Under the pieces are notes generated by a model. It was given only the letters and a program-made list of their open reading frames with translations, was not told where the DNA came from and searched no databases. Of a DNA stretch of 64,000 nucleotides, positions 1 through 64,000 are shown piece after piece (positions within the stretch are counted from its first letter, which is position 1; every line of letters starts with the position of its first letter). Both the position numbers and the translations under genes were made by a program. The stretch covers positions 1-64,000 of the forward strand of contig JAPLTX010000007.1 of assembly GCA_026397915.1 (NCBI GenBank), in the 5' to 3' direction. The DNA is from Verrucomicrobiota bacterium (lineage in GTDB: Bacteria; Verrucomicrobiota; Verrucomicrobiia; CAIQCK01).

Positions 1-2
1 CC

Positions 3-1181
3 GCGCCGGATGGAACGTCGCTGGGCTGGGAGGAGTTCGAGTTGCACAAACTCGCCGCCGGCGCGCCGCAACCCACGGTGTTTCTCGATGCGCACAACCG
101 GACCCTCGTGAACGGCAAGCCGTTCTTTCCGCTCGGCTGGTATTTCGGGCCGGGGCCGACGACCAAGAACTTCGAGGAGCATCTCGACCGCGTCGCGGCC
201 AGTCCGTTCAACACGATCATGTGCTACGGCATCAACGTCGGCGGCGTAGAGAAGGTCCGCACCTATCTCGACGCTCTCGCCGCGCGCAAGCTGAAGATCA
301 TCTACTCGATCAAGGACGTTTTCGCTGGCACGGGAGGGTATTACGAGCCGGTGCTCGGCTTCCGCGGCGAGGAGACCATCGTGCGCGGCATCGTCCCGCT
401 CTTCCGCGATCATCCAGCGCTGCTCGCATGGTATCTGAACGACGAGCTGCCGCTGACGATGCGCGACCGGCTCGACGCGCGCCAGCGGCTCGTGCGGCAG
501 CTCGACCCGAATCATCCGCCGTGGGCCGTGCTTTATCAGGTGGATGAGTTTTGCGGCTACCTCAACTCCGCTGACGTTCTGGGCGCCGACCCGTATCCCG
601 TGACCGACCGGCCTGTGACGATGGTGTCGGACTGGATGCGAAAATGCTCGGCGGTATCGGACGGATTGCGGCCGTTGTGGATGGTGCCGCAGGCGATGGA
701 CTGGGCGTGTTACCGCAAGGAGCACGCCGACAAATTTCGCGCGCCGACGCTCGACGAGGAACTGGTGATGACCTACCTCTGCCTCATCCACGGCGCAAGC
801 GGCCTCATCTACTACAGTTACTTCGATTTGCAGCGCGACCGGCTCGGCCTCGACAAACGCTGGGCCGACATGCTCGTTGTCGGCAACGAGGTAAAGCAAC
901 TCTTTCCCGCGCTGCTCTCTGCCGCGAAGCCGCCGAAACTTGACGTGAAAGCGAGCCGCGACGCCGTGCAGTTTGCCGCGCGAGCCGACGACGCCGGCCG
1001 CCGCTATGTCCTGTTGGCCAACCCGGACTCGAAGGAACCCGCCACCGCAAGCATTGCCGTGCCGGCTCGCGCCAAGCTGCAACTCCTCCAACGCGGCCAG
1101 ATCAAACCGATGACCGCGGCAAACGGCCGTTGCGAGATCGCGCTGGAGCCGATGAGTGCCGCGACGCTGATTGTGAAGTAG
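3..1181 (+). CDS. Glycoside hydrolase-like TIM-barrel protein (5' end outside window)
   Basis: The frame is open to the left edge, so the true start lies upstream; an in-frame TTG at 42 is only an internal codon. The visible part opens with the tail of what looks like a beta-sandwich domain (GWEEFELHKL). It continues with VFLDAHNRTLVNGKPFFPLGWY, a layout common at the start of clan-A-like glycosidase barrels in which a gene product describes its own 'name/ornament' strand before the barrel. The DHPALLAWYLNDELP segment resembles the strand-4 acid/base region of such enzymes (N-D-E). A short all-beta C-terminal domain follows (about the last 80 residues). Substrate cannot be told. An exported polysaccharide-active role would fit the genome's other lyases and sulfatases, but the signal peptide, if any, is outside the window. 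Confidence 0.55.
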   Translation, partial: APDGTSLGWEEFELHKLAAGAPQPTVFLDAHNRTLVNGKPFFPLGWYFGPGPTTKNFEEHLDRVAASPFNTIMCYGINVGGVEKVRTYLDALAARKLKIIYSIKDVFAGTGGYYEPVLGFRGEETIVRGIVPLFRDHPALLAWYLNDELPLTMRDRLDARQRLVRQLDPNHPPWAVLYQVDEFCGYLNSADVLGADPYPVTDRPVTMVSDWMRKCSAVSDGLRPLWMVPQAMDWACYRKEHADKFRAPTLDEELVMTYLCLIHGASGLIYYSYFDLQRDRLGLDKRWADMLVVGNEVKQLFPALLSAAKPPKLDVKASRDAVQFAARADDAGRRYVLLANPDSKEPATASIAVPARAKLQLLQRGQIKPMTAANGRCEIALEPMSAATLIVK

Positions 1182-1202
1182 ATCCGGCGGTCGGCGAGCG
1201 AC

Positions 1203-1802
1203 TCACCGGTAAATGTCCACGAGGAAAACGACGGCTTCGCCTTTGCCGGTGTTGACGATGGCGTGCGGCACGTCGGCGCGGTAGGTGGCGGAATCGCCGG
1301 GTGCCAGTTCCTCCGCGTCGCTGGCGGACTCGACCCGGACGCGGCCCTTCTGGACGGTCAGGAACTCGCGCGTGCCCTCGAAGTGTGGGCTGCTGCGTAA
1401 CGCCCCGCCTTCTGCGAGGCACACTTCGTAAAACTCCACATCCTTCTCCAGGTTCAGCGGCGAGAGCGTTCGGATGCGACAGTTCTTGTCGGAGCGGTAG
1501 TGATAAGCGCGGTCCTCGGCACGGATGACCTCGACCGCCGATGTCGCGCCGGGCGTTTCCACCAGCGCACCGAGCGTCATGCCGAAGGCGCGGGCGATGC
1601 GGAACGCGACGGCGAGCGTTGGATTGGCCTTGGCGCGCTCGATCTGGCTGAGCATGGAGCGGCTGACGCCGGAGGCCTTGGCCAGCGCGTCGAGCGACCA
1701 GCCGCGATCGGCGCGGAGCTGCTTCAGGCGGCGGCAGAGATGGCCGCTGACCGGATCGGCAACCGGGGTCGGTTTGGGTCTGACGGAGGAGGGCTTGATC
1801 AT
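1203..1802 (-). CDS. XRE-family transcriptional regulator with C-terminal cupin sensor domain
   Basis: A 199-residue protein. Residues about 25-80 form a lambda-repressor-type helix-turn-helix (LRADRGWSLDALAKASGVS followed by SQIERAKANPTL). Residues about 120-199 form a cupin_2 barrel (SPHFEGTREFLTVQKGRVRV, then DVPHAIVNTG). This HTH-cupin architecture is usual for one-component regulators of amino-acid or amine metabolism that bind a small ligand in the cupin. The gene is divergent from tdh with a 146-bp gap, so control of threonine degradation, and of itself, is the natural inference. A perfect 10-bp palindrome lies directly upstream of its start codon. The ATG start at 1802 is followed at once by a plausible N-terminal tail. 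Confidence 0.85.
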   Translation of the reverse strand: MIKPSSVRPKPTPVADPVSGHLCRRLKQLRADRGWSLDALAKASGVSRSMLSQIERAKANPTLAVAFRIARAFGMTLGALVETPGATSAVEVIRAEDRAYHYRSDKNCRIRTLSPLNLEKDVEFYEVCLAEGGALRSSPHFEGTREFLTVQKGRVRVESASDAEELAPGDSATYRADVPHAIVNTGKGEAVVFLVDIYR

Positions 1803-1807
1803 GGCGT

Positions 1808-1817
1808 CAATATATTG
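1808..1817. promoter_or_regulatory. Perfect palindrome CAATATATTG, possible operator
   Basis: A 10-bp perfect palindrome lies 5 bp upstream of the start codon of the XRE-cupin gene, where a repressor would block its initiation. A related half-site, TTCAATATG, lies about 35 bp further into the same divergent gap towards tdh. This is an A/T-rich island in otherwise GC-rich DNA. Binding by the adjacent regulator is inference. Confidence 0.35.
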
Positions 1818-1948
1818 GAAATAGTTCTTGCATCATGGAGTCTCGCGTGTTCAATATGCTGCACGTGATTCCGTGATGTTGGACATAGTGCAGACAAGCG
1901 GCCGGCTTGGCAACCCTTTTTCCTGCCGGCACAACCGGAGGTTGAACA

Positions 1949-2974
1949 ATGAAGGCATTGGTAAAACGACAATCGGCGCCGGGACTCTGGCTGGAGGATG
2001 TGCCGGAGCCGGAGATCGGCCTGAACGACGTGCTGATCCACGTGGATCGCACCGGCATCTGTGGCACCGATCTCCATATCTATAATTGGGACGCCTGGGC
2101 GCAGAAGACCATTCCTGTGCCGCTGGTGGTCGGGCACGAGTTTGTCGGTGAGATCGTCGAGGTCGGCTCGAACGTAAAGGATTTCTTTCCCGGCCAGATC
2201 GTCAGTGGCGAGGGGCATGTGGTCTGCGGCAGATGCCGCAACTGTCTCGCCGGCCGGCGGCATCTCTGCGCGGACACCAAGGGCATCGGCGTCAACCGGC
2301 CCGGCGCGTTCGCCGAGTATCTGTCGCTTCCAATGACCAACGTCTGGGTCCACAGCGAAAGCATTGACCGCGACGTCGCCTCCATCTTCGATCCGTTCGG
2401 CAACGCGGTGCATACAGCGCTGTCGTTCCCGGTGCTCGGCGAGGACGTGCTCGTCACCGGCGCGGGGCCGATCGGCATCATGGCCGCAGCGGTGGCACGG
2501 CATGCAGGAGCGCGGCACGTCGTGATTACCGACGTAAACCCGTGGCGTTTGGAGTTGGCGCGGAAGATGGGCGTGACGCTGGCGGTGAACCCACGCGAGC
2601 GCAGTCTGAAGGACGCGCAGAAACAGCTTGGCATGAAGGAAGGATTCGATGTCGGGCTGGAGATGTCGGGCAACGCGGCGGCGTTCCGCGACATGCTGGC
2701 GAACATGAGCCACGGCGCGAGAATCGCGGTGCTCGGCATTCCGCCCGAGGCGATGGCGATTGACTGGAATACGGTCATTTTCAACATGCTCACCATCAAG
2801 GGCATCTATGGCCGCGAAATGTATGAGACGTGGTATAAGATGACCGTCATGCTGGAAAGCGGCCTCGATATCCGGCCGGTCATCACGCACCGGTTTCATT
2901 ACACGGAGTTTGAAAAAGGTTTTGAGGTGATGAACAGCGGCCAGTCGGGCAAAGTTGTGTTGAATTGGAAATGA
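1949..2974 (+). CDS. tdh: L-threonine 3-dehydrogenase
   Basis: Oxidises L-threonine with NAD+ to 2-amino-3-ketobutyrate, the first step of the threonine-to-glycine route, in the cytoplasm. The 341-residue length equals that of the E. coli enzyme. Catalytic-zinc residues are at Cys38 (GICGTDLH) and His63-Glu64 (VVGHEF). The four structural-zinc cysteines are Cys93, Cys96, Cys99 and Cys107. A Rossmann NAD-binding motif follows ([15 protein letters not shown]). A clear ribosome-binding site, GGAGGT, precedes the ATG by 5 nt. The partner ligase gene kbl is not adjacent. The divergent XRE-cupin gene is the likely regulator, and the TRIC-type channel gene follows after 16 bp, probably on the same transcript. 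Confidence 0.95.
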
Positions 2975-2990
2975 TGAATGGAGTGTCGCC

Positions 2991-3614
2991 ATGAACCTGC
3001 CATCGCCCCAACTGCTGCTGGAGCACTTCGGCGTCTTCGTGTCCGCCATCACCGGCGTGCTGGCGGCGCGGGGCAAGAAGATTGATTTGTTCGGCGTGCT
3101 GGTGCTGGCGCTGGTGACGGCGTTTGGCGGCGGCACCGTGCGCGACGTGCTTGTTGGCGATCTGCCGGTGGTCTGGCTGCGGGGACCGGGGCTGCTGATC
3201 AACGCGACGGTGGCGGCGCTGGTGACGTTCTTCGTGGCGCGCTTCTGCAAACTGCCCCACCGCGCGCTGCTGGTGGCGGACGCGTTGGCGCTGGCGTTCT
3301 TCACGATGCTCGGCACGCAAAAAGGCGTGGCGCTTCATTTCTCGCCGCCGGTGGCGGTATTGCTCGGCGTGGTCACCGGCGTGGCCGGTGGCATCGCGCG
3401 CGACATACTTGTTGGTGAAATGCCGATGGTGTTCCGGCCGGAGATCCGTCTTTACGCGACAGCGTCGTTGTGCGGCGCAGTGGCGTGCATGACGCTGCAC
3501 GGCCTGGGAGTTGGCGGTTTGCTGGTGACGGTGGCCGGCGCGAGCTTGGTGCTGGCGTTGCGCCTGGCTGCAATTTACTGGAAACTTTCCCTGCCGGTGT
3601 TTGAGGCGCGGTGA
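2991..3614 (+). CDS. TRIC/UPF0126 family cation channel-like membrane protein
   Basis: A 207-residue integral membrane protein with about six to seven hydrophobic segments. It has the two-fold internal repeat of the UPF0126 (YicG-like, prokaryotic TRIC) family. Each repeat carries a GG-x-x-RD-x-L-V-G motif: GGGTVRDVLVGDLP near residue 42 and GGIARDILVGEMP near residue 132. Family members form trimeric monovalent-cation channels. Some relatives have been linked to glycine uptake, which would be neat beside tdh, but that link here is inference. The gene starts 16 bp after tdh, so co-transcription is likely. Confidence 0.85.
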   Translation: MNLPSPQLLLEHFGVFVSAITGVLAARGKKIDLFGVLVLALVTAFGGGTVRDVLVGDLPVVWLRGPGLLINATVAALVTFFVARFCKLPHRALLVADALALAFFTMLGTQKGVALHFSPPVAVLLGVVTGVAGGIARDILVGEMPMVFRPEIRLYATASLCGAVACMTLHGLGVGGLLVTVAGASLVLALRLAAIYWKLSLPVFEAR

Positions 3615-3669
3615 AAACCTTTTGCGTCCGGCGCCGGAATCACGGATAATGAGTCGGGTCGAGGCAAAA

Positions 3670-4278
3670 ATGATGAATACAAAGCGGCGATTTTTACGCG
3701 GCGGTTTCACGCTGGTGGAACTGCTGGTGGTGATGACGATCATGGGTATTTTGGGGGCCTTGTTGTTCCCGGCGCTCACGGGCGGCAAGAGGAAGGCCGA
3801 CCAAGTGATTTGCACGAGCAACATGAACCAGCTCTGTAAATTCATCAGCCAGTATGCCCGCGACAAAGAAGTTTATCCCGAAAGCAGCCGTTGGATGGGG
3901 ACATCCAGCGTTGAGGACGGCCCGCTCGGCCGATACACGAAGGAGCAAAAGATCTACGTCTGCCCAGCCGACACGCAGTTGAAGGACACGTTGAAGAGGC
4001 ACAGCACGCAGCGGCTGACGAGCTATGCTTACAACAGTTGGTTCGATCGCAAACCCTACAGCACCTCGGTGGACATGTCACGAGCGGTGCTTTTCATGGA
4101 ACCGCGCGTGGGCAGCGGCGGAACCATGCAAACGACCTTTCAAGGCGTCGGCGCGCCCCGCCTTACCGACCGACACAACGGCGGCGGCTTGGTCGCCTAT
4201 GGTGACGCACACGTGGAGTTTTTCAACCAGCAGCGTTTTCAGAAGAACAAAGACATCATCTTCGAAGTAACGCGCTGA
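3670..4278 (+). CDS. Type II secretion/pseudopilin-like protein with prepilin N-terminal methylation motif
   Basis: Residues about 10-33 carry the class III signal RGG-FTLVELLVVMTIMGIL, cleaved before Phe by a prepilin peptidase and N-methylated, followed by one transmembrane/assembly helix. The rest contains the Tyr/Gly-rich globular part typical of the very large family of Verrucomicrobia/Planctomycete G/H-type pseudopilin-like proteins; the C-terminus (GGGLVAYGDAHVEFF) matches their usual 'DGHV' ending. The ATG at 3670 is chosen because GAGG precedes it by 5 nt. An upstream TTG overlaps the previous gene and is unlikely. Such proteins occur in dozens of copies in these genomes, and the individual role is unknown. 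Confidence 0.85.
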   Translation: MMNTKRRFLRGGFTLVELLVVMTIMGILGALLFPALTGGKRKADQVICTSNMNQLCKFISQYARDKEVYPESSRWMGTSSVEDGPLGRYTKEQKIYVCPADTQLKDTLKRHSTQRLTSYAYNSWFDRKPYSTSVDMSRAVLFMEPRVGSGGTMQTTFQGVGAPRLTDRHNGGGLVAYGDAHVEFFNQQRFQKNKDIIFEVTR

Positions 4279-4279
4279 G

Positions 4280-4311
4280 CCAGCCCCGGGGAAGTTGATA
4301 CGAAGGGCTGG
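4280..4311. terminator. Inverted repeat between convergent genes, possible bidirectional terminator
   Basis: CCAGCCC (4280-4286) pairs with GGGCTGG (4305-4311) around an 18-nt loop, in the 41-bp gap between two convergent genes. There is no T-tract on either side, so intrinsic termination is only possible. Confidence 0.3.
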
Positions 4312-4319
4312 ATGCCGTG

Positions 4320-5321
4320 CTAGCGGTTCGCGGCTTTCCTGTAAGTTTCAATGCCCGCCATGACGGCCGCAGCCAGTCTGTCGCGGTGAGATGACTGGCT
4401 GATCAGCCGAGCGTCGGACACGTTGGAAAGAAACCCACTCTCAACCAGCACGCCAGGACACGTCTGGTCTTTGAGCACCTCAAAACGCGCCCGCTTCACG
4501 CCGCGCTCCACCGTGCCCGTCCGCGCGACGAGACTCTGTTGGATGCAGTGCGCCAACACTACATTGTCGTTGTCAAAGCGATTGCCAGCAAAGGTCAGAA
4601 AATCCGTGGCGCTCAACGCCGCACTCTTGGTGGAGGTGGACTGCGCGCCCGACGGCGTCAGGCAAAATGTTTCCGCCCCACGCGGCTCCGTGGACGGGGC
4701 GGAGGAATTAAAATGCATGCTCACAAACAAGTCCGCCTTCCGCGCCCGTGCGAACGCCGAGCGAGAATCCAGCGACACCTCACGGTCGTCGTTGCGCGTG
4801 AGCAACACGTTGTAGCCCTTCTGTGCCAGCAACCCACGCAGCCGTTTGGCCAGATCGAGCGTCAGCGTTTTCTCCAACAGCCCGTTCTGCGCGTGTGCGC
4901 CTTGGTCCGGCCCACCATGCCCCGGATCGAGCACAATCGTGCGCAACGGCCATGCGGCCGCCAACCCCGTGCGCCGCAGCAGCGGGTCGAGTGTCTTGAC
5001 CACATCAATCGCCGGCAACCACACCTGCTGGCTGTGCAAAGCCAGCGGCGCGCTCAGCCAGTATTTCACTCCCTGCACCTCCGCCTCGCGGCTGTCCACC
5101 GTGAGCCGCACCCGCACCTGCGACGACGTCAGCATGACCGTTCGATTGCGGCTCACCTGTCCCTTTAACCCAAACACCTTCATCACGTCCCCCATCGCCA
5201 CGTATTCGCGGCCGTAAACGTGACGGGTCTTGAGCACAATAGATTGCGCCAGTCCAGCCCACGCGCCAATCGCGCAAGCGGCCCACACGCCCATCAACCC
5301 CAATGGCAGCCGGTATCTCAT
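4320..5321 (-). CDS. N-acetylmuramoyl-L-alanine amidase (Amidase_3) with N-terminal SH3-like/copper-amine-oxidase-like domain
   Basis: Cleaves the amide bond between muramic acid and the stem peptide, in the periplasm. Residues 1-26 form a signal peptide. Residues about 30-115 resemble a copper-amine-oxidase N-terminal-type domain (a stalk domain often fused to amidases). Residues about 128-330 are the zinc-dependent catalytic domain. Visible zinc and catalytic residues are His in LDPGHGGPDQG, the Glu of LLEKTLTL, His in FVSMHFNSS, and Glu in VLVESGFLSN. It is an AmiA/B/C-type hydrolase used in daughter-cell separation or wall turnover. It is convergent with the pseudopilin gene. Confidence 0.88.
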   Translation of the reverse strand: MRYRLPLGLMGVWAACAIGAWAGLAQSIVLKTRHVYGREYVAMGDVMKVFGLKGQVSRNRTVMLTSSQVRVRLTVDSREAEVQGVKYWLSAPLALHSQQVWLPAIDVVKTLDPLLRRTGLAAAWPLRTIVLDPGHGGPDQGAHAQNGLLEKTLTLDLAKRLRGLLAQKGYNVLLTRNDDREVSLDSRSAFARARKADLFVSMHFNSSAPSTEPRGAETFCLTPSGAQSTSTKSAALSATDFLTFAGNRFDNDNVVLAHCIQQSLVARTGTVERGVKRARFEVLKDQTCPGVLVESGFLSNVSDARLISQSSHRDRLAAAVMAGIETYRKAANR

Positions 5322-5473
5322 GCTTCGCCTAAAACTCTACTTTGTTCCAGATACCTGATAACTCCGGCCATTTCAAGATGGAACGCAAGCCGCGCCATTC
5401 ACCGACAAATGATCATCCTCCGGCACCCGGCTTTGTGCTATCCTCCGAGGCAATGTAAAAGGAGGACTTCATC

Positions 5474-6157
5474 ATGAAACTGACCTACTGGAGTCATTCG
5501 TGTTTTCTGCTGGAGACCGGCTCGCATCGGCTCGTGATTGATCCGTTTCTGACCGGCAACCCAAAGGCGCCGATCAAAGCCGACGCCGTGAAGTGCGATT
5601 TCGTGCTCGTCTCGCACGGCCACAACGACCACGTCGGTGACGCCGTTGCTATCGCCCGTCGCAACAACGCCACGATCATCGCCAACTACGAGATCGCCAC
5701 TTTCTGCGGCCAGCAGGGCGCAAACGTCCATCCGCTGCACATCGGCGGCAGCCACCTGTTCCCGTTCGGCCGCGTCAAGCTCACCATCGCCCACCACGGC
5801 TCCGGCTACCAGACCGACACCGGCTTCCTCTACATGGGCAACCCCACCGGCATACTCATCACCGCCGAGGAAAAAACCGTTTATCACGCCGGCGACACCG
5901 GCTTGTTTCTCGACATGCAGCTTATCGGCCGGCTAAACCGCATTGACGTGGCGTTGTTGCCCATCGGCGACAACTTCACCATGGGCGTGGAAGACGCCGT
6001 CGAAGCCGTCACGATGCTCAAGCCGCAAACCGTCGTCCCGATGCACTACGACACGTTTGATGTGATTCACGCCGATCCCGCCGAGTTTGCGCGCAAGGCC
6101 GCCACTGTTGGCGCTCGCGTCAGGCCGCTCCGCATCGGTGAAAGTCTTGAGTTCTGA
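5474..6157 (+). CDS. UPF0173-family metal-dependent hydrolase (metallo-beta-lactamase fold)
   Basis: A 227-residue protein, full length for UPF0173. The metal-binding H-x-H-x-D-H motif is in VSHGHNDHVGD (about residues 52-60). Further ligands are His in IAHHGSG and Asp in YHAGDTGLF, and a late His lies in VPMHYDTF. The family is widespread and annotated only as metal-dependent hydrolase; its physiological substrate is not established. A very strong Shine-Dalgarno sequence, AAAAGGAGG, lies 8 nt before the ATG. The next gene is separated by a small-RNA candidate and a terminator, so this is probably a single-gene unit. Confidence 0.88.
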   Translation: MKLTYWSHSCFLLETGSHRLVIDPFLTGNPKAPIKADAVKCDFVLVSHGHNDHVGDAVAIARRNNATIIANYEIATFCGQQGANVHPLHIGGSHLFPFGRVKLTIAHHGSGYQTDTGFLYMGNPTGILITAEEKTVYHAGDTGLFLDMQLIGRLNRIDVALLPIGDNFTMGVEDAVEAVTMLKPQTVVPMHYDTFDVIHADPAEFARKAATVGARVRPLRIGESLEF

Positions 6158-6200
6158 CAAATCGCTGCCGAAAAAACTCTTCGCGGATTGAAGAACGTGA

Positions 6201-6228
6201 TTGACCCACGAGCGGAATCGTGTAGATT
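6201..6228 (+). promoter_or_regulatory. Predicted sigma70-type promoter of the small-RNA candidate
   Basis: TTGACC (6201-6206, five of six consensus) and TAGATT (6223-6228, four of six) are separated by 16 bp. The spacing and TAnnnT form match other promoter-like sites in this window. Predicted start is near 6235. Confidence 0.45.
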
Positions 6229-6234
6229 GTTCCG

Positions 6235-6339
6235 CAGTGAGCGCGGGCTCACACAAATTTCGCGGCGGTCCAGATCCAAAAGATGGGCTTGCCGCGGTGA
6301 AGGTTCGGGCGACCTTAGGGTCGCCTGAACCGTTTTTGG
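6235..6339 (+). ncRNA. Candidate structured small RNA of about 105 nt
   Basis: No protein start or reading frame fits this 224-bp gap, but it holds a promoter-like site and then three successive hairpins. GTGAGC/GCTCAC (6237-6252, loop GCGG) comes first. CGCGGC/GCCGCG (6261-6296) encloses a smaller ATC/GAT hairpin. A 13-bp terminator stem follows. The hallmarks of 4.5S RNA and tmRNA are absent. Alternatively it is the 3' untranslated region of the upstream hydrolase gene plus terminator. Function is unknown. Confidence 0.4.
6302..6339 (+). terminator. Strong intrinsic terminator
   Basis: A 13-bp stem (6302-6314 with 6319-6331, one G-U pair) closes on a TTAG loop and is followed by GTTTTTGG. 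It ends either the small-RNA candidate or read-through from the UPF0173 gene, just before the aroB promoter. Confidence 0.85.
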
Positions 6340-6343
6340 CCCC

Positions 6344-6371
6344 TTGACTTGGCCCGCCTCTCCTTTAAGCT
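6344..6371 (+). promoter_or_regulatory. Predicted aroB promoter
   Basis: TTGACT (6344-6349), 16-bp spacer, TAAGCT (6366-6371). Transcription would start near 6378, only about 4 nt before the aroB ATG at 6382, so the message would be leaderless or nearly so; no Shine-Dalgarno sequence is present there. Confidence 0.45.
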
Positions 6372-6381
6372 GCCGCCACTC

Positions 6382-7470
6382 ATGAGTTCCATCGTTCACG
6401 TCGCGCTTGGCGAGCGCAGCTACGACATCCTGATCCGCGACGGCCTGCTCGGCCAGTTGCCGGAGTTGCTGCGGCCCCTCAAGCTTGGCCGCTGCTGCGC
6501 CATTCTCACCGACGCTACTGTAAGCCCGCGCTACGCCACCGCTGTTCGCGACGCGCTCACCGCGGCGGCTTGGAGCGTCAGTGTCCACACCGTGCCAAGC
6601 GGCGAAAGCTCCAAGTCGCTCAGCGTCGCTGGGAAGCTTTACGAGGAACTTGCCGAAGCGCGGCTGAACCGTCGCTCGTTCGTGCTGGCGCTCGGCGGTG
6701 GCGTCGTGGGCGATCTCGCGGGCTTCATCGCGGCGACCTTCCTGCGCGGAGTGGATTTCGTGCAAGTGCCGACGACATTGTTGGCGATGGTGGACAGTTC
6801 TGTCGGCGGCAAAGTGGCGATCAACCTGCCGCAGGGGAAAAATCTCGTCGGCGCGTTCTACCAGCCTCGAATCGTCGTGGCCGACACCGCCACGCTGGCG
6901 TCGCTGCCGGAACGCGAGTTTCGCGCCGGCGTCGCCGAGGTCATCAAGTATGGCGTCATCTACGACGCCGTTCTCTTCGCCGAACTGGAGCGGGAGCTGC
7001 CGGCGCTCATGGCCAAGGATGCAGCGGTGCTGGGGCGCGTCATTGCCCGTTGCTGCGAGATCAAGGCCGACGTCGTTTCCAAGGACGAACGCGAGAGTGG
7101 GCTGCGCGAGATTCTCAACTTCGGCCACACCGTCGGCCACGCTATCGAGGCCGTGACCGAATACGGCACCTATCTGCACGGCGAGGCTATTGCCATCGGC
7201 ATGGTGGCGGCGGCGCGGTTGTCGCAGAAGCACGGCGGCCTTGCGGAAGCGGACGTGGCTCGCATCGAGGCGCTGCTGCGCCGCGCCGGTTTTGATCTTC
7301 AGCCGCCCGATGTGTCGTTTGATCAACTGCTCGATGCGATGCGCTCGGACAAGAAGGCGCGCGACGGCGGGCTGCGCTTCGTGCTTGCGCGCCGCATCGG
7401 CGAGGTTTTCTCCAGCGACGCAGTGAGCGAATCGGATATCAAGGAGGTTCTCCATGTCAGCCGTCGGTGA
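6382..7470 (+). CDS. aroB: 3-dehydroquinate synthase
   Basis: Converts DAHP to 3-dehydroquinate in the shikimate pathway, using NAD+ and a divalent metal. The protein is 362 residues with start MSSIVHVALG; an upstream in-frame TTG would add 11 residues but falls inside the predicted promoter. The family signatures are present: the NAD-binding glycine-rich LALGGGVVGDLAGF; PTTLLAMVDSSVGGK; EVIKYGVIYD (metal-binding Glu and catalytic Lys); LNFGHTVGHAIE with the metal-binding histidines; and LHGEAIAIGM. It overlaps the next gene by 17 bp, indicating translational coupling with a protein of unknown function. Confidence 0.95.
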   Translation: MSSIVHVALGERSYDILIRDGLLGQLPELLRPLKLGRCCAILTDATVSPRYATAVRDALTAAAWSVSVHTVPSGESSKSLSVAGKLYEELAEARLNRRSFVLALGGGVVGDLAGFIAATFLRGVDFVQVPTTLLAMVDSSVGGKVAINLPQGKNLVGAFYQPRIVVADTATLASLPEREFRAGVAEVIKYGVIYDAVLFAELERELPALMAKDAAVLGRVIARCCEIKADVVSKDERESGLREILNFGHTVGHAIEAVTEYGTYLHGEAIAIGMVAAARLSQKHGGLAEADVARIEALLRRAGFDLQPPDVSFDQLLDAMRSDKKARDGGLRFVLARRIGEVFSSDAVSESDIKEVLHVSRR

Positions 7471-8068
7471 ATCCATCGTCCGCGAGTTCTTTGAGTTGAA
7501 CGGTTTCCTGGTCTGCCAGCACCGCAAATACGCCGTCATGGCGCGCGCGAAAACCGCTGACGAGGAAATTGATTTCCTCGTTCACAACCCCCACGCCGAT
7601 CCCGCCGCCGGCCCGCCCAACTTCATCATCGGTTCCGATGACTTGAAACGCGTGGCGCGTGCCATCGTGGTCGTCAAGCCGTGGCACACCGAGCGATTTG
7701 GTCCATCGGTCGTCTCGAAAACACAATTGCTGAAGTTCGTCGAGAAGCGTTCGCTCGACGCTGCCGACCGCCGGCTTGGTCACGACGGACCGCTGCTGAA
7801 GCTGCTGGTGTTGCCGGATCTGCCGGCCAGCGAATCGCTCAAGTCGAAGACCATCGAGCTACTCCGCGCCGCCGGCGTGGACGCCGTTATCATTTTCCGG
7901 ATGATGCTGCTGGAGTTGATCGGTTCGGTGGAGGTCAACCGCAACTACGCCAAGAGCGACCTGCTGCAAATCATCCGCTTGCTGAAGCTCTACCACTTGC
8001 TCAAAAGCCCGCAGCTCGATCTGTTCGCGCGCAAGAGAGGCCAGAAGCCGGAAACCAGCAGTCAGTAG
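7454..8068 (+). CDS. Conserved-looking hypothetical protein coupled to aroB
   Basis: Not recognised. A 204-residue soluble protein with no signal peptide or membrane segment. It starts inside the 3' end of aroB (17-bp overlap) with AAGGAGG seven nt ahead of ATG, so it is genuinely translated. An N-terminal stretch (SIVREFFELNGFLVCQHRKY, then EEIDFLVHNP) has the helix-then-E-x-D-F-L-V pattern of nuclease-fold (PD-(D/E)xK-like) proteins, but the catalytic lysine context is unclear. The middle holds a Val/Ile-rich strand (ARAIVVVKPWHT), and the C-terminus is basic. Sitting before dprA and topA, a DNA-related job is possible. This is inference. Confidence 0.6.
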   Translation: MSAVGESIVREFFELNGFLVCQHRKYAVMARAKTADEEIDFLVHNPHADPAAGPPNFIIGSDDLKRVARAIVVVKPWHTERFGPSVVSKTQLLKFVEKRSLDAADRRLGHDGPLLKLLVLPDLPASESLKSKTIELLRAAGVDAVIIFRMMLLELIGSVEVNRNYAKSDLLQIIRLLKLYHLLKSPQLDLFARKRGQKPETSSQ

Positions 8069-8083
8069 TCATCTTTCATCACC

Positions 8084-9190
8084 ATGAACTCGCGCGAAGC
8101 TTACATCGCGCTCAACATGATTGACCATGTGGGGCCGGTGCGCGTGAAGCGGCTGCTGGACCGCTTCGGCCAGCCGCAGGCCATCCTCGCCGCCAGCGCG
8201 AAGGAGTTGACACAGGTGGAGGGCGTCGGGCCGGAAGTGGCGAAAGCCATTACCAGCTGGCAGTCGCAGGTGGACCTCGACGCCGAGTTGAAACGCATCG
8301 CCGACTTCGGCGCGCGCGTGCTGACGCTCGACGATCCGGATTATCCGGCCAACCTCCGCGAGATTTACGATCCGCCGCTCGCGCTCTACGTGAAGGGCAC
8401 GCTGGAGCCGCGCGACAAACACGCTGTCGCCATCGTTGGCTCGCGGCAGACGACTTACTACGGTTTGGAAAGCGCGCGCAAGCTCGCCTACCAACTCGCC
8501 TACGCCGGCATGACCGTCGTCAGCGGCCTGGCCCGCGGCATTGACAGCGCTGCGCATCAAGGCGCACTGGCCGCCAACGGCCGCACACTGGCTGTGCTCG
8601 GCACCGGCCTCGACATTGTCTATCCGCCGGAGAATGGCGCGCTCTACGAGAAGATCGCCAGCGGTGGCGGCGCGATCATGACGCAGTTCCCGTTCGGCGT
8701 GCGGCCCGATACACAGCATTTCCCGCTGCGCAACCGCATCGTCAGCGGCCTGTCGCTCGGCATCATCGTCGTCGAGGCGGGCGTCCCCAGCGGCGCGCTC
8801 ATCACGGCGAACATGGCGCTCGACCAGGGCCGCCAGGTCTTTGCGGTGCCGGGCAAAATTGATTCGCCGCAGTCGAAAGGCTGCCACCGCCTCATCAAGA
8901 GCGGCGCAAAACTCGTCGAGGATGCCGAGGATGTGCTCTCTGAGTTTGAGGATTTGTTCCCGAAATCATCGCGGCCGGACGCCCCGCCGGCGGATGCGCC
9001 AACGCTGGAACTGTCCGAGGCCGAGCAGAAAGTTTTCGACGCGATGGGCGACGACGAGACCGACCTCGATCACGTCATCCGGCAAAGCGGATTGACAAGC
9101 GCGGAGGTTTTCGCCACGTTGCTGCGCCTTGAAATGAGGCGGCTGGTCCGGCAACTGCCGGGCAAGCGCTTCGTTCGGGTCAAAGCATGA
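8084..9190 (+). CDS. dprA: DNA-processing protein DprA
   Basis: Loads RecA onto incoming single-stranded DNA during natural transformation. Residues about 1-65 are a SAM/helix-hairpin-helix region (LTQVEGVGPEVAKAI). Residues about 75-285 are the extended Rossmann domain with the conserved VAIVGSRQTTYYG, VVSGLARGIDSAAHQGAL, VLGTGLDIVYPPEN, FPLRNRIVSGLS and VFAVPGKIDSPQSKGCHRLI blocks. Residues about 305-365 form the C-terminal winged helix. All expected blocks are intact, at a normal length of 368. It overlaps topA by four bases (ATGA), a common dprA-topA pairing. Confidence 0.95.
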   Translation: MNSREAYIALNMIDHVGPVRVKRLLDRFGQPQAILAASAKELTQVEGVGPEVAKAITSWQSQVDLDAELKRIADFGARVLTLDDPDYPANLREIYDPPLALYVKGTLEPRDKHAVAIVGSRQTTYYGLESARKLAYQLAYAGMTVVSGLARGIDSAAHQGALAANGRTLAVLGTGLDIVYPPENGALYEKIASGGGAIMTQFPFGVRPDTQHFPLRNRIVSGLSLGIIVVEAGVPSGALITANMALDQGRQVFAVPGKIDSPQSKGCHRLIKSGAKLVEDAEDVLSEFEDLFPKSSRPDAPPADAPTLELSEAEQKVFDAMGDDETDLDHVIRQSGLTSAEVFATLLRLEMRRLVRQLPGKRFVRVKA

Positions 9191-12100
9191 GCGCAAAAAA
9201 CCTTGTCATCGTCGAGTCGCCCGCCAAGGCGAAGACCATCAACAAGTATCTGGGCCGCGACTATGTCGTGAAGGCCTCGATGGGACACGTCCGCGACCTG
9301 CCCAGCACCGGCCTGTGCGTGGACATCAAGAATGACTTTGAGCCGACCTACGAGGTCTCGCCCAAGAAGAAACAGGTGGTCGCCGAGTTGAAGAAGGCGG
9401 CCGAATCCGCCGAAACCGTTTTCCTCGCGCCTGACCCTGACCGCGAAGGCGAGGCGATTGCGTGGCATCTCCGCGAACTGCTCGCAAAGGGCAAGCGCGA
9501 CCACAAGCGGTTCCGCCGCGTCGCGTTCAATGAAATCACCAAGAACGCCGTGCAGCAGGCATTCCTGCAACCGGGCGACATCGAGATGTCGCGCGTGGAC
9601 AGCCAGCAGGCGCGGCGAGTTCTCGACCGCATCGTCGGCTACCAGATCAGCCCGCTGCTCTGGCGTCGCGTCCGCGGCGCGCGCAGCGCCGGTCGCGTGC
9701 AGAGCGTTGCGGTGCGGCTCATCGTGGATCGCGAGCGGGAGATTCGCGCGTTCGTGCCGAAGGAATACTGGTCGGTCGAGGCGGAACTGTGCAAGCTCGT
9801 GGATCCGCGCATGCCGTTCCACACCCGGCTGGTCCGCATCAACGACGACAAGCTGATTGACGTTGAGAAAGGTCTGTTCCTGCTCGGCAACCAGGGCGCC
9901 GCCGACGCGGCGAAGGCCGAACTGGAAGGCGCGGCGTGGAAGGTCGAGAAGGTGGACGAGCAGCCGCGCAAGCGGAACCCGTTCCCGCCGTTCATGACCA
10001 GCACGCTCCAACGCGCCGCCTCCACCAACCTGCGCCTCGGCACCGACCAGACGATGCGCATCGCGCAGCAACTTTACGAAGGTGTTGATGTCGGCGAAGA
10101 AGGCTCGGTCGGTCTCATCACCTACATGCGCACCGATTCGCTGACGGTCTCGCGCGACGCGCAGGCCGAGACGCTCGCTTATATCCGCGAGGCGTTCGGA
10201 GCGGAATATGCGCCAGAAACGCCAAACTTCTACCGCTCGCGCGAGACGGCGCAGGGCGCGCATGAAGCGATCCGACCCACCTCGGTCCGGCGGACGCCGG
10301 AGAGCGTGGCGCAGTATCTGGACCGCCAGCAGCTTGCGCTTTACACGCTGATCTGGAAACGGTTTGTCGCGAGCCAGATGGCGCCGGCGCAGTTGCTCGT
10401 GAAGAGCGTGGACATCCTCGCCCGCAACGAACGCGTCGCCACGCCGCGTGACTTCTGGTTCCGCGCCAGCACCACACAGGTCACGTTTCCCGGCTTTCTC
10501 AAAGTCCACGGCGTCGAGGAAGGCGACGAGGACAAGATGGCGGAGGAAGTTGGCGAGGCAATTCCGCCGCTGACCGCCGCCGAGATGCTGGAACTGCTTA
10601 ACCTGAAACAGGAGCAGCATTTCACCGAGCCGCCGCCGCGCTACTCCGAGGCAACCCTGATCAAGGTGTTGGAGGAGCTCGGCATCGGCCGTCCCAGCAC
10701 CTATGCGCCGACCATCTCGACGATCCAGAAGCGCGAATACGTCGAGAAGGACAAAGGCCGCCTCAAGCCGACGGAGCTTGGCGAGACGACGATAGACCTG
10801 CTGGTAAAGTGGTTTCCCGACCTGCTCGACGTGAAGTTCACCGCGCAGATGGAGGAGCAACTCGACGAAGTGGAATCGGGCAAGATCGAATGGCACGAAC
10901 TGCTCAAGCGGTTCTACAAGGATTTCAAACCGGCACTCGCCAAGGCCAACGAAACCAGGAAGCCGGAGAAGACCAGCCTCAAGTGCCAGGACTGCGGCGC
11001 GCCGATGGTCATCAAGCATGGCCGCAATGGCGAGTTCCTGACCTGCTCGAAATACCCGAAGTGCAAGAACGCCGGTGACTTCACCCGCGACGAGGCCGGC
11101 GCCATCCACATCAAGGAGTTGGAGAAGCTTCACATCCTGTGCGAGAAGTGTGGCCAGCCGATGACCGTGCGCAACGCGCCCACCGGCGAGTTCCTTGCGT
11201 GCTCGGAGTATCCGAAGTGCAAGAACACGATGAACTTCACCCGCGGCGAGGACGGCGAAATTCATGCCAAAGTGCCGGAGAAAACCGGCGCCGTGTGCCC
11301 CAAGTGCGGCGAACCGATGATCGTCAAGAGCGGCAAAGCCGGCGAGTTCCTTGCGTGCTCGGCGTATCCGAAGTGCAAGAGCACGCTGAACTTCACGCGC
11401 GACGCCACCGGCGTCATCGTGCCGGAGAAGAAGGAAGCGACCGGCATCAAGTGCGAGAAGTGCGGTTCGGACATGGTCATCAAGTCCAGCCGCCGCGGGC
11501 CGTTCCTGGCGTGCCCGGGTTACCCGAAATGCCGCAACGCGATGAGCTTCACCCGTGACGAGAGTGGCAAGATCATCCCGAAACCGCGCGCCGAGTCGCT
11601 GATCAAGGTGGATGAGAAATGTGACAAATGCGGTGCGCCGATGGCCATCAAGAGCATGCGACGCGTATCGTTCCTCGCCTGCACCGCGTATCCGAAGTGC
11701 AAAAACACCAAGCCGATGTCGGACAAGTTAAAGGAAGAACTCGCCGCCGTCCGCGCCACGATTGCCGCCAGCCAGCCCCAGACCGAAGCTGCGCCGGCTG
11801 CCAGGCCGAAACCGGTGTTGACGAAAATCGAGTGCGAGAAATGCGGCCAACCGATGGCGATCCGGCAGGGACCACGCGGACAATTCCTCGGCTGCACCGG
11901 CTATCCGAAATGCCGCAACGCAAAGCCAGTGCCGGCCAACGTCGAACTCGCGCCCGAAGCGCCCACGGTCGAACTTGCCGCCCACGGGCCGGTGGAAGCG
12001 ACGGCAGAACAACTGAAGCAGAAGAAAGCCGAAGCAACGGCTCAAGTCGCCGCGCCCAGTCCGCAATTGCCGGCGACGACCGACGAGAAGTGCGAAAAAT

Positions 12101-12207
12101 GCGGTGCGCCGATGACCGTCCGCAGCGGGCGGTTTGGGCCGTTCCTGGCGTGCTCGGCCTACCCGAAGTGCAAAACCACGAAAAAACTTCCGCCGCCGCC
12201 GGCGTAG
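9187..12207 (+). CDS. topA: DNA topoisomerase I with seven C-terminal zinc ribbons
   Basis: Relaxes negative supercoils through a transient 5' phosphotyrosine link. The TOPRIM domain starts at residue 4 (NLVIVESPAKAKTINKYLG) and carries the acidic triad in APDPDREGEAIAWH. The active-site tyrosine is Tyr313 in LITYMRTDS. The gate and hinge domains run to about residue 590. From about residue 600 to 1003 there are seven copies of a C-x2-C-G...C-x-x-YPKC-type zinc ribbon, against three canonical ones in E. coli. Repeats 5, 6 and 7 are separated by Ala/Pro/Lys-rich linkers. The start codon overlaps dprA's stop. The following recombinase gene probably begins within the last 40 bp. Confidence 0.96.
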   Translation: MSAKNLVIVESPAKAKTINKYLGRDYVVKASMGHVRDLPSTGLCVDIKNDFEPTYEVSPKKKQVVAELKKAAESAETVFLAPDPDREGEAIAWHLRELLAKGKRDHKRFRRVAFNEITKNAVQQAFLQPGDIEMSRVDSQQARRVLDRIVGYQISPLLWRRVRGARSAGRVQSVAVRLIVDREREIRAFVPKEYWSVEAELCKLVDPRMPFHTRLVRINDDKLIDVEKGLFLLGNQGAADAAKAELEGAAWKVEKVDEQPRKRNPFPPFMTSTLQRAASTNLRLGTDQTMRIAQQLYEGVDVGEEGSVGLITYMRTDSLTVSRDAQAETLAYIREAFGAEYAPETPNFYRSRETAQGAHEAIRPTSVRRTPESVAQYLDRQQLALYTLIWKRFVASQMAPAQLLVKSVDILARNERVATPRDFWFRASTTQVTFPGFLKVHGVEEGDEDKMAEEVGEAIPPLTAAEMLELLNLKQEQHFTEPPPRYSEATLIKVLEELGIGRPSTYAPTISTIQKREYVEKDKGRLKPTELGETTIDLLVKWFPDLLDVKFTAQMEEQLDEVESGKIEWHELLKRFYKDFKPALAKANETRKPEKTSLKCQDCGAPMVIKHGRNGEFLTCSKYPKCKNAGDFTRDEAGAIHIKELEKLHILCEKCGQPMTVRNAPTGEFLACSEYPKCKNTMNFTRGEDGEIHAKVPEKTGAVCPKCGEPMIVKSGKAGEFLACSAYPKCKSTLNFTRDATGVIVPEKKEATGIKCEKCGSDMVIKSSRRGPFLACPGYPKCRNAMSFTRDESGKIIPKPRAESLIKVDEKCDKCGAPMAIKSMRRVSFLACTAYPKCKNTKPMSDKLKEELAAVRATIAASQPQTEAAPAARPKPVLTKIECEKCGQPMAIRQGPRGQFLGCTGYPKCRNAKPVPANVELAPEAPTVELAAHGPVEATAEQLKQKKAEATAQVAAPSPQLPATTDEKCEKCGAPMTVRSGRFGPFLACSAYPKCKTTKKLPPPPA

Positions 12208-13268
12208 CCGCTGCGCGCGACGAACTGGTCCACGACTTCCTGCAATACCTGCAGGCCGAGCGCAATGCATCGGCCCTCACCCTGCGCAACTACGAACAGT
12301 GCCTCCGCGAATTCCGCGTCTGGATGGCGGAAGGTGGAACGTTGAGCGTGAAGCGTGGAGCGTCGAGTGTTGGCGGTCCAAGACCAGCGGAGCAAAAACC
12401 TCCGACGCCCCGCACATCCGCACACGCCCCACACTCCACGCCCCACGTCCCACGTCCTTTGGACTGGCGCGCCATCGAGCCGTTCCAGTGTCGGCGCTAC
12501 CTGATGGCGCTAATGCAGGCGGGGCTGAAACGAGCGACGGTGGCGTTACGCATCGCCAGCCTGCGGTCGTTCTATCGTTTCCTCATGCGGCGCGGCATCG
12601 TGAAAGACAACCCGCTCAGCGGCCTCATCATGCCGAAGCGCGAGAAACGCCTTCCGCGATTCCTGACGCTGCATCAAGTCAACGATCTGCTCAACGCGCC
12701 GCTAAAGATTGCCGAGCCTGCACCCGATGACAAGAAGCGCGGCCCTGGCCGTCCGCCCGCGCCGCACGTGCCGTGGCGCGACAAAGCCATCCTCGAAACG
12801 CTCTACAGCGCCGGCCTGCGCGTCCACGAAATCTGCAACCTCAACCGTGGCCACATTGATCTGCTCAGCGAGGTCGTCATCGTGCGCGGCAAGGGTGGCA
12901 AGGAGCGGCTTTGTCCCGTCGGCCGGCCCGCGCTCGACGCGATCGAGGTTTACTGGTCCAAACTGCCGCCGCAGGCCCCGCACGGTCGCGACGTGCCGGC
13001 GTTTCTCGACAGCCACTTGCGCCGCCTCAAACCACACGAAGTCCAGCGCAAAATGAAAACCTACCTGAAGATGGCCGGCATCGGCGCGGACCTGACGCCG
13101 CATAAGTTGCGCCACAGCTTCGCCACGCACCTGCTCGACGCCGGCGCCGACCTGCGCAGCGTGCAGGAGCTGCTCGGCCACTCCAGTCTCTCCACGACAC
13201 AGGTTTACACCCACGTCACCTCCGCGCGCCTCAAACAGGTTTACGACAAAACGCATCCGCGGGCGTGA
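12168..13268 (+). CDS. XerC/XerD-type tyrosine recombinase with in-frame repeat insertion
   Basis: Resolves chromosome dimers at dif with a partner recombinase. The N-terminal SAM-like domain spans about residues 20-150 and the catalytic domain about 165-360. All catalytic residues are visible: Arg in SAGLRVHEI, Lys in RGKGGKER, His and Arg in PHKLRHSFATHLLDAG, His in LLGHSSLSTTQ, and the nucleophile Tyr347 (QVYTHV). The start is uncertain: no ATG is near, and GTG at 12168, inside topA, is the best candidate (366 residues). About 45 residues rich in Ser/Pro/His/Arg are inserted inside the N-terminal domain (about residues 56-100). They coincide exactly with a repetitive DNA element. Confidence 0.85.
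   Translation: MQNHEKTSAAAGVAAARDELVHDFLQYLQAERNASALTLRNYEQCLREFRVWMAEGGTLSVKRGASSVGGPRPAEQKPPTPRTSAHAPHSTPHVPRPLDWRAIEPFQCRRYLMALMQAGLKRATVALRIASLRSFYRFLMRRGIVKDNPLSGLIMPKREKRLPRFLTLHQVNDLLNAPLKIAEPAPDDKKRGPGRPPAPHVPWRDKAILETLYSAGLRVHEICNLNRGHIDLLSEVVIVRGKGGKERLCPVGRPALDAIEVYWSKLPPQAPHGRDVPAFLDSHLRRLKPHEVQRKMKTYLKMAGIGADLTPHKLRHSFATHLLDAGADLRSVQELLGHSSLSTTQVYTHVTSARLKQVYDKTHPRA
12336..12463. repeat. Repetitive element inserted in frame inside the xer gene
   Basis: The left part is a chain of related words (GAGCGTGAAGCGTGGAGCGT). The right part is its imperfect complement (CACACTCCACGCCCCACGTC). The two arms could fold back on each other. Similar words occur downstream at 13270-13300 (GGAGTGATGGAGTGTGGAG) and, on the other strand, at 25576-25607. 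The element is open in the xer frame and encodes low-complexity residues absent from ordinary Xer proteins. Confidence 0.6.
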
Positions 13269-13324
13269 ACTGAGCAGCGGAGTGATGGAGTGTGGAGTAA
13301 TGGGGACGGAAGCCGCCCGCCGAA

Positions 13325-13385
13325 CGCTAAACACGTGAAAGTCGAACGAATCCGTTTTCTTTAACGCTTCTTCGTGTGTTTAGCG
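13325..13385. repeat. Inverted repeat between xer and gmhA
   Basis: CGCTAAACAC (13325-13334) is perfectly complementary to GTGTTTAGCG (13376-13385), with a 41-nt loop that itself contains weaker complementarity. The word TTAGCGGGCAG directly at its right edge recurs at 17311-17321 beside another CGCTAA inverted repeat. No T-tract follows. It could be a mobile palindromic unit or a processing/termination structure. Confidence 0.45.
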
Positions 13386-13450
13386 GGCAGAGTCCCTATC
13401 CGCAAAACTTTTGCTGGACGCTCCCTCTCTCGCCAGCCAACATTCACGCC

Positions 13451-14014
13451 ATGCAAGTCAACCTTACCGATCTCATCACCGACGCGAGCCGTGTCATCGC
13501 CAGCGTGCTCAACCACGAAACCGCCATCCGCGCCAGCGGCGATGCGATGACGCGCGCGCTGCGGGCAGGCGGGAAGATACTCACCGCCGGCAACGGTGGT
13601 TCCGCCGCCGACGCGATGCACCTCGCCGAGGAACTCGTCGGCCGCTACAAGGGCAACCGCCGTGCGCTGGCCGCCGTCGCCCTCAACAGCGACGCCACCG
13701 CGCTGACGTGCATCGCCAACGATTTCTCATTCAACGAGATATACTCCCGCCAGATCGAGGCGCTCGGCCGAAAAGGCGACGTGCTCGTGGTGTTTTCCAC
13801 CAGCGGCAACTCGTCGAACATTCTCAACGCCCTCGCCGCCGCCAAAACATGCGGCATGGTCACCGTCGCGATGCTCGGCAAGAGCGGCGGCAAGGCCGCA
13901 GGCCGCGCCGATCACGAAATTATCATCGCCAGCCAGGACGGCGCGCGCGTTCAGGAAGCCCACACGCTCATCCTGCATCTGTGGTTGGAGTTGATCGAAG
14001 CGGCGCTGGAATAA
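13451..14014 (+). CDS. gmhA: Phosphoheptose isomerase (SIS domain)
   Basis: Isomerises sedoheptulose 7-phosphate to D-glycero-D-manno-heptose 7-phosphate, the first step to lipopolysaccharide heptose. The 187-residue protein is full length and nearly all SIS domain. GKILTAGNGGSAADAMHLAEELVGRY carries the phosphate-binding Asn-Gly-Gly-Ser and the catalytic-site Glu. VVFSTSGNSSNILNAL is the second phosphate loop, and the C-terminal EAHTLILHLW helix holds the zinc/active-site His. The start MQVNLTD is chosen by family length; a longer frame upstream would enter the inverted repeat. This supports a diderm envelope with heptose-containing LPS. Confidence 0.85.
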   Translation: MQVNLTDLITDASRVIASVLNHETAIRASGDAMTRALRAGGKILTAGNGGSAADAMHLAEELVGRYKGNRRALAAVALNSDATALTCIANDFSFNEIYSRQIEALGRKGDVLVVFSTSGNSSNILNALAAAKTCGMVTVAMLGKSGGKAAGRADHEIIIASQDGARVQEAHTLILHLWLELIEAALE

Positions 14015-14131
14015 AGTTTCCTATTGCTGCTGCCGGCAGGTGTCAGGTCATCCACAGTTGCGCAGCATGGCGCACGCAGCAACAGCAGGGCGATCTCAAC
14101 CCAGCCTCCGTCATCAACCGTAATAAAACCG

Positions 14132-14148
14132 GCGGGCAAGATGCCCGC
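14132..14148. repeat. Short palindromic hairpin element
   Basis: GCGGGCA (14132-14138) and TGCCCGC (14142-14148) form a perfect 7-bp stem with an AGA loop, in the 147-bp gap between convergent genes. The spacing and sequence style resemble dispersed REP-like hairpins. The gap otherwise holds nothing recognisable. Confidence 0.4.
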
Positions 14149-14161
14149 GCTCCCAGGCGGC

Positions 14162-14629
14162 TTAACCTCCGCCGTAGGACTTGCGGTATTTGACCTTTTC
14201 TTCGGGCGGCGGGCCGGCGGGCGCGGGTGGCGTGGCGGGTTTATCGGCGGCTGGCGCTGATGTTGGCGCGGGAGCTTCCGGCTGCGGGGCAGGCGCGGCG
14301 GGTTGCGCGGCTTCGGGCGCAGGCGGCGGCGCTTCGGCGCCGGCCTTGCGGGCGACCTCCACAAAGATGATGTGAAGTTGGTCGAGGCTGCTCTTGATGA
14401 TCTGGTCTTCGTGCGCGTTGCGGTTGCCGGTGGTCTTGGCTTCCAACATGCCCAGCATGTCCACAAAGGCGGCAGCGGCTTCGAGATCGGGCGGCGGCGG
14501 TTGCTGGCCTTCGGGGGCGAGTTTACCCATCGCGAGCAGGGCGTTGGTGGAAATCATCCGCACGAGCATGTAGAACAGCTCGGTGTCGTGCTGCTCAGCC
14601 ATGGGGTCTTGTTGTTGAACTTCAGCCAT
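14162..14629 (-). CDS. DUF1844 domain-containing protein
   Basis: A 155-residue soluble protein. Residues about 15-95 match the DUF1844 pattern: F-Y-x-L-V helix, a Pro-x-Leu-x-x-Ala-x-x-x-Val-Asp-x-Leu block (PPPDLEAAAAFVDMLGMLEAK-like), KTTGN, then E-x-x-I-x-x-x-L-x-x-L-x-x-x-FVE. The last 60 residues are a low-complexity Ala/Pro linker ending KVKYRKSYGGG. The function of the family is not established. The ATG at 14629 is chosen for the AGGAAAGGA five nt before it. It lies 16 bp downstream of the M16 peptidase gene on the same strand, so probably co-transcribed. Confidence 0.75.
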   Translation of the reverse strand: MAEVQQQDPMAEQHDTELFYMLVRMISTNALLAMGKLAPEGQQPPPPDLEAAAAFVDMLGMLEAKTTGNRNAHEDQIIKSSLDQLHIIFVEVARKAGAEAPPPAPEAAQPAAPAPQPEAPAPTSAPAADKPATPPAPAGPPPEEKVKYRKSYGGG

Positions 14630-14645
14630 AATTCCTTTCCTGTTT

Positions 14646-17279
14646 CTACTTCGGCCGCACGATGGCGATGGCGGCGGCGTTGCCGAAATATTTGCGCGCA
14701 ACGCGCTGGATGTCGGCGGCGGTCACGGCGTCGTATCGTTTCTCGTAATCCTTGTAGAACTTGTAACCGAGTCCGTATAGCTCGTCGAGGGCGATCTCGC
14801 CGGCAAGCTCGGCATTGGATTGGAAGGCGATCTTCTTCTCGCTGATCAGCTTGGCCTTGGCACGGGCCATCTCGTCGGCGGAAAGACCGGCTTCGCGGAC
14901 CTTGCCGATCTCCTTGATTAGCTCCGCTTCGGCGAGTTTGGCTTTCGCCGGGTCGGTGCCGATGTAGAAGAGGAAGTAACCGGGATCGAGCCCGACGAGC
15001 TGGCTGGAGCCGGTGTAGTAGCAGAGCGCCAACTCGTCGCGCAGTCGCCGGAACAGCGGCGAACTGAGGCCGCTGAGTCCTTCCTGGATCACATCCAGCA
15101 CGAAACGGTCGGCGCTGGAGACAGTCACGCCCTGGTAGCCGATGAAGATCACGGCCTGCTCGCGCTGCGCGATTTCCTCCGTGCGCACGACGCTCGTCAA
15201 CAGGGCGGCGGGCGGGTTCTTTGGCAACACGTCGCCGGCGCGGCTCCGCTTGAGCTTGCCGAATGTTTTCTCAACGGCCTTGCGCACGTCGTCGGCCTTC
15301 ACGTTGCCGCAGACGGCCAGCACCATGTTGCCCGGCACGACGAGCCGGGCGTGATGAGCGACGAGGTCCGCGCGCGTGAGCTTTGCGACACTGGTCTCGG
15401 TGCCGTTGCTGGTCATGTGGTAGGGGTGCGCGCCAAAGAGCGCGCGGCGCATCAGCTTTGACGCCATCGCGGTTGGCTTTTCCTTCTCGCTCTTGATCGC
15501 GCCAAGCTGGATTTGTTTTTCGCGGATGACAGCTTCTTCGGGAAACGCCGGGTGGAGCCAGACATCGGCGAGCACGTCGAGCGCTTTGGCGAAGTCCGCG
15601 TTCAGGGCCTCGACGGTAATGCCGAAGCTGTTGTTGCCGCCGCTGGCGCTGATGGAGCCGCCGCCGCTCTCGATCTCGTCGGCAATCTGCTCGGCGGAGC
15701 GCGAGCCGGTGCCTTTGAGCAGCAGCCGCGACATCAGCGCGGTGACGCCGTTGTTCGCTTCGGTCTCCGCCAGCAAGCCGCCTTTGCAGGTGGCGTAAAA
15801 ACTCACGAACGGCAGCCGCCGGTCCTCGCGCACGAGCAGCCACAGACCGTTGGGAAGTTCGAACCGCTTCACCTCGATCTCGCCGCGCTCAGCCTTCGCG
15901 CGGGCGAGTTTGCCGAGCGTGCCAGGCGGGTTGACGCTGACAACGGAGAGGTTGTCATCGCGGAGATACTTGCGAGCCACCTGCTGGAGGTCGGCGGTGG
16001 TGATCTTGGCGACGCGCTCCAGATAGCGGCGCGTGAACTCCAGGTCGCCGGCTACGGTTTCGTTCACGCCGATGTCGGACGCCTGGCCGGCCATCGTCTT
16101 GAGACTGGCGAACTGGGCGGCAAGCGCCAGCTTCTTGGCTTTGTCCAACTCGCTGGCCGAGACCGGCTTGGCCGTGAGCTTCGCGATCTCCGCCAGCGCT
16201 TCCTTCTCCGTCGCGGCGCGTTTGCCAGGTTCGAGCGTGGTCGCCACGAGGAACAACCCCGGATAGTTTGGCGTATAGGACGACGCGCTGACCGACTGGA
16301 CCAAGCTCTTGCGGTCACGGAGCTGCTGGTAAAGACGCGAACTCTTGCCGTGGCCGGCGATGTAGGCCAGCAGGTCGAGCGCGACCGCGTCGGGATGCCG
16401 CGCGTCGCAGATATGCCAGGCGAAGCAGAGACGAGAAAGGTTGATGGGACGCTCCTCGTGCGCCTCACGGCGGCCGAGTTGCGCCGACTCCTCCGGGATG
16501 TAAACCGGAGCGACGGCACATCGCTGGAAGGACTTGAAGGTTTCGCGCACGCGCGCCTCGACCTTCGTCGCATCGAAGTCGCCGACGACGACAAAAACCA
16601 TGTTGTCGGGCGAGTAACGCGACTTGTAGTAGCGGTAGGCGTCCTCGCGCGTCAGGCGGCGGTATATTTCCTCGTAGCCGATGATCGGGTGGCGATATGG
16701 ATGCGTGGTGTAGGCGGTGTTCCAGAGCAACAACGACGTCATGCGGTCGGGATCGTCGCGATTCATCGCCAGCTCGCGGAGGATCACCTGCTGCTCTTTC
16801 TTGTATTCGTCCTCCGGCAGCGTCGAGTGCATGATCGAGTCGGCGATCACGTCAATCGCCGTGTCGAGACCGCTGGTGGTGCCGGGCTTGCTGCCGTCCA
16901 CAGGAATGTCAATCTGATACACCGTCCGCTCGTAGCTGGTGTAGGCGTTCATGTGGCCGCCCTTGTCAGCGACCTCCTGCGCGATGCGACCGACACCGCG
17001 TTTCTCGGTGCCCTTGAACAGCATGTGCTCAAGGATGTGCGAGAGGCCCGCACCCATCTGCGAGCCTTCGTGAATGCTGCCGGTCTTCACCCACATCTGC
17101 ACGCTGGCCACCGGCGCGCTGTGGTCTTCGCGCAACAACACGATCATCCCGTTGTCTAGCACGGCACGGCGCACGGAACCGCCGTCGAGCGCGCTCAAGT
17201 CGAGTTTCAGGTCTTTGGCGTTGGCAGTCATGGCGGTCATGGTAAGAAGCAGGCCGAGAAGACAGAGCGTATGTTTCAT
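14646..17279 (-). CDS. Exported M16-family zinc metallopeptidase, two tandem peptidase units
   Basis: An 877-residue protein. Residues 1-21 are a signal peptide ending in ANA. The first M16 half (about 30-440) carries the zinc-binding inverted motif H-x-x-E-H in LSHILEHMLFKGT (about residues 82-87) with the downstream Glu in ELAMNRDDPD. The second half (about 460-877) has the same fold but lacks H-x-x-E-H, having GVTALMSRLLLKGT at that place, so it is the inactive partner half. This one-chain arrangement is normal for bacterial pitrilysin-like proteins of this size. Probable periplasmic peptide degradation. Confidence 0.9.
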   Translation of the reverse strand: MKHTLCLLGLLLTMTAMTANAKDLKLDLSALDGGSVRRAVLDNGMIVLLREDHSAPVASVQMWVKTGSIHEGSQMGAGLSHILEHMLFKGTEKRGVGRIAQEVADKGGHMNAYTSYERTVYQIDIPVDGSKPGTTSGLDTAIDVIADSIMHSTLPEDEYKKEQQVILRELAMNRDDPDRMTSLLLWNTAYTTHPYRHPIIGYEEIYRRLTREDAYRYYKSRYSPDNMVFVVVGDFDATKVEARVRETFKSFQRCAVAPVYIPEESAQLGRREAHEERPINLSRLCFAWHICDARHPDAVALDLLAYIAGHGKSSRLYQQLRDRKSLVQSVSASSYTPNYPGLFLVATTLEPGKRAATEKEALAEIAKLTAKPVSASELDKAKKLALAAQFASLKTMAGQASDIGVNETVAGDLEFTRRYLERVAKITTADLQQVARKYLRDDNLSVVSVNPPGTLGKLARAKAERGEIEVKRFELPNGLWLLVREDRRLPFVSFYATCKGGLLAETEANNGVTALMSRLLLKGTGSRSAEQIADEIESGGGSISASGGNNSFGITVEALNADFAKALDVLADVWLHPAFPEEAVIREKQIQLGAIKSEKEKPTAMASKLMRRALFGAHPYHMTSNGTETSVAKLTRADLVAHHARLVVPGNMVLAVCGNVKADDVRKAVEKTFGKLKRSRAGDVLPKNPPAALLTSVVRTEEIAQREQAVIFIGYQGVTVSSADRFVLDVIQEGLSGLSSPLFRRLRDELALCYYTGSSQLVGLDPGYFLFYIGTDPAKAKLAEAELIKEIGKVREAGLSADEMARAKAKLISEKKIAFQSNAELAGEIALDELYGLGYKFYKDYEKRYDAVTAADIQRVARKYFGNAAAIAIVRPK

Positions 17280-17324
17280 GGGTGATTGGACAACGGAACC
17301 TCGACAAACGTTAGCGGGCAGGCG

Positions 17325-17777
17325 CTAAACCGTTTCCTTTGGCTTCTCTTTGTGCGCCGTCGGCCGCGGTTTGTGCGCGGCGGGTTTCTTCGACGGCAGG
17401 AACGGCTTCACGAACATGTCATCAAAATGGTAGCCGCCGCTGAAATCCTCCTTGCAGTCCTTCTCGGTCTTGCCGAGCAGGCCGGCGTTGATCATATTGA
17501 ACACAAGCTCGCCGAAATCTTCGCACCGCGTGATGCCCCAGTATTCCAACACTGTCTTCGCGAGCGGGCCGTATTGCTGGAGCGCGAACTGGCCGATGCC
17601 CTGCACCAATTCCTGCCCGGTCACGTGACGCTCCTTGACCGGCCCGTGCGACGGTTTCTTGAACATCTTCAGCGAGAAATCCAATGCTTCGCGGATGAAG
17701 TAGTAAGCGTCCTCCGCATAGCGCGAATCCTCCGCGCGGATTTTTTCAATCGCTTCAGCGAAACTTAGTTTTTGCAT
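17325..17777 (-). CDS. Small conserved protein of the Minf_1886 (Verrucomicrobia/Planctomycete) type
   Basis: A 150-residue soluble protein. The core (about residues 1-125) includes FAEAIEKIRAEDSRYAEDAY, YFIREALDF, HVTGQELVQGIGQFALQQYG, YWGITRCEDFGELVFNMI and EDFSGGYHFDDMF. That pattern fits a family I recall as restricted to Verrucomicrobia and Planctomycetes, with no known function. The last 25 residues are a Lys/Pro/His-rich tail. It begins 2 bp after the stop of the 61-codon membrane gene and ends 45 bp before the peptidase gene, so the three are probably one transcript. Confidence 0.75.
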   Translation of the reverse strand: MQKLSFAEAIEKIRAEDSRYAEDAYYFIREALDFSLKMFKKPSHGPVKERHVTGQELVQGIGQFALQQYGPLAKTVLEYWGITRCEDFGELVFNMINAGLLGKTEKDCKEDFSGGYHFDDMFVKPFLPSKKPAAHKPRPTAHKEKPKETV

Positions 17778-17779
17778 GG

Positions 17780-17965
17780 CTACTTCTTTTGTGACTGCAA
17801 GTTGCTGCTCTCGGCGGCAACCGGCTGCGGTTGCGCGCGGCTCTCACGCCAATACTTTACCGCCGCGCCCAGCGCCAACACCAATGCTGCGGCGATCACC
17901 ACAGCGCGTTCTTTCGGCGTCAGACTGAAACAACCTTTGATGTAATCCCACTCCGGGCGACTCAT
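17780..17965 (-). CDS. Small single-pass membrane protein of unknown function
   Basis: A 61-residue protein with an N-terminal soluble part, one strong hydrophobic helix (about residues 22-38, AVVIAAALVLALGAAVKYW) and a polar Gln/Ser/Lys tail. Not recognised. It is supported as a gene by its position (36 bp after leuS, 2 bp before the next gene, same strand) and by a compact ATG start. Topology would place the tail outside the membrane if the positive-inside rule holds weakly. Confidence 0.5.
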   Translation of the reverse strand: MSRPEWDYIKGCFSLTPKERAVVIAAALVLALGAAVKYWRESRAQPQPVAAESSNLQSQKK

Positions 17966-18001
17966 CAGCGCCTCCGCGTTCTGCGCGGGCGACGAACACC
18001 G

Positions 18002-20614
18002 TCACGCCGCGACAATATTGACTAACTTGTCAGGCACCACAACCACTTTGCGCACCGTCTTGCCGGTTGTGTGCTGTCGGACTTTGTCGTTGGCCAGCGC
18101 GACCTTCTCCAACTCGGCCTGGCTCAGGCCGGCGGCGACTTTGACACGGTCGCGCAGCTTGCCGTTCACTTGGAATACAACCTCGACTTCCTTCGCCACC
18201 AGCAACGCTGAATCGTAAGCCGGCCAGGGCGCATACGCAACCGACTCCTGATGGCCGAGCAACTGCCAGAGCTGCTCGCCGAGATGCGGCGCGAACGGCG
18301 CCGTCAGCAACAAGAACTGCTCCGCCATTCGCTTTGGGAACGACCGGCCGGCCGCGATGCCGCGCATGACTTCGTTCACGCACTCCATCATCCGCGAGAT
18401 GGCGGTGTTGAAACCCATCGCATCCAGATCGTCCGTCACCGCCTTGATCGTCGCATGGAGGAGCTTCAGTTGATCCGGCGTCGGCTCCACGTCGCGGATC
18501 GCAGGCGAGAGCTTCACCGCCGCGAGCGCCTGCTCCGCCGGCGTGCCCGCCGCCACCGCCTGCTCGAACTCTTCCATCGAGTTCTCGTCCACGAACAGCC
18601 GCCACACGCGGCCGAGGAAACGATGCACGCCTTGGATGCCCTCGGTGCTCCACGGCTTCGTGTCCGCCAGCGGCCCCATGAACATCTCGTAGAGCCGCAT
18701 CGAGTCCGCGCCGAACTCGCGCACGACCTCGTCGGGATTGATGACGTTGCCGCGGCTCTTGGACATCTTCTGGCCGTCCTCGCCGAGGATCATGCCTTGG
18801 TTGACGAGCTTCAGGAACGGCTCCGGCGTCGAGACGTGGCCGAGGTCGAACAGCACCTTGTGCCAGAACCGCGCGTAAAGCAGATGCAGCACCGCGTGCT
18901 CCGCGCCGCCGACGTAGAGGTCCACCGGCATCCAATATTTCTCTTTGTCCTTCGCGACGAACGCCTGCGGATTCTTCGGGTCAATGAACCGCAGGTAATA
19001 CCAGCACGAACCGGCCCATTGCGGCATCGTGTTGGTCTCGCGCATGGCCGGCCCGCCACACGTCGGGCAGGTGGCCTTCAACCATTCCGTCGCCTTCGCC
19101 AGCGGCGGCTCGCCGCTCGCCGGCGGCGTGTAATCCTTCATCTCCGGCAGCATCAGTGGCAACGCCGTCTCCGGCAACGGCACCACGCCGCACTTCGCGC
19201 AATGCACCACGGGAATCGGCTCGCCCCAGTAGCGTTGCCGCGAGAACAGCCAGTCGCGGAGCTTGTAGTTGATTGCCTTCTTGCCAAGGCCGCGCTCTTC
19301 AAGCCATGCCGTGATCTTCCGTTTAGCTTCCGGCGTCGGCAGGCCGGTGATGAGGCCGGAATTGACAGAATATCCTTCCCCTGACTCGCAGGCATTTATA
19401 AACGCAAAGACGGAAGTCTCCACACCGTCAATGACGGTTTTGAATTCCGTCGGCAAACCAACTGCGTAGCCGAACTTCGGGTCGTGCTGACGAGCTTTCA
19501 CCATCTCTCGGTAAGCCACCACTGGTTTGATAGGTAAATCGAACTGTTTGGCGAATTCGAAATCCCGCTCATCGTGCGCCGGCACGGCCATGATTGCGCC
19601 GGTGCCGTAGCTGATCATCACGTAGTCGGCGATCCAGATCGGAATCTTCTCGCCGTTGACCGGGTTGACCGCGTAAGCGCCGGTAAAGACGCCGGTCTTT
19701 TCTTTCGCCAGGTCAGTGCGGTCGAGTTCGCTCTTCTTCGACGCGGCCTCGCGGTAGGCGTTCACCGCCGCGCGCTGCGCATCGGTTGTCACTTTCTCGA
19801 CGAGCGGATGCTCCGGCGCGAGCACCATGTAGGTCGCACCGAAGAGCGTGTCGGGGCGCGTCGTGAAGACAGTGATTTGAGATTCGGAATTTGAGATTTG
19901 AAATACAACTTCCGCACCTTCGCTGCGGCCGATCCAGTTCCGTTGCATTTCCTTGATGGACTCGGTCCAGTCCACCAGCTTCAGGTCTTCCAGCAACCGG
20001 TCGGCGTAGGCGGTGATCTTCAGCAGCCACTGCCGCATCGGCCGGCGCACGACGTTGCTGTGGCCCTTGCGGTCGCACTTGCCGTCCTTCACTTCTTCGT
20101 TGGCGAGCACGGCTTTGCAGCCTTCACACCACCACACCGGCACTTCGCGCTCGTAGGCGAGACCTTTTTTGAAAAGCTGGAGGAATATCCACTGCGTCCA
20201 CTTGAAGTATTCCGGGTCGGTCGTGTCCACCTCGCGGTCCCAGTCGTAGCTGAACCCGAGCATCTGGATTTGCCGCTTGAAGGTGGCGATGTTCTTCGCC
20301 GTCGTCTGGGCCGGATGCGTGCCGGTTTCGATGGCATATTGCTCGGCAGGCAGGCCGAACGCGTCCCAGCCCATCGGGTGGAGGACGTTGAAGCCGCGCA
20401 TCCGCTTGTAGCGCGCGAGAATGTCGGTGGCGGTGTAGCCTTCCGGGTGGCCGACGTGCAGACCCGCGCCGCTCGGATACGGGAACATGTCGAGGATGTA
20501 GAACTTCGGCTTCGCGCCGCCGTCGCTGGCGCGGAAGGTTTTGTTCGCCTCCCAGTGGCCCTGCCACTTCGGCTCGATGAGGTCGAACGGGTATTGTTTG
20601 CGCGTTGTTGCCAT
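18002..20614 (-). CDS. leuS: Leucyl-tRNA synthetase
   Basis: Charges tRNA-Leu. An 870-residue class I synthetase. The HIGH-type motif is HVGH in [17 protein letters not shown] (about residues 48-58). The KMSKS loop is in [10 protein letters not shown] (about 630). The CP1 editing domain carries [14 protein letters not shown] and the [19 protein letters not shown] block with the conserved editing Asp. The C-terminal domain ends with the usual basic [12 protein letters not shown] short A/T-rich DNA repeat is buried in the editing domain near residue 240 ([13 protein letters not shown]). The start is clear and a promoter-like site lies immediately upstream. Confidence 0.96.
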
Positions 20615-20631
20615 AAATGAAATAGGGGCGG

Positions 20632-20660
20632 ACTATATCGGCAGCAACCGGAGGCGACAA
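20632..20660 (-). promoter_or_regulatory. Predicted leuS promoter
   Basis: Read on the minus strand: TTGTCG (20655-20660), a 17-bp spacer, TATAGT (20632-20637, five of six consensus). Transcription would start near 20625, leaving a leader of about 11 nt before the ATG at 20614. Confidence 0.45.
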
Positions 20661-20703
20661 GCGCGGAAGCGGTTTGAAACGGCGGGGGGCCGGCGGTTCC
20701 AGT

Positions 20704-21885
20704 TTAGCCGGCGGAAGGCGATGATGACTGAGACGGACCGAGGTTCTTCGGCAGGATCACGAAGAAAACGGTGCCGTTCTCCTGGCTGCTGGTGAAACCC
20801 GCCTTGCCCTTGAGATACCGCTCCGTCAGCAGTTTGACACTGTAGGTGCCCAAGCCGCGTCCCGATCCCTTGGTGGAGAAGGATCGGTTGAAGACTTGAA
20901 GCTGCACTTCGGGCGGCATGAACGCCGGATTGTGGACCCAGAATCGGACGGCGTCGCCTTCCTCGGCGCAGCCGGCGGTCACGGTCTGGCCGGGCCGCGA
21001 GGCTTCGAGGGCGTTCTTGATCAGGTTCCCCGCCACGCGCCGCAGCAAGCGCAGGTCGGTCGTCATCTCCAGCGAAACGGACTCTGGAGCGAGGCGCAGG
21101 GCGCGATTTTCAGCGACCGGATGTTTTGCATAAAGCTGAAGCACTCGTTCGAGGGCCTCGCGGCATTTCAACGGCCGCGAGTCCACCGGCAGCTCATTGT
21201 TCTCCGCCGCGATGAGGTCTCTCTGGGCCAGGATTTCTTCGAGGACGTAATGCACGCCGGCGCGGAGCTGCTCTATCTGCTCGTGGAGGGTGGGCGGGAC
21301 TTGCTGGTCGAGTTGGAGGACGCGGCCCTCCAGCCCCCCGGCGGAGTTGATGACGTCGTGGAAGAAAATCCGCTCCAGCGCGCGCCGCCGTTTCTCGTGG
21401 CTGATGTCGGTGATGGCCACAAGCGAGAACGCCTCGCCTTCCACCGTCAGCGGAGTGCCGGCCACCAGCAGGTCCAGCGATTCCTCCTCCGAGCGGAAGA
21501 CGCGAACCATGCGGCACTCCTGGCAGTCTTTTCTGCCGGCCAGGCTGGCGAGGATGGTTTTGACGGCGCCGCATTCCGTGCAAAACGAAGTTGTGCCACA
21601 GCCGTTGCGCTCATCGGGATGAGTGCAGCCCAGCGCTTCGCCCGGTCGTTTGCCCAGGAGGTCTTTAAGGTCTGTGCCCGGCACCAACTCCTGCACGTTC
21701 TTGCTGGCGAAGACGACTTGCCGCTGCTGGTTTAGGATCAGGACGTAGTTCAGGACTGAATTAAGCAGCTCGGCAATCAACGGTTGCCGGGCCAGCATGG
21801 CGGCCTGGCGTTGGACCGTCTCCATCGGTGCTCGCTCGGCTGGAGCAAACTCAGTCGTCAGAGGAATGGGTTGTGACGGGGCCAT
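20704..21885 (-). CDS. Orphan PAS sensor histidine kinase with cysteine-rich PAS insert
   Basis: A 393-residue cytoplasmic kinase, with no signal peptide or membrane helix. A PAS domain starts about residue 45 (LNYVLILNQQRQVVFASKNV). It contains a cysteine cluster G-C-T-H-P...G-C-G-T...F-C-T-E-C-G and a later C-x-x-C (DCQECRMV), about seven cysteines in 50 residues. The phosphoacceptor is probably His in FFHDVINSAGG. The ATPase N-box is NLIKNALEASRPG, and the G-boxes include FSTKGSGRGLGTYSVKLL. GGAGGAG precedes the ATG at 21885. No response regulator is adjacent, so its partner is elsewhere. The cysteines suggest redox or metal sensing. This is inference. Confidence 0.82.
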   Translation of the reverse strand: MAPSQPIPLTTEFAPAERAPMETVQRQAAMLARQPLIAELLNSVLNYVLILNQQRQVVFASKNVQELVPGTDLKDLLGKRPGEALGCTHPDERNGCGTTSFCTECGAVKTILASLAGRKDCQECRMVRVFRSEEESLDLLVAGTPLTVEGEAFSLVAITDISHEKRRRALERIFFHDVINSAGGLEGRVLQLDQQVPPTLHEQIEQLRAGVHYVLEEILAQRDLIAAENNELPVDSRPLKCREALERVLQLYAKHPVAENRALRLAPESVSLEMTTDLRLLRRVAGNLIKNALEASRPGQTVTAGCAEEGDAVRFWVHNPAFMPPEVQLQVFNRSFSTKGSGRGLGTYSVKLLTERYLKGKAGFTSSQENGTVFFVILPKNLGPSQSSSPSAG

Positions 21886-21904
21886 GCTCTCCTCCAAATG
21901 AATG

Positions 21905-21937
21905 TTCGGTTGCCATTCGCGCCATGTTCTAACCGAA
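21905..21937. promoter_or_regulatory. 7-bp inverted repeat in the kinase/oxidoreductase divergent gap
   Basis: TTCGGTT (21905-21911) and AACCGAA (21931-21937) are perfectly complementary across 19 bp, 20-52 bp upstream of the kinase start codon. The spacing would suit a dimeric regulator. Nothing else recognisable is in this 205-bp gap except AAAGG about 10 nt before the oxidoreductase ATG. Confidence 0.3.
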
Positions 21938-22090
21938 ACCTGCCAGTTTCTCAATAGCCGAACTATTTCCGCGTGCCACAAGCAGGCGGCTTTGGGCTGG
22001 ATTCCAGCGCGTGCGTTGGCCAAAGTGCGCGGTGCGGGGTCGTGACGACGACCTCGGACATTTCTCTGAGTCAACGAAAGGCAACGCGCT

Positions 22091-23377
22091 ATGAACAAGA
22101 TCAATCGTCGGATGTTTCTCGGCACGGCGGGAGCCGTCGCCCTCACTTCCATCATCGGCCGAGCAGCGGAAAGCGCGGCGGAGGGGAAGAAACTCAAAGT
22201 CGGCGTCATCGGCTGCGGTTGGTATGGCATGGTGGACGCCAAGGCCGCGTTGAAGGTCGGCGGTGTCGAGGTTGTTGCGTTGTGCGACGTGGACAGTGAG
22301 CATCTTGCCAAGAGCGCCGACGAGATCGAGAAACTTCAAGGCAAACGCCCGCAGACGTTCAAGCTCTACGAAGATTTGCTGAAAACGCCCGGTTTGGAAA
22401 TTGTAATCATCGCCACGCCGCCGCACTGGCACGCGCTGCAATTCATCGCTGCGTTGGAGAAGGGTCTCGACATCTATTGCGAGAAGCCGCTGGCCTACGA
22501 CATCCGCGAAGGCCGTGCGATGGTGGACGCGGCAAAGAAGAGCGGGCGCATCGTGCAGATTGGTTTCCAACGACGCCAGGCCGCCGCGGTCGTCGAGGCG
22601 CGTAAGTATCTTCAGGAGGGCAACGCCGGCCGCATCATCTGCGCCGAGGCCCAAATTCATTACACGGCCGGCCTCAAGGACCCCACGCCGCAAGCGCCGC
22701 CGTCGTCGCTGGACTGGGACCTCTGGTGCGGGCCGGGGCCGAAGATTCCCTACAGCCCGCAGGTCGGCCACTTCGCGTGGCGTTTGGAGAAGACCAGCGG
22801 CCACGGCCATCTCGTGGACTGGGGCATCCATCTGATTGACGCCACGCGCTGGATTCTCGGCGAGACGACACCGCGCACGGTCACCGCCGCCGGTGGCATC
22901 TATTACTTCAAAGGCAAGATCACCACGCCCGACGTGCTGACGGCGCACTTCGAGTTTGAAAAGTGTCCCGTCACGTGGCGGCACCGCATTTGGGGTGCAG
23001 CAGAATACGCGCCGGAAGTTTCCAACGGTATTTTCTTCTACGGCGAGAAGGAAACGGTCTTCGTCACTGACGCCAAATGGATCGTCATCCCGCGCGGCAA
23101 AGGCAAGGAGCACAAAGTGAACGAAGCCAAGTCCGACGCTGGCACGCTGCACATAGCTGACTTTCTCGCCGCCGTGCGGAGCCGCAAACAACCCTCCTGC
23201 CAGATCGAGGACGCATATCAATCCACCACCACCGTGAAGCTGGCGATGATTGCCTACGACTCTGGCGCAAGAATCACTTGGGACGCCGCTGCCGAGCAAA
23301 TCGCCGGCAACGCCGCTGCGGCCAAATTACTCAAGCGCGACTACCGCGCACCCTGGCAACATCCGTGGCGCGGTTGA
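22091..23377 (+). CDS. Gfo/Idh/MocA-family oxidoreductase, Tat-exported
   Basis: A 428-residue NAD(P)-dependent sugar/inositol-type dehydrogenase. The N-terminus INRRMFLGTAGAVAL is a twin-arginine signal. The Rossmann NAD site is KVGVIGCGWYGMVDAK (about residues 36-50). The family EKP motif is in LDIYCEKPLAYDIREG, with GFQRRQ following. The C-terminal domain has WGIHLIDATRWILGET with the catalytic-region His. Export of a folded, cofactor-bound dehydrogenase to the periplasm is usual for these large families in Verrucomicrobia and Planctomycetes. The 33895 gene shares the GCGWYG start and gene layout. Substrate unknown. Confidence 0.88.
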   Translation: MNKINRRMFLGTAGAVALTSIIGRAAESAAEGKKLKVGVIGCGWYGMVDAKAALKVGGVEVVALCDVDSEHLAKSADEIEKLQGKRPQTFKLYEDLLKTPGLEIVIIATPPHWHALQFIAALEKGLDIYCEKPLAYDIREGRAMVDAAKKSGRIVQIGFQRRQAAAVVEARKYLQEGNAGRIICAEAQIHYTAGLKDPTPQAPPSSLDWDLWCGPGPKIPYSPQVGHFAWRLEKTSGHGHLVDWGIHLIDATRWILGETTPRTVTAAGGIYYFKGKITTPDVLTAHFEFEKCPVTWRHRIWGAAEYAPEVSNGIFFYGEKETVFVTDAKWIVIPRGKGKEHKVNEAKSDAGTLHIADFLAAVRSRKQPSCQIEDAYQSTTTVKLAMIAYDSGARITWDAAAEQIAGNAAAAKLLKRDYRAPWQHPWRG

Positions 23378-23404
23378 AAGCTGGTTTCATACGCTCACAG
23401 AATC

Positions 23405-24193
23405 ATGAAGTCTGTCACCACCATCCTCATCGCATTCCTCGCCGTGTCGGCGTGCGCGGCGGACTGGCAAAAAGAGCTTTCGCCGCCGCAGCCGGGATCA
23501 TTTCCGCCGTTGCGTCCTGTGCGCGCAAGTTACACTTTCGGCTGGAGCGTGTTCACGGCGGCCGCGGCGACTGCGGAGATTTCCAGGACCAACGAGTTGC
23601 TGCGGCTTGACGTGAAAGGCGGCACCGTCGGTGTAGTGCGGGGCTTGTGGCGCATGGACGCGGAGAGCACGGCGCTCTGGCAACCCGCCACGTTGAAGCC
23701 GGTAAGCCACGTCGTCACCGAGGTGTTCCAAAACAAGACCGTCAAACTCCGGCTCGACTTCGACGCCAACGGCGTGACACAGACGCGGACGACCCGGAGC
23801 GATGAGACGCCTAACCCGAAACGCCTGAATTTCCCGAACCTCCTCGACATGCCCACGGCGCTGCTGTGGTTGCGCAGTCAACAATTGCGGGCCGGCGAGA
23901 CGTATCGTTGCCTGACGATCCCGGACACGTCGGCCTATCTTACGGAACTGAAGATCGTCGGCCAGGAGCAGCTCGATGTCGCCGGCAAATGCCGCGCCAC
24001 GATCAAGGTGCTACTGCGGGCGCGCGAGGTGAACGACAAACTCGAACTGGTGCCGTCGAAGCGGTTCAAGGAGGCGTTCGCGTGGTTCTCCAACGACAAC
24101 GACCGGTTGTTGTTGAGGGTGAAGGCCAAGGTGTTCGTCGGCAGCGTTTGGATGGAACTGGACAAGGTGGAATTTCCCGGCGGCTCCGGTTGA
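23405..24193 (+). CDS. Exported DUF3108-type protein
   Basis: A 262-residue protein. Residues 1-19 are a signal peptide (VSACAA). The remainder is an all-beta protein in the DUF3108 style (YTFGWSVFTAAAATAEI; then RAGETYRCLTIPDTSAYLTELKIVG; ending DNDRLLLRVKAKVFVGSVWMELD). Such proteins are periplasmic or outer-membrane-associated with no settled function. It follows the oxidoreductase by 27 bp and is probably co-transcribed with it, with its terminator inside the end of the convergent gene. Confidence 0.72.
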   Translation: MKSVTTILIAFLAVSACAADWQKELSPPQPGSFPPLRPVRASYTFGWSVFTAAAATAEISRTNELLRLDVKGGTVGVVRGLWRMDAESTALWQPATLKPVSHVVTEVFQNKTVKLRLDFDANGVTQTRTTRSDETPNPKRLNFPNLLDMPTALLWLRSQQLRAGETYRCLTIPDTSAYLTELKIVGQEQLDVAGKCRATIKVLLRAREVNDKLELVPSKRFKEAFAWFSNDNDRLLLRVKAKVFVGSVWMELDKVEFPGGSG

Positions 24194-24225
24194 CCGCCCG
24201 TCGCGTCGCAGTTCGACGGAGAATG

Positions 24226-24255
24226 CCCGCCTCAGGGCGGGTTTCGGTTTTCGGG
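24226..24255 (+). terminator. Intrinsic terminator overlapping the convergent gene's 3' end
   Basis: CCCGCC (24226-24231), TCAG loop, GGCGGG (24236-24241), then TTTCGGTTTT. It ends the DUF3108 transcript and lies within the last codons of the O-antigen ligase-like gene on the other strand. Confidence 0.7.
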
Positions 24256-25575
24256 CTCAACCGCGTTCGCCGCCGGATCGGCTCGCAACATCCAACCCGC
24301 CATCAGAAACGCCGGCCATGCCACCGCCGCGACGTAGAGGTCGAAGTCCACCAAGTTGTGTCCCGTCCACGCTGCTAGGCCGACCCATGTTGCCCAAGCC
24401 AGCGGGTCGAACGGCCCTGCACGCAATCGCCGTGCGCCGCGCCACAACGCGCCGATCCACAACGCCGCAAAACTGGCGAAACCGACAACGCCGGAGTCGG
24501 TCCATTGTTGCAAGAGGTTGTTATGCGCGAGCAGCGTGGATTCCGCGCCCGACCGCCTGCGCTCGACGTAGCGTTTGCCGAATGTGCCCGGCCCGCCGCC
24601 AAGCCACGGCTGCTCCACGATCATCTCCACGCCCGCCCGCCAGTAATCACCACGGGCCTCCAGCGTTTCCATGCCGCGCCGCGCGCCTTTCATGCCGAAA
24701 AAAACCGTGCCGACCGCCAGCAGCGCCACCAGCGCGCCGACACGCCACTGCCAGTTCACGCGCGCGCAAAACGCCAAGCCGCCCGCCAACGCCAGCGCCA
24801 GCATCGCGAAGCCGCCCTTCGACTGCGTCAACAACAGACACCCCAACACCACCGCCGCGAACGCCGCCGTCAGCACGGCAATCACCACGCTCACGAGGCG
24901 CTCGCCGCCTTCCATCCGCTCGCGCAGAAACCGCCACAGCCAGCAGCACGCCGGCGCGACGATCAGGATGAGGTAGCCGGCGAGTGTGTTCGGGTAAAAG
25001 AAAGTCCCAAACACGCGGCCCTGCGCCAGCTTGCCTTGGACTGCGGCGAGATTGGCGCGAACTTCCGGCGACACACTCCCCGGCTGCTCCTGCGCGTAGC
25101 GCAAGGCTTCCTCGAAGCCGCCGAAATGCTGGTGGAGCGCCACCGCGCACACGAGCGCCGTCGCCGCCGTAAGCGCACCGAGCACGGTCCAGTAGCGTTT
25201 ATTGCTCTCCGCAGGCCACCAGCCGATAAAAAAGAAAACCGTCGCCACGCTGAAGAATGCCGCCACCAACCACGCGCGCGCCGGCCATGGACTCACGCTT
25301 GCCGACAGCCATTGCGACGCGAACCAGACCAGCGCCAGCCATGCCCAACCGCCCAACGACACGCCGCGTTGACGCCACGCCGCGACGATGGCCACGGTGG
25401 CCCAGACGAAGGCGAATACGACGGCGAGTTCCAACGGCCAGCGGGAAAGACACCAGTCGGCAAGGTTTGCAGGACGATCCGGCAGAAGGACAAGCCCGCC
25501 GAACTTTACCGGCAGCAGGAAGACCAGCATCCACAACGCTCCGTGGATCGCGCGCATCATCCACGTCGTTGTCAT
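24232..25575 (-). CDS. O-antigen ligase/polymerase-like membrane protein (Wzy_C family)
   Basis: A 447-residue polytopic membrane protein with about eleven hydrophobic segments. The large periplasmic loop about residues 300-355 carries the Wzy_C/WaaL features: EARGDYWRAGVEMI, PWLGGGPGTFGKRY, then AHNNLLQQWTDSGVVGF, with the functional His in the A-H-N motif. Such proteins transfer or polymerise surface glycans in the inner membrane. The ATG at 25575 (MTTTWMMR) is preferred over the GTG five codons earlier. It lies 25 bp downstream of holB on the same strand. Confidence 0.82.
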   Translation of the reverse strand: MTTTWMMRAIHGALWMLVFLLPVKFGGLVLLPDRPANLADWCLSRWPLELAVVFAFVWATVAIVAAWRQRGVSLGGWAWLALVWFASQWLSASVSPWPARAWLVAAFFSVATVFFFIGWWPAESNKRYWTVLGALTAATALVCAVALHQHFGGFEEALRYAQEQPGSVSPEVRANLAAVQGKLAQGRVFGTFFYPNTLAGYLILIVAPACCWLWRFLRERMEGGERLVSVVIAVLTAAFAAVVLGCLLLTQSKGGFAMLALALAGGLAFCARVNWQWRVGALVALLAVGTVFFGMKGARRGMETLEARGDYWRAGVEMIVEQPWLGGGPGTFGKRYVERRRSGAESTLLAHNNLLQQWTDSGVVGFASFAALWIGALWRGARRLRAGPFDPLAWATWVGLAAWTGHNLVDFDLYVAAVAWPAFLMAGWMLRADPAANAVEPENRNPP

Positions 25576-25600
25576 GCGCGCACGCTCCACACCCCGCGCT

Positions 25601-26659
25601 TCACGTCACCACCACCGCTGGCACGGTCAGGCCGCTGAGCCGCAACAGTGCCACCTCCAGCGCCAGCGCTTCGTTCACGTTGCGCTCCAATTGCTCCTGC
25701 AGCGTCTCGATCGCTTCGAGGTTTGCCAGCGCCCGCTCGCGCGTTTGTGATCCGGCCAGCTTCCGCAGCGCGTCGCCGCGGTCGCGATGGAACAACAGCG
25801 CCGCGTCGCCGCCCTCGATGCAGACGAGCACGTCGCGCAGCAGCCACTCCAGCGTCGTCAATGCCGCGGCGCGCTGCCGCCGGTATTCGGCCGATGCTTG
25901 CGCTTCCATCTCCTCTTCCTTCTTCTCCAACCACTTGGGGTCGGCTGTTTCGCGGTAGCGGTCGAGCTGCGCCGCTTGCTCGACCTGCTCCTCAACCCGC
26001 TTCTTCTCCGCGTCGAGAAACACGCGCATCGAGTCGAACAACTTATACGCCTTCAGCACCGAGCCGCCGCCGCCGAGCAAGGCCAGCAAGCCGTCCGCCA
26101 GCGGCGCGTGCGCTGCCACTGGCTCGCGCGCCGCCGCCGCGCCGAACTGCACGCGCTGGCAGCGCGACTGGACTGTTTCGAGCAACTGCTCCGGCGTCGC
26201 CGACAGCAGCAGCAACAGTGAGCGATCCGGCGGCTCTTCCAAAGTTTTCAAAAATGAGTTCGCCGCTTCGCGACCGAGCCGGTCCGCCTCGACGATGACA
26301 CCGACCTTCATTCGGCCGAGCGACGGTTTCAGGTGAAGCGACTTTTCCAAATCCCGCGTCTGTTCAATGTCAATGCGACGTGATTTCGATTCCGGCCGGA
26401 TCCACTGCACATCGGGATGTTGTCCGCCGGGCGGCGTAGCGGCGTCAATCTTGCGGCACGAATCGCAACGGTCACAAGCGCCCTGTTTCGTCGGCGATTC
26501 GCAGTTGACGGCCTTGGCCAGTTCGCGCGCGGCCAGTTCCATGTCTCCCATCGCGTCCCCGGCAAACAGGTAGGCGTGCGCGAGCCGTCCGTTGGCGAGG
26601 CTGCGCTGGAGAACCGCGGCGACGGCGGGCTGTGATGCGGCCAGTTGCTTAAACGACAT
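25601..26659 (-). CDS. holB: DNA polymerase III delta' subunit
   Basis: Part of the clamp-loader. A 352-residue AAA+ protein lacking a true Walker lysine pattern in its P-loop region (YLFAGDAMGDMELAA instead of G-x-x-G-x-G-K). Zinc-ribbon cysteines are in ACDRCDSCRKI. SRRIDIEQTRDLEK, KVGVIVEADRLGREAANSFLKTLEEPP and the SRC motif VQSRCQRV follow, all standard for delta'. The C-terminal collar is helical. The start overlaps the 3' end of tmk by 11 bp, the usual tmk-holB pairing. Confidence 0.92.
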   Translation of the reverse strand: MSFKQLAASQPAVAAVLQRSLANGRLAHAYLFAGDAMGDMELAARELAKAVNCESPTKQGACDRCDSCRKIDAATPPGGQHPDVQWIRPESKSRRIDIEQTRDLEKSLHLKPSLGRMKVGVIVEADRLGREAANSFLKTLEEPPDRSLLLLLSATPEQLLETVQSRCQRVQFGAAAAREPVAAHAPLADGLLALLGGGGSVLKAYKLFDSMRVFLDAEKKRVEEQVEQAAQLDRYRETADPKWLEKKEEEMEAQASAEYRRQRAAALTTLEWLLRDVLVCIEGGDAALLFHRDRGDALRKLAGSQTRERALANLEAIETLQEQLERNVNEALALEVALLRLSGLTVPAVVVT

Positions 26660-27284
26660 GCTTCACATACTCCCAGACGGCAGTCTCCACGTCGGTGATG
26701 GAGCGGCGCGCGTCCACCACCTTGAAGCGCCTTGGTTCCGACTTGGCCAGTTGCAGGAAGCCCAACAGAACCTTTCCATGAAACTCGTCCGACTCCGCCT
26801 CAAAACGATCCTCCTCGCCGCCGACCGGCCGCACGCGCCGCATCGTCCGCCGCCGACCTTCAGCCACCGGCAGCACGAGGAGCAATGTCATTTGCGGCAC
26901 GCAATCGCCCACCGCAATGTAATGTGCCGAAGCGACAAACCTCGGATCGAGGCCGCGGACGATCCCCTGATACACCGTCGTGGAATCCAGAAACCGGTCC
27001 GACAACACCACCGCGCCCTCCGCCAACGCCGGCCGGATCACCTTGCGCACCAGCTCGGCGCGCGCGGCGGAGAACAGCAACATCTCCGACTCCGCGCACA
27101 TGCCGTGGCCGGCGGGACTGTGTTTGAGCAGATGGCGGATGGCCTCGCCGAGATCGGTGCCGCCGGGTTCACGCGTCTGGACCACCTTGCGGCCTATCGC
27201 CTCCAGTCGTTTGGCAAGCCGTCGGATTTGGGTGCTCTTGCCGCAACCCTCGCCGCCTTCAAAGCTGATGAATACGCCGCTCAT
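26649..27284 (-). CDS. tmk: Thymidylate kinase
   Basis: Phosphorylates dTMP to dTDP. A 211-residue protein. The P-loop is FISFEGGEGCGKSTQIRRL (about residues 4-19). The DR(Y/H) motif region carries TREPGGTDLGEAIRHLL, LLFSAARAELVRKVI, VLSDRFLDSTTVYQG and the LID region. The ATG at 27284 (MSGVFIS) is favoured over the longer frame, which enters the upstream gap. Upstream 150 bp contain the cold-shock gene's terminator. Confidence 0.95.
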   Translation of the reverse strand: MSGVFISFEGGEGCGKSTQIRRLAKRLEAIGRKVVQTREPGGTDLGEAIRHLLKHSPAGHGMCAESEMLLFSAARAELVRKVIRPALAEGAVVLSDRFLDSTTVYQGIVRGLDPRFVASAHYIAVGDCVPQMTLLLVLPVAEGRRRTMRRVRPVGGEEDRFEAESDEFHGKVLLGFLQLAKSEPRRFKVVDARRSITDVETAVWEYVKHVV

Positions 27285-27378
27285 AGTGCGGAGCCTAGAA
27301 ACAACCGCCGGCACTGTCAACGCCGCATCCGCCGCATCCGCCGCCGCGCGGAACGGACTCATTCTCCGCTCGCACCTG

Positions 27379-27416
27379 AAAAACGAAACCCCCTCGCCGC
27401 TTACGCGACGAGGGGG
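27379..27416 (-). terminator. Intrinsic terminator of the cold-shock gene
   Basis: Minus-strand stem of CCCCCTCG/CGAGGGGG (27409-27416 with 27389-27396) plus an inner GCG/CGC pairing and TTAC-type loop, followed by TTTCGTTTTTC. It lies 20 bp after the stop codon. Confidence 0.85.
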
Positions 27417-27435
27417 CAGTTACGCACAAAGTCAG

Positions 27436-27636
27436 TTACACCTTCTGCACGTTCTGGGCCTTCGGGCCTTTGTCGGTGTTGATCTGCTCGAACGACACCG
27501 CATCGCCCTCATTGAGAGTTTTGAAGCCCTGCCCGACGATATTCGTGTGGTGCACGAACACGTCCGAGCCGCCCTGAATCTCGATAAACCCGTAACCTTT
27601 CTTATTGTCAAACCACTTTACTTTGCCAGTTGCCAT
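27436..27636 (-). CDS. Cold-shock protein (CspA family)
   Basis: A 66-residue single cold-shock domain, an OB-fold RNA chaperone. RNP1 is KGYGFIEIQ and RNP2 is DVFVHHTNI, with the usual start [16 protein letters not shown] and end AQNVQKV. A strong Shine-Dalgarno sequence, AAGGAAGGAG, lies about 10 nt before ATG. The long leader and strong terminator indicate a single-gene unit. Confidence 0.96.
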
Positions 27637-27826
27637 GAAACTTAAATCTCCTTCCTTCCAAGTTCACTTGTCGGCTCGCCCGGCGGGCCGGATAAACAAA
27701 AATCACGAAGCTCGGTTCCTGTCTCTCGGCGCCGGCGCTTCGTGACTGATGCAGCCCATCGAAAACTCGCACGACAAACTTCGAAACAACGGCGCGGAGT
27801 TAAGCAAAACGCCACCAAAGCGTCAA
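27637..27826 (-). promoter_or_regulatory. Predicted promoter and long 5' leader of the cold-shock gene
   Basis: On the minus strand TTGACG (27821-27826), 17-bp spacer, TTAACT (27798-27803) gives a start near 27791 and a leader of about 155 nt, similar in length to the thermoregulated leader of E. coli cspA. The leader is A/T-richer than its surroundings. A cold-responsive RNA fold is inferred, not shown. Confidence 0.4.
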
Positions 27827-27915
27827 AATAATTTTGAGAATTTTGAAAGCCGGCGCGAGCTTCTCGCGCGCGGTCGGAGTTGTCCGGCCAGTTTGCGCGC
27901 GGCGCGCTCAACAGC

Positions 27916-29124
27916 TTATTTGCGCCGCCACAGCGCCCTGAGGCCGGTAACAACAAGGCCAAGCGTAATGGCAATCCAAATAGCTTGCGTGAGCCACACG
28001 GAGCCGGCGGGCGCGCTGAAGCTGAAGACGACGCGATGGTCGCCGGCGGGCAACGCCACGGCGCGCATGATATAGTTGGCGCGCAGTATCTTGGCCGGCG
28101 CGTCATCCACGGTTGCCGACCAGCCGTTATCGAAACGATCGTTGAGCATCAGGATGCCGGGTGTCTTGAGACTGGTTTTCAGCGAGACGCGCATCGGTCT
28201 GAACTGCACCAGTTCGACGGCTGTAGAGGAGGGGGCGCTGGCATCGGCGGTGATGCCGGGATCGGCGTCGAGCAACAGCGTGGTGTGCGGGTCAAACTTC
28301 GGGTCCGTCAGCCGCGCTAGCAGTTTCTCGTTGTCCGTGACGATTTCCCAGCGGTGCAGCACCAGCGCCCGTGGCAGGGCGCGGGTGCATTCAAAGAGCG
28401 CCTGTTTGCCGAAATAATCGAACTCCATCACAACATTGATGAACTTGTCGGCACCGAGCTGCTTGAAAGACTGTTGGGCGGCCTCCTTCGGGCCGAGGAT
28501 GTATTTGACGGAACAGAGTTCCCACTTGCGAAGCGGGTCGCGGTCCACCGCGCCGAAGAACGCCGTGTAGTCCGCCGGCGGCCGCGACGCGGCGGGGATG
28601 TCAATCGAGTCAATGTCGTAGTAAGGCAGCAGCAGGCTCAGCCAGTTGTTGTAAAAGCTGGCGCGAGTGAGGAACGCCACGCGGGGCCGGCCGGTGTCGG
28701 CGCGGAGTCGCTGGAAGACGGCGTTGTCGGCGTAATCCTGGACCGGTGATCGGTAGTCCATGAAATGGCTGCTGGCCTGCCATTGCTCAACGTAGAGAAT
28801 GAGCGCCAGCCCGCCGCAGCAACCCCATCGCAACAACGGTTTGGCCGCGCCGTTGAGCCAGAGCAGGTTGACCATCATCGCGCCGGCCAGCATCGCGACC
28901 ACGAAGAAGTGGAACATGGCCTGACTCGGTTGAGCGGCCATGGTCTGGGAAGCTTTCTCGCCAGTGACAGGATTGGGCGGCACGAACATGTCGTAGCCGC
29001 CGTTGGCGAAAAACTGCGTGCGGCTGTCCACGCTGACCGCGAGGATGACCATCCAGAGCAGCGAAATGCCGAGCACAGCCGCTAACGCAATGAGAAAGTA
29101 TTTGGTCAGCCGATTCATGGACAT
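27916..29124 (-). CDS. YfhO-like membrane protein, C-terminal half (split gene)
   Basis: A 402-residue protein with about three N-terminal membrane segments, then a large periplasmic-type beta domain, and one C-terminal membrane helix (WLTQAIWIAITLGLVV). The late block RFDNGWSATVDDAPAKILRANYIMRAVALPAGDHRVVFSF is split here into its recognisable pieces, NDRFDNGWSATVDD and ALPAGDHRVVFSF. It is typical of the C-terminus of bacterial YfhO-family proteins, where it is fused to a many-helix membrane N-terminus. That N-terminus is the upstream gene, whose stop overlaps this ATG by one base. Role: transfer of lipid-linked sugars by analogy. Confidence 0.7.
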   Translation of the reverse strand: MSMNRLTKYFLIALAAVLGISLLWMVILAVSVDSRTQFFANGGYDMFVPPNPVTGEKASQTMAAQPSQAMFHFFVVAMLAGAMMVNLLWLNGAAKPLLRWGCCGGLALILYVEQWQASSHFMDYRSPVQDYADNAVFQRLRADTGRPRVAFLTRASFYNNWLSLLLPYYDIDSIDIPAASRPPADYTAFFGAVDRDPLRKWELCSVKYILGPKEAAQQSFKQLGADKFINVVMEFDYFGKQALFECTRALPRALVLHRWEIVTDNEKLLARLTDPKFDPHTTLLLDADPGITADASAPSSTAVELVQFRPMRVSLKTSLKTPGILMLNDRFDNGWSATVDDAPAKILRANYIMRAVALPAGDHRVVFSFSAPAGSVWLTQAIWIAITLGLVVTGLRALWRRK

Positions 29125-30530
29125 TACCGATCCGCGCTGCGCGATTTTCGACCCACGCTTGGCGGCTCCGTTTCGCGCCAGAGCCGGTCCATGCCGAAGG
29201 CCGCCAGCGCCCCCAGCGCGGGCGTGAGAAGCACCAGAAGCTTATTCGGGTTACGCATCGAACCGAACAACGGCAGCGAATGTAGCAGCCGAAACGGCGG
29301 CGGGAAAAACCTGCCGAAACTGGCCACCAACACCACCGCCGCCAACGCCGTCCAAAAAATGATCGTGGGCCCGTGGCGACGGAACCACGCGTCACGCCAA
29401 TCGTTTCGTGGTTCGGCATCCGCAGGCCGGGTTTCGCGCGCGAACAAAGCGGCGATTGCCAGCAAGACCGCCATCAAGGTGACGGTGCCGTGAAAATCGC
29501 CGTTGAAGCGGAAGTTCCAGAACTGAAGAAGCTGGCTGGCTTGGGCTGGATTGGCAGCGTTGGCAGCCTTGATCAAATCGGCAGGCGTGGTAAACGGATC
29601 GAACTGCGGGTTGCGCCCCAGCGCGCCCCAGTAAGGCGCTTGCGGGTCCTGAGTCTTCCAACCGTGATAGCCGGGCGCAAAGAGGTCCACCACTTCGCTG
29701 GGCGGATAGCTCCACTGGGTGGCCCACTGCCAGTTCTGCTCGCTGGTGTCGCCCTCTTGCGTGCCTGGAACGTCACTGACCAGCCCGACGCCAAACAGGC
29801 TGCGCACGATGGGGAAGGCGACGACCGCGCTCGCGACTATCAACAACATGAACCCCAAAACCCAATTCCGCCGCGTGTGGTCATCCACCTCCAGCCAGCG
29901 TCGTCCCGCATAGAACAGAAACCAAGCCGCGATCAGTAGCGCCATCAGCGCGCCACTGTCTATCGCTCCTTGCAGCGACAGACCGAGCGCAACGCCAGCC
30001 CAAGCGAAGTCCGACCAGCGTGTCGTCTGCAAAGCGCGCGTCAGGCACAACAGCGTCAGCATGGCGAAAGTAGTCATCTCGAATTTGCCGATGTGCCCTG
30101 GCAGGATATAGGTCAGATACGAACCCGCAAAAGTCATCACCAGGCTGCCAAAGAACGCCGCGAACTCGCTTAGTTCCAACCGGCGCAACCAATAAAACGA
30201 CAACAGCGCCGCCGCCATGACATGAAACACGTAGATCAGCCGCGCGAACGACTCCAGCGGCATGAAGTAAAGCAGGAACCATGTCGGCGTGGCGGGATAG
30301 GCTTGAGGTGTTCCCAGCCAATGAATGCAATCCCAGCCACTGATCAACCCGCCGGGAAAAATCGCCTTCGCCCTTTTTAGTGTCATCAACGAGGCGTCGT
30401 TGGACATGAGAATCTGATCCGTAGCGAAACACCGCCAGAAAAAGATCGTGACCAACGCCACCAGCGCCGCCGGCCAGACCCACGAAGGGAGGCCGTCGCT
30501 GCGCGATGAAGAACGATTTGATTTCTGCAT
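29124..30530 (-). CDS. YfhO-like membrane protein, N-terminal half (split gene)
   Basis: A 468-residue polytopic membrane protein with about ten hydrophobic segments. The early acceptor loop LMSNDASLMTLKRAKAIFPG and the SGWDCIHWLG region sit before a Tyr/Trp-rich external loop, then the helical core. This is the GT-C-like layout of YfhO-family N-termini. The ATG at 30530 (MQKSNRSSS) is chosen by hydrophobic profile. The stop (TAA) shares its last A with the ATG of the next gene. Together the two give about 870 residues, the normal length of a single YfhO-type protein, so they probably work as one unit. Confidence 0.7.
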   Translation of the reverse strand: MQKSNRSSSRSDGLPSWVWPAALVALVTIFFWRCFATDQILMSNDASLMTLKRAKAIFPGGLISGWDCIHWLGTPQAYPATPTWFLLYFMPLESFARLIYVFHVMAAALLSFYWLRRLELSEFAAFFGSLVMTFAGSYLTYILPGHIGKFEMTTFAMLTLLCLTRALQTTRWSDFAWAGVALGLSLQGAIDSGALMALLIAAWFLFYAGRRWLEVDDHTRRNWVLGFMLLIVASAVVAFPIVRSLFGVGLVSDVPGTQEGDTSEQNWQWATQWSYPPSEVVDLFAPGYHGWKTQDPQAPYWGALGRNPQFDPFTTPADLIKAANAANPAQASQLLQFWNFRFNGDFHGTVTLMAVLLAIAALFARETRPADAEPRNDWRDAWFRRHGPTIIFWTALAAVVLVASFGRFFPPPFRLLHSLPLFGSMRNPNKLLVLLTPALGALAAFGMDRLWRETEPPSVGRKSRSADR

Positions 30531-30639
30531 GTTTGTGCGTTGCGCGACCACTACCGGCGATCCGGCGCAATTGAGCGGTGAGTATGCCTCGGTGCTTCGG
30601 AAAAGCAAGTGGTGACATCGTCAGTTCTCGCCGAGCGTC

Positions 30640-30667
30640 TTGACTCCGCCGCGCGGAATGCTAGGCT
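30640..30667 (+). promoter_or_regulatory. Predicted promoter of the RelE-like gene
   Basis: TTGACT (30640-30645), 16-bp spacer, TAGGCT (30662-30667), with GAGG just before the ATG at 30686. Same layout as the sites upstream of aroB and the small-RNA candidate; the leader would be about 12 nt. Confidence 0.4.
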
Positions 30668-30685
30668 CCATACGAGGTTAAAATC

Positions 30686-31039
30686 ATGTTTCAAATCATC
30701 TTCAACCCGACAAGCGCTGCGGATCTGGCGAAGCTGCCGAAGGAAAAACAATTGCTGTTGATGGGCCGATTCGACGAAGTGCCAAAGGACCTCGCCACCG
30801 ATGACACCGCCAAATACGGCCGGTTCGCCCGCGAGGGCCGGCACCTCTACCGCTTGCGCGAGGGCGACTACCGCATCTATTTCGAGCGCGCCGCGGAAGG
30901 CATCGTCGTGCACCGCATCCTAAACAAGAACACGCTCAAGGATTTCCTGTTTCGCTCCAAGCTCGGCGTCGGCGAGGAAACCGAACTGGAGAAACGGCCC
31001 GAATTCTGGCAGATGATCGGCGAGGCGGGAAGAAAGTAG
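30686..31039 (+). CDS. RelE/ParE-fold protein without a visible antitoxin
   Basis: A 117-residue protein. Residues about 1-95 fit the RelE-like fold: FQIIFNPTSAADLAKLP (strand and helix), GRFAREGRHLYRLREGDYRIYFE with the conserved Arg pair, VVHRILNKNTLKDFLFRS. A C-terminal helical extension (about 22 residues, Glu-rich) follows. No antitoxin-like gene precedes or follows within 60 bp: the upstream neighbour is divergent and the downstream is convergent. It is either an orphan toxin or, more likely, a housekeeping RelE-fold protein. Activity unknown. Confidence 0.65.
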   Translation: MFQIIFNPTSAADLAKLPKEKQLLLMGRFDEVPKDLATDDTAKYGRFAREGRHLYRLREGDYRIYFERAAEGIVVHRILNKNTLKDFLFRSKLGVGEETELEKRPEFWQMIGEAGRK

Positions 31040-31063
31040 GCTCCGCTGCCGCTGGCGGCTGAC

Positions 31064-31924
31064 TCACTCGGACTTGAAGTAGTTTTGCATCTTCGGCGTG
31101 ATGGGGCGGCCGAGTTTTTCCAATACTTGCAGCATGTCTTCCCAGATAGCGCGGCGGTTTTGCAGCGTGTAGGCGCGCAGCACGTAGGCCGGATGGTAGG
31201 TGGGCATCAGGGGAATCTTGCGGTAGAGCAACCAGTGCCCGCGCAGTTTCGTGATACCCGTCGCAATCTCCGGCATCAGCCCGCGCATCGCCACGGCGCC
31301 GAGCGCGACGATCACTTTCGGCTGAATGATGTCAATCTGCGCTTGAAGCCACGGCAGGCATGTTTTCATTTCGTCGCCGGTCGGCTGGCGGTTGCCGCTC
31401 TCGCCTGCGGGCATGTTCGGGCGGCACTTCAGCACGTTGCCAATGTAAATCTCACTGCGCTTGTAGCCCATCGTCTCGATGATCTTGGTGAGCAACTGGC
31501 CGGCACGGCCGACAAACGGTTCGCCTTTCGCGTCTTCGTCCGCTCCCGGCGCTTCGCCAACAAACATCAGTTCCGCCTCCGGATCGCCGACGCCGAAGAC
31601 AACCTGCGTGCGGGAGGCGGCGAGATGCTTGCACTTCACGCACACCAGCGCTTGCTGGCGCAGTGAACCGAGTTTCTCGGTTTTGGTTGTCCCGGCAACT
31701 TGGATCCGTTCGGCAAACATGTCAGCTGCTTCGGCAAAAGGCGCCGGCGCCAACACCGCACTTGTGACAGGTTTCGCTGCCGCTTCCACTGTCGGAGGCG
31801 TGGCAACGGGCCGGCCCAACGCGTCCAGCGTTTCGCGGCGCACGGGCACGTGCGTGACACCGGCGCGCTTGAGGTCTTCCAGATGACGAATGGTGGCGTC
31901 GAGCGCCTCGTGAAACTGGCTCAT
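31064..31924 (-). CDS. Family 4 uracil-DNA glycosylase (iron-sulfur type)
   Basis: Removes uracil from DNA. A 286-residue protein. The N-terminal 80 residues are a variable Ala/Pro/Thr-rich extension. The catalytic domain spans about residues 85-280. Iron-sulfur cysteines are in the C-x-x-C of [10 protein letters not shown], and further Cys lie in VLKCRP and KTCLPW. Motif 1 is [23 protein letters not shown] (seen as GEAPGADED then [10 protein letters not shown]), and motif 2 is the late [10 protein letters not shown] with the catalytic-loop His. It follows the RluA-type gene by 12 bp, so lgt, the synthase and this gene look like one operon. Confidence 0.9.
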
Positions 31925-31936
31925 AGAATTCCGTTC

Positions 31937-32920
31937 TTACGCACTACGCTTTGCGTCCCTTTTGCAACTTTCTAATTGTCGGATCAACGCCGCCATATCC
32001 TGCGGAAGCGGTGCGGCGAACTCCAGCCGTTTGTGGGTGCGCGGGTGGTCGAAAGCAAGTGTTTGTGCATGGAGCATCTGGCGGCCGGCTTGTTTCGCCA
32101 ACGGATGTTTGCGGGTGCCGCCGTAAACCTTGTCACCGACGATCGGATGACCCATCGCGGCGAGGTGGACGCGAATCTGGTGAGTGCGTCCGGTATGCAG
32201 CGTGCAACGCAGCAGGGTAACCTCGCCAAGAGGTTTAATGACTTCGAACTCAGTGATCGCCTCGCGTCCGCCGTGGCTGACGACGCGCATCTTCTTGCGA
32301 TCGCTCGCGCTACGACCGATGGCTCCCTCAATGAAACCACTGTTCCGCCGCGGCACGCCCCACACCAGCGCCAGATAGTGTTTGGCAACGGTGCGCGCTT
32401 TGAACTGCTCTTGCAGGTCGCGGTGCGCCCGGTCGCGCTTCGCTGCCACGAGGCAGCCGCTGGTGTCGCCATCAAGCCGGTGGACGATACCCGGCCGCTC
32501 GACGCCGCCGATGCCGCTGAGTTGACCACGGCAATGGTGCAACAGCGCGTTCACCAGCGTGTGCGCGCGGTGGCCCGCCGCCGGATGCACCACCAAGCCC
32601 GGTGGCTTGTTGACGACGATCAGGTCGGCATCTTCGTAGAGCACGTCGAGTGGAATCGCTTCGGGCGCCACCTCGCTCGGCGACGGCGGCGGGATAACGA
32701 CCTCGACAACATCACCGGGTTGGACCGGATGGTTGGGTTTGGGATTTTGGATTTTGGATTTTGGATTTTGGATTTGCACGCAACCGTCGCGGATCAGCTT
32801 TTGCAGAAAGGCGCGCGAGCGGGCGGGCAACTGGCCGTGCAGCCAGATATCGAGCCGCTGCCCGGCGGCTTCGGCGCCGGCGGTGAACTTCAGCCGCTGC
32901 TCGTTTTGTTTCGTCCCCAT
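31937..32920 (-). CDS. RluA-family 23S/tRNA pseudouridine synthase
   Basis: A 327-residue protein starting MGTKQNEQ (ATG at 32920). The S4 RNA-binding domain covers about residues 15-85. The catalytic motif HRLDGDTSG carries the essential Asp in GIVHRLDGDTSGCLV (about residues 150-165). HTGRTHQIRVHLAAMGHPIVGDKVYG follows, seen as TGRTHQIRVHLAA and HPIVGDKVYGG. The S4 domain is interrupted near residue 45 by a repeat-derived stretch, QIQNPKSKIQNPKPNHP. By architecture it resembles RluD rather than RluA; the exact target base cannot be assigned. It lies 23 bp after lgt. Confidence 0.9.
   Translation of the reverse strand: MGTKQNEQRLKFTAGAEAAGQRLDIWLHGQLPARSRAFLQKLIRDGCVQIQNPKSKIQNPKPNHPVQPGDVVEVVIPPPSPSEVAPEAIPLDVLYEDADLIVVNKPPGLVVHPAAGHRAHTLVNALLHHCRGQLSGIGGVERPGIVHRLDGDTSGCLVAAKRDRAHRDLQEQFKARTVAKHYLALVWGVPRRNSGFIEGAIGRSASDRKKMRVVSHGGREAITEFEVIKPLGEVTLLRCTLHTGRTHQIRVHLAAMGHPIVGDKVYGGTRKHPLAKQAGRQMLHAQTLAFDHPRTHKRLEFAAPLPQDMAALIRQLESCKRDAKRSA
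32736..32777. repeat. Short A/T-rich tandem repeat inside the pseudouridine synthase gene
   Basis: About five tandem copies of an 8-9-bp unit (GGATTTT-type; on the coding strand AATCCAAA). It is read in frame as repeated Gln-Asn-Pro-Lys-Ser-Lys-Ile. The related word AATCCAAAATCC also occurs just upstream of the gene at 32927-32938. It stands out against the surrounding GC-rich DNA. Confidence 0.75.
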
Positions 32921-32943
32921 TTCGGCCAATCCAAAATCCAGAG

Positions 32944-33705
32944 TTACTTCGCCTCGCGTTTGCGCGGCAACCGCCACAGGAAGATCGCCGCCGCGACCAG
33001 CCAGAGCATCGCGGTGACCTGAGAGTTGGTGAGATGGCCCGGCCAATGGCGCGGGTTGTCGCCGCGGATGAACTCAATGCTGAACCGCATCACGGCGTAG
33101 AGAATTGCGTAGATCCAAAACACTTGGCCGTCGAACTTGCGGCGCGGGTAGAACCACGACAGTGCGGCGCAGAACGCGAGGTTGGCAGCGGCTTCGTAAA
33201 GCTGCGTCGGATGTGCCCCGTGGGGATAAGTCGGATGGGACGCCGGATAATGCACCGCCCACGGCAGCCCCGTTGGCTCACCGTAACAACAACCTTCCGC
33301 GAAGCAGCCGAGCCGGCCAAACGCGTGCCCCAGCGGCAACGCCGGCGTAAACAGGTCCGCCATCCGCCAGTGCTGGATGCCGTGCCGTCGCGCATACCAA
33401 ATTGTGACCACGACCGCACAGATAAAACCGCCGTAGAAAACGAATCCGCTGCGCAGGGCGTTAAAACCTTCGCGGCTGAAGTTGCGCTGAAAATCCTGCC
33501 AGTAGGCAATGATGTAGAACAGTTTGCCGCCAAGCATCCCGAAGATGAGCAAGTAGAGCGACAGGTCGAAAATCAGCTCGGTAGGGATGTTTTGCTGACG
33601 CGCACGCCAGGCGGTCATCCAGATGCCCGCAAGAAAACCGCAAGCGACAAAGATGCCATACCAGTGGACAACGAAACTGCCATATTGAAACGCTATCGGA
33701 TGCAC
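32944..33705 (-). CDS. lgt: Prolipoprotein diacylglyceryl transferase
   Basis: Transfers diacylglyceryl from phosphatidylglycerol to the lipobox cysteine of prelipoproteins, in the inner membrane. A 253-residue protein with about seven membrane helices. The Lgt signature is intact: GRLGCFAEGCCYGEPT with the essential Arg (about residues 130-145), preceded by the HGIQHW-type loop and VFYGGFICAV. HPTQLYEA with conserved His and Tyr, and the late RFSIEFIRGDN, are also present. It heads the lgt-synthase-glycosylase run. Confidence 0.96.
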   Translation of the reverse strand: MHPIAFQYGSFVVHWYGIFVACGFLAGIWMTAWRARQQNIPTELIFDLSLYLLIFGMLGGKLFYIIAYWQDFQRNFSREGFNALRSGFVFYGGFICAVVVTIWYARRHGIQHWRMADLFTPALPLGHAFGRLGCFAEGCCYGEPTGLPWAVHYPASHPTYPHGAHPTQLYEAAANLAFCAALSWFYPRRKFDGQVFWIYAILYAVMRFSIEFIRGDNPRHWPGHLTNSQVTAMLWLVAAAIFLWRLPRKREAK

Positions 33706-33894
33706 AACGCTTACATAGCAGAAGGCGACGCCAGGCGAAAGAAGGAATGCTCCGGTCTTCCGTCGGCTCTATAGTGGCGCAAGAGATGATTCGCGGCGAA
33801 GGAACGAACGGCGTCATTGCGCCGATGTTTGCAAACTGGTAACCATTTCCCCGCAACTGCCATGAACCAGACCAAGCAGATCGAAAGGAGACCC

Positions 33895-35241
33895 ATGCAA
33901 CACTCCCGCCGCACGTTTTTGAAGATCTCCGCCGCGACTGGACTGGCGCTGGCTGCGCCGGCCATCTTCGGTCAGTCGCCCGAAGAAAAACACCACGTTG
34001 CGCTCATTGGTTGCGGCTGGTATGGGACGAGTGATCTGTTGCGGCTCATCCAAGTCGCGCCGGTGGAGGTCGTCGCGCTCTGCGATCCCGACCGCAACAT
34101 GCTTGCCGCCACCAGCAAACTGGTGTGTCAGCGACAGAGGTTGTCGAAACCTCCCCGCACCTACAACGACTACCGCGAGTTGCTCAATCAGAAGAACTTT
34201 GACCTCGTGCTCATCGGGACGCCCGATCACTGGCACGCGTTGCAAATGATCGCCGCTGTCGAGGCGGGCGCCGATGTTTATGTGCAGAAACCGATCAGCG
34301 TGGATGTCCTTGAAGGCGAGGCGATGGTCGCTGCAGCCCGCAAACACAGGCGCGTGGTGCAGGTCGGCACTCAGCGCAAGAGCACGCCGCATCTGATCGA
34401 AGCGAAACAAAAAGTCGTCGAAGCCGGTCTGCTCGGAAAGGTCGCTCACGTGGACATGTGCTGCTACTTCCACATGCGGGCCAATGGCAACCCGCCCGTA
34501 GAACCGGTGCCGGACTTCTTTGACTACGAGATGTGGACCGGGCCGGCGCCATTGCGACCGTATGATGGACTGCCGCACAAGCGTTGGTGGCGGACCTTCA
34601 TGGAATACGGCAACGGCATCGTGGGCGACATGTGCGTCCACATGTTCGACACCGCGCGCTGGATGCTCGACTTGGGTTGGCCCAAGCGCGTCACCTCGTC
34701 GGGTGGCATCTTCGTGCAGAAGGAGGGCAAGTCCAACATCAGCGACACGCAGACGGCCACGTTCGAATACGACGACCTCACGGTGACCTGGCAACACCGC
34801 TCGTGGGGCGCGCCGGCCGATCCGGACTATCCGTGGGCGCTGACTCTTTACGGCGACAAGGGTATGCTCAAGGCGAGCACCATGCGCGCAGACTTCATCC
34901 CGCAGGACAAGAAGGCCAGCCCAATCCACTTCGACTGTCTCTACGAACGCGAGAAACATCCCGAAGACGTGACTGAGAAAGGCATTGAGCTGAACGCCGC
35001 GCCCGCCACGCGTCGGCACATGCGAAATTTCCTAGCCGCCATCGAGAAACGCAGCCGACCCGTCGCGGACATTGAGGAGGGCCACATCTCCACCGCCAGT
35101 TGCATCCTCGCCAACGTCGCCATGAAACTTGGCCGTCCGCTGGCCTACGACCCGAAAAAGTGCGAAATCACCGGCGACGCCGAGGCCACCAAGCTTCTGC
35201 GCCGCTCCTATCGCGCCCCGTGGCAACGCCCCATGTCATGA
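33895..35241 (+). CDS. Gfo/Idh/MocA-family oxidoreductase, Tat-exported
   Basis: A 448-residue protein. The N-terminus HSRRTFLKISAATGLALAAPA is a twin-arginine signal with RRTFLK. The Rossmann motif is VALIGCGWYGTSDLL (about residue 38). The EKP-family position reads VYVQKPISVDVLEG, with Gln replacing Glu, and GTQRKST follows. The C-terminal domain contains DMCVHMFDTARWMLDLG. Export and dehydrogenase activity on sugars are inferred from the family. AAAGGAG precedes the chosen ATG by 5 nt. It starts a co-directional run with a sulfatase and two paralogous oxidoreductases, consistent with breakdown of sulfated glycans. Confidence 0.88.
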   Translation: MQHSRRTFLKISAATGLALAAPAIFGQSPEEKHHVALIGCGWYGTSDLLRLIQVAPVEVVALCDPDRNMLAATSKLVCQRQRLSKPPRTYNDYRELLNQKNFDLVLIGTPDHWHALQMIAAVEAGADVYVQKPISVDVLEGEAMVAAARKHRRVVQVGTQRKSTPHLIEAKQKVVEAGLLGKVAHVDMCCYFHMRANGNPPVEPVPDFFDYEMWTGPAPLRPYDGLPHKRWWRTFMEYGNGIVGDMCVHMFDTARWMLDLGWPKRVTSSGGIFVQKEGKSNISDTQTATFEYDDLTVTWQHRSWGAPADPDYPWALTLYGDKGMLKASTMRADFIPQDKKASPIHFDCLYEREKHPEDVTEKGIELNAAPATRRHMRNFLAAIEKRSRPVADIEEGHISTASCILANVAMKLGRPLAYDPKKCEITGDAEATKLLRRSYRAPWQRPMS

Positions 35242-35285
35242 ACACCAAGCGAAGCCTCTCACCCACTCAACATAAACGAGGAATC

Positions 35286-36776
35286 ATGAACAAACGCAAT
35301 TTCACAACCTTCCCGGCGCTGGTTACAGTGGCGCTGTCACTCTTCCTGTGCGGTTCGGTCGCGGACGCAGCGGATCGCCGGCCCGACATCGTCTTCATCC
35401 TCGCTGACGACCTCGGCATCAATGACCTCGGCTGTTACGGACGTCGCGAGCACCACACGCCGCACCTTGACGCGATGGCGGCGGCAGGCACGCGGTTCAC
35501 GTCCGCCTACTGCGCGCAGCCGATCTGCTCGCCGTCGCGCGCAGCGATCATGACGGGCAAGAATCCCGCGCGGCTACACCTGACGACCTATCTGCCGGGC
35601 AGGCCGGATTGTCCGTCGCAAAAGCTTCTGCATCCCATCATCCGACAACAACTGCCGTTGGAGGAAAAGACGCTGCCGGAATACCTGAAGGAAACCGGCT
35701 ACATCTCGGCCTGCATCGGTAAGTGGCATCTCGGCGGCAAGGGCTTTGGGCCGGCCGAGCAAGGCTTCGACGTGGTTCACGCCGGTCGGCCCAACACGAC
35801 GCCGTCCGAGACCGAGGGCGGCAAGGGCGAATACGACCTCACCGCGCACGCGATGCAGTTTATCGAAGAGAACCGCGACCGGCCGTTCTTCCTTTACCTC
35901 GCCCACAACACGCCGCACATTCCCTACACGGCCAAGGAGCCGCTTGTCGCGAAGAACAACAAGGCGTTCGAGCCGGTCTATGCCGCCGTCATCGAAACAC
36001 TCGACGACACCGTCGGTTTGCTGCTCGCCAAGCTCGACGCGCTCGGCCTCGCCAAGAACACTCTCGTCGTCTTCACCTCTGACAACGGCGGCCTGCACGT
36101 GCCCGAAGGTCCGCACGAGAAAATCACGCACAACACACCGTATCGCGCCGGCAAAGGCTTCCTCCACGAGGGTGGCCTGCGCATCCCGCTCATCGTCCGC
36201 TGGCCGGGCCGCGTGCCGTCGGGCCGCGTCGTGAACGCGCCGGTGGTGAACAGCGATTGGGTGCTGACGCTGGCGGCAGTGTGCGGTCTGCCTGTGCCGT
36301 CGGGCCTCGACGGCGTGAGCCTCGCGTCGCTGCTGACCGGCGGCGAAGCGCCAAAGCGGCCGTTCTTCTGGCATTTTCCGCATTACACCAACCAAGGCAG
36401 TCAGCCCGAAGGCGCCGTGCGCGAAGGCGACTGGAAGCTTATTGAATACTATGAAGGCAGCGTCGAGTTGTTCAACATCGCGAATGACATTGGCGAGAAG
36501 AACAACCTCGCCGCGACTGAGCCGGAGCGCGTCAAGCAACTCCGCGCCAAGCTCAACGCGTGGCGCGATGCGACCGGCGTGCAGACCAACACGCCGAACC
36601 CCAAGTTCGACGCCGCGTTGCACCGCGCGCTTTACGAGGACATGGACGTGTCCCGCTACAACGCCTCCACCGCCGATGCCGCTGAGTTCGCCCGCGTGCT
36701 GGAGTGGCGCAAGCAGATGAACGCCGTCGTGCCCAAACCGCCCCAACAGGCGAAGAAGGGGAAGTCCAAACGTTGA
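35286..36776 (+). CDS. Exported sulfatase (formylglycine-dependent, S1-type)
   Basis: Hydrolyses sulfate esters, in the periplasm. A 496-residue protein. The signal peptide is residues 1-28 (FLCGSVADA). The metal-binding Asp pair is in IVFILADDLGINDLG. The formylglycine-forming cysteine is in the CSPSRAAIMTGKNP motif (about residues 82-86). Further active-site blocks are GKWHLGG, LAHNTPHIPY and FTSDNGG (metal ligands Asp-Asn), then AGKGFLHEGGLRIPLIVRW with a catalytic-site Lys/His region. The sulfatase-maturing enzyme is not in this window. Substrate is unknown; the 33895-39479 neighbourhood suggests a glycan. The nearer ATG with GAGGA is chosen over one at 35238. Confidence 0.92.
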   Translation: MNKRNFTTFPALVTVALSLFLCGSVADAADRRPDIVFILADDLGINDLGCYGRREHHTPHLDAMAAAGTRFTSAYCAQPICSPSRAAIMTGKNPARLHLTTYLPGRPDCPSQKLLHPIIRQQLPLEEKTLPEYLKETGYISACIGKWHLGGKGFGPAEQGFDVVHAGRPNTTPSETEGGKGEYDLTAHAMQFIEENRDRPFFLYLAHNTPHIPYTAKEPLVAKNNKAFEPVYAAVIETLDDTVGLLLAKLDALGLAKNTLVVFTSDNGGLHVPEGPHEKITHNTPYRAGKGFLHEGGLRIPLIVRWPGRVPSGRVVNAPVVNSDWVLTLAAVCGLPVPSGLDGVSLASLLTGGEAPKRPFFWHFPHYTNQGSQPEGAVREGDWKLIEYYEGSVELFNIANDIGEKNNLAATEPERVKQLRAKLNAWRDATGVQTNTPNPKFDAALHRALYEDMDVSRYNASTADAAEFARVLEWRKQMNAVVPKPPQQAKKGKSKR

Positions 36777-36933
36777 ACAACGAAGACCGCGAAGCCGCGT
36801 CGGAAAAATACCAGCAACCGTTGGCTTCCATGTAGCGCCGCGAACGAACGAAGGCGTAGGATGTGTGCGTAATTCGAACTATCGGCAGAACTGTGAAGCG
36901 CATATTCAACAGCCAACCAGGAGCCACTCGACC

Positions 36934-38184
36934 ATGAGCACCGTCTGCAACCGCAGGGATTTCATCAAGACCGCCGCTGTCAGCACTGCAGCCACCGCCA
37001 TGACGGCGCGCAGCTACGCCCGCGTCACGGGCGCCAACGAGCGCATCCGCCTTGGCCAGATCGGCTGCGGCGGGCGCGGCCGGCTCGCGCACATGGCGGG
37101 CATCCACAAGCATGACAAGGCACAAAACGTCGAGTATGTGGCGGTGAGCGACCCGTGGCGCGTTGCGCGCGAGCAGGCCGCCGCGCTCTGCAAGGAATGG
37201 TATGGCACCGACGTGAAGCAGTTCTCCAGCTATCGTGACGTGCTGGCGTGCAAGGACGTTGACGCGGTGCTCATCGCCTCGCCCGACCACCATCACTCCA
37301 CGCATCTCGAAGCCACCGCCAAAGTGAAGAAGCATGTTTACGTCGAGAAACCGATGGCGCGCAACATGACGGAACTTTGCCGCGCCGTGGACGCCGTCAA
37401 AGCAGCGGGCATCGTCGTGCAGGTCGGCACGCAAATCCGCAGTCTCTCCACCAGCACCGGCTGCAACGAATTGTGGAAGTCGGGCATCCTTGGCAAGGCG
37501 TCGCGCATTGAGCAGTGCCGCAACGGCGAGAAGCCCTACTGGTATCATTACGTCAAGGACATCAAGAAAGAGGACGTGGACTGGGACGAGTTCCTCGGCA
37601 ACGCGCCGAAGCGGCCGTTCGACCCCAGCCTCATCTCCGGCTGGTATGGCTACCTCGACTACACCGACGGCCCTGTGGCCAATCTCGGCTGCCACTTCAT
37701 TGACCTCTATAACTACATCACCGGCGTGCAGTTCCCGAAGAGCTGCGTCTGCAATGGCGGCGTGTTCACGTGGAAGGACGAGCACAAGTTCACCTGCCCC
37801 GACCACGTTGAGGCGCTCTGGGTTTATCCGGAGGGCTTCATGGTGGCCTATTCGAGCAACTTCGGAAACTCGGGTGGCAACCGCCACCGTTTCTTTTGCG
37901 AGAAGGGTCAGTTGATCATGGATAACTGGAGCGCGCCGACCTACAGCGCCGAGGGCGGCCCGAAACGCGATGGCAGCATCCGTGGCATCACTCCGGTCAA
38001 ACCAATCGAGACCCCCGACCACTTCCTCGACTGGTTGCAATGCCTGCGCACCGGCAAGGCCACTCGCGCGCCGATCGAGGCGGGCTATCTTCACTCCGTC
38101 ACATGCCTGATGGCCGTGGAATCGTTCAAGTTCGGCCGCCGCACGACCTACGACCACACCAAACGCGCCATCCTGAAAGCCTAG
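36934..38184 (+). CDS. Gfo/Idh/MocA oxidoreductase, Tat-exported, tandem copy 1
   Basis: A 416-residue protein. Tat signal CNRRDFIKTAAV at residues 5-16. NAD-binding RLGQIGCGGRGRLAHM (about residue 38). DHHH at the substrate position, then VYVEKPMARNM (catalytic-region EKP) and GTQIRSLSTSTGC. The C-terminal sheet domain ends with LGCHFIDLYNYITG and a run of aromatic residues. It is closely similar to the next gene over nearly its whole length, with one 7-8-residue length difference. AGGAG is 11 nt before ATG. Probable sugar-derivative dehydrogenase; substrate unknown. Confidence 0.88.
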   Translation: MSTVCNRRDFIKTAAVSTAATAMTARSYARVTGANERIRLGQIGCGGRGRLAHMAGIHKHDKAQNVEYVAVSDPWRVAREQAAALCKEWYGTDVKQFSSYRDVLACKDVDAVLIASPDHHHSTHLEATAKVKKHVYVEKPMARNMTELCRAVDAVKAAGIVVQVGTQIRSLSTSTGCNELWKSGILGKASRIEQCRNGEKPYWYHYVKDIKKEDVDWDEFLGNAPKRPFDPSLISGWYGYLDYTDGPVANLGCHFIDLYNYITGVQFPKSCVCNGGVFTWKDEHKFTCPDHVEALWVYPEGFMVAYSSNFGNSGGNRHRFFCEKGQLIMDNWSAPTYSAEGGPKRDGSIRGITPVKPIETPDHFLDWLQCLRTGKATRAPIEAGYLHSVTCLMAVESFKFGRRTTYDHTKRAILKA

Positions 38185-38207
38185 CCCAAAACCGGAGATC
38201 ATCAGCC

Positions 38208-39479
38208 ATGAACACAGATTGTAATCGCAGGGATTTCATCAAGACCGCCGCCGTCACCGCGACGGCCACCTCCATGACCGCTCGCAGCTACGCGCGCGTC
38301 ATGGGAGCCAACGAGCGCATCCGCATCGCCCAGATCGGCTGCGGTGGGCGCGGCCGGCAGGCGCACATGGAGGGCGTGCACAAGCACGACAAGGCCGAGA
38401 ACGTTGAGTATGTGGCGGTGTCCGATCCATGGCGGCTCGCGCGCGAAGAAGCCGCCGCGATGTGCAAAGCGTGGTATGGCACCGACGTGAAACAGTTCGT
38501 CAGCTACCGTGACGTGCTGGCGCGCGAGGACGTTGACGCCGTCATGATCGCCTCGCTCGACCACCATCACGCGACGCAACTCGAAGCCACCGCCAAGGCC
38601 AAGAAACACGTCTATGTCGAGAAGCCGATGGCGCGCAACATGGCGGAGCTTTGCAGCGCCGTGGACGCAGTGAAGGCGGCGGGCATCGTCGTGCAGGTCG
38701 GCACGCAGACGCGCAGTCTGCCAAGCAGCACCGGTTGCCGCGAATTGTGGAAATCCGGCATCCTCGGCAAGGCGTCCCGCATCGAGCAATGCCGCAACGG
38801 TGAGAAACCTTACTGGTATGGGTTCGTCAAGGCCCACCTTCCGAAGTCCTCCGTGGTGAGGAAAGAGGACGTTGATTGGGACGAGTTTCTGATGAACGCC
38901 CCGAAGCGGCCGTTCGACGCCGAGGTTTACACCGGCTGGTATGGCTATCTCGACTACACCGACGGTCCCATCGCGAACCTCGGCTGTCACTTCATTGACC
39001 TCTACAACTACATCACCGGCGTGCAGTTCCCGAAGAGCTGCGTCTGCAACGGTGGTGTGTTCACGTGGAAGGACGAGCACAAGTTCACCTGTCCCGATCA
39101 CGTCGAGGCGCTCTGGGTCTATCCGGAAGACTTCATGGTGGCCTACTCGAGCAACTTCGGCAACGGAAGCGGCAGCCGCCACCGTTACTTCTGCGAAAAA
39201 GGCCAGTTGAACCTCGACAACTGGGGCGCGCCAACCTACAGCGCCGAGGGCGGCCCAAAACGCGATGGCAATATTCGCGGTGTCAACGAGGTCAAACCGA
39301 TCGAGACGCCCGACCATTTCCAGGACTGGCTGCAGTGCATGCGCACCGGCAAGCCGACGCGCGCACCCATCGAGGCGGGCTATTTGCACTCCGTCACGTG
39401 CCTGATGGCTGTGGAGTCGTTCAAATTCGGCCGGCGCACGACCTACGACCACAAAACGCGCACCATCCGCAAAGCTTAG
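38208..39479 (+). CDS. Gfo/Idh/MocA oxidoreductase, Tat-exported, tandem copy 2
   Basis: A 423-residue protein with the same blocks as its upstream neighbour: CNRRDFIKTAAV Tat signal, IAQIGCGGRGRQAHM, DHHHATQLEA, VYVEKPMARNM, LGCHFIDLYNYITG. Extra residues (HLPKSSVV) lie in the loop at about residue 210, and scattered substitutions are spread evenly. This is a tandem duplication 23 bp apart in the same orientation, old enough to have diverged by roughly one residue in six by eye. Its 3' end overlaps the convergent DUF4432 gene by 4 bp. Confidence 0.88.
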   Translation: MNTDCNRRDFIKTAAVTATATSMTARSYARVMGANERIRIAQIGCGGRGRQAHMEGVHKHDKAENVEYVAVSDPWRLAREEAAAMCKAWYGTDVKQFVSYRDVLAREDVDAVMIASLDHHHATQLEATAKAKKHVYVEKPMARNMAELCSAVDAVKAAGIVVQVGTQTRSLPSSTGCRELWKSGILGKASRIEQCRNGEKPYWYGFVKAHLPKSSVVRKEDVDWDEFLMNAPKRPFDAEVYTGWYGYLDYTDGPIANLGCHFIDLYNYITGVQFPKSCVCNGGVFTWKDEHKFTCPDHVEALWVYPEDFMVAYSSNFGNGSGSRHRYFCEKGQLNLDNWGAPTYSAEGGPKRDGNIRGVNEVKPIETPDHFQDWLQCMRTGKPTRAPIEAGYLHSVTCLMAVESFKFGRRTTYDHKTRTIRKA

Positions 39480-40600
39480 GTGGTCAACGGGCCGTCAAAC
39501 GCCGCCAGTTCGCGGAGCGCGGCCCGATCCGAGAGCACTCGGAGCTTCAACGCGTAACGCCGGCTTTCGCCGGGTTGGAGGTATTGCTCCGCGCGCGGGT
39601 CTTTGTCGCGCGCCTTGCCCAGAAGCGACCCGAAGAACGGCTCCAAGCCGGTGACATACGATCCGCGCGGGCCGTAATGCTGCCAGTTCGCCAGCCGCGG
39701 CAGCGCTTTCGCCGGATACGTAATCTCGACAGCCAGCTTCAGGCGCTCGTTGAGCAAGCCGACGCGACAAATGCCGCACTTGTCAGGGGTCACATCCACG
39801 ATTAGTCCGCGCTCGCCAAAACCGGCGTGTCCGGGCAGCGGTTCGGGCGCGCGCTTGAGCCGGTTCATCCGCACGCTGTCCATCGGCTGGATGATATCCT
39901 GACCAGCCGGCGGCGGGACGACCCAATACTTTGCCTTGCCGCGATAGATAAACCGCGCGCCCTTGTCGAGCAGCGGATAACCGAGGTTGCAGTGGTAGAG
40001 CCAGTGATGCGCCGAACACGTGTTAGCACGGTTGGTAACTTCGTCTTCGATGATGATCTCCGGTTCGCCGAGCGTGCAGCGAATCGTTCGTCGCACTTCC
40101 ATCACAGGTCCGAACATCCGGCTGTCGCGCGTGACGAGGCTGATCTGCATGTCGAGCCGGCCACGATGTGGATCGGGATTGATGAGCTGCTCGACTGCTG
40201 CGGGAACGTTCGAGTAATGACCGTGCAAGCTCGTCTTCACGCCGTCTTCCTCACGCGGGCCGCCCATATATTGTGGGCCGCAGGTCGTCACCAATCCGCC
40301 CGCCCAGCCGTAAATCCATTCGATACCCGTCTGGTGCGCGTGGTTCGGCGGCACGAGACCATTCGGCGTTAGATACGCCAGCGCGTGCTGGTTGAAGCGC
40401 GCGTCCACGATGTCGCCGCCACGGTCGAGTGCAACAGTGAATCGCAGTCCCGCGCCGGTATCCACGAGCGCAACGCGTCCGCCTAGCCCGCCGAGCGGAT
40501 GGCTGTCGAGCGTGCCGGTGCGGATGCCGCCGACTTGGTGGATGTTCTCGAACTTGCTGGTGTCAAACGTGATTGCGCTGGAAGACGGTTTGGTAGCCAT
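39476..40600 (-). CDS. DUF4432 (aldose-1-epimerase-like) protein
   Basis: A 374-residue soluble protein, no signal peptide. All-beta galactose-mutarotase-like fold indicated by GLRFTVALDRGGDIVDARFNQHALAYL, GLHGHYS-type LHGHYSNVPA, the HHWLYHCNLGYPLLDKG strand with a likely active His, and the late EPFFGSL and LQPGESRRYALKL. DUF4432 proteins usually accompany carbohydrate or Gfo/Idh/MocA genes; a mutarotase or epimerase role on the same sugar is plausible but unproven. Confidence 0.82.
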   Translation of the reverse strand: MATKPSSSAITFDTSKFENIHQVGGIRTGTLDSHPLGGLGGRVALVDTGAGLRFTVALDRGGDIVDARFNQHALAYLTPNGLVPPNHAHQTGIEWIYGWAGGLVTTCGPQYMGGPREEDGVKTSLHGHYSNVPAAVEQLINPDPHRGRLDMQISLVTRDSRMFGPVMEVRRTIRCTLGEPEIIIEDEVTNRANTCSAHHWLYHCNLGYPLLDKGARFIYRGKAKYWVVPPPAGQDIIQPMDSVRMNRLKRAPEPLPGHAGFGERGLIVDVTPDKCGICRVGLLNERLKLAVEITYPAKALPRLANWQHYGPRGSYVTGLEPFFGSLLGKARDKDPRAEQYLQPGESRRYALKLRVLSDRAALRELAAFDGPLTT

Positions 40601-40658
40601 GCCGCGCAGTTTACCCGTTTTGCGCCGGAGGCAAAGCGAGAAATCTCAACGTCACTTC

Positions 40659-42233
40659 TCAACGTAGAATCGACGAAAGGCGGATGGGCTTGCCGGGACG
40701 TGCGCCGGTCAGCGAGCCGTTGCGAATGACTGCGGTTCCGTTTACGAAGACGTCACTGAAACCCACTGCATAGGCGCGCGGCTTCTCGAAGGTCGCGCGG
40801 TCAGCGACTTGGGTGGGATCGAAGACGACGACATCAGCCGCGCAACCCGGCTTGAGTTCGCCGCGACGGTCGAGGCGGAAAGCTCGCGCGGGCAGCGAAG
40901 TCATTTTGCGAACGGCTTCCTCGATGGTAAGCAGCTTCAGTTCGCGCACGTAGCGGCCGAGCACGCGGGCGTTGTTGCCGCAACTGCGCGGGTGCGTCAG
41001 TTCGTCCGAAGGCGCACGCGGGCCGCCGTCGCTGGCCACCATCGTGAACGGATGGCGGAGAAAGCAGCGGACATCAGGCTCATTCATGCCGTGGAAGATG
41101 GCGGTGGCGCCGCCGTGGCGTTCGAGGTCGAGAACGAGTTCGATCTGGTCGTTGAGCGAGTCGGAACCGTGCCGGAGCTTGGCGGCCTGCGGCACGGTCT
41201 TGCCGCTGAGCGCGTTGTCGTGGCGGCAGTTAGCAATGAAGACGTAACCGTAATCGCTGCGCAAGCTCCGCTTCAACGTCTCCTTCATCTCCGCGACGAT
41301 GAGCCGCTTCTGTTCAGGGTCGCCAATGCGCTCGATAAACTTCTTGGTGCCGCCCTCGCGGGCCTTGTCGGGAACCAGCCGGCTCAAGCCGGTGCTGGAG
41401 GCGGTATAGACGTATTGGTCGTGGGCGATGTCCAGTCCCTCGGCCCGCGCCTTGTCGAGCACCGCCAGCACTGCGTCGGCTTTGTTCCACGCTTTCGGCC
41501 CGGCAAGTTTGATGTGCGAGATTTGTGAGCGAACCTTCGCCTCGCGCGCGACGCGGCAGAGTTCATCGAGGGCCTCGAAGATTCGCTCCGTCTCGTGGCG
41601 GATGTGGCTGACGTAGAGGCCACCGTGGGCGGCGGCGACTTTGGCCAGTTCCACGATCTCGTCGGTCTTCGTAAAAGTGCCGGGCAGGTAGATCAATCCC
41701 GTGCTGAGGCCGACAGCACCTTCCTTCATCGCCTGCTCCACCATCGCCTTCATCCTGGCGAGTTCGTCGGCTGTGGGAGGACGGTCAAAGCTGCCGCCCA
41801 TGGCTTTCGTGCGGATGGAGTTGTGGCCGATGAGCGAGGCGACGTTGAGTGTGACGTTGGTGGCTTCGAGTTCCGCGAAGAACTTGGTGATGTCGGTGCG
41901 CGAGCCGCCGCAGTTGCCAGTCACGACGGTCGTGACGCCCATACGCAGGAAGTTTTCGGCGTCGCGGTGTTTGAGGATGTCCTCGGAATGCGTGTGAACG
42001 TCAATGAACCCCGGCGCGACGACCTTGCCGCGTGCATCGAGTTCGGATGCGCCAATGCCCGAAACCTTGCCAACAGCGGCGATGCGACCGTCTTTTATGG
42101 CAAGGTCGCCGGCAATGGCCGGCTTCCCAGAGCCGTCCACGATGCGGCCGTTGCGCAGCACGAAGTCGTAATCCGCCGCCGCCACGGAGAGCGTCGCGAT
42201 CAGGAGAGCGGTGAAGGCATGGATGGCATTCAT
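40659..42233 (-). CDS. Exported N-acyl-D-amino-acid deacylase (amidohydrolase)
   Basis: Removes acyl groups from N-acyl-D-amino acids, in the periplasm. A 524-residue protein. The signal peptide is residues 1-20 (TLSVAAA). Metal-binding motif PGFIDVHTHSED (about residues 75-85). GVTTVVTGNCGGS, VGLSTGLIYLPG, VSHIRHE, QISHIKLAGP and MVASDGGPRAPSDELTHPR (late Asp ligand) follow. All match D-aminoacylase/urease-superfamily enzymes. Its start overlaps the stop of the SGNH hydrolase gene (ATGA), so translation is coupled. Possibly recycles D-amino acids from peptidoglycan. Confidence 0.88.
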   Translation of the reverse strand: MNAIHAFTALLIATLSVAAADYDFVLRNGRIVDGSGKPAIAGDLAIKDGRIAAVGKVSGIGASELDARGKVVAPGFIDVHTHSEDILKHRDAENFLRMGVTTVVTGNCGGSRTDITKFFAELEATNVTLNVASLIGHNSIRTKAMGGSFDRPPTADELARMKAMVEQAMKEGAVGLSTGLIYLPGTFTKTDEIVELAKVAAAHGGLYVSHIRHETERIFEALDELCRVAREAKVRSQISHIKLAGPKAWNKADAVLAVLDKARAEGLDIAHDQYVYTASSTGLSRLVPDKAREGGTKKFIERIGDPEQKRLIVAEMKETLKRSLRSDYGYVFIANCRHDNALSGKTVPQAAKLRHGSDSLNDQIELVLDLERHGGATAIFHGMNEPDVRCFLRHPFTMVASDGGPRAPSDELTHPRSCGNNARVLGRYVRELKLLTIEEAVRKMTSLPARAFRLDRRGELKPGCAADVVVFDPTQVADRATFEKPRAYAVGFSDVFVNGTAVIRNGSLTGARPGKPIRLSSILR

Positions 42234-43642
42234 GGTTGCAATGGCGGCCGATAGACGCGAATCGCGGCGATGGGAACGGGGCCGTCACCGTTGGGCACGA
42301 GCCGCAAGGTGTGGCGGGCGTTCGCCAGCCCTTGCGCCAGCGTCGCCGCGTATTCCTTTGCCGCGTCGGCGGTCTTGGGCGCGGCATACGTGTCCGTGAA
42401 CAGCGGCTTCACCTCCCACGTGACCTCGTAGTCTTTCGGCAACGCCATCTTCCGGTAGCGCAACGCGCCGATGATGGACCACATTTTCGGTTCGATCACC
42501 ACGCGGCCCGAATTGGAGACAAACCGCTTCGTGAGATCGCCCTGGCCGTCCGGGCCGGTCTTTGAGCCGATGACCTCGAAGCGCAGGATGTTCTTCGCCA
42601 CGTCGCATTCGAGAATCTTCGCCGTCCACTTTTCCAGCATGAGCGGTTTTTCGCAATCAATCCGGTTGATCGCAGGCCACCAGACGCCTGGCGAGGCTTT
42701 GGGGCGCGCGTGGTAGTAAAGCTCCGGGAACTGCGAGGGCGGCTTGCCGTCAATCAACACCTTCGCCGTGCCCGGCGCCGCGTGGCCGGTGTGCGCCGCG
42801 ATCACGTCCACGCGATTGCCCTCGAACACAAGTTCGACGTTGCCGCCCGCGACCGGGATGTCGCGCACCAGGTTCTTCCAAGGCTCTTGGGAAAACTTCG
42901 GGTCGTAACGCAGGTAAGGCATCACCAGCTTCTCGATCAGGAAGCCGCCGAGCTTGTTCGGGTGAACGCTGTCGCCGAGCGTGTCCTTCGGGAAGAGGTT
43001 GTTGGCTTTCAGATACTGGCGGAGCGGCTCGCGGACCTCGGCCAGTTCGCAGCCATACTTCACTGCCAGTTCGCGAATCAGCTTCGATTGCCGCTCGTCG
43101 TCTTCGGCCAGCTTCTTCGTGGCCGGGTCGTCCGGCGAACCATCGCGCGGATGCTCCTTGCCCCAACGGAAATGCGGTGTGCGGATGAGAATCTCCGCCG
43201 TGGTGCGCTGGCGCGTCCGGGCTACGATCTGCTCCAGTTCGCCGCCCTCGACGCCGCCATAGACGTGGAAAATCATCAGATCAGGATAGAACGGGTAGAG
43301 ATCATACTCCGCAGTGTTGATCAACGCGGGCGCGGTATAGCCGCCGATGGCGCGGTTCTCGATCTCCAAGTCGGCGTTCGGATAAGCCTTCCGCAGATTG
43401 TCGGCGACGGCTTTGGACCACGGCCCGGCGGTCACCGACTGGCCGTAGAACAGGACGCGGACGCGGTTGCGCTTTTGCGGCGTGCTGGTCGCCAGTAGCG
43501 TCATCGTCTGCTGAATCTTCGCGCCCAACTCGAAGAGATTGGGCGGCGGAGGCGGCAGTTTGAACGACTCTTCCGACACAGCGCGACTGGTTGCGGCCAA
43601 CAACGCGAGGAAAGCGATCGAGGCGATTCGTCGATGGTTCAT
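42230..43642 (-). CDS. Exported SGNH/GDSL-type hydrolase
   Basis: A 470-residue protein. Signal peptide residues 1-21 (ATSRAVS). The SGNH blocks appear as block I RVLFYGQSVTAGPWS, where the nucleophile context is G-Q-S, and block II IENRAIGGYTAP. The catalytic D-x-x-H is in GDSVHPNKLGGFLIEKL (about residue 230). A beta-sandwich of about 200 residues follows. An esterase or acetylhydrolase acting on a glycan is likely. It is coupled by ATGA overlaps to the gene before (transglutaminase) and after (deacylase). Confidence 0.72.
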   Translation of the reverse strand: MNHRRIASIAFLALLAATSRAVSEESFKLPPPPPNLFELGAKIQQTMTLLATSTPQKRNRVRVLFYGQSVTAGPWSKAVADNLRKAYPNADLEIENRAIGGYTAPALINTAEYDLYPFYPDLMIFHVYGGVEGGELEQIVARTRQRTTAEILIRTPHFRWGKEHPRDGSPDDPATKKLAEDDERQSKLIRELAVKYGCELAEVREPLRQYLKANNLFPKDTLGDSVHPNKLGGFLIEKLVMPYLRYDPKFSQEPWKNLVRDIPVAGGNVELVFEGNRVDVIAAHTGHAAPGTAKVLIDGKPPSQFPELYYHARPKASPGVWWPAINRIDCEKPLMLEKWTAKILECDVAKNILRFEVIGSKTGPDGQGDLTKRFVSNSGRVVIEPKMWSIIGALRYRKMALPKDYEVTWEVKPLFTDTYAAPKTADAAKEYAATLAQGLANARHTLRLVPNGDGPVPIAAIRVYRPPLQP

Positions 43643-45168
43643 GGGCAATTGTTGTTTGCTGCGGGTTCGCAACTCCACGTATAAGCGCGCTTCGGCACGT
43701 CTTGGCCGTCACACTCCAATTCCGGCGTCACGAACATCGTCGTGCGGCGGCGGGCGCTGCGCTTGAGCGGCACCAGTTCCTGCGCGAGGTCGCTCCGCTG
43801 AGTGAACAGCCGCCAGCGATCCATGCGACCGAAAAAGAAGTCGCGGAGCGTGCGCCTCTCGGTGTCGGTCAGACCAGGCACCATGCTGGCAACTTCGCTG
43901 TAGGTGACATCCACCGGCATCCAGCCGTAATGCGGAAAGTAAACTTCAGCCCAAACGTGATCGTTCTTCATGCCGGGCGGAAAGATCGGGCCGTTGTGAA
44001 CGCGCGCCGGGATGCCCACGCTCCGGCAGAGAGCCGCATAAAAGACCGATTGAATGACGCAGTCGCCGATACGTCGCTGCCGCACTTCCTCGGAGGCACA
44101 GCCATAGGTGAACGTCGCGTCGCGCCAGCACCAAACGTAGTTGTATTTCACATTGTCGCAGACCCAGTCGTAGAGCAGCCGCGCCTTGCGGCAGGGGTTG
44201 CTCTCACGGCCGACCACCGAACGCGCAAGCTCGCGCAACGGCTTGGTGAGCGCCATCTGTTGCTCGGAGCGCGTGAAGCGCCGGTAAAGTTCGCTCTGCG
44301 TGTCGTAAGGAGGAATCGCGTCCGGCGCGATCTGGAAATCGGTATGGAAAGCATCGAAGGCTGTCTTCATCTCGATGACAAGGTCGTCTTTCTCCGGCCG
44401 TGGCGCTTCGAGGTAAGCGATACCGACTTGCGCTTCCACGTCCGGGCAGGATTTCAACGCGCCCGCCGGCTGCACTGACACGGTGCGGATGTTCTGGGTG
44501 GCGGGCGTCAGCAGCGGATACGGGAACCACGCGCGCACCAGCCGGCCCGGCGGCAGGTCGGCCTGCTTCACCACGAGCTTGGTGGAAAAGATAAACCGCA
44601 CCGGGTCCACGTAGTGCTGTGGCGCGCCGCCCGCCGCGCGAAGGCGGTCGAGTTTGGCCGACTCGTCGAGAAAAATCTGGGCGAACTTCTGGAAGCCTTT
44701 CGCTGCCGATTCATTGCGGGCCATGAGCGCCGTGTCGAAGAACTGGAGGTTGGTGACGTTGGTGTTGTAGTAGAGCTTCTTGCCGTCCACTTTCCACGAG
44801 AGCAGCCACCCGCGCCGATCCCATTCGGCAGATTCCGATGGCTGGAAACCGCGGTAGGTCTTCGCCAGTTGTTCGCGCAACTGCTCTTTGCTCCAGCAGA
44901 ATCTGCCCTTCATGTCCCCGATGCGCAGCAGTCCTTGCTGGGCGTCGCGCCGCAGCCGCCACGACTGTTTGCCGTCGCAACACTGCAGCAAATCGTGGTA
45001 GATGGTTTCGGCGCGGGCGAATTCACGCGCTTCCTCCAACTTGAGCGCCTTACGGTAAAGTCCCGACAGCGACGACGAGGCCGCCGGTTGTTCAGCGGCA
45101 AATGCAGGGACGGTTGTAAGGAGGCAGATGCAAGTCAGAGCGACGGCGCGAATCGTGATCGGCTTCAT
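43639..45168 (-). CDS. Exported transglutaminase-like (cysteine protease fold) protein
   Basis: A 509-residue protein. Signal peptide residues 1-24 (VPAFAAEQ). A tetratricopeptide-like helical region follows (about 35-80). The transglutaminase-core domain is about residues 330-450. Catalytic Cys is in RIGDCVIQSVFYAALCRSVGIPARV. Catalytic His is in NDHVWAEVYFPHYGWMPVDVT, with the Asp two residues before the last Val-Thr. Cross-linking or proteolysis of exported proteins is inferred. It heads the overlapping transglutaminase-SGNH-deacylase operon and is divergent from the HMA-selenoprotein candidate. Confidence 0.85.
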   Translation of the reverse strand: MKPITIRAVALTCICLLTTVPAFAAEQPAASSSLSGLYRKALKLEEAREFARAETIYHDLLQCCDGKQSWRLRRDAQQGLLRIGDMKGRFCWSKEQLREQLAKTYRGFQPSESAEWDRRGWLLSWKVDGKKLYYNTNVTNLQFFDTALMARNESAAKGFQKFAQIFLDESAKLDRLRAAGGAPQHYVDPVRFIFSTKLVVKQADLPPGRLVRAWFPYPLLTPATQNIRTVSVQPAGALKSCPDVEAQVGIAYLEAPRPEKDDLVIEMKTAFDAFHTDFQIAPDAIPPYDTQSELYRRFTRSEQQMALTKPLRELARSVVGRESNPCRKARLLYDWVCDNVKYNYVWCWRDATFTYGCASEEVRQRRIGDCVIQSVFYAALCRSVGIPARVHNGPIFPPGMKNDHVWAEVYFPHYGWMPVDVTYSEVASMVPGLTDTERRTLRDFFFGRMDRWRLFTQRSDLAQELVPLKRSARRRTTMFVTPELECDGQDVPKRAYTWSCEPAANNNCP

Positions 45169-45282
45169 GGGAGTGCCAGCGTCCTTTCGCCTATCCCTAC
45201 AACGTTTCGCCCGGCCTCTGCAACTCGATAAGGCCCCCGTCACGTGCCGATACACACATATTTCTTTGCGCGCATTTCCATG

Positions 45283-45331
45283 TTGCCGAGACGGACGGAT
45301 ATGGTAGAGTCCAACCGGTTCCCTCGGTTGG
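45283..45331 (+). promoter_or_regulatory. Predicted promoter with inverted repeat at the start site, upstream of the HMA gene
   Basis: TTGCCG (45283-45288), 16-bp spacer, TAGAGT (45305-45310). A perfect 7-bp inverted repeat, CCAACCG/CGGTTGG (45311-45317 and 45325-45331, 7-bp loop), covers the predicted start site. It could be an operator or an early RNA hairpin. The remaining leader is about 40 nt. Confidence 0.4.
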
Positions 45332-45369
45332 GAATGCATAGTTAACAACCAGCAACCACTAGGAAACAC

Positions 45370-45708
45370 ATGACACGACTGCTGAGTCCATTGGTCGCCG
45401 TCGCGCTGGTCGTGGGGTGCTTGGTCGCCACAGAGTTGGCGCCCACCGCCTCCGCAGCCGATGCGGCGAACGGTCGTGTGTATCTGATCGGTATCCCTGG
45501 AGCCACGTGAGGGAGTTGTCCTGCGATCGTCCGTGAGGCGATCTCATCCCTGCCCGGCGTGGCCGAGGTCAAGTTCGATCATGATACACTGACGGCCACC
45601 GTCACCATGAAGGACGATAAGTGCGAGATCACCAAGAAGGATGCCAACAAGGCTCTGACTGCCAAGGGTGACCGCTACAAAATCGGTTCCTTCAAAGCAA
45701 AGAAGTAA
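45370..45708 (+). CDS. Candidate selenoprotein: exported heavy-metal-associated (HMA/MerP-like) protein with in-frame UGA
   Basis: Read through one in-frame TGA (45508-45510, codon 47) the frame gives 112 residues ending at TAA 45706-45708. Residues 1-29 are a signal peptide (PTASA|AD). Residues about 36-105 match an HMA domain: VYLIGIPGAT-U-GSCPAIVREAISSLPGV, then VKFDHDTLTATV and a Lys-rich end. In HMA proteins the loop is G-x-T-C-x-x-C. Here TGA takes the first Cys and Cys50 is the second, so a Sec-x-x-Cys metal or redox site is expected. A SECIS-like stem-loop begins at the UGA. The gene has its own promoter and terminator. Alternatives: a nonsense-mutated pseudogene or a base-call error. 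Coding quality on both sides of the TGA argues against these. Confidence 0.7.
45510..45551 (+). promoter_or_regulatory. SECIS-like stem-loop immediately downstream of the UGA
   Basis: Outer stem A-G-G-G-A (45510-45514) pairs with U-C-C-C-U (45547-45551). A 7-nt bulge follows, then U22-A46/G23-C45 pairs (last two digits). The inner stem is GAUCG (45525-45529) with CGAUC (45539-45543). U45530 is bulged, CC (45531-45532) pairs GG (45537-45538), and the apical loop is GUGA (45533-45536). A bulged U two pairs below a loop carrying GU is the feature recognised by SelB in the E. coli fdhF element. The loop is 22 nt after the UGA, inside the usual range. Confidence 0.6.
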
Positions 45709-45729
45709 CCTGCGGGTGGGTTAGATTGA

Positions 45730-45764
45730 GCCGGAGGCGGCGTGAGTCGCCTCCGGCTTTTCTT
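45730..45764 (+). terminator. Strong intrinsic terminator of the HMA gene
   Basis: A perfect 10-bp stem, GCCGGAGGCG (45730-45739) with CGCCTCCGGC (45748-45757), and an 8-nt loop, followed by TTTTCTTT. It lies 21 bp after the TAA and supports a functional end of the full-length reading rather than a dead gene. Confidence 0.88.
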
Positions 45765-45870
45765 TGGCCTCCAGCTCTGCGGTTTTGCGATCAGTCGCCA
45801 TTGATCGCGCCGTCGTTTTCCCTACGGTCCTTCGGGAGCATTTTTCAGCCGCCGCCGTCCAATGCGGTGT

Positions 45871-48105
45871 ATGAAAACTTGGATCAAGCTCCTCACCCTG
45901 TTCGGAATCGCCAGTGCCGCCCTCGCCGACGGCCTCATCGTCGTCCACACGCCGACGCACGTGCCGCACGGCCACTACGCGTTCGCGCCGCTGGAGGTCG
46001 CCTACCATCACGTCAACGTCAAGATTGACGGACAGGTCGCCACCACCGCCATTGACCAGGAGTTCTACAACCCCAACCCGCAGCGCCTCGAAGGCACCTA
46101 TCTCTTCCCCGTGCCGAAGGGCGCGCAGGTCAACAAGTTCACCATGGAAATTGGCGGCCGGCAGGTCGAAGCCGAGTTGATGTCCGCCGACAAGGCCCGC
46201 CGCATCTACGAGGACATCGTCCGCAAGATGCGCGACCCGGCGCTGCTGGAGTATGCCGGCCGTGACCTGTTCAAAGTGCGCATTTTCCCGATCGAGCCGC
46301 ACAGTCGCAAACGTATCACGCTCTCCTATTCGCAGGTGCTGCGCGCCGACAGCGGCCTCGTCAGCTACGTCTATCCGCTCAACACGGAAAAATTCTCCGC
46401 CGCGCCGATCAAGACTGTCAGCGTGAAGGTTGAACTGGCGACCAAGCGCCCGCTCAAGACGATCTACTCGCCCAGCCACAATGTTGAGATTCGCCGCCAC
46501 GGTGCGACCCGCGCCACCGTCGGCTTCGAATCGAGGAACGTGCGGCCCGACACGGATCTTCAGGTCGTCTTCTCGACCGAGGACGCCGACGTGGGTGTCA
46601 ACCTGATGACCTACAGGAACGGCGATGGCGACGGCTACTTCCTGCTGCTCGCGTCGCCCGGCGCGGACATCAAGAGCGGCCGGATCGTGCCGAAGGACGT
46701 CGCGTTCGTGCTCGACACCTCCGGCTCGATGGCGGGCAACAAGCTCGCGCAAGCCAAGAAAGCCCTCCAGTTCTGCGTCGAGAACCTCAACGACAGCGAC
46801 CGCTTCGAGTTGATCCGCTTCTCGACCGAGGCCGAGCCGCTCTTCGACAAGCTCGTCAAGGCGACCGAGGAAAACCGCCAGCGCGCAGCCGATTTCATCA
46901 AGGGCCTGAAGCCCATCGGCGGCACGGCCATTGAGGAGGCGTTGCGCAAGGCGCTGGAGTTGCGTCCCGACCGCTCCGACCGTCCCTACGTCGTCATCTT
47001 TCTCACCGACGGCCAGCCCACGGTTGGCGTCACTGACGGGAAGCAAATCCTCTCCACCGTCCGGCGCGTCGGCGGCAACACGCGCGTCTTCTGCTTCGGC
47101 ATCGGCACCGACGTGAACACCCACTTGCTCGATGAAATTACTGACGCGACGCGCGCGTTCAGCCAGTATGTATTGCCCGATGAAGACATTGAGCTGAAGG
47201 TCTCCAGCTTCTTCACCAAGATCAAAGAACCCGTGCTTGCTAATCCCACGCTGCGCTTCAGCGGCGACATCAGGCCCGGCAAGATGTATCCGTCGCCGTT
47301 GCCCGATCTGTTCAAGGGCGAGCAACTCATCGTCGTCGGGCGCTACAGCGGCGACGGCCGCGCCGCCGTCACCATCGAAGGCACCGTCAACGGCGTCGTG
47401 AAGAAATTCACCGACGAGGTGCAGTTTCCGTCGCGCGACACCGAGCACGACTTCATCCCGCGCCTCTGGGCCACACGGCGCATCGGCTTCCTGCTCGACG
47501 AGATTCGCCTCCACGGCGAGAACCGCGAACTGCGCGACGAGGTGACCGACTTGGCGCGCCAATACGGCATCGTCACACCTTACAGCGCTTATCTCATCGT
47601 CGAGGACGAGTCGCGCCGCAACGTGCCCATGCCGATGCGCTCGTTGCAGACCTTTGATGCCGACCGCGAGGCGCGCGGAGCCATGGACAAGGCGTGGAGC
47701 AGACTCAACGCGGACGTGTCCGGCGGCCAGGCTGTCTTCGGCGCGCGCAGTTCTTCCGCGTTCAAGCTGGCACCCAACGCCGCCGATGCGATTGCCGTCG
47801 GGAAAGACGAAGCGCAGCAGAGCGTCGTCGTGGCCAGTCCAATGCCCGCCGAAGCGAGCACCCGCGTCGCCCAGTATGCGCAGCAACAACGCTTCGTCCA
47901 CGGTCGCGCCTTCTTCCAGAACGGCAACCAGTGGATTGACTCCAACGTCCAGGCGATGCCGAACGCGCGGCGCGTGCAGGTGAAGTTCAACTCGCAGGAC
48001 TACTTCGACCTGGTTGCAAAGCATCCGCGCGCGCTGCCGTGGTTCGCCGTCGGCCGCAACGTGCAGGTCGCGTTGGACAACACAGTTTACGAAGTCACGG
48101 AATAA
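45871..48105 (+). CDS. Exported VIT and von Willebrand A domain protein
   Basis: A 744-residue protein. Signal peptide residues 1-20 (ASAALADG). The VIT domain is about residues 25-150 (VNVKIDGQVATTAIDQEFYNPN, GTYLFPVPKGAQV). The vWA domain starts about residue 275 with an intact MIDAS motif DTSGSMAGNK, then Thr in GGTAIEEAL and Asp in FLTDGQPTVG. A beta region and a Ser/Ala-rich part follow, ending NTVYEVTE. Such inter-alpha-trypsin-inhibitor-like proteins bind metal-dependent protein ligands outside the cytoplasm; the partner is unknown. ATG at 45862 is possible but 45871 begins the cleaner signal peptide. No Shine-Dalgarno sequence is seen. Confidence 0.88.
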   Translation: MKTWIKLLTLFGIASAALADGLIVVHTPTHVPHGHYAFAPLEVAYHHVNVKIDGQVATTAIDQEFYNPNPQRLEGTYLFPVPKGAQVNKFTMEIGGRQVEAELMSADKARRIYEDIVRKMRDPALLEYAGRDLFKVRIFPIEPHSRKRITLSYSQVLRADSGLVSYVYPLNTEKFSAAPIKTVSVKVELATKRPLKTIYSPSHNVEIRRHGATRATVGFESRNVRPDTDLQVVFSTEDADVGVNLMTYRNGDGDGYFLLLASPGADIKSGRIVPKDVAFVLDTSGSMAGNKLAQAKKALQFCVENLNDSDRFELIRFSTEAEPLFDKLVKATEENRQRAADFIKGLKPIGGTAIEEALRKALELRPDRSDRPYVVIFLTDGQPTVGVTDGKQILSTVRRVGGNTRVFCFGIGTDVNTHLLDEITDATRAFSQYVLPDEDIELKVSSFFTKIKEPVLANPTLRFSGDIRPGKMYPSPLPDLFKGEQLIVVGRYSGDGRAAVTIEGTVNGVVKKFTDEVQFPSRDTEHDFIPRLWATRRIGFLLDEIRLHGENRELRDEVTDLARQYGIVTPYSAYLIVEDESRRNVPMPMRSLQTFDADREARGAMDKAWSRLNADVSGGQAVFGARSSSAFKLAPNAADAIAVGKDEAQQSVVVASPMPAEASTRVAQYAQQQRFVHGRAFFQNGNQWIDSNVQAMPNARRVQVKFNSQDYFDLVAKHPRALPWFAVGRNVQVALDNTVYEVTE

Positions 48106-48108
48106 CAA

Positions 48109-48127
48109 CCCGCCACGGAGTGGCGGG
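48109..48127. repeat. Perfect palindromic hairpin between the two vWA genes
   Basis: CCCGCCAC (48109-48116) and GTGGCGGG (48120-48127) form an 8-bp stem with GGA loop. There is no T-tract. It resembles a short REP-like unit and may reduce read-through or stabilise the upstream message. Confidence 0.45.
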
Positions 48128-48150
48128 CTACGACCAATGAAAGGAACACC

Positions 48151-49275
48151 ATGAAGACAAACACTCTCATCCTCACCCTCGCTCTCGCCGCCGGCCTCGC
48201 TTGCAACGCGTTCGCCAAGAGCGCGCCGGAGAAGGAACGGCCGATTGACCTCGTCATCTGCCTCGACACGAGCGGCTCGATGAGCGGCTTGATCAACGCC
48301 GCCAAACAGAAGCTCTGGGACATCGTCAACGAACTCGCCACGGCGAAGCCCAAGCCGCACCTGCGCGTGGCGCTCTACGCCTACGGCACGCCGGGCTTCG
48401 GCGCGGAGACTGGTTACGTCCGCAAACAGATTGACCTCACCGACGACCTCGACGCGGTCTATGGGAAACTCACCGCGCTCGTCACCAATGGCGGCGACGA
48501 ATACGTCGCCCGCGTCGTGCGCACGAGCGTGCTGGAGCAGCCGTGGAGCGGCGAGAAAAACGCGCTCAAGATCATCGTCGTCGCGGGCAACGAGCCGGCG
48601 ACGCAGGACCGCCAATTCACGACCGCCGACGTCTGCAAGGACGCCATCACGCGCGGCATCATCGTCAACGCCATCTACTGCGGCTCGCCGGCCAACGGCG
48701 AAGCCGACGGCTGGCGTGACGTGGCGCGCGCGGCGGACGGGCAGTTTGCCAGCATTGACCAGGACCGCGGCACCATCGTTGTGAGCACGCCGTTCGACCA
48801 GAAGCTCGCGGCGCTCGGCGGCGAGATCAACCGGACCTATCTCGCCTTTGGTGCCCGCGCCACCGAAGGCCAAAACATGCAGAACGCCGCCGACATGAGC
48901 GCCGCGGCGGCCAGCCCGGCGGTCTTCGCAAGCCGCGCCGTCGCCAAAGCCGGCGGCCAGTATCGCAACGCGTCCTGGGACCTTGTGGACGCGATGGGTC
49001 AGAAGGACTTCGACCTGGCGAAGATGAAAGAAGACGAACTACCCGCCGAGATGAAGCCCATGACGCTCGACCAACGCCGCGCCCACCTCGACGCGATGGC
49101 CAAGAAGCGCGCCGACGTGCAGCAGGAGATCAACCAACTCAACGTGCAGCGCCAGAAATTCATCGCCGAGGAAATGAAGAAGGGCGGCAAGTCCACCGAC
49201 AAGGCATTCGACGCCGCCATGCTCCGCGCCATCCGCGAGCAAGCCGTGCGCAAGAGCTTCGCGTTCGAGAAATAG
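48151..49275 (+). CDS. Exported von Willebrand A domain protein
   Basis: A 374-residue protein. Signal peptide residues 1-22 (ACNAFA). The vWA domain covers about residues 30-225, with complete MIDAS DTSGSMSGL and an Asn/Gly-rich loop (TNGGDEYVAR) in place of the usual Thr site. A long charged coiled-coil-like C-terminus (LDAMAKKRADVQQEINQL, EEMKKGGKS) follows. It lies 45 bp after the VIT/vWA gene, separated by the palindrome, and is probably co-transcribed. GAAAGGAA precedes ATG. Ligand unknown. Confidence 0.82.
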   Translation: MKTNTLILTLALAAGLACNAFAKSAPEKERPIDLVICLDTSGSMSGLINAAKQKLWDIVNELATAKPKPHLRVALYAYGTPGFGAETGYVRKQIDLTDDLDAVYGKLTALVTNGGDEYVARVVRTSVLEQPWSGEKNALKIIVVAGNEPATQDRQFTTADVCKDAITRGIIVNAIYCGSPANGEADGWRDVARAADGQFASIDQDRGTIVVSTPFDQKLAALGGEINRTYLAFGARATEGQNMQNAADMSAAAASPAVFASRAVAKAGGQYRNASWDLVDAMGQKDFDLAKMKEDELPAEMKPMTLDQRRAHLDAMAKKRADVQQEINQLNVQRQKFIAEEMKKGGKSTDKAFDAAMLRAIREQAVRKSFAFEK

Positions 49276-49298
49276 AGGGAGCGGGGCTGGAGGACCGG

Positions 49299-50714
49299 TT
49301 ACTTCCTCCAGCTCCGTTCGATTTCCTCGAGTGACTGGCCCTTGGTTTCCGGCACGGCGCGCCAGACCAGCAGCACCAGCACAACGCAGAAGCCGGCATA
49401 GACGTAGAACGGGAAGGCGTGGTTGAACTCGCGCACGAACCACGATTCCTTCGCGTCGAGCAGCGGGAAAGTCTGCGTGACGATGTAGTCGGCCAACCAG
49501 AGGAAAAACGTCGCCAAGCCCAGCGCGCGGCCACGGATCGCCGTTGGATAGATTTCCGCGAGGATGACCCATGTCACGGGGCCGACCGACAGGCCGAAGC
49601 AGGCAATGTAGAGAACGATGAACAGCAACATCCAGCCGCCCGCCGCCGCTGGGTCGCTCATCGTTTGCGCGAGCGCGCCCATCGCCAGCAGGCTCACGCC
49701 CATGCCCGACGCGCCGATGAGCATCAGCGGTTTGCGGCCCCACTGGTCCACCGTCGCGATGGCAATGAGCGTGAAGAGCACGCCGGAACCGTTGATGATC
49801 ATCTGCTGGAGCAGGCCCGCGTCCACACCGGTCGAGGAGCTGAGGTTTTTGAAAATCGTCGCACCGAAATACATGAAGACGTTGATGCCGGTGACTTGCT
49901 GCAAGATCGCCAGCGCAACGCCGATGACCAGCGGCCGGCGCAGTTGGTGCGAGAACACCTCGCCCCATGTGCCGCGTTCCTGCGCCAGCGCCGCGCGGAT
50001 GCTCGCACTCTCCATCTCTGCAAACGCCCCGCCGCCGACGCGCCGCAGGATGGCCAGCGCCGTGTCGTCGCGGCGTTGCTCGATGAGCCAGCGCGGGCTT
50101 TCAGGTATCGCCAGCAGCAGCGCCGCGAAAACCACCGCCGGCGCGATGCCGGTGCCGAACATCCAGCGCCAGCCGCTCTGGATGAGCCACGCCTGGTCGC
50201 CGCAGCCGGCGATGTAGTAGTTAATGAATGAAGTCGTCGCGATGCCGCCGACGATGGCGATCTGGTTGACCGCCACCATTCGCCCGCGAATTCGTGCTGG
50301 CGTGATTTCGGCGATATACATCGGCGTGGAGATCGAAGCGATGCCGATGCCGACGCCACCGAGGACGCGGAACACGATGAACGTCCAGATGTCGTGCGGC
50401 AACGCCGTGCCGATGGCCGACGCGAGAAACATTGCCGCCGCGAGAAACATTGCGCACTTGCGCCCAAACCGGTCCGACAGCGGACCGACGATCAGCACGC
50501 CCGCCGCACAGCCGATGAGCACGCAGCCCGACGCCCAGCCTTTCATGAAGTCGCTGAGGCCGAAGCGCGCCGTCAGCGGCTCGATGGCCCCGGAGATGAC
50601 ACCAGTGTCGTAGCCGAAGAGCAATCCGCCGAGCGTGGCAACGAAGCAAACGAGAACCACGTAGGCGGCAGAGTAGTCCTCTCGCTCCGCGAGAGGCACA
50701 TTGTGTTGTTTCAT
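49299..50714 (-). CDS. Sugar porter-family MFS transporter
   Basis: Proton- or facilitator-driven monosaccharide uptake. A 471-residue protein with 12 predicted helices. Signature motifs are GYDTGVISGAI in helix 1, DRFGRK in loop 2-3, RGRMVAVNQ, PESPRWL, QQVTGINVFMYF, VDQWGRKPL and PETKGQSLEEIE at the end of helix 12. The ATG at 50714 begins MKQHNVP; a longer frame would enter the gap. It is convergent with the vWA gene. It could feed sugars released by the neighbouring polysaccharide enzymes. Confidence 0.92.
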   Translation of the reverse strand: MKQHNVPLAEREDYSAAYVVLVCFVATLGGLLFGYDTGVISGAIEPLTARFGLSDFMKGWASGCVLIGCAAGVLIVGPLSDRFGRKCAMFLAAAMFLASAIGTALPHDIWTFIVFRVLGGVGIGIASISTPMYIAEITPARIRGRMVAVNQIAIVGGIATTSFINYYIAGCGDQAWLIQSGWRWMFGTGIAPAVVFAALLLAIPESPRWLIEQRRDDTALAILRRVGGGAFAEMESASIRAALAQERGTWGEVFSHQLRRPLVIGVALAILQQVTGINVFMYFGATIFKNLSSSTGVDAGLLQQMIINGSGVLFTLIAIATVDQWGRKPLMLIGASGMGVSLLAMGALAQTMSDPAAAGGWMLLFIVLYIACFGLSVGPVTWVILAEIYPTAIRGRALGLATFFLWLADYIVTQTFPLLDAKESWFVREFNHAFPFYVYAGFCVVLVLLVWRAVPETKGQSLEEIERSWRK

Positions 50715-50836
50715 ATTTCGTCCGCATTCTAGCGGTTTACGCGCCCTACGGGAACAGCCAAACGGCCAATTCATTGAACAGAATGCCAGCCATGCGATGA
50801 CGGATTTCAGATCGAGCGCGCACGCCGGTCAGATGA

Positions 50837-50877
50837 CAGGTTGAAAACCTGCCCCACTTTGGTTGAAGATGTTCAAC
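50837..50877. promoter_or_regulatory. Two consecutive hairpins before the SDR gene
   Basis: CAGGTT/AACCTG (50837-50842 and 50846-50851, loop GAA) and GTTGAA/TTCAAC (50862-50867 and 50872-50877, loop GATG). The second ends one base before the ATG at 50879 and would cover the ribosome-binding region, where no Shine-Dalgarno sequence is visible. Confidence 0.35.
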
Positions 50878-50878
50878 A

Positions 50879-52408
50879 ATGAATAACGATGTATTGACCC
50901 AGCGCCTGCGGGCGGCTGCGGAGTTGTTGGAGGCGATAGCCAAAGACCGCAGTCTGCTTGCACAGGTTGCAGACAGGGAAAGGGAACGCCTGCTGAAGGC
51001 AGCCGGCGAAATCTCGCGGCCGGATGCCATCGCGCGCCGTCAGTTGGTCAAGGTAAGGCAGCGTCTGCGCCGCGCCGCAAAGATCCAGCGTGACCAGGAC
51101 GTGCTTAACAAGACCGGCATCCGCAAGCTGCGGCGCAAGTCGGTGTTTACGACGCCAAATTATCACCCGCCGGCCGGGTTCAAGCAGGAGGAAGTGGAAA
51201 CTGACCCGGACTTTCGCGAGGTCGTCGAGCCGCAGAACTGCTACATCTGCAAACGCGATTACACCACCATCCACCATTTCTATGACCAGCTTTGCCCGGA
51301 TTGCGCGGCAGTGAATTTGCAGAAGCGGACCGAGATGACTGATCTGAGCGGACGCGTTGCGTTGCTGACCGGTGGACGCGTCAAGATTGGCTACCAAGCC
51401 GGGATCAAGTTGTTGCGGGCTGGCGCGCAACTCATTGTTTCCACGCGCTTCCCGCGCGACGCGGCGGCGCGTTATGCCAAGGAGCCGGATTTCGGGCAGT
51501 GGGGGCATCGCTTGGAGATCTTCGGGCTGGATTTGCGTCACACGCCGAGCGTCGAGGCGTTCTGCCGGCATTTGATGACGACCCGCAACCGGCTCGATTT
51601 CATCATCAACAATGCCTGTCAGACCGTGCGGCGACCGCCGGAGTTCTACGCGCACATGATGGTTGGTGAATCCGGACCGATGGACGCAATACCGGAAGAC
51701 GCGCGGCGCTTGCTTGGCGCTTACGAGGGATTGCGCGGTTATCACTTGCTGCCTACGGGCGAGACGGCGTTGCGTGAGCGCGGTGTGCCGCCGGCCGTGG
51801 GCATCACGCACGCGGCGGCGCTTTCGCAGGTGCCACTGTCGCCGGCGGAACTCGCGGCGCACCGCGATTTGTTTCCGGAGGGCAAACTCGACCAGGATTT
51901 GCAGCAGGTGGATTTGCGTGACCGGAACTCCTGGCGGCTGATGATGGCGGAAGTTCCCTCCGTGGAACTGCTGGAGGTGCATTTGGTGAACGCGGTCGCG
52001 CCGTTTGTGCTGAACGCCCGCTTGAAGCCGTTGATGCTGCGAGCGCCGGAGCGCGACAAGCACATCGTGAACGTCTCGGCGGTGGAGGGCCAGTTTTACC
52101 GGCCTTCCAAGACCACGCGCCATCCGCACACAAACATGGCGAAAGCGGCGTTGAACATGATGACACGCACCTCGGCGGCCGATTATCACACCGACGGCAT
52201 CCACATGAACAGTGTGGATACCGGATGGGTCACCGACGAAGATCCGGCACAGATCGCGGAGCGGAAGAAACACGAGCATCGTTTTCACCCGCCGCTGGAC
52301 ATCGTGGATGGCGCGGCGCGGATCGCGGATCCGATCATCAGTGGCTTTAACACCGGCGAGCACGTCTGGGGAAAATTTCTGAAGGATTATCAGCCGACGG
52401 ATTGGTAG
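50879..52408 (+). CDS. Atypical short-chain dehydrogenase with N-terminal zinc-ribbon extension
   Basis: A 509-residue protein. Residues about 1-75 are a charged, coiled-coil-like helix. Residues about 115-150 hold a C-x2-C...C-x2-C ribbon ([20 protein letters not shown]). The SDR domain starts about residue 155. The NAD glycine loop reads [13 protein letters not shown], lacking the usual central Gly. NNAC replaces NNAG. Catalytic Ser is in NVSAVEGQ, followed by YRPSK, which forms a Y-x-x-x-K pair 12 residues before the place where it normally sits (there reads TNMAK). Length is about twice a normal SDR. No signal peptide. Substrate unknown. Confidence 0.7.
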
Positions 52409-52446
52409 AATGTCCAAGCAGTCGGCGAATGTCCGCGGGTGGTCCC

Positions 52447-53345
52447 TCACGGAGCGTCGGGACCCACGTCAATCGAAGTCAGCGGCCCGCGTTTGACAGG
52501 ATCCTTGCTGAATTCCTCGGCCCCAATGTCCCGCCGACCAATTCGGGCACGGCCAAACACGTCTTCGGCAATCACCGGGGAGACTTCGACCGCGGCGTCA
52601 ATTGCGGTGCTCGAATCCGTCAGACGCCAAAGGCCCAGGCCATCCTCCGCCCGACGCAGGCGGGGATCCTCAAAGCGAAACCAGCTTGCCCATGCCTCGC
52701 TGGGAACAGGTCCGCAAACGTATCCGAGGTTGCCATGCGCCCGCAGGTTGCGGACAAGCTCGAGGTTCACGAGGGGCAAGGATTGGGGCTTGGTGCGAAC
52801 GACCATGTTGTTGACGAAGGTGCAGTCGGTCGGAATACACGTTCGCTCTTTGTCCTTCTTGAAACCGAACTAGAGCGGCGCGCAGTCAATCCACGTGTTG
52901 AAGGCGATCCAACACCGCGTGGGCGGAACCGATGTCATGTCGTCGTATTTCTTGCCAACGTTCTCGGTGGTGGACGTGTCGAGCGTGCCGGGAATCAGCG
53001 CGAGGGGCGCCTCATGCCGCTTGCCGGTCAGGCCGAGGAAGTAGTTGTTGAAGACGCGGTGCTCGAATCCGTAAAGCTTGACGCCGCCGCGCCGCCAATC
53101 GTCGCCCCGCCGCGATGTTCTGCCCGCAGAACGATCGGCGCCTCCACCGTGCCGTGTTTGCCCTCGATGCGTATCGGCCGCGTCGTCTCGTAAGTGCCAT
53201 CAGCCACCAGCACCGTCGCGCCCGGCTCCAGCCCGCGTATCGCCTCTTGAAGCTCGGCCAACGAGCCGACGGTCAACGACGCGCTCGCCGAAGCTTCGAC
53301 AGCGATACCTTGTGCGAGCAGGAGGGTGATGAAGACGCAGTTCAT
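52447..53345 (-). pseudogene. Decayed polysaccharide lyase family 6 (alginate/chondroitin lyase-like) gene
   Basis: The frame starts at 53345 with signal peptide LLLAQGIAVEASASA and the PL6 N-terminus (SLAELQEAIRGL; VADGTYETTRPI; IGGAA), then slips frame near 53095. In the other frame it resumes at KLYGFEHRVFNNYFLGLTG and LALIPGTLDTSTTENVGKKYDDM. The beta-helix middle expected between these parts is missing. A TAG (52870-52872) interrupts ...CAPL-stop-FGFKKDKER, where a Gln (CAG) is expected. The remaining 119-codon tail (VVRTKPQSLPLV ... GRRDIGAEEF) is intact. Three independent lesions mean it is not functional. It lies at the distal end of the polysaccharide operon. Confidence 0.85.
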
Positions 53346-53375
53346 CGCTTTGCGTTCGGTTTCTTTCGACCGTGC

Positions 53376-54734
53376 TTACTTCCCCGAAATCGCCAGCAGG
53401 CTCCGTTGTGTGGGCAGATACAACACACCGTCCGCCGCTGTCGGTGTGATCGGCGCTGTTTGCAGCTTCGTTCGCGACAGCACCTCCAGCGTCCTTCCCG
53501 CCTTCAACACCCACAAAGCGCCCGATTCGGTGCCGATATAAACCTTCCCGTCCGCGACGAACGGCGACGCGCACCACGTCCGGCCGCCGAGCGGATGCAC
53601 CCAGCACCGTTCGCCTTTCACCGCGTCGAAACAATGCGCGTTGCCCGGCGTGTCCACGATGTAGAGCAGCCCGTCCGCTACCGCCGGCGTCGCCAGCGTC
53701 CGCTCCACCAGCGTCGAGTCCCAGACCTTCTTCCCCGTCGCGGCGTCTACGCACGACAGGCAACCCTGACCGTCGCCATGCACCGGACTTTGCCCGATTG
53801 CCACGTAAACACGGCCGTTCCAAAACAGCGGCGAGCCGATGATCTCGCTCGGCCCGTCCGGGCGGCGTTTCCTATGCGTCGAATACGGCACCGGCACGCC
53901 GTTGCGCATCCGGTATCCCGGCGGATTGCAGTCGTAGGACCAGACTTTCTTCAAAACCTGCACGCCGTCGCGCGACGCCGAAGGCAACTCGAACGCATAC
54001 AGCACTCCATCCCCGCCGCCGAAGAACACCAGCGTGCGCCCGTTCACCTTGCCCGCGATGGGCGACGACCAGTTGCAGTGGAACAACCGTTCACCGATTC
54101 GCTCCCCGTCGCGCGCGACGAGCCGGCCTGTTTTCTTGTCGAGCGCGATCAATGTCGGCGCCTGCGGTGACGGCACCTTGTCGTGGCGGTCGTCCAGTCC
54201 GTTCGACGTGCAGGCAAAGATCAAATCGCCGACGATCAGCGGCGTGCTCCCGCAGACATCGTGCGGCACCACGCCAAGCTCCTTGATGAAATCATACCGC
54301 CACACCACCGCGCCGTTGTTCCGATCCACGCACAACACCTCGCCGCGGTTGCCGACCACGAACACCCGCCCTCCGTCCACCTGCGGCTTGGAACAAATCC
54401 CGCACTTCCACTGGTCGAAATGAAATGGCGGCGTCACGCCCTCCATGTAGCGCGGACTCGGCGTCTCCCAGATCAACTTGCCCGTCGCCTGCTCCACGCA
54501 CATCAACACGCCGCCGCCGGTTGGCTCGTAGCCGGGTCGTTGCACCGCGCTGTCGTCCGTAGCCAGAAACATCCTGCCGCGGTCAATCGTCGGGATCGAG
54601 TATTGATGTGCGCCGAGTTTGATCTCCCACAGCGGCGTTGCCCCGCCTGGATCCGCCGGCAACTCCCTGCCTTGGATGGCGAGCGACACCAACAGGAGGG
54701 CGGCGAAGAAGAGAATCCGCCTGTTCATCGTCAT
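53376..54734 (-). CDS. Exported PQQ-binding-like beta-propeller protein
   Basis: A 452-residue protein. Signal peptide residues 1-21 (LAIQGRE). The remainder is a repeat of W-motif/PQQ-like blades. Characteristic pieces are CVEQATGKLIWETPSP, CVDRNNGAVVWRYD, ALDKKTGRLVARDG, CVDAATGKKVWDSTLV and the late FVADGKVYIGTESGALWVLKAG. No PQQ-enzyme catalytic residues are recognisable, so a binding or scaffolding role is more likely than dehydrogenase activity. The gene lies 10 bp after the beta-helix gene and 30 bp before the PL6 remnant. AGGAAGGGA precedes the ATG. Confidence 0.85.
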   Translation of the reverse strand: MTMNRRILFFAALLLVSLAIQGRELPADPGGATPLWEIKLGAHQYSIPTIDRGRMFLATDDSAVQRPGYEPTGGGVLMCVEQATGKLIWETPSPRYMEGVTPPFHFDQWKCGICSKPQVDGGRVFVVGNRGEVLCVDRNNGAVVWRYDFIKELGVVPHDVCGSTPLIVGDLIFACTSNGLDDRHDKVPSPQAPTLIALDKKTGRLVARDGERIGERLFHCNWSSPIAGKVNGRTLVFFGGGDGVLYAFELPSASRDGVQVLKKVWSYDCNPPGYRMRNGVPVPYSTHRKRRPDGPSEIIGSPLFWNGRVYVAIGQSPVHGDGQGCLSCVDAATGKKVWDSTLVERTLATPAVADGLLYIVDTPGNAHCFDAVKGERCWVHPLGGRTWCASPFVADGKVYIGTESGALWVLKAGRTLEVLSRTKLQTAPITPTAADGVLYLPTQRSLLAISGK

Positions 54735-54744
54735 TCCCTTCCTG

Positions 54745-56625
54745 TCACCACATCTTGAGCTTGAGTTGGCCGGCACCGGGATTTTCAAACGGGCCGGCTG
54801 TCGGTGATGTCTTGCTGCGTCGCTTGCCGAAGTAATCGCCGTCAACCTTCAGCGGTGAGCCGTTGGGGTTCACGTAGCGAACGTCGGGAATTTTGGCTTT
54901 GCCCAACAGTTCGGTGGTTACAAGCTTCGTCGTGGCCTTTGACAGCGACGCAGGGAGCGTCAGGTGGAGATGCGGTTGGCCGGCTTCCTCTACGAGCTTG
55001 AAGTCAAACGCTTCTGATAACGTGAGCGGATTCGCCTCCTTGCCGTAAGGCCGCGCGCCGTTGAAATAGACGTTGCCGCCGGTCTGGAGCGGAAACTCGC
55101 GACTGTCGTAAACCCAGAGGCCAAACCCAACGGAGCGTGGCGCGGCTTTCTTTGCCTTCGGCGCGACTGCCGGAGTTTCGGCCGCGCCGACGAAGATGTT
55201 GTTGTAGAAGCGGTCATCGCCACCCTTGGTGTTGACGAGGCCGGCGACCTTCGTTGAATGCTCGGGATGAAAAGGCGTGGCGCGGCGCGGCTCGGGCTGG
55301 CTGATGATTTTGCCGGTGATCAGGTTGTGAGCGTAAGCGCCGCCTTCGGAGACGTCCAACAAAGTAGTGGCGGACAGGAAGATGTTGTTGTCCACGACGA
55401 ACGGGCCGTGGTTCACCTCGACGAACAAGTCCTCACGGTCGTTGTCGTGGAAGAGGTTTTGCGTGACGCGCGTGCCTTGCGCCATCCAGTCGAGCCACAG
55501 ACCGCGCGTGGTGCGGTAGATGTGGTTGCGGCTAATCTCAGTGTCAATGGCGGCGTGGAACTTGATGCCCGCCATCTCCGCGCCAGTGAAGAGCCGCCGG
55601 ACGTGGATGTCGTGGATGATGTTGCCGGTGACGGTGCTGAACGAACAGCCGAGGCTGCCGACGATGCCGGCCTGTTCGCAATGCGAGACAGTGTTGTTGC
55701 GGACAATGTGGTGGCCAATGTTCTCCTTCGTCCACGCGATGGGATGGGCGTGGGCGCGCTCGATGGTCTTGACGTAGCCTTCGGCGGAGTTGGCGGAAGT
55801 ATTGTCGAACTCGTCGCCATGTTTGCCCAGCGCGATGCCGGAGCAGATCGAGTGGCTGACCGTATTGCTCTCAATGATCCAGCCTTTGCTCCAATGCGTG
55901 CCGATCAGGCCGATCTGTTCCGCCGTCGGCGGCGCCCACGGCGTGGCGGCGTGGCGCATCGTGAAGCCGCGCACGGTGATGAAGTTCCGGCCCGGTTTGT
56001 CGGGATAGAAGACGGTGCGGCGCACGTTGATCTCCACCAATTGCTCGTTCGGGTTGACACCCTTGAACTGCGCCCAGATCGTCGTGTTCTCGCTCTCGAC
56101 TTTGCCGAACCACAGCGGTGTCTCAGCGACCGGTTTCATCACGTCATCCAACTTCGCCGCCTCGGTTAGCCACTCACCATTGAGATAGACCGCGCCGGTG
56201 TGATGCTCCCGGCCCTTGGGATTGAACCAGTCGCCGCGGATGAGATCGCTATAGGGATTGAAGCCACCGAAGAACGAATTCGGCAGCGTCACCTTCCAGA
56301 CATCGTCCTGAACCTTCGTCCAATTCTTGACGACCTCCGAGCCTTTGATCTCCACCTTCTCGCCCGGCGCGGCCTGATAGACGATGCGTTTCTTGTCGGA
56401 CGTGCCGCCGCGCGGTGGATTGATGCGTTCGCGATAAACGCCCTCATGCACAGTGACGACATCACCCGGCTGCGCAAGCTCGGCAGCGCGCTGGATGGTG
56501 CGTAGAGGCGTGGATTTCGTCGCAGGGTTGGTGTCGTTGCCTGCAACGGTAACATGCAGCTCTTTCGCTTGAGCGACAACCGCGAGGGTAATGATGGTTA
56601 CGAATGTTGTGGTTGCTGTTCTCAT
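54745..56625 (-). CDS. Exported right-handed parallel beta-helix protein (DUF1565/pectate-lyase-like)
   Basis: A 626-residue protein. Signal peptide residues 1-20 (VVAQAKE). The N-terminal block HVTVAGNDTNPATKSTPLRTI with ELAQPGDVVTVHEGVYRERI is the DUF1565-type cap. Parallel beta-helix coils follow (about residues 190-450), recognisable from spaced N-N/N-T turns: IESNTVSHSI, IVRNNTVSHCEQAG, VTGNIIHDI, ISRNHIYRT, VTQNLFHDN, VDNNIFLSA. A polysaccharide-degrading (lyase or hydrolase) function is likely from fold and neighbours; the catalytic residues cannot be assigned. It overlaps the sulfatase by four bases (ATGA). Confidence 0.85.
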   Translation of the reverse strand: MRTATTTFVTIITLAVVAQAKELHVTVAGNDTNPATKSTPLRTIQRAAELAQPGDVVTVHEGVYRERINPPRGGTSDKKRIVYQAAPGEKVEIKGSEVVKNWTKVQDDVWKVTLPNSFFGGFNPYSDLIRGDWFNPKGREHHTGAVYLNGEWLTEAAKLDDVMKPVAETPLWFGKVESENTTIWAQFKGVNPNEQLVEINVRRTVFYPDKPGRNFITVRGFTMRHAATPWAPPTAEQIGLIGTHWSKGWIIESNTVSHSICSGIALGKHGDEFDNTSANSAEGYVKTIERAHAHPIAWTKENIGHHIVRNNTVSHCEQAGIVGSLGCSFSTVTGNIIHDIHVRRLFTGAEMAGIKFHAAIDTEISRNHIYRTTRGLWLDWMAQGTRVTQNLFHDNDREDLFVEVNHGPFVVDNNIFLSATTLLDVSEGGAYAHNLITGKIISQPEPRRATPFHPEHSTKVAGLVNTKGGDDRFYNNIFVGAAETPAVAPKAKKAAPRSVGFGLWVYDSREFPLQTGGNVYFNGARPYGKEANPLTLSEAFDFKLVEEAGQPHLHLTLPASLSKATTKLVTTELLGKAKIPDVRYVNPNGSPLKVDGDYFGKRRSKTSPTAGPFENPGAGQLKLKMW

Positions 56626-58532
56626 CTCTTTCCTTTCTTGCGGGCTGCCGCCTTTGCGCGCGCCTCAAACACAGGGTTTTCGGTGCCGGTAAGCGTGGCG
56701 ATTGTGCCCTGGATGCACCAGCGGGCATACATCTGTTTCACGCCGGGCAACGCAGTCTGTATGGCTGGCAGCGCTGGGCGGCTCTTTTCGCCGAGCAGTT
56801 GCAGCGTCCGTGCTGCGTAGAGCACCGCGAGTTCATCGTCCGTCGCAAGCATTCCCGCGAGCCGGTCGAGCGCCGCGTGATCATCGCATTGCGCCACCAG
56901 CACGCCTGCGGCTTCGATTCGCACCGGTAACGATTCGTCGGCGAGAGCTTTCTTGAGCGCGTCCTTTGCAGCGGCGGCTTCACGGCCGGCGGCACGCAAC
57001 CCGATTGCAGCCCAATAGCGCACGGTCGGATCAGAATCGCCGAGGCACCGGGCAAATTCCTCAACCTGTCCCGGCAGGCCGACGCGCCATGCGGTGTCGA
57101 GCACGCGAGCCAGCGGGAAATATTCTTCTTCGCGCGCCAGTTCGACCAACGGCTTCTTCGTCTGCTCGCAGAGCTTCGTTGCCTGCCACTCGTGGATCAG
57201 GCCGACATCGCGCGCCTCAGTCTGCCAATCGCGCAGCGCCTTGCGGAGGCGTTCCAGCACCGGCCGGTATTCCGAATCGCTGGCGACGTTCTTCACTTGC
57301 CACGGGTCTTTTTCCGTGTCGTAGAGAGCCTCGGCGGGTTTCGTCGGCGCGGCGTAGGAAAGCTGCGCAGCGTTGAGTTTGCCCGCGGCGGCGAGCTTGG
57401 CGATCTCGCGGCGGAGTTCGAGTTGGTCGGAGTAGGCCTCCGGCTGGTTCCACGAGAGGTCGGGCATGAAGTTACGGATGTAGAGGTAGCGTTTATCGCG
57501 GACGGAACGGGCCAGTTCGAGCACTTCGTCCACGCGGTCGCGCGCGCCGAAGACGTAGTCACGCGGCGAGACGGCGGCTTTGCCGAGGAACGCGCGACCT
57601 TGCATGTGCGGCGGGACGGGGAGTTCGAGGAGGCTAAGTAGCGTCGGGCCGAGATCCATCAGGGTCACGAGTCGGTCGCAGGTGCCGCCGGGCGCGGCGG
57701 GGGCAAGGTGGCGGTATTTTTCGGGGAAGTAAATCACGAGCGGGATTTTCAGACCGGTGTCCCAGATGGTGCGTTTGCCGCGCGGGATGCCCTGGCCGTG
57801 GTCGGGCCAGAAGAAGACGATGGTGTCGTCTTTCAAGCCGTCACTTTCCAGTTCCGCCAGGATTCTGGCGACGTGTTTGTCCACGGCGGTAATGCAATCG
57901 TGGACGCGCGCCATCGTGCGGCGGGCGGTCGGCGTGTCGGGGTAATACGGCGGCACGGGCGCGGTGGCCGGGTCGTGCCGCTCGGCGGGGTCGAGTTTGG
58001 GCGGGGTGCTCTCGAAGACTTGGCCCTGGTGCGTTTCGGTGAGGTTGAACACGGCGAAGAACGATTGGCCGGGTTTGCGGTTGCGCCAGTGGGCCTTGCC
58101 GCTGGATTCATCCCACGACTCGGCAATGATGCGTTGTTCGGCGCTGGTGTTGTAATCGGTCTTGACCCTGTTGCTGCAATAGTAGCCGGCCTGGCGCAGG
58201 TAGGTGGGGAAGCCCTTGATCGTGTCGGGCACGGCGAAGTGCGAGCGGAGCCGTTGCGTGCCGTAGGAGGTCGCGTAAGTGCCGGTGATGATCGCGAAGC
58301 GCGACGGTGAACAGACCGGCGCTGTGACGTAGGCGTTGTTGAAATAGACGCCGCGTTGAGCCAGCGCATCGAGGTTCGGCGTGCGCGCGTATTTCTCGCC
58401 GCAAAAGCCCAGCCACGGCGAGGTGTCTTCGCAGGAGATCCAGAGGATGTTTGGACACGCCGCATCGCTGGCGTGCGATGTGGCCAGCGACGCCAGCATG
58501 AGCGCGGCGAGACTGCGGATTATTTTGTTCAT
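56622..58532 (-). CDS. Exported sulfatase with C-terminal HEAT-like repeats
   Basis: A 636-residue protein. Signal peptide residues 1-24. The sulfatase core is about residues 25-435. The formylglycine site CSPSRFAIITG is at about residue 73. The metal-site region NILWISCEDTSPWLG carries Glu-Asp where most members have Asp-Asp. Later metal ligands are in FFWPDHGQGIP. The C-terminal about 150 residues form armadillo/HEAT-type helical repeats (LGDSDPTVRYWAAIGL, LADESLPVRIEAAGVLV, LATDDELAVLYAARTL). Sulfatase-HEAT fusions are common in this phylum group. It lies between a UroD-like gene (6 bp) and the beta-helix gene (ATGA overlap), consistent with degradation of a sulfated polysaccharide. Confidence 0.9.
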   Translation of the reverse strand: MNKIIRSLAALMLASLATSHASDAACPNILWISCEDTSPWLGFCGEKYARTPNLDALAQRGVYFNNAYVTAPVCSPSRFAIITGTYATSYGTQRLRSHFAVPDTIKGFPTYLRQAGYYCSNRVKTDYNTSAEQRIIAESWDESSGKAHWRNRKPGQSFFAVFNLTETHQGQVFESTPPKLDPAERHDPATAPVPPYYPDTPTARRTMARVHDCITAVDKHVARILAELESDGLKDDTIVFFWPDHGQGIPRGKRTIWDTGLKIPLVIYFPEKYRHLAPAAPGGTCDRLVTLMDLGPTLLSLLELPVPPHMQGRAFLGKAAVSPRDYVFGARDRVDEVLELARSVRDKRYLYIRNFMPDLSWNQPEAYSDQLELRREIAKLAAAGKLNAAQLSYAAPTKPAEALYDTEKDPWQVKNVASDSEYRPVLERLRKALRDWQTEARDVGLIHEWQATKLCEQTKKPLVELAREEEYFPLARVLDTAWRVGLPGQVEEFARCLGDSDPTVRYWAAIGLRAAGREAAAAKDALKKALADESLPVRIEAAGVLVAQCDDHAALDRLAGMLATDDELAVLYAARTLQLLGEKSRPALPAIQTALPGVKQMYARWCIQGTIATLTGTENPVFEARAKAAARKKGKR

Positions 58533-58538
58533 CTGAGC

Positions 58539-59795
58539 TTACCGGGCCGAGTCCTTGATGGCCTTGAACATCGCCAGCAGGTTCGCGGCGGGGGTCGGGC
58601 CTTGGATGTTGTGGACGGTGTCGAAGACGAAACCGCCACCTTCGCCGAAAATCTCGATCCGCTCGCGCACCTCGCGATAAACCTCGTCGGGCGTGCCGAA
58701 TGGCAGTGTCTGCTGCGTGTTCGCGCCGCCGCCCCAGAAGGTCAGGTGTTTGCCGAACTCCTTCTTGAGCGTCCGCGCGTCCATGCAGGCGGCGGAGCAT
58801 TGGACCGGGTTGAGAATGTCGAAACCGGCCTCGATGAAATCCGGCAGCAGGTCGAAGACGGAGCCGCAAGAGTGGATGAAGGTCTTCCACGAAGACTTCG
58901 CGTGGACGAGGTCGTTGACGCGCTTGTGGAACGGTTTAAACAACTCGCGGTAAGCCTGCGGCGCGATGAACGGCCCGCGCTGTGTGCCGAAATCGGTGCC
59001 CGTCAAAAACACCGCCTGCACGCGGTTGCCGAGCACCGGAATGAGTTTCTCCAGGTTCTTCAGCGCGATCTCGCACTGCTTTTCGAAGATGGCGAGCACG
59101 TAGTCCTTGCGGACGGCGGTGGAGACATACCACTCCTCAATGTCGCGGATGCCTTTGGGGTGCTTCATCCACGGCGCGGGCACGAGCGCAATGTCGCCGA
59201 ACGCCGCGCCGGGCATCGTGAGGATGATGCCGCGTTTGCCGTCGTCAAGCGCCTTGATGCGCTGGCGATACCACGCGAGGTTCGCGTCGGTAAACTCGGC
59301 GAATTCTTCGAGGTTGTCGGCGGGGTTGAGCTTGTCCTCGTCCACCGGCGGCTGGCGGATGATCGAATCGAAGAAGAACGCGCCCTTCGGCATGTGGCCG
59401 CTCGGCGGCGCGCTGGTGTCGCCTTCGGGATAGATCACGAAACCACCGTCGTCCGCTTTCGTGACGTTGAACTTCTCCGGCACTAGCGCCTCCGTGCCGT
59501 CGAAGAGCGTGAACGGTTTCCAGTCGGCGTTTTCAAATCCAAACATCGTCGCGCGCGGCCTCAACCCGATGACGTCAATACCGAGCGCGTCGCACAACTC
59601 GTCGTCCACTTCGCCAAGCATCTGGTAAGGCTCGACGACTTTGACGCGGTAGCTCTCGTCGCCGAGCGCCGCGCGTCGCAGCCGTGTGACGGCCGAGACG
59701 TGGATGCCTGTGACCGCCGTGCCGCCGATGTCCACAGGAACGCGGTCGGGTTGTTGGTGATTGAGCGCCTTCTGGAGTCGTTCGCGCGAGGTCAT
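58539..59795 (-). CDS. Uroporphyrinogen decarboxylase-like methyltransferase-fold protein
   Basis: A 418-residue soluble protein, longer than true HemE (about 350). The N-terminus SRERLQKALNHQQPDRVPVDIGG is the standard UroD-like opening. The rest is a TIM-barrel-type domain with TDFGTQRGPFIAP, FIHSCGSVFDLLPDFIEAGFDILNPVQ (the His-x-Cys region that binds zinc in cobalamin/methyl transferases) and the late HNIQGPTPAANLL. These features mark the methyltransferase branch rather than the haem enzyme. It lies inside a polysaccharide operon. A demethylation role on a methylated sugar is an inference from context. Confidence 0.8.
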   Translation of the reverse strand: MTSRERLQKALNHQQPDRVPVDIGGTAVTGIHVSAVTRLRRAALGDESYRVKVVEPYQMLGEVDDELCDALGIDVIGLRPRATMFGFENADWKPFTLFDGTEALVPEKFNVTKADDGGFVIYPEGDTSAPPSGHMPKGAFFFDSIIRQPPVDEDKLNPADNLEEFAEFTDANLAWYRQRIKALDDGKRGIILTMPGAAFGDIALVPAPWMKHPKGIRDIEEWYVSTAVRKDYVLAIFEKQCEIALKNLEKLIPVLGNRVQAVFLTGTDFGTQRGPFIAPQAYRELFKPFHKRVNDLVHAKSSWKTFIHSCGSVFDLLPDFIEAGFDILNPVQCSAACMDARTLKKEFGKHLTFWGGGANTQQTLPFGTPDEVYREVRERIEIFGEGGGFVFDTVHNIQGPTPAANLLAMFKAIKDSAR

Positions 59796-59870
59796 AGTGG
59801 CGCCATCCTACGCAACCGCGGCGCAGTTTCAATACCTCGTTGAGCGGTCGCAGCGTCGGCTCCAACCACT

Positions 59871-62150
59871 CTATCCCTCCGCCCGTTTTCGTTCCAGCGT
59901 GTCGCTGAGCTGGTAGCTCGCGCCGATCTTGGTTTTGAACTCGACCAGCTTGTCGCCGAGGCGGACTTTGCAGAGGCGACCGAGCTTGGACCGGACTGTC
60001 GCCTCGGCGAGCGCGCCGTCTTTCCAGACGATGTCCACTTCGAAACCGCCGCGGGCGCAGAGGCCCTTGACGCTGCCGGCCGGCCACGCGGCGGGCAACG
60101 CCGGCAGCAGGTTGATCTCGCCGCCGTGCGATTGCAGCAGCATCTCGGCGATGCCGGCGCACGCGCCGAAGTTGCCGTCAATCTGGAATGGCGGAAGATC
60201 GTTGAGAAGGTTCGGCATCGTGGAGCGGCGCAGCAGCGTGATGAGGCTGTCGTGCGCTTTGTTGCCGTCGGCCAGCCGCGCCCAGAGGTTGACGAGCCAC
60301 GCGCGGCTCCAGCCGCTGAACGTGCCGCCGCCGGTCACGCGGCGCTCCAGCGTCTTGCGCGCGGTGGTCGCCCACTCGCGCGTGCCGTGGACGGTGATCT
60401 GGCTGCCGGGATGCAGCGCGAAGAGATGTGAGAAGTGGCGATGATTTGGCTCGACCTCCTCGTATTCCTCCGCCCACTCCATGAACCGGCCGTCCTTGCC
60501 GGCGCGATGCCCGCGCAGCCGGCCACGTGCGGCGTTGATCTTTTGCAGGAACGCTTTGTCCGGCCCCCTGTCGGCGGTGAGCAACTGGCCCGCCTCGACG
60601 AGTGCGTTAAACAACTCGCGCACGATCTGTATGTCCACCGACGGCCCCATGCAGAGGAAGCCAATGTAGCCGTTCGGCATCCGATACGCGTTCTGTGGCG
60701 AGCACGACGGCCCCGTGACGAGGCGGCCGCTCGCGTCCTCCACCAGATACTCCAGCAGAAATTCCGCCGCTTCCTTCATCACCGGCCAGGCGCGGTCGCG
60801 AAGAAACGCCGTGTCGCCGCTGAAGAGGTAGCGTTCCCAGAAATGAAGCGAGAGCCACGCCGCGCCCATCGGCCAAAGGCTAAACCTCACCGAATCGCCC
60901 GACGGCGCCGTGTCGCCCCACAGCTCCGTCGCGCCATGCGCCACGAAGCCGCGGCAACCATACATCCGCCGCGCCGTCTCGCGGCCCGACGGTCGCATCC
61001 GGTCCACGTGATCGAACAACGGCCCGTGGCACTCGGCGAGGTTGCACGACTCGGCGGGCCAGTAGTTCATCTGCGTGTTGACGTCGAGCGTGTATTTGCT
61101 TTCCCACGGCGGCGTCATGCTGTCGTTCCAGAGACCCTGGAGATTCGCCGGCAGCGAACCGGGCCGGCTCGACGCGATAAGCAGGTAACGACCGAACTGG
61201 AAATAGAGCGCCGTCAGCGCCGCGTCCTGGCCGCCGGCTCGAAACGCCTCGACGCGCTTGTCGGTCGGCACGTTCGACTTGTCGGGGCCACCGAGGTCGA
61301 GCGCGACGCGAGAGAAAAGCCGCCGGTGATCATCGCTGTGCTCGTCGCGGAGGCGCGTGTAGGGTTTTGCCGCCGCCTTCGCAAGCTGCTGTTCGCAAAG
61401 CTGGCGCGGTTCAGGCGCGCGGAACGTCGTGTTCGCCGCCAGCAGCAGCGTCACCGCGTCGGCGCGTTCGACGATGACATTGTCGCCGAGCACGCGGGTC
61501 ACGCCGCCTTCGGCGACCGCCTTCAGCAGAGCGCAATATCGCACACCGTCGGGGCCGCACTGGCCCTGCATGAACACCGTATCGCCACCCACCACGCCTG
61601 TGGCGCTCTCGAACGGCCGGCGGCTGAGGTTTGCCGAGAGCGAAATCTGTCCGGGATGGTCGCTGGCAAGCCGCACTGCCACCACCTGATCCACGGCGCT
61701 CGCAAATATCTCGCGAACGAACCGCACGCCGCGCAGCGAGTAGCTCACACGCGCTACGCCGGTGGCGAGGTCCAGCTCGCGGCGGTAGTCCACAATGCCC
61801 TTGTGCGGCAGCAACGCGGTCTCATCCACGCCGCGGCCGAAGAGGTAAAGGTTCAAGTCGCCGAGCGGCTGATACGGCGACTGATGGCGTGGAGCCGCCT
61901 GCATCCCGTGCTCGGCGAGAAACTCCGCCTGCGCGACCTTGCCCTCAAACAGCAACCGCCGCACTTCCGGCAACGTCTTGAGCGCGTCGGAATTGATGCG
62001 GTCGCGCGACCCGCCGTGCCACATCGAGTCTTCGTTAAGCAAGATGCGCTCCTGGTCAATCTTCCCAAAGATCATCGCGCCGAGCCGGCCATTGCCAACC
62101 GGCAAAGCTTCCGGCCATTTGATCGCCGGCCTATCATACCAAAGTTTCAT
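59871..62150 (-). CDS. Glycoside hydrolase family 95 (alpha-L-fucosidase/galactosidase-type), cytoplasmic
   Basis: A 759-residue protein that begins KLWYDRPAIKWPEALPVGNGRLGAMIFG, the canonical GH95 opening, with no signal peptide. Other hallmarks are ILLNEDSMWHGG, then SGDTAFLRDRAWPVMKEAAEFLL. Active-site region motifs are SSRPGSLPANLQGLWNDSMTPPWESKY and LDVNTQMNYWPAESCNLAECHGPLF (Asn/Glu pair), with GGGTFSGWSRAWLVNLWARL and the late IDGNFGACAGIAEMLLQSHGGEINLLPALP. Inverting hydrolysis of alpha-L-fucosides or galactosides released by partner enzymes is expected. The first gene of a co-directional run to the PL6 remnant, 69 bp after yajQ. Confidence 0.92.
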   Translation of the reverse strand: MKLWYDRPAIKWPEALPVGNGRLGAMIFGKIDQERILLNEDSMWHGGSRDRINSDALKTLPEVRRLLFEGKVAQAEFLAEHGMQAAPRHQSPYQPLGDLNLYLFGRGVDETALLPHKGIVDYRRELDLATGVARVSYSLRGVRFVREIFASAVDQVVAVRLASDHPGQISLSANLSRRPFESATGVVGGDTVFMQGQCGPDGVRYCALLKAVAEGGVTRVLGDNVIVERADAVTLLLAANTTFRAPEPRQLCEQQLAKAAAKPYTRLRDEHSDDHRRLFSRVALDLGGPDKSNVPTDKRVEAFRAGGQDAALTALYFQFGRYLLIASSRPGSLPANLQGLWNDSMTPPWESKYTLDVNTQMNYWPAESCNLAECHGPLFDHVDRMRPSGRETARRMYGCRGFVAHGATELWGDTAPSGDSVRFSLWPMGAAWLSLHFWERYLFSGDTAFLRDRAWPVMKEAAEFLLEYLVEDASGRLVTGPSCSPQNAYRMPNGYIGFLCMGPSVDIQIVRELFNALVEAGQLLTADRGPDKAFLQKINAARGRLRGHRAGKDGRFMEWAEEYEEVEPNHRHFSHLFALHPGSQITVHGTREWATTARKTLERRVTGGGTFSGWSRAWLVNLWARLADGNKAHDSLITLLRRSTMPNLLNDLPPFQIDGNFGACAGIAEMLLQSHGGEINLLPALPAAWPAGSVKGLCARGGFEVDIVWKDGALAEATVRSKLGRLCKVRLGDKLVEFKTKIGASYQLSDTLERKRAEG

Positions 62151-62219
62151 TCAACCTTTCGTTGGAAGCCTTGCCCGCCAGAGGCGCGAACGGCGCGCAA
62201 GGAACGGACCGGGCGGGTC

Positions 62220-62705
62220 CTAGTCGCGGAAGTTCTGGAATTGCAGCGCCACGGGAAACTCGTGTCCGCGCACGGCCGCCATCACCGCCTGCAATTCGTC
62301 ACGGCTCTTGCCAGTCACGCGGATCTGCTGGTCTTGAATCTGCGTCGTGACCTTGTGCTTCCCGTCGCGAATGAAGGTGGTGATCTGCTTGGCCATCTCC
62401 GTCTCGATCCCCTGTTTGATCTTGATGGACTGCCGCGCGTGGCCGAGCGGCGAAATGTCGGGATCGCCCTGGTCGAGACTCTTGAGGCTGATGTTGCGCT
62501 TGGCGAGCTTGCCAAGGACGATTTCGGAAAGACCTCTGATCTTAAACTCATCCTCAGCGGAGAGCTTGATCTCGTCCTTTTCGAGGAGGATCTCCGCCTT
62601 GCTCCCCTTGTAGTCGAAGCGGTTGGCCAATTCTTTCTTGGCGATGTTGACGGCGTTCTCGATCTCCATCGAGCTGACCTGGCTGACAATATCGAATGAA
62701 GGCAT
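62220..62705 (-). CDS. yajQ: YajQ-family nucleotide-binding protein
   Basis: A 161-residue soluble protein matching the full length of the UPF0234/YajQ family: start MPSFDIVSQVSSMEIENAVNI, then RFDYKGSKAEILLEKDEIKL, SLDQGDPDISPLGHARQSIKI, RDGKHKVTTQIQDQQIRVTGKSRDELQ and end FPVALQFQNFRD. YajQ proteins bind cyclic di-GMP in at least one species; the role here is unknown. It is divergent from the GreA/B-like gene. Confidence 0.93.
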   Translation of the reverse strand: MPSFDIVSQVSSMEIENAVNIAKKELANRFDYKGSKAEILLEKDEIKLSAEDEFKIRGLSEIVLGKLAKRNISLKSLDQGDPDISPLGHARQSIKIKQGIETEMAKQITTFIRDGKHKVTTQIQDQQIRVTGKSRDELQAVMAAVRGHEFPVALQFQNFRD

Positions 62706-62815
62706 GACGGCATGTTAATTCGATGCGGGAAAAATGGAAGGTTTTTGAGTGGCGAAGGCGTAAATCGTAGTTGCGCGCCGCGCAGCGTTCGGGTTGTATC
62801 GGCGGTTCCGTGACT

Positions 62816-63295
62816 ATGAACAAAAGCGCGCTTATCAAGAAGATCATCGCCGACCTCGAAGGGAAGCTGGCACTCTACGCCAAAGCGGCCCGCACCGCGC
62901 GTGACGAAGCCACGGACGACCAGAGCAAGGCCGAGGACAAATACGACACCCGCGGGTTGGAGGCGTCGTATCTGGCGCGCGGCCAATCCATGCACGCCGC
63001 GGAAACCGAACAGGCCCTCGAACAGTTCCAGCGGCTCGTCGTGCACGCCTTCAAGCCGAAGGAGCCGATAGACGTCGGCGCGCTGGTCGAGTTGGAGAGC
63101 AAAGACGGGCGGACGTTTTACTTCATCGGCCCATGCGCCGGCGGAACGGAGATTGTTCACGAGAAGAAAGAGGTGCTGGTCATCACGCCGCAGTCGCCAC
63201 TGGGCCAGCAACTCGTAGGCAAGAAGCAGGGCAATCGTTTGAAGATCAAGATCGGCCGGTTGCCGGACGATTATCAGGTGGTCGCGGTGTCCTAG
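62816..63295 (+). CDS. GreA/GreB-like transcription factor with coiled-coil N-terminus
   Basis: A 159-residue protein. The N-terminal about 75 residues form an alpha-helical hairpin, with an acidic tip (DEATDDQSKAEDKYDTR) where GreA carries its Asp/Glu pair. Residues about 85-155 form the FKBP-like C-terminal domain (VDVGALVELES-type DVGALVELESKDG, VLVITPQSPLGQQLVGKKQG). It may rescue backtracked RNA polymerase or, like related Gre-fold factors, inhibit it. The gene overlaps the convergent dus gene by 4 bp. ATG at 62816 is the only sensible start. Confidence 0.8.
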   Translation: MNKSALIKKIIADLEGKLALYAKAARTARDEATDDQSKAEDKYDTRGLEASYLARGQSMHAAETEQALEQFQRLVVHAFKPKEPIDVGALVELESKDGRTFYFIGPCAGGTEIVHEKKEVLVITPQSPLGQQLVGKKQGNRLKIKIGRLPDDYQVVAVS

Positions 63296-64000
63296 CGCGC
63301 ACTGGCGAATGGCTCCAGCGCCATCGGTTCGTCGTGACCGAGGAACGTCTCGCAAACGCGGAAGAAATCCGCCTTCGTCGCCACGCGACAGATGTCGTTC
63401 AAAAACCTCCCGCTCGGCTCCACGCCGACGCCAAGAAACCCCAGATACTTCTTCATGGCATGCACCTGCGTTGCCTCGCGCACGCCGGGCAGGACAATCG
63501 CTTCGTAGAGCGCATACACATAAGCCAGCACATCGCGACCGCGCGGCTGAAAGACCGGCTTGCCGCGAAGGTGCTGGCGGATTTGCTGAAACAGCCACGG
63601 GTTACGAACCGCCCCGCGCCCGAGCATCAGCCCGCGCGCGCCGGTAAGCTTCAACACGTCCCCCGCTTTCCGCGCCGAGTTGATGTCGCCGTTGGCCAGC
63701 ACCGGACACGGCATCGCCGCCACGGCACGCGCGATGAAATCGTAATGCACCTCGCCGCCATACCTCTCGGCGACAGTGCGTCCGTGCACCACGAGCAGGT
63801 CGAGCGAGTGTTTCGCAAAGATCGGCAGCAGTTCATCGAACACCGCCGGATCGTCGAAACCGATCCGGGTCTTGACTGTGAGCTTGGTTTGCACCGCGTC
63901 GCGCAACGCGCCGAGGATGGCATCCACCCGCGCCGGCTCGCGCAGCAATCCTCCGCCGGCGCTCTTGCGGTAAACCACCGGCATGGGACAGCCGAGGTTC
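63292..64000 (-). CDS. tRNA-dihydrouridine synthase (5' end beyond the window)
   Basis: Reduces uridine to dihydrouridine in tRNA with FMN and NADPH. The visible C-terminal 235 residues begin upstream of an internal ATG at 63984: NLGCPMPVVYRKSAGGGLL carries the active-site Cys. Downstream are KTRIGFDD with a conserved Lys-x-Arg, VVHGRTVAERY (FMN/RNA site His-Gly-Arg), VLANGDI and GLMLGRGAVRNPWLF. A helical C-terminal domain follows with KKYLGFLG. DusB-like by layout, though DusA/DusC cannot be excluded. Confidence 0.9.
   Translation of the reverse strand, partial: NLGCPMPVVYRKSAGGGLLREPARVDAILGALRDAVQTKLTVKTRIGFDDPAVFDELLPIFAKHSLDLLVVHGRTVAERYGGEVHYDFIARAVAAMPCPVLANGDINSARKAGDVLKLTGARGLMLGRGAVRNPWLFQQIRQHLRGKPVFQPRGRDVLAYVYALYEAIVLPGVREATQVHAMKKYLGFLGVGVEPSGRFLNDICRVATKADFFRVCETFLGHDEPMALEPFASAR

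What the first reader, a model, noticed from the sequence alone, without database searches (positions are those of the whole stretch)
45370..45708. Candidate selenoprotein: MerP-like HMA domain with Sec in place of the first metal-binding cysteine
Seen: an ORF of 112 codons with one in-frame TGA at codon 47, a signal peptide before it and an HMA-domain continuation after it. The loop reads G-A-T-(TGA)-G-S-C where this family has G-x-T-C-x-x-C. The TAA end is followed by a perfect intrinsic terminator. Known: heavy-metal-associated domains bind soft metals through that Cys pair, and Sec at a catalytic or metal-binding Cys position is the normal outcome of UGA recoding. Inference: a Sec-x-x-Cys metal or redox site secreted to the periplasm. 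A short gene broken at random by a nonsense mutation would rarely place TGA precisely at a cysteine.
Basis: partly seen in the sequence, partly recalled or inferred. Interest (0 to 1): 0.93.

Follow-up and report, generated by a model that had tools for sequence, protein, structure and literature searches.

The report
Secreted metal-binding domain with selenocysteine
A small, predicted secreted metal-binding protein of a Verrucomicrobia bacterium very likely carries selenocysteine at its metal site, because the UGA codon there is kept in all seven genomes of its family that were searched, its own included; this would add a new branch to the few selenium-based metal binders described so far.

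Summary
In detail: window 45370-45708 encodes 112 codons with one in-frame TGA (codon 47) exactly at the first cysteine of an HMA loop. The selenoprotein reading survived the tests I could run. The genome carries selC, selD, selA and selB side by side. All seven searched genomes of the family hold the gene full length, each with one TGA at codon 47 and no other stop, and with purifying selection after it. A stem-loop that fits the published bacterial SECIS model starts 21-22 nt after the UGA; one of its pairs is U-A, G-C or C-G in different relatives. In another family of the class, 25 of 30 matches to a distant homologue (29% identical to the window's protein) also have TGA at the loop; others have Cys. 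The predicted fold is HMA, nearest to oxidised MerP. The protein scores below the cut-offs of MerP and of the two selenoprotein models it matched in NCBIfam, and MerT was not found (search without a positive control), so MerP is a likeness, not a membership. Sec insertion is near certain by inference; nothing was measured. The likeliest function is a soft-metal trap or carrier outside the cytoplasm; thiol redox is the main rival.

The parts
45370..45708 (+). Gene of the likely selenoprotein: 112 codons plus TAA, TGA at codon 47
45370..45456 (+). Signal peptide, residues 1-29 (by eye, cleavage after TASA)
   Evidence: Sequence; AAD at the supposed cleavage site invariant in 8 of 8
45493..45654 (+). 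HMA domain, residues 42-95 of the Pfam match
45508..45510 (+). TGA codon 47, likely Sec
   Evidence: TGA in 7 of 7 f1 genomes
45517..45519 (+). Codon of Cys50, second loop ligand
   Evidence: Invariant in 8 of 8
45525..45543 (+). SECIS-like upper hairpin, 7-bp stem with loop CGUGA
   Evidence: 49 of 49 cells paired, one pair with changes on both sides
45502..45563 (+). Whole SECIS-like region: possible lower stem 45502-45508 with 45557-45563 around the UGA and hairpin
   Evidence: lower stem hardly varies, so covariation cannot test it
45361..45364 (+). AGGA, possible ribosome-binding site
   Evidence: By eye
45729..45764 (+). Intrinsic terminator, 11-bp perfect stem and T-rich tail; a like hairpin follows the gene in the 6 other orthologues by eye
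45317..45335 (+). Inverted repeat in the leader (GGTTCCC..GGGAA..), operator or 5' hairpin
   Evidence: Seen in 7 orthologues, imperfect in some

Best explanation
This gene very likely encodes a secreted selenoprotein: SelB would deliver Sec-tRNA to the UGA at codon 47, guided by the hairpin that follows it, and the finished HMA domain would bind a soft metal between Sec47 and Cys50. Shown: the gene, the UGA at the loop cysteine site, its conservation in 7 of 7 family genomes, the Sec genes in the same assembly, and the conserved hairpin. Inferred: that UGA is read as Sec. Predicted: export by the signal peptide, and the HMA fold. Untested: that the UxxC site traps or carries Hg(II), Cu(I), Ag(I) or a similar soft cation outside the cytoplasm; a selenol is ionised at neutral pH and binds such metals more tightly than a thiol (established chemistry, recalled).
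For: The genome carries tRNA-Sec (ARAGORN; RF01852 64.0 bits), SelD 398.1 bits (cut-off 125), SelA 496.2 (267.9) and SelB 289.8 (242.25) in one cluster, and that SelD has its own UGA in its N-terminal loop. Orthologues: the 7 f1 genomes among 57 relatives all have the gene full length with one TGA at codon 47. After the TGA: no in-frame stop in 7 of 7, dN/dS below 1 in 21 of 21 pairs (0.145-0.714), 47 amino-acid variants against 67.8 +/- 3.9 if the same substitutions fell at random, 0 of 2000 trials as low. The hairpin fits the published bSECIS limits (PMC13188914, passages) and one pair covaries. selB over cut-off in 6 of 7 f1 genomes against 8 of 50 other relatives (Fisher p 0.0005, not corrected for kinship). 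Wider class: TGA at the loop site in 25 of 30 matches of another family; selB over cut-off in 28 of 30 TGA-bearing genomes, both families counted. Cys occupies the site in other homologues. Model: best PDB match oxidised MerP 1osd, E 6.3e-5.
Against: No protein or selenium was measured. The hairpin's stability is not unusual by itself: about 6% of 3720 random positions in the same loci do as well; the short fold 45505-45560 has z 0.05; and in 2 of 7 orthologues (L011, L013) the lowest-energy fold of the region prefers another pairing. 'Pairs with a change on both sides' is reached by 281 of 500 shuffles. For 10 of 32 UGA sites, all in one f3 genus, my hairpin rule found nothing good. G005 (75% complete) shows no selB over cut-off. 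The tRNA-Sec cut-off is not specific here: 13 of 17 genomes pass it, among them G287 and G267 without selB over cut-off. The only database protein found, P0002 (58% identical), has Trp at the site; its DNA could not be read. The neighbours scanned in the window are not metal genes (5 proteins). Lack of stops alone is weak: 20% of simulated neutral sets also have none.
Confidence: 0.72

Rival explanations
1. Same selenoprotein, but the Sec47-Cys50 pair works as a thiol/selenol redox site (selenenylsulfide exchange or peroxide reduction) rather than as a metal ligand pair.
For: Most of the 51 selenoprotein families of the marine survey are thiol oxidoreductase homologues or thioredoxin-like (PMC2398784, discussion passage). 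UxxC is the motif of many of them. The neighbours scanned in the window are not metal genes. The best PDB match is the oxidised form of MerP. Some homologues have UxxxC, less usual for HMA metal sites (recalled).
Against: The fold is HMA, not thioredoxin, and Cys homologues keep the GxxCxxC metal loop.
Confidence: 0.2
2. UGA is a true stop and the downstream half is a decayed or unused remnant (nonsense mutation, assembly error or pseudogene).
For: TGA is a real stop elsewhere in the window: 3 of 10 other reading frames checked end in TGA.
Against: Same TGA in 7 of 7 genomes, purifying selection after it, conserved terminator beyond the end of the frame, covarying hairpin, Sec genes present.
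Confidence: 0.02
3. The UGA is decoded as another amino acid (Trp by near-cognate reading, or Cys), not Sec.
For: The one database homologue carries Trp at the site, either a TGG codon or a gene caller's TGA=W.
Against: tRNA-Sec, SelA, SelB and SelD are in the genome; the TGA stands where homologues have a metal-loop Cys; TGA-bearing genomes have selB over cut-off in 28 of 30 cases.
Confidence: 0.03
4. The UGA is chiefly a regulatory switch: with little selenium a 46-residue secreted peptide is made, with selenium the full HMA protein, so that the gene reports selenium supply.
For: In G005 the gene lies next to a YedF-like selenium-metabolism gene, tRNA-Sec and selD. A conserved dyad in the leader suggests regulation.
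Against: In the window's genome the gene is on another contig than the sel cluster. Selection on the downstream sequence shows that the full protein matters. A truncated product is a by-product of any Sec gene.
Confidence: 0.03

Closest known systems
MerP, periplasmic mercury-binding protein (TIGR02052; PDB 1osd, 1afi)
   Same: Signal peptide plus one HMA domain; best fold match 1osd; also found by sequence, after two copper ATPases
   Different: UGA for the first loop Cys; 38.5 bits against a cut-off of 92.55; no mer genes among the neighbours scanned; MerT not found (uncontrolled)
UxxU metal-binding (seleno)protein, NF041115
   Same: Small metal-binding protein of HMA type with Sec in the metal loop
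   Different: 30.7 bits against 95; motif UxxU (review table passage) and a model of 74 positions; here UxxC after a signal peptide
MerT/CopZ fusion-like heavy metal transport selenoprotein, NF045683
   Same: Selenoprotein with a CopZ-like part
   Different: 24 bits against 375; a fusion (model 235 positions), here a stand-alone domain
'Mercuric transport protein MerP' selenoprotein of the Global Ocean Sampling survey (PMC2398784, Table 2 passage)
   Same: A MerP-named selenoprotein was listed in 2008: 2 sequences from 1 sample
   Different: No motif or taxon is given in the passages I saw, so identity with this group cannot be decided
Cation-transporting ATPase selenoprotein with UxxC (same table; also 2026 review PMC13188914, passages)
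   Same: UxxC in a metal-transport protein
   Different: A P-type ATPase, one sequence in the survey table; here a one-domain exported protein

Membership tests
Bacterial selenoprotein | In-frame UGA aligned with Cys of homologues | tested here: met
   TGA in 7 of 7 f1 genomes; Cys at the site in homologues
Bacterial selenoprotein | selA, selB, selC, selD in the genome | tested here: met
Bacterial selenoprotein | bSECIS: loop 3-9 nt, upper stem 4-16 bp, G in the first two loop positions, 16-37 nt from UGA, MFE at most -7.5 kcal/mol (PMC13188914 passage) | tested here: met
   Window: loop CGUGA or GUGA, 7-bp stem, 21-22 nt, -7.6 kcal/mol for the hairpin alone, -27.2 for 45502-45563. In f1 6 of 7 reach -7.5 with the hairpin alone (L011 -7.0)
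Bacterial selenoprotein | Selenium incorporation shown in the protein | not testable with these tools
   No wet-lab data
HMA domain (PF00403) | Profile match above gathering score | tested here: met
   43.3 bits against 24.8
HMA domain (PF00403) | Ferredoxin-like beta-alpha-beta-beta-alpha-beta fold | tested here: met
   Predicted only: pLDDT mostly above 90 for residues 41-110 in the best of five models; matches are HMA structures
HMA domain (PF00403) | Pair of soft ligands in the first loop (usually CxxC; not demanded by the profile) | tested here: inconclusive
   Second Cys invariant in 8 of 8; the first is UGA in 7 of 7 f1 genomes, so the pair is complete only if UGA is read as Sec
MerP (TIGR02052) | Score above curated cut-off | tested here: not met
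   38.5 against 92.55
MerP (TIGR02052) | MerT / mer operon partner | tested here: inconclusive
   MerT 0 of 7 genomes, but no control genome rang; neighbours scanned are not mer genes
NF041115 UxxU metal-binding (seleno)protein | Score above cut-off | tested here: not met
   30.7 against 95; motif here UxxC
NF045683 MerT_CopZ_Se | Score above cut-off | tested here: not met
   24 against 375

The most novel reading that the evidence does not exclude
Verrucomicrobiota hold an undescribed radiation of stand-alone secreted HMA selenoproteins, with UxxC and expanded UxxxC loops, in which Sec and Cys have been exchanged more than once; these are selenium-armed soft-metal traps outside the cytoplasm, made where the Sec machinery exists.
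Probability: 0.5. Interest if true: 0.66.

Novelty: new member of a known kind. Interest (0 to 1): 0.52.

Why it matters
Most selenoprotein families of the marine survey are redox proteins (PMC2398784 passage); Sec as a metal ligand has been suggested but its role is said to need further work (PMC13188914 passage). A short soluble domain that comes in Sec and Cys forms is a clean system to measure what Sec adds to Hg(II) or Cu(I) binding. It is also a gene that ordinary annotation would cut in two, in a phylum whose name does not occur in the four selenoprotein papers I searched for it.

Tried and rejected
Nonsense mutation or assembly error: rejected, same TGA in 7 of 7 genomes and selection after it. 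Genome-wide reassignment of TGA: rejected, 3 of 10 other window frames checked end in TGA. Membership of MerP, NF041115 or NF045683: rejected on cut-offs. The 'UGSC-containing' selenoprotein of the marine survey shares the letters U-G-S-C; I take it as coincidence: the survey says that protein likely has a thioredoxin-like fold, and its model NF041046 (accession from the review) is not among the 12 families that the window's protein matched at E up to 1.

Dead ends and results that do not help: two class-wide hits with 2 TGA each (G371, G287) proved on reading not to be HMA loops; one with an inner TAA (G048) was not followed. The phylum-wide sample (387 genomes, 26 with a match) listed no match with a TGA besides the window's own; it held neither the other f1 genomes nor G272 among its matches. 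Protein database search gave 1 protein, with Trp at the site; its DNA could not be read because no metagenome scan was allowed. Rfam at gathering scores found nothing in the window. The first dN/dS run and first DNA alignment used six loci on the wrong strand and are void; redone. The list of frames around the orthologues was looked over by eye only; the one shared theme I could name is YedF/tRNA-Sec/selD in G005. Promoter scan upstream: 0 sites. The tree rests on 71 columns with several long branches; I gave it 36 rows, leaving out 6 TGA rows (near-copies and G684) and several Cys or multi-domain hits, and one row (G056_C) fell out because my motif pattern missed it.

Full report
What is there. 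Window 45370-45708 (+) reads as 112 codons plus TAA with one in-frame TGA, codon 47. With Cys in its place Pfam HMA matches residues 42-95 at 43.3 bits, cut-off 24.8. The loop is GAT-U-GS-C. The N-terminus looks like a signal peptide by eye. A perfect 11-bp terminator stem follows.

Can this cell make selenocysteine? The window is part of contig C41 of a 6.17-Mb assembly of 62 contigs, 94% complete. On C39 of the same assembly ARAGORN finds tRNA-Sec (RF01852 64.0 bits), followed by SelD (398.1 bits, cut-off 125), SelA (496.2, cut-off 267.9) and SelB (289.8, cut-off 242.25). SelD here has its own in-frame UGA in the loop CAGUASK, with a hairpin after it. So the assembly holds the pathway and a second likely Sec gene.

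Is the UGA kept? Among 57 relatives 10 genomes have a match. The 7 genomes of the window's family (f1, three genera, own included) all hold the gene over its full length, the six others at 70-91% identity, each with exactly one stop inside, a TGA, at codon 47 in all 7. The six others appear under names in the genome collection: three Verrucomicrobia groundwater MAGs, one Verrucomicrobiia MAG, one 'uncultured bacterium', and one labelled Methylacidiphilum sp., a label I did not check. After the TGA there is no in-frame stop, and dN/dS is below 1 in 21 of 21 pairs (0.145-0.714). Placing the same substitutions at random columns of like base gives 67.8 +/- 3.9 amino-acid variants; 47 are seen, fewer than in any of 2000 trials. 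Freedom from stops alone would be weak: 20% of trials have none either.

Is there a SECIS? In the 7 sequences columns 27-33 pair with 39-45 in 49 of 49 cells; pair 29-43 is U-A in 4, G-C in 2 and C-G in 1. Loop CGUGA starts 21 nt after the UGA (22 nt if drawn with a bulged U and loop GUGA). This fits the consensus given in PMC13188914 (passages). Third positions vary in 4 of 14 codons over the hairpin against 29 of 51 codons after it, as expected if RNA structure restrains synonymous change; I did not test that difference. Cautions: only one pair changes on both sides, a number reached by 281 of 500 shuffles, although the covariation score is reached by only 2 of 500. Hairpin energy alone is matched by about 6% of 3720 random positions. 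For 45502-45563 the fold energy has z -2.04, and -0.99 to -3.74 in the other six; in L011 and L013 the lowest-energy fold uses another pairing.

Coupling to the Sec machinery. tRNA-Sec scores 61.6-65.4 bits in 7 of 7 f1 genomes, gathering score 47; that cut-off is not specific here, since 13 of 17 genomes pass it, G287 and G267 among them. SelB is above cut-off in 6 of 7 f1 genomes (not in G005, 75% complete) against 8 of 50 other relatives. These counts are not independent of kinship. In G005 a 3.6-kb contig holds the selenoprotein gene, a YedF-like gene (100.9 bits, under the cut-off of 110), tRNA-Sec and the start of selD side by side.

Wider group. A class search (384 genomes, 42 with a match) gave one more HMA protein with TGA at the loop: G272, 29% identical, lipoprotein-like by eye, GVV-U-GGC; its hairpin GAGUGUC-CGUGC-GGCAUUC stands at the same spacing. 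Searching G272's own family (117 genomes) gave 30 listed matches in 28 genomes. TGA lies at the loop site in 25 of 30 (24 with a following loop Cys: 14 UxxC such as GVTUAGC, 10 UxxxC such as GMTUGVGC and GLVUAGGC; G684 has no loop Cys) and Cys in 5 of 30 (the two TGAs of G076 lie outside the loop). SelB is above cut-off in 22 of the 23 f3 genomes with a TGA form, so in 28 of 30 counting f1. Of genomes without a TGA form that I happened to test, 3 of 17 and 1 of 4 have it; G291, G335 and G689 have SelB and Cys at the site, so the reverse does not hold. A hairpin of -5 kcal/mol or better in the SECIS position occurs at 22 of 32 UGA sites (7 f1, 25 f3) against 16% of controls; the 10 misses all lie in genus g313, where a stem with a U-U mismatch can be drawn by hand but was not scored. 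A domain tree of 35 rows (26 TGA, 9 Cys) needs at least 2 changes between Sec and Cys by its well-supported branches and 4 by parsimony; it rests on 71 columns and warns of long branches.

Fold and function. AlphaFold2 from 8 sequences gives, in the best of five models (mean pLDDT 78.8; the others 60.0-77.2), pLDDT mostly above 90 for residues 41-110 and the order strand 37-41, helix 50-59, strands 64-70 and 75-80, helix 89-97, strand 107-110: one HMA fold that spans the UGA. Best solved structures by fold are oxidised MerP (E 6.3e-5), then HAH1/MNK1, ZntA and CopZ. By sequence two copper ATPases rank first, then MerP. In 6 of 7 f1 genomes (not G004) there is also an HMA match without TGA in an open frame of 692-955 codons, as expected of P-type ATPases (my reading, not scanned). 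Sec47 and Cys50 are the only conserved pair of this kind: Cys50 is invariant in 8 of 8, Cys17 occurs in 6 and Cys85 in 5 of 8. The simplest reading is an exported one-domain soft-metal binder whose first ligand is selenium. Which metal, and whether it is stored, handed on or merely neutralised, is not known. A redox role is the chief rival.

What is known. The 2008 marine survey lists a 'MerP' selenoprotein (2 sequences, 1 sample), a putative mercuric transport protein and a UxxC cation ATPase (PMC2398784, passages). The 2026 review (PMC13188914, passages) lists MerT, the UxxC ATPase and NF041115 (UxxU); the terms PF00403, HMA, MerP and Verrucomicrob do not occur in its text. PMC9312934 (passages) lists MerT and a UxxU mercuric reductase, no MerP; PMC12013277 and PMC5029168 gave no passage for the terms asked. 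Literature searches on selenoprotein or selenocysteine with MerP, heavy-metal-associated, Verrucomicrobia, bSECISearch, MerT, CopZ or Atx1 showed no title on secreted HMA selenoproteins of Verrucomicrobiota; four of those lists were cut (20 of 546, 10 of 110, 8 of 49 shown; the rest were shown whole: 4, 1, 17, 4 and 2 papers), or three to be exact, and subscription journals are not covered. NCBIfam 20.0 already has two metal-binding selenoprotein models that this protein matches below cut-off, and 8 of 8 TGA-form f3 proteins scanned also stay below every listed cut-off. So: a new member, perhaps a new branch, of a known kind.

Scores. Sec insertion about 0.95 by inference; metal role about 0.75 given Sec; together 0.72. 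Interest 0.52: solid and neat, with a testable chemistry question, but selenoproteins with metal-binding domains were known.

Noticed in passing
L080, L082-L094, L096-L101, L104, L106-L109: Another family of the class carries many HMA genes with TGA in the metal loop, including UxxxC loops; G655 has three such copies.
   Followed up: partly
L098 (G684): Two-domain HMA-like protein with a TGA in each domain (GDGGUGIGK and GGVGUSD) and no Cys following in the first loop; possible two-Sec protein.
   Followed up: no
L009 7142-8203: SelD of the window's genome is itself interrupted by a UGA (CAGUASK); the hairpin behind it, by eye, keeps a pair through changes on both sides in G005 (L048).
   Followed up: partly
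L048 (G005 contig C346): Selenoprotein gene, YedF-like gene, tRNA-Sec and selD lie side by side. A YedF-like match, under the cut-off, occurs once in each of the 7 f1 genomes apart from one weak extra hit in G005.
   Followed up: partly
window 45317-45335: Inverted repeat like GGTTCCC...GGGAACC in the leader of the 7 orthologues, imperfect in some, after an invariant TTGCC and a TGRTA stretch that look like a promoter; operator or 5' hairpin.
   Followed up: partly
P0002: The only database homologue has Trp at the Sec site (GATWGSC) on a 937-base contig; perhaps TGA read as Trp by the gene caller.
   Followed up: no
window 43639-45369 and L009 11314-12354: Transglutaminase-like genes next to both the selenoprotein gene (Pfam) and the sel cluster (by eye); probably chance.
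   Followed up: no
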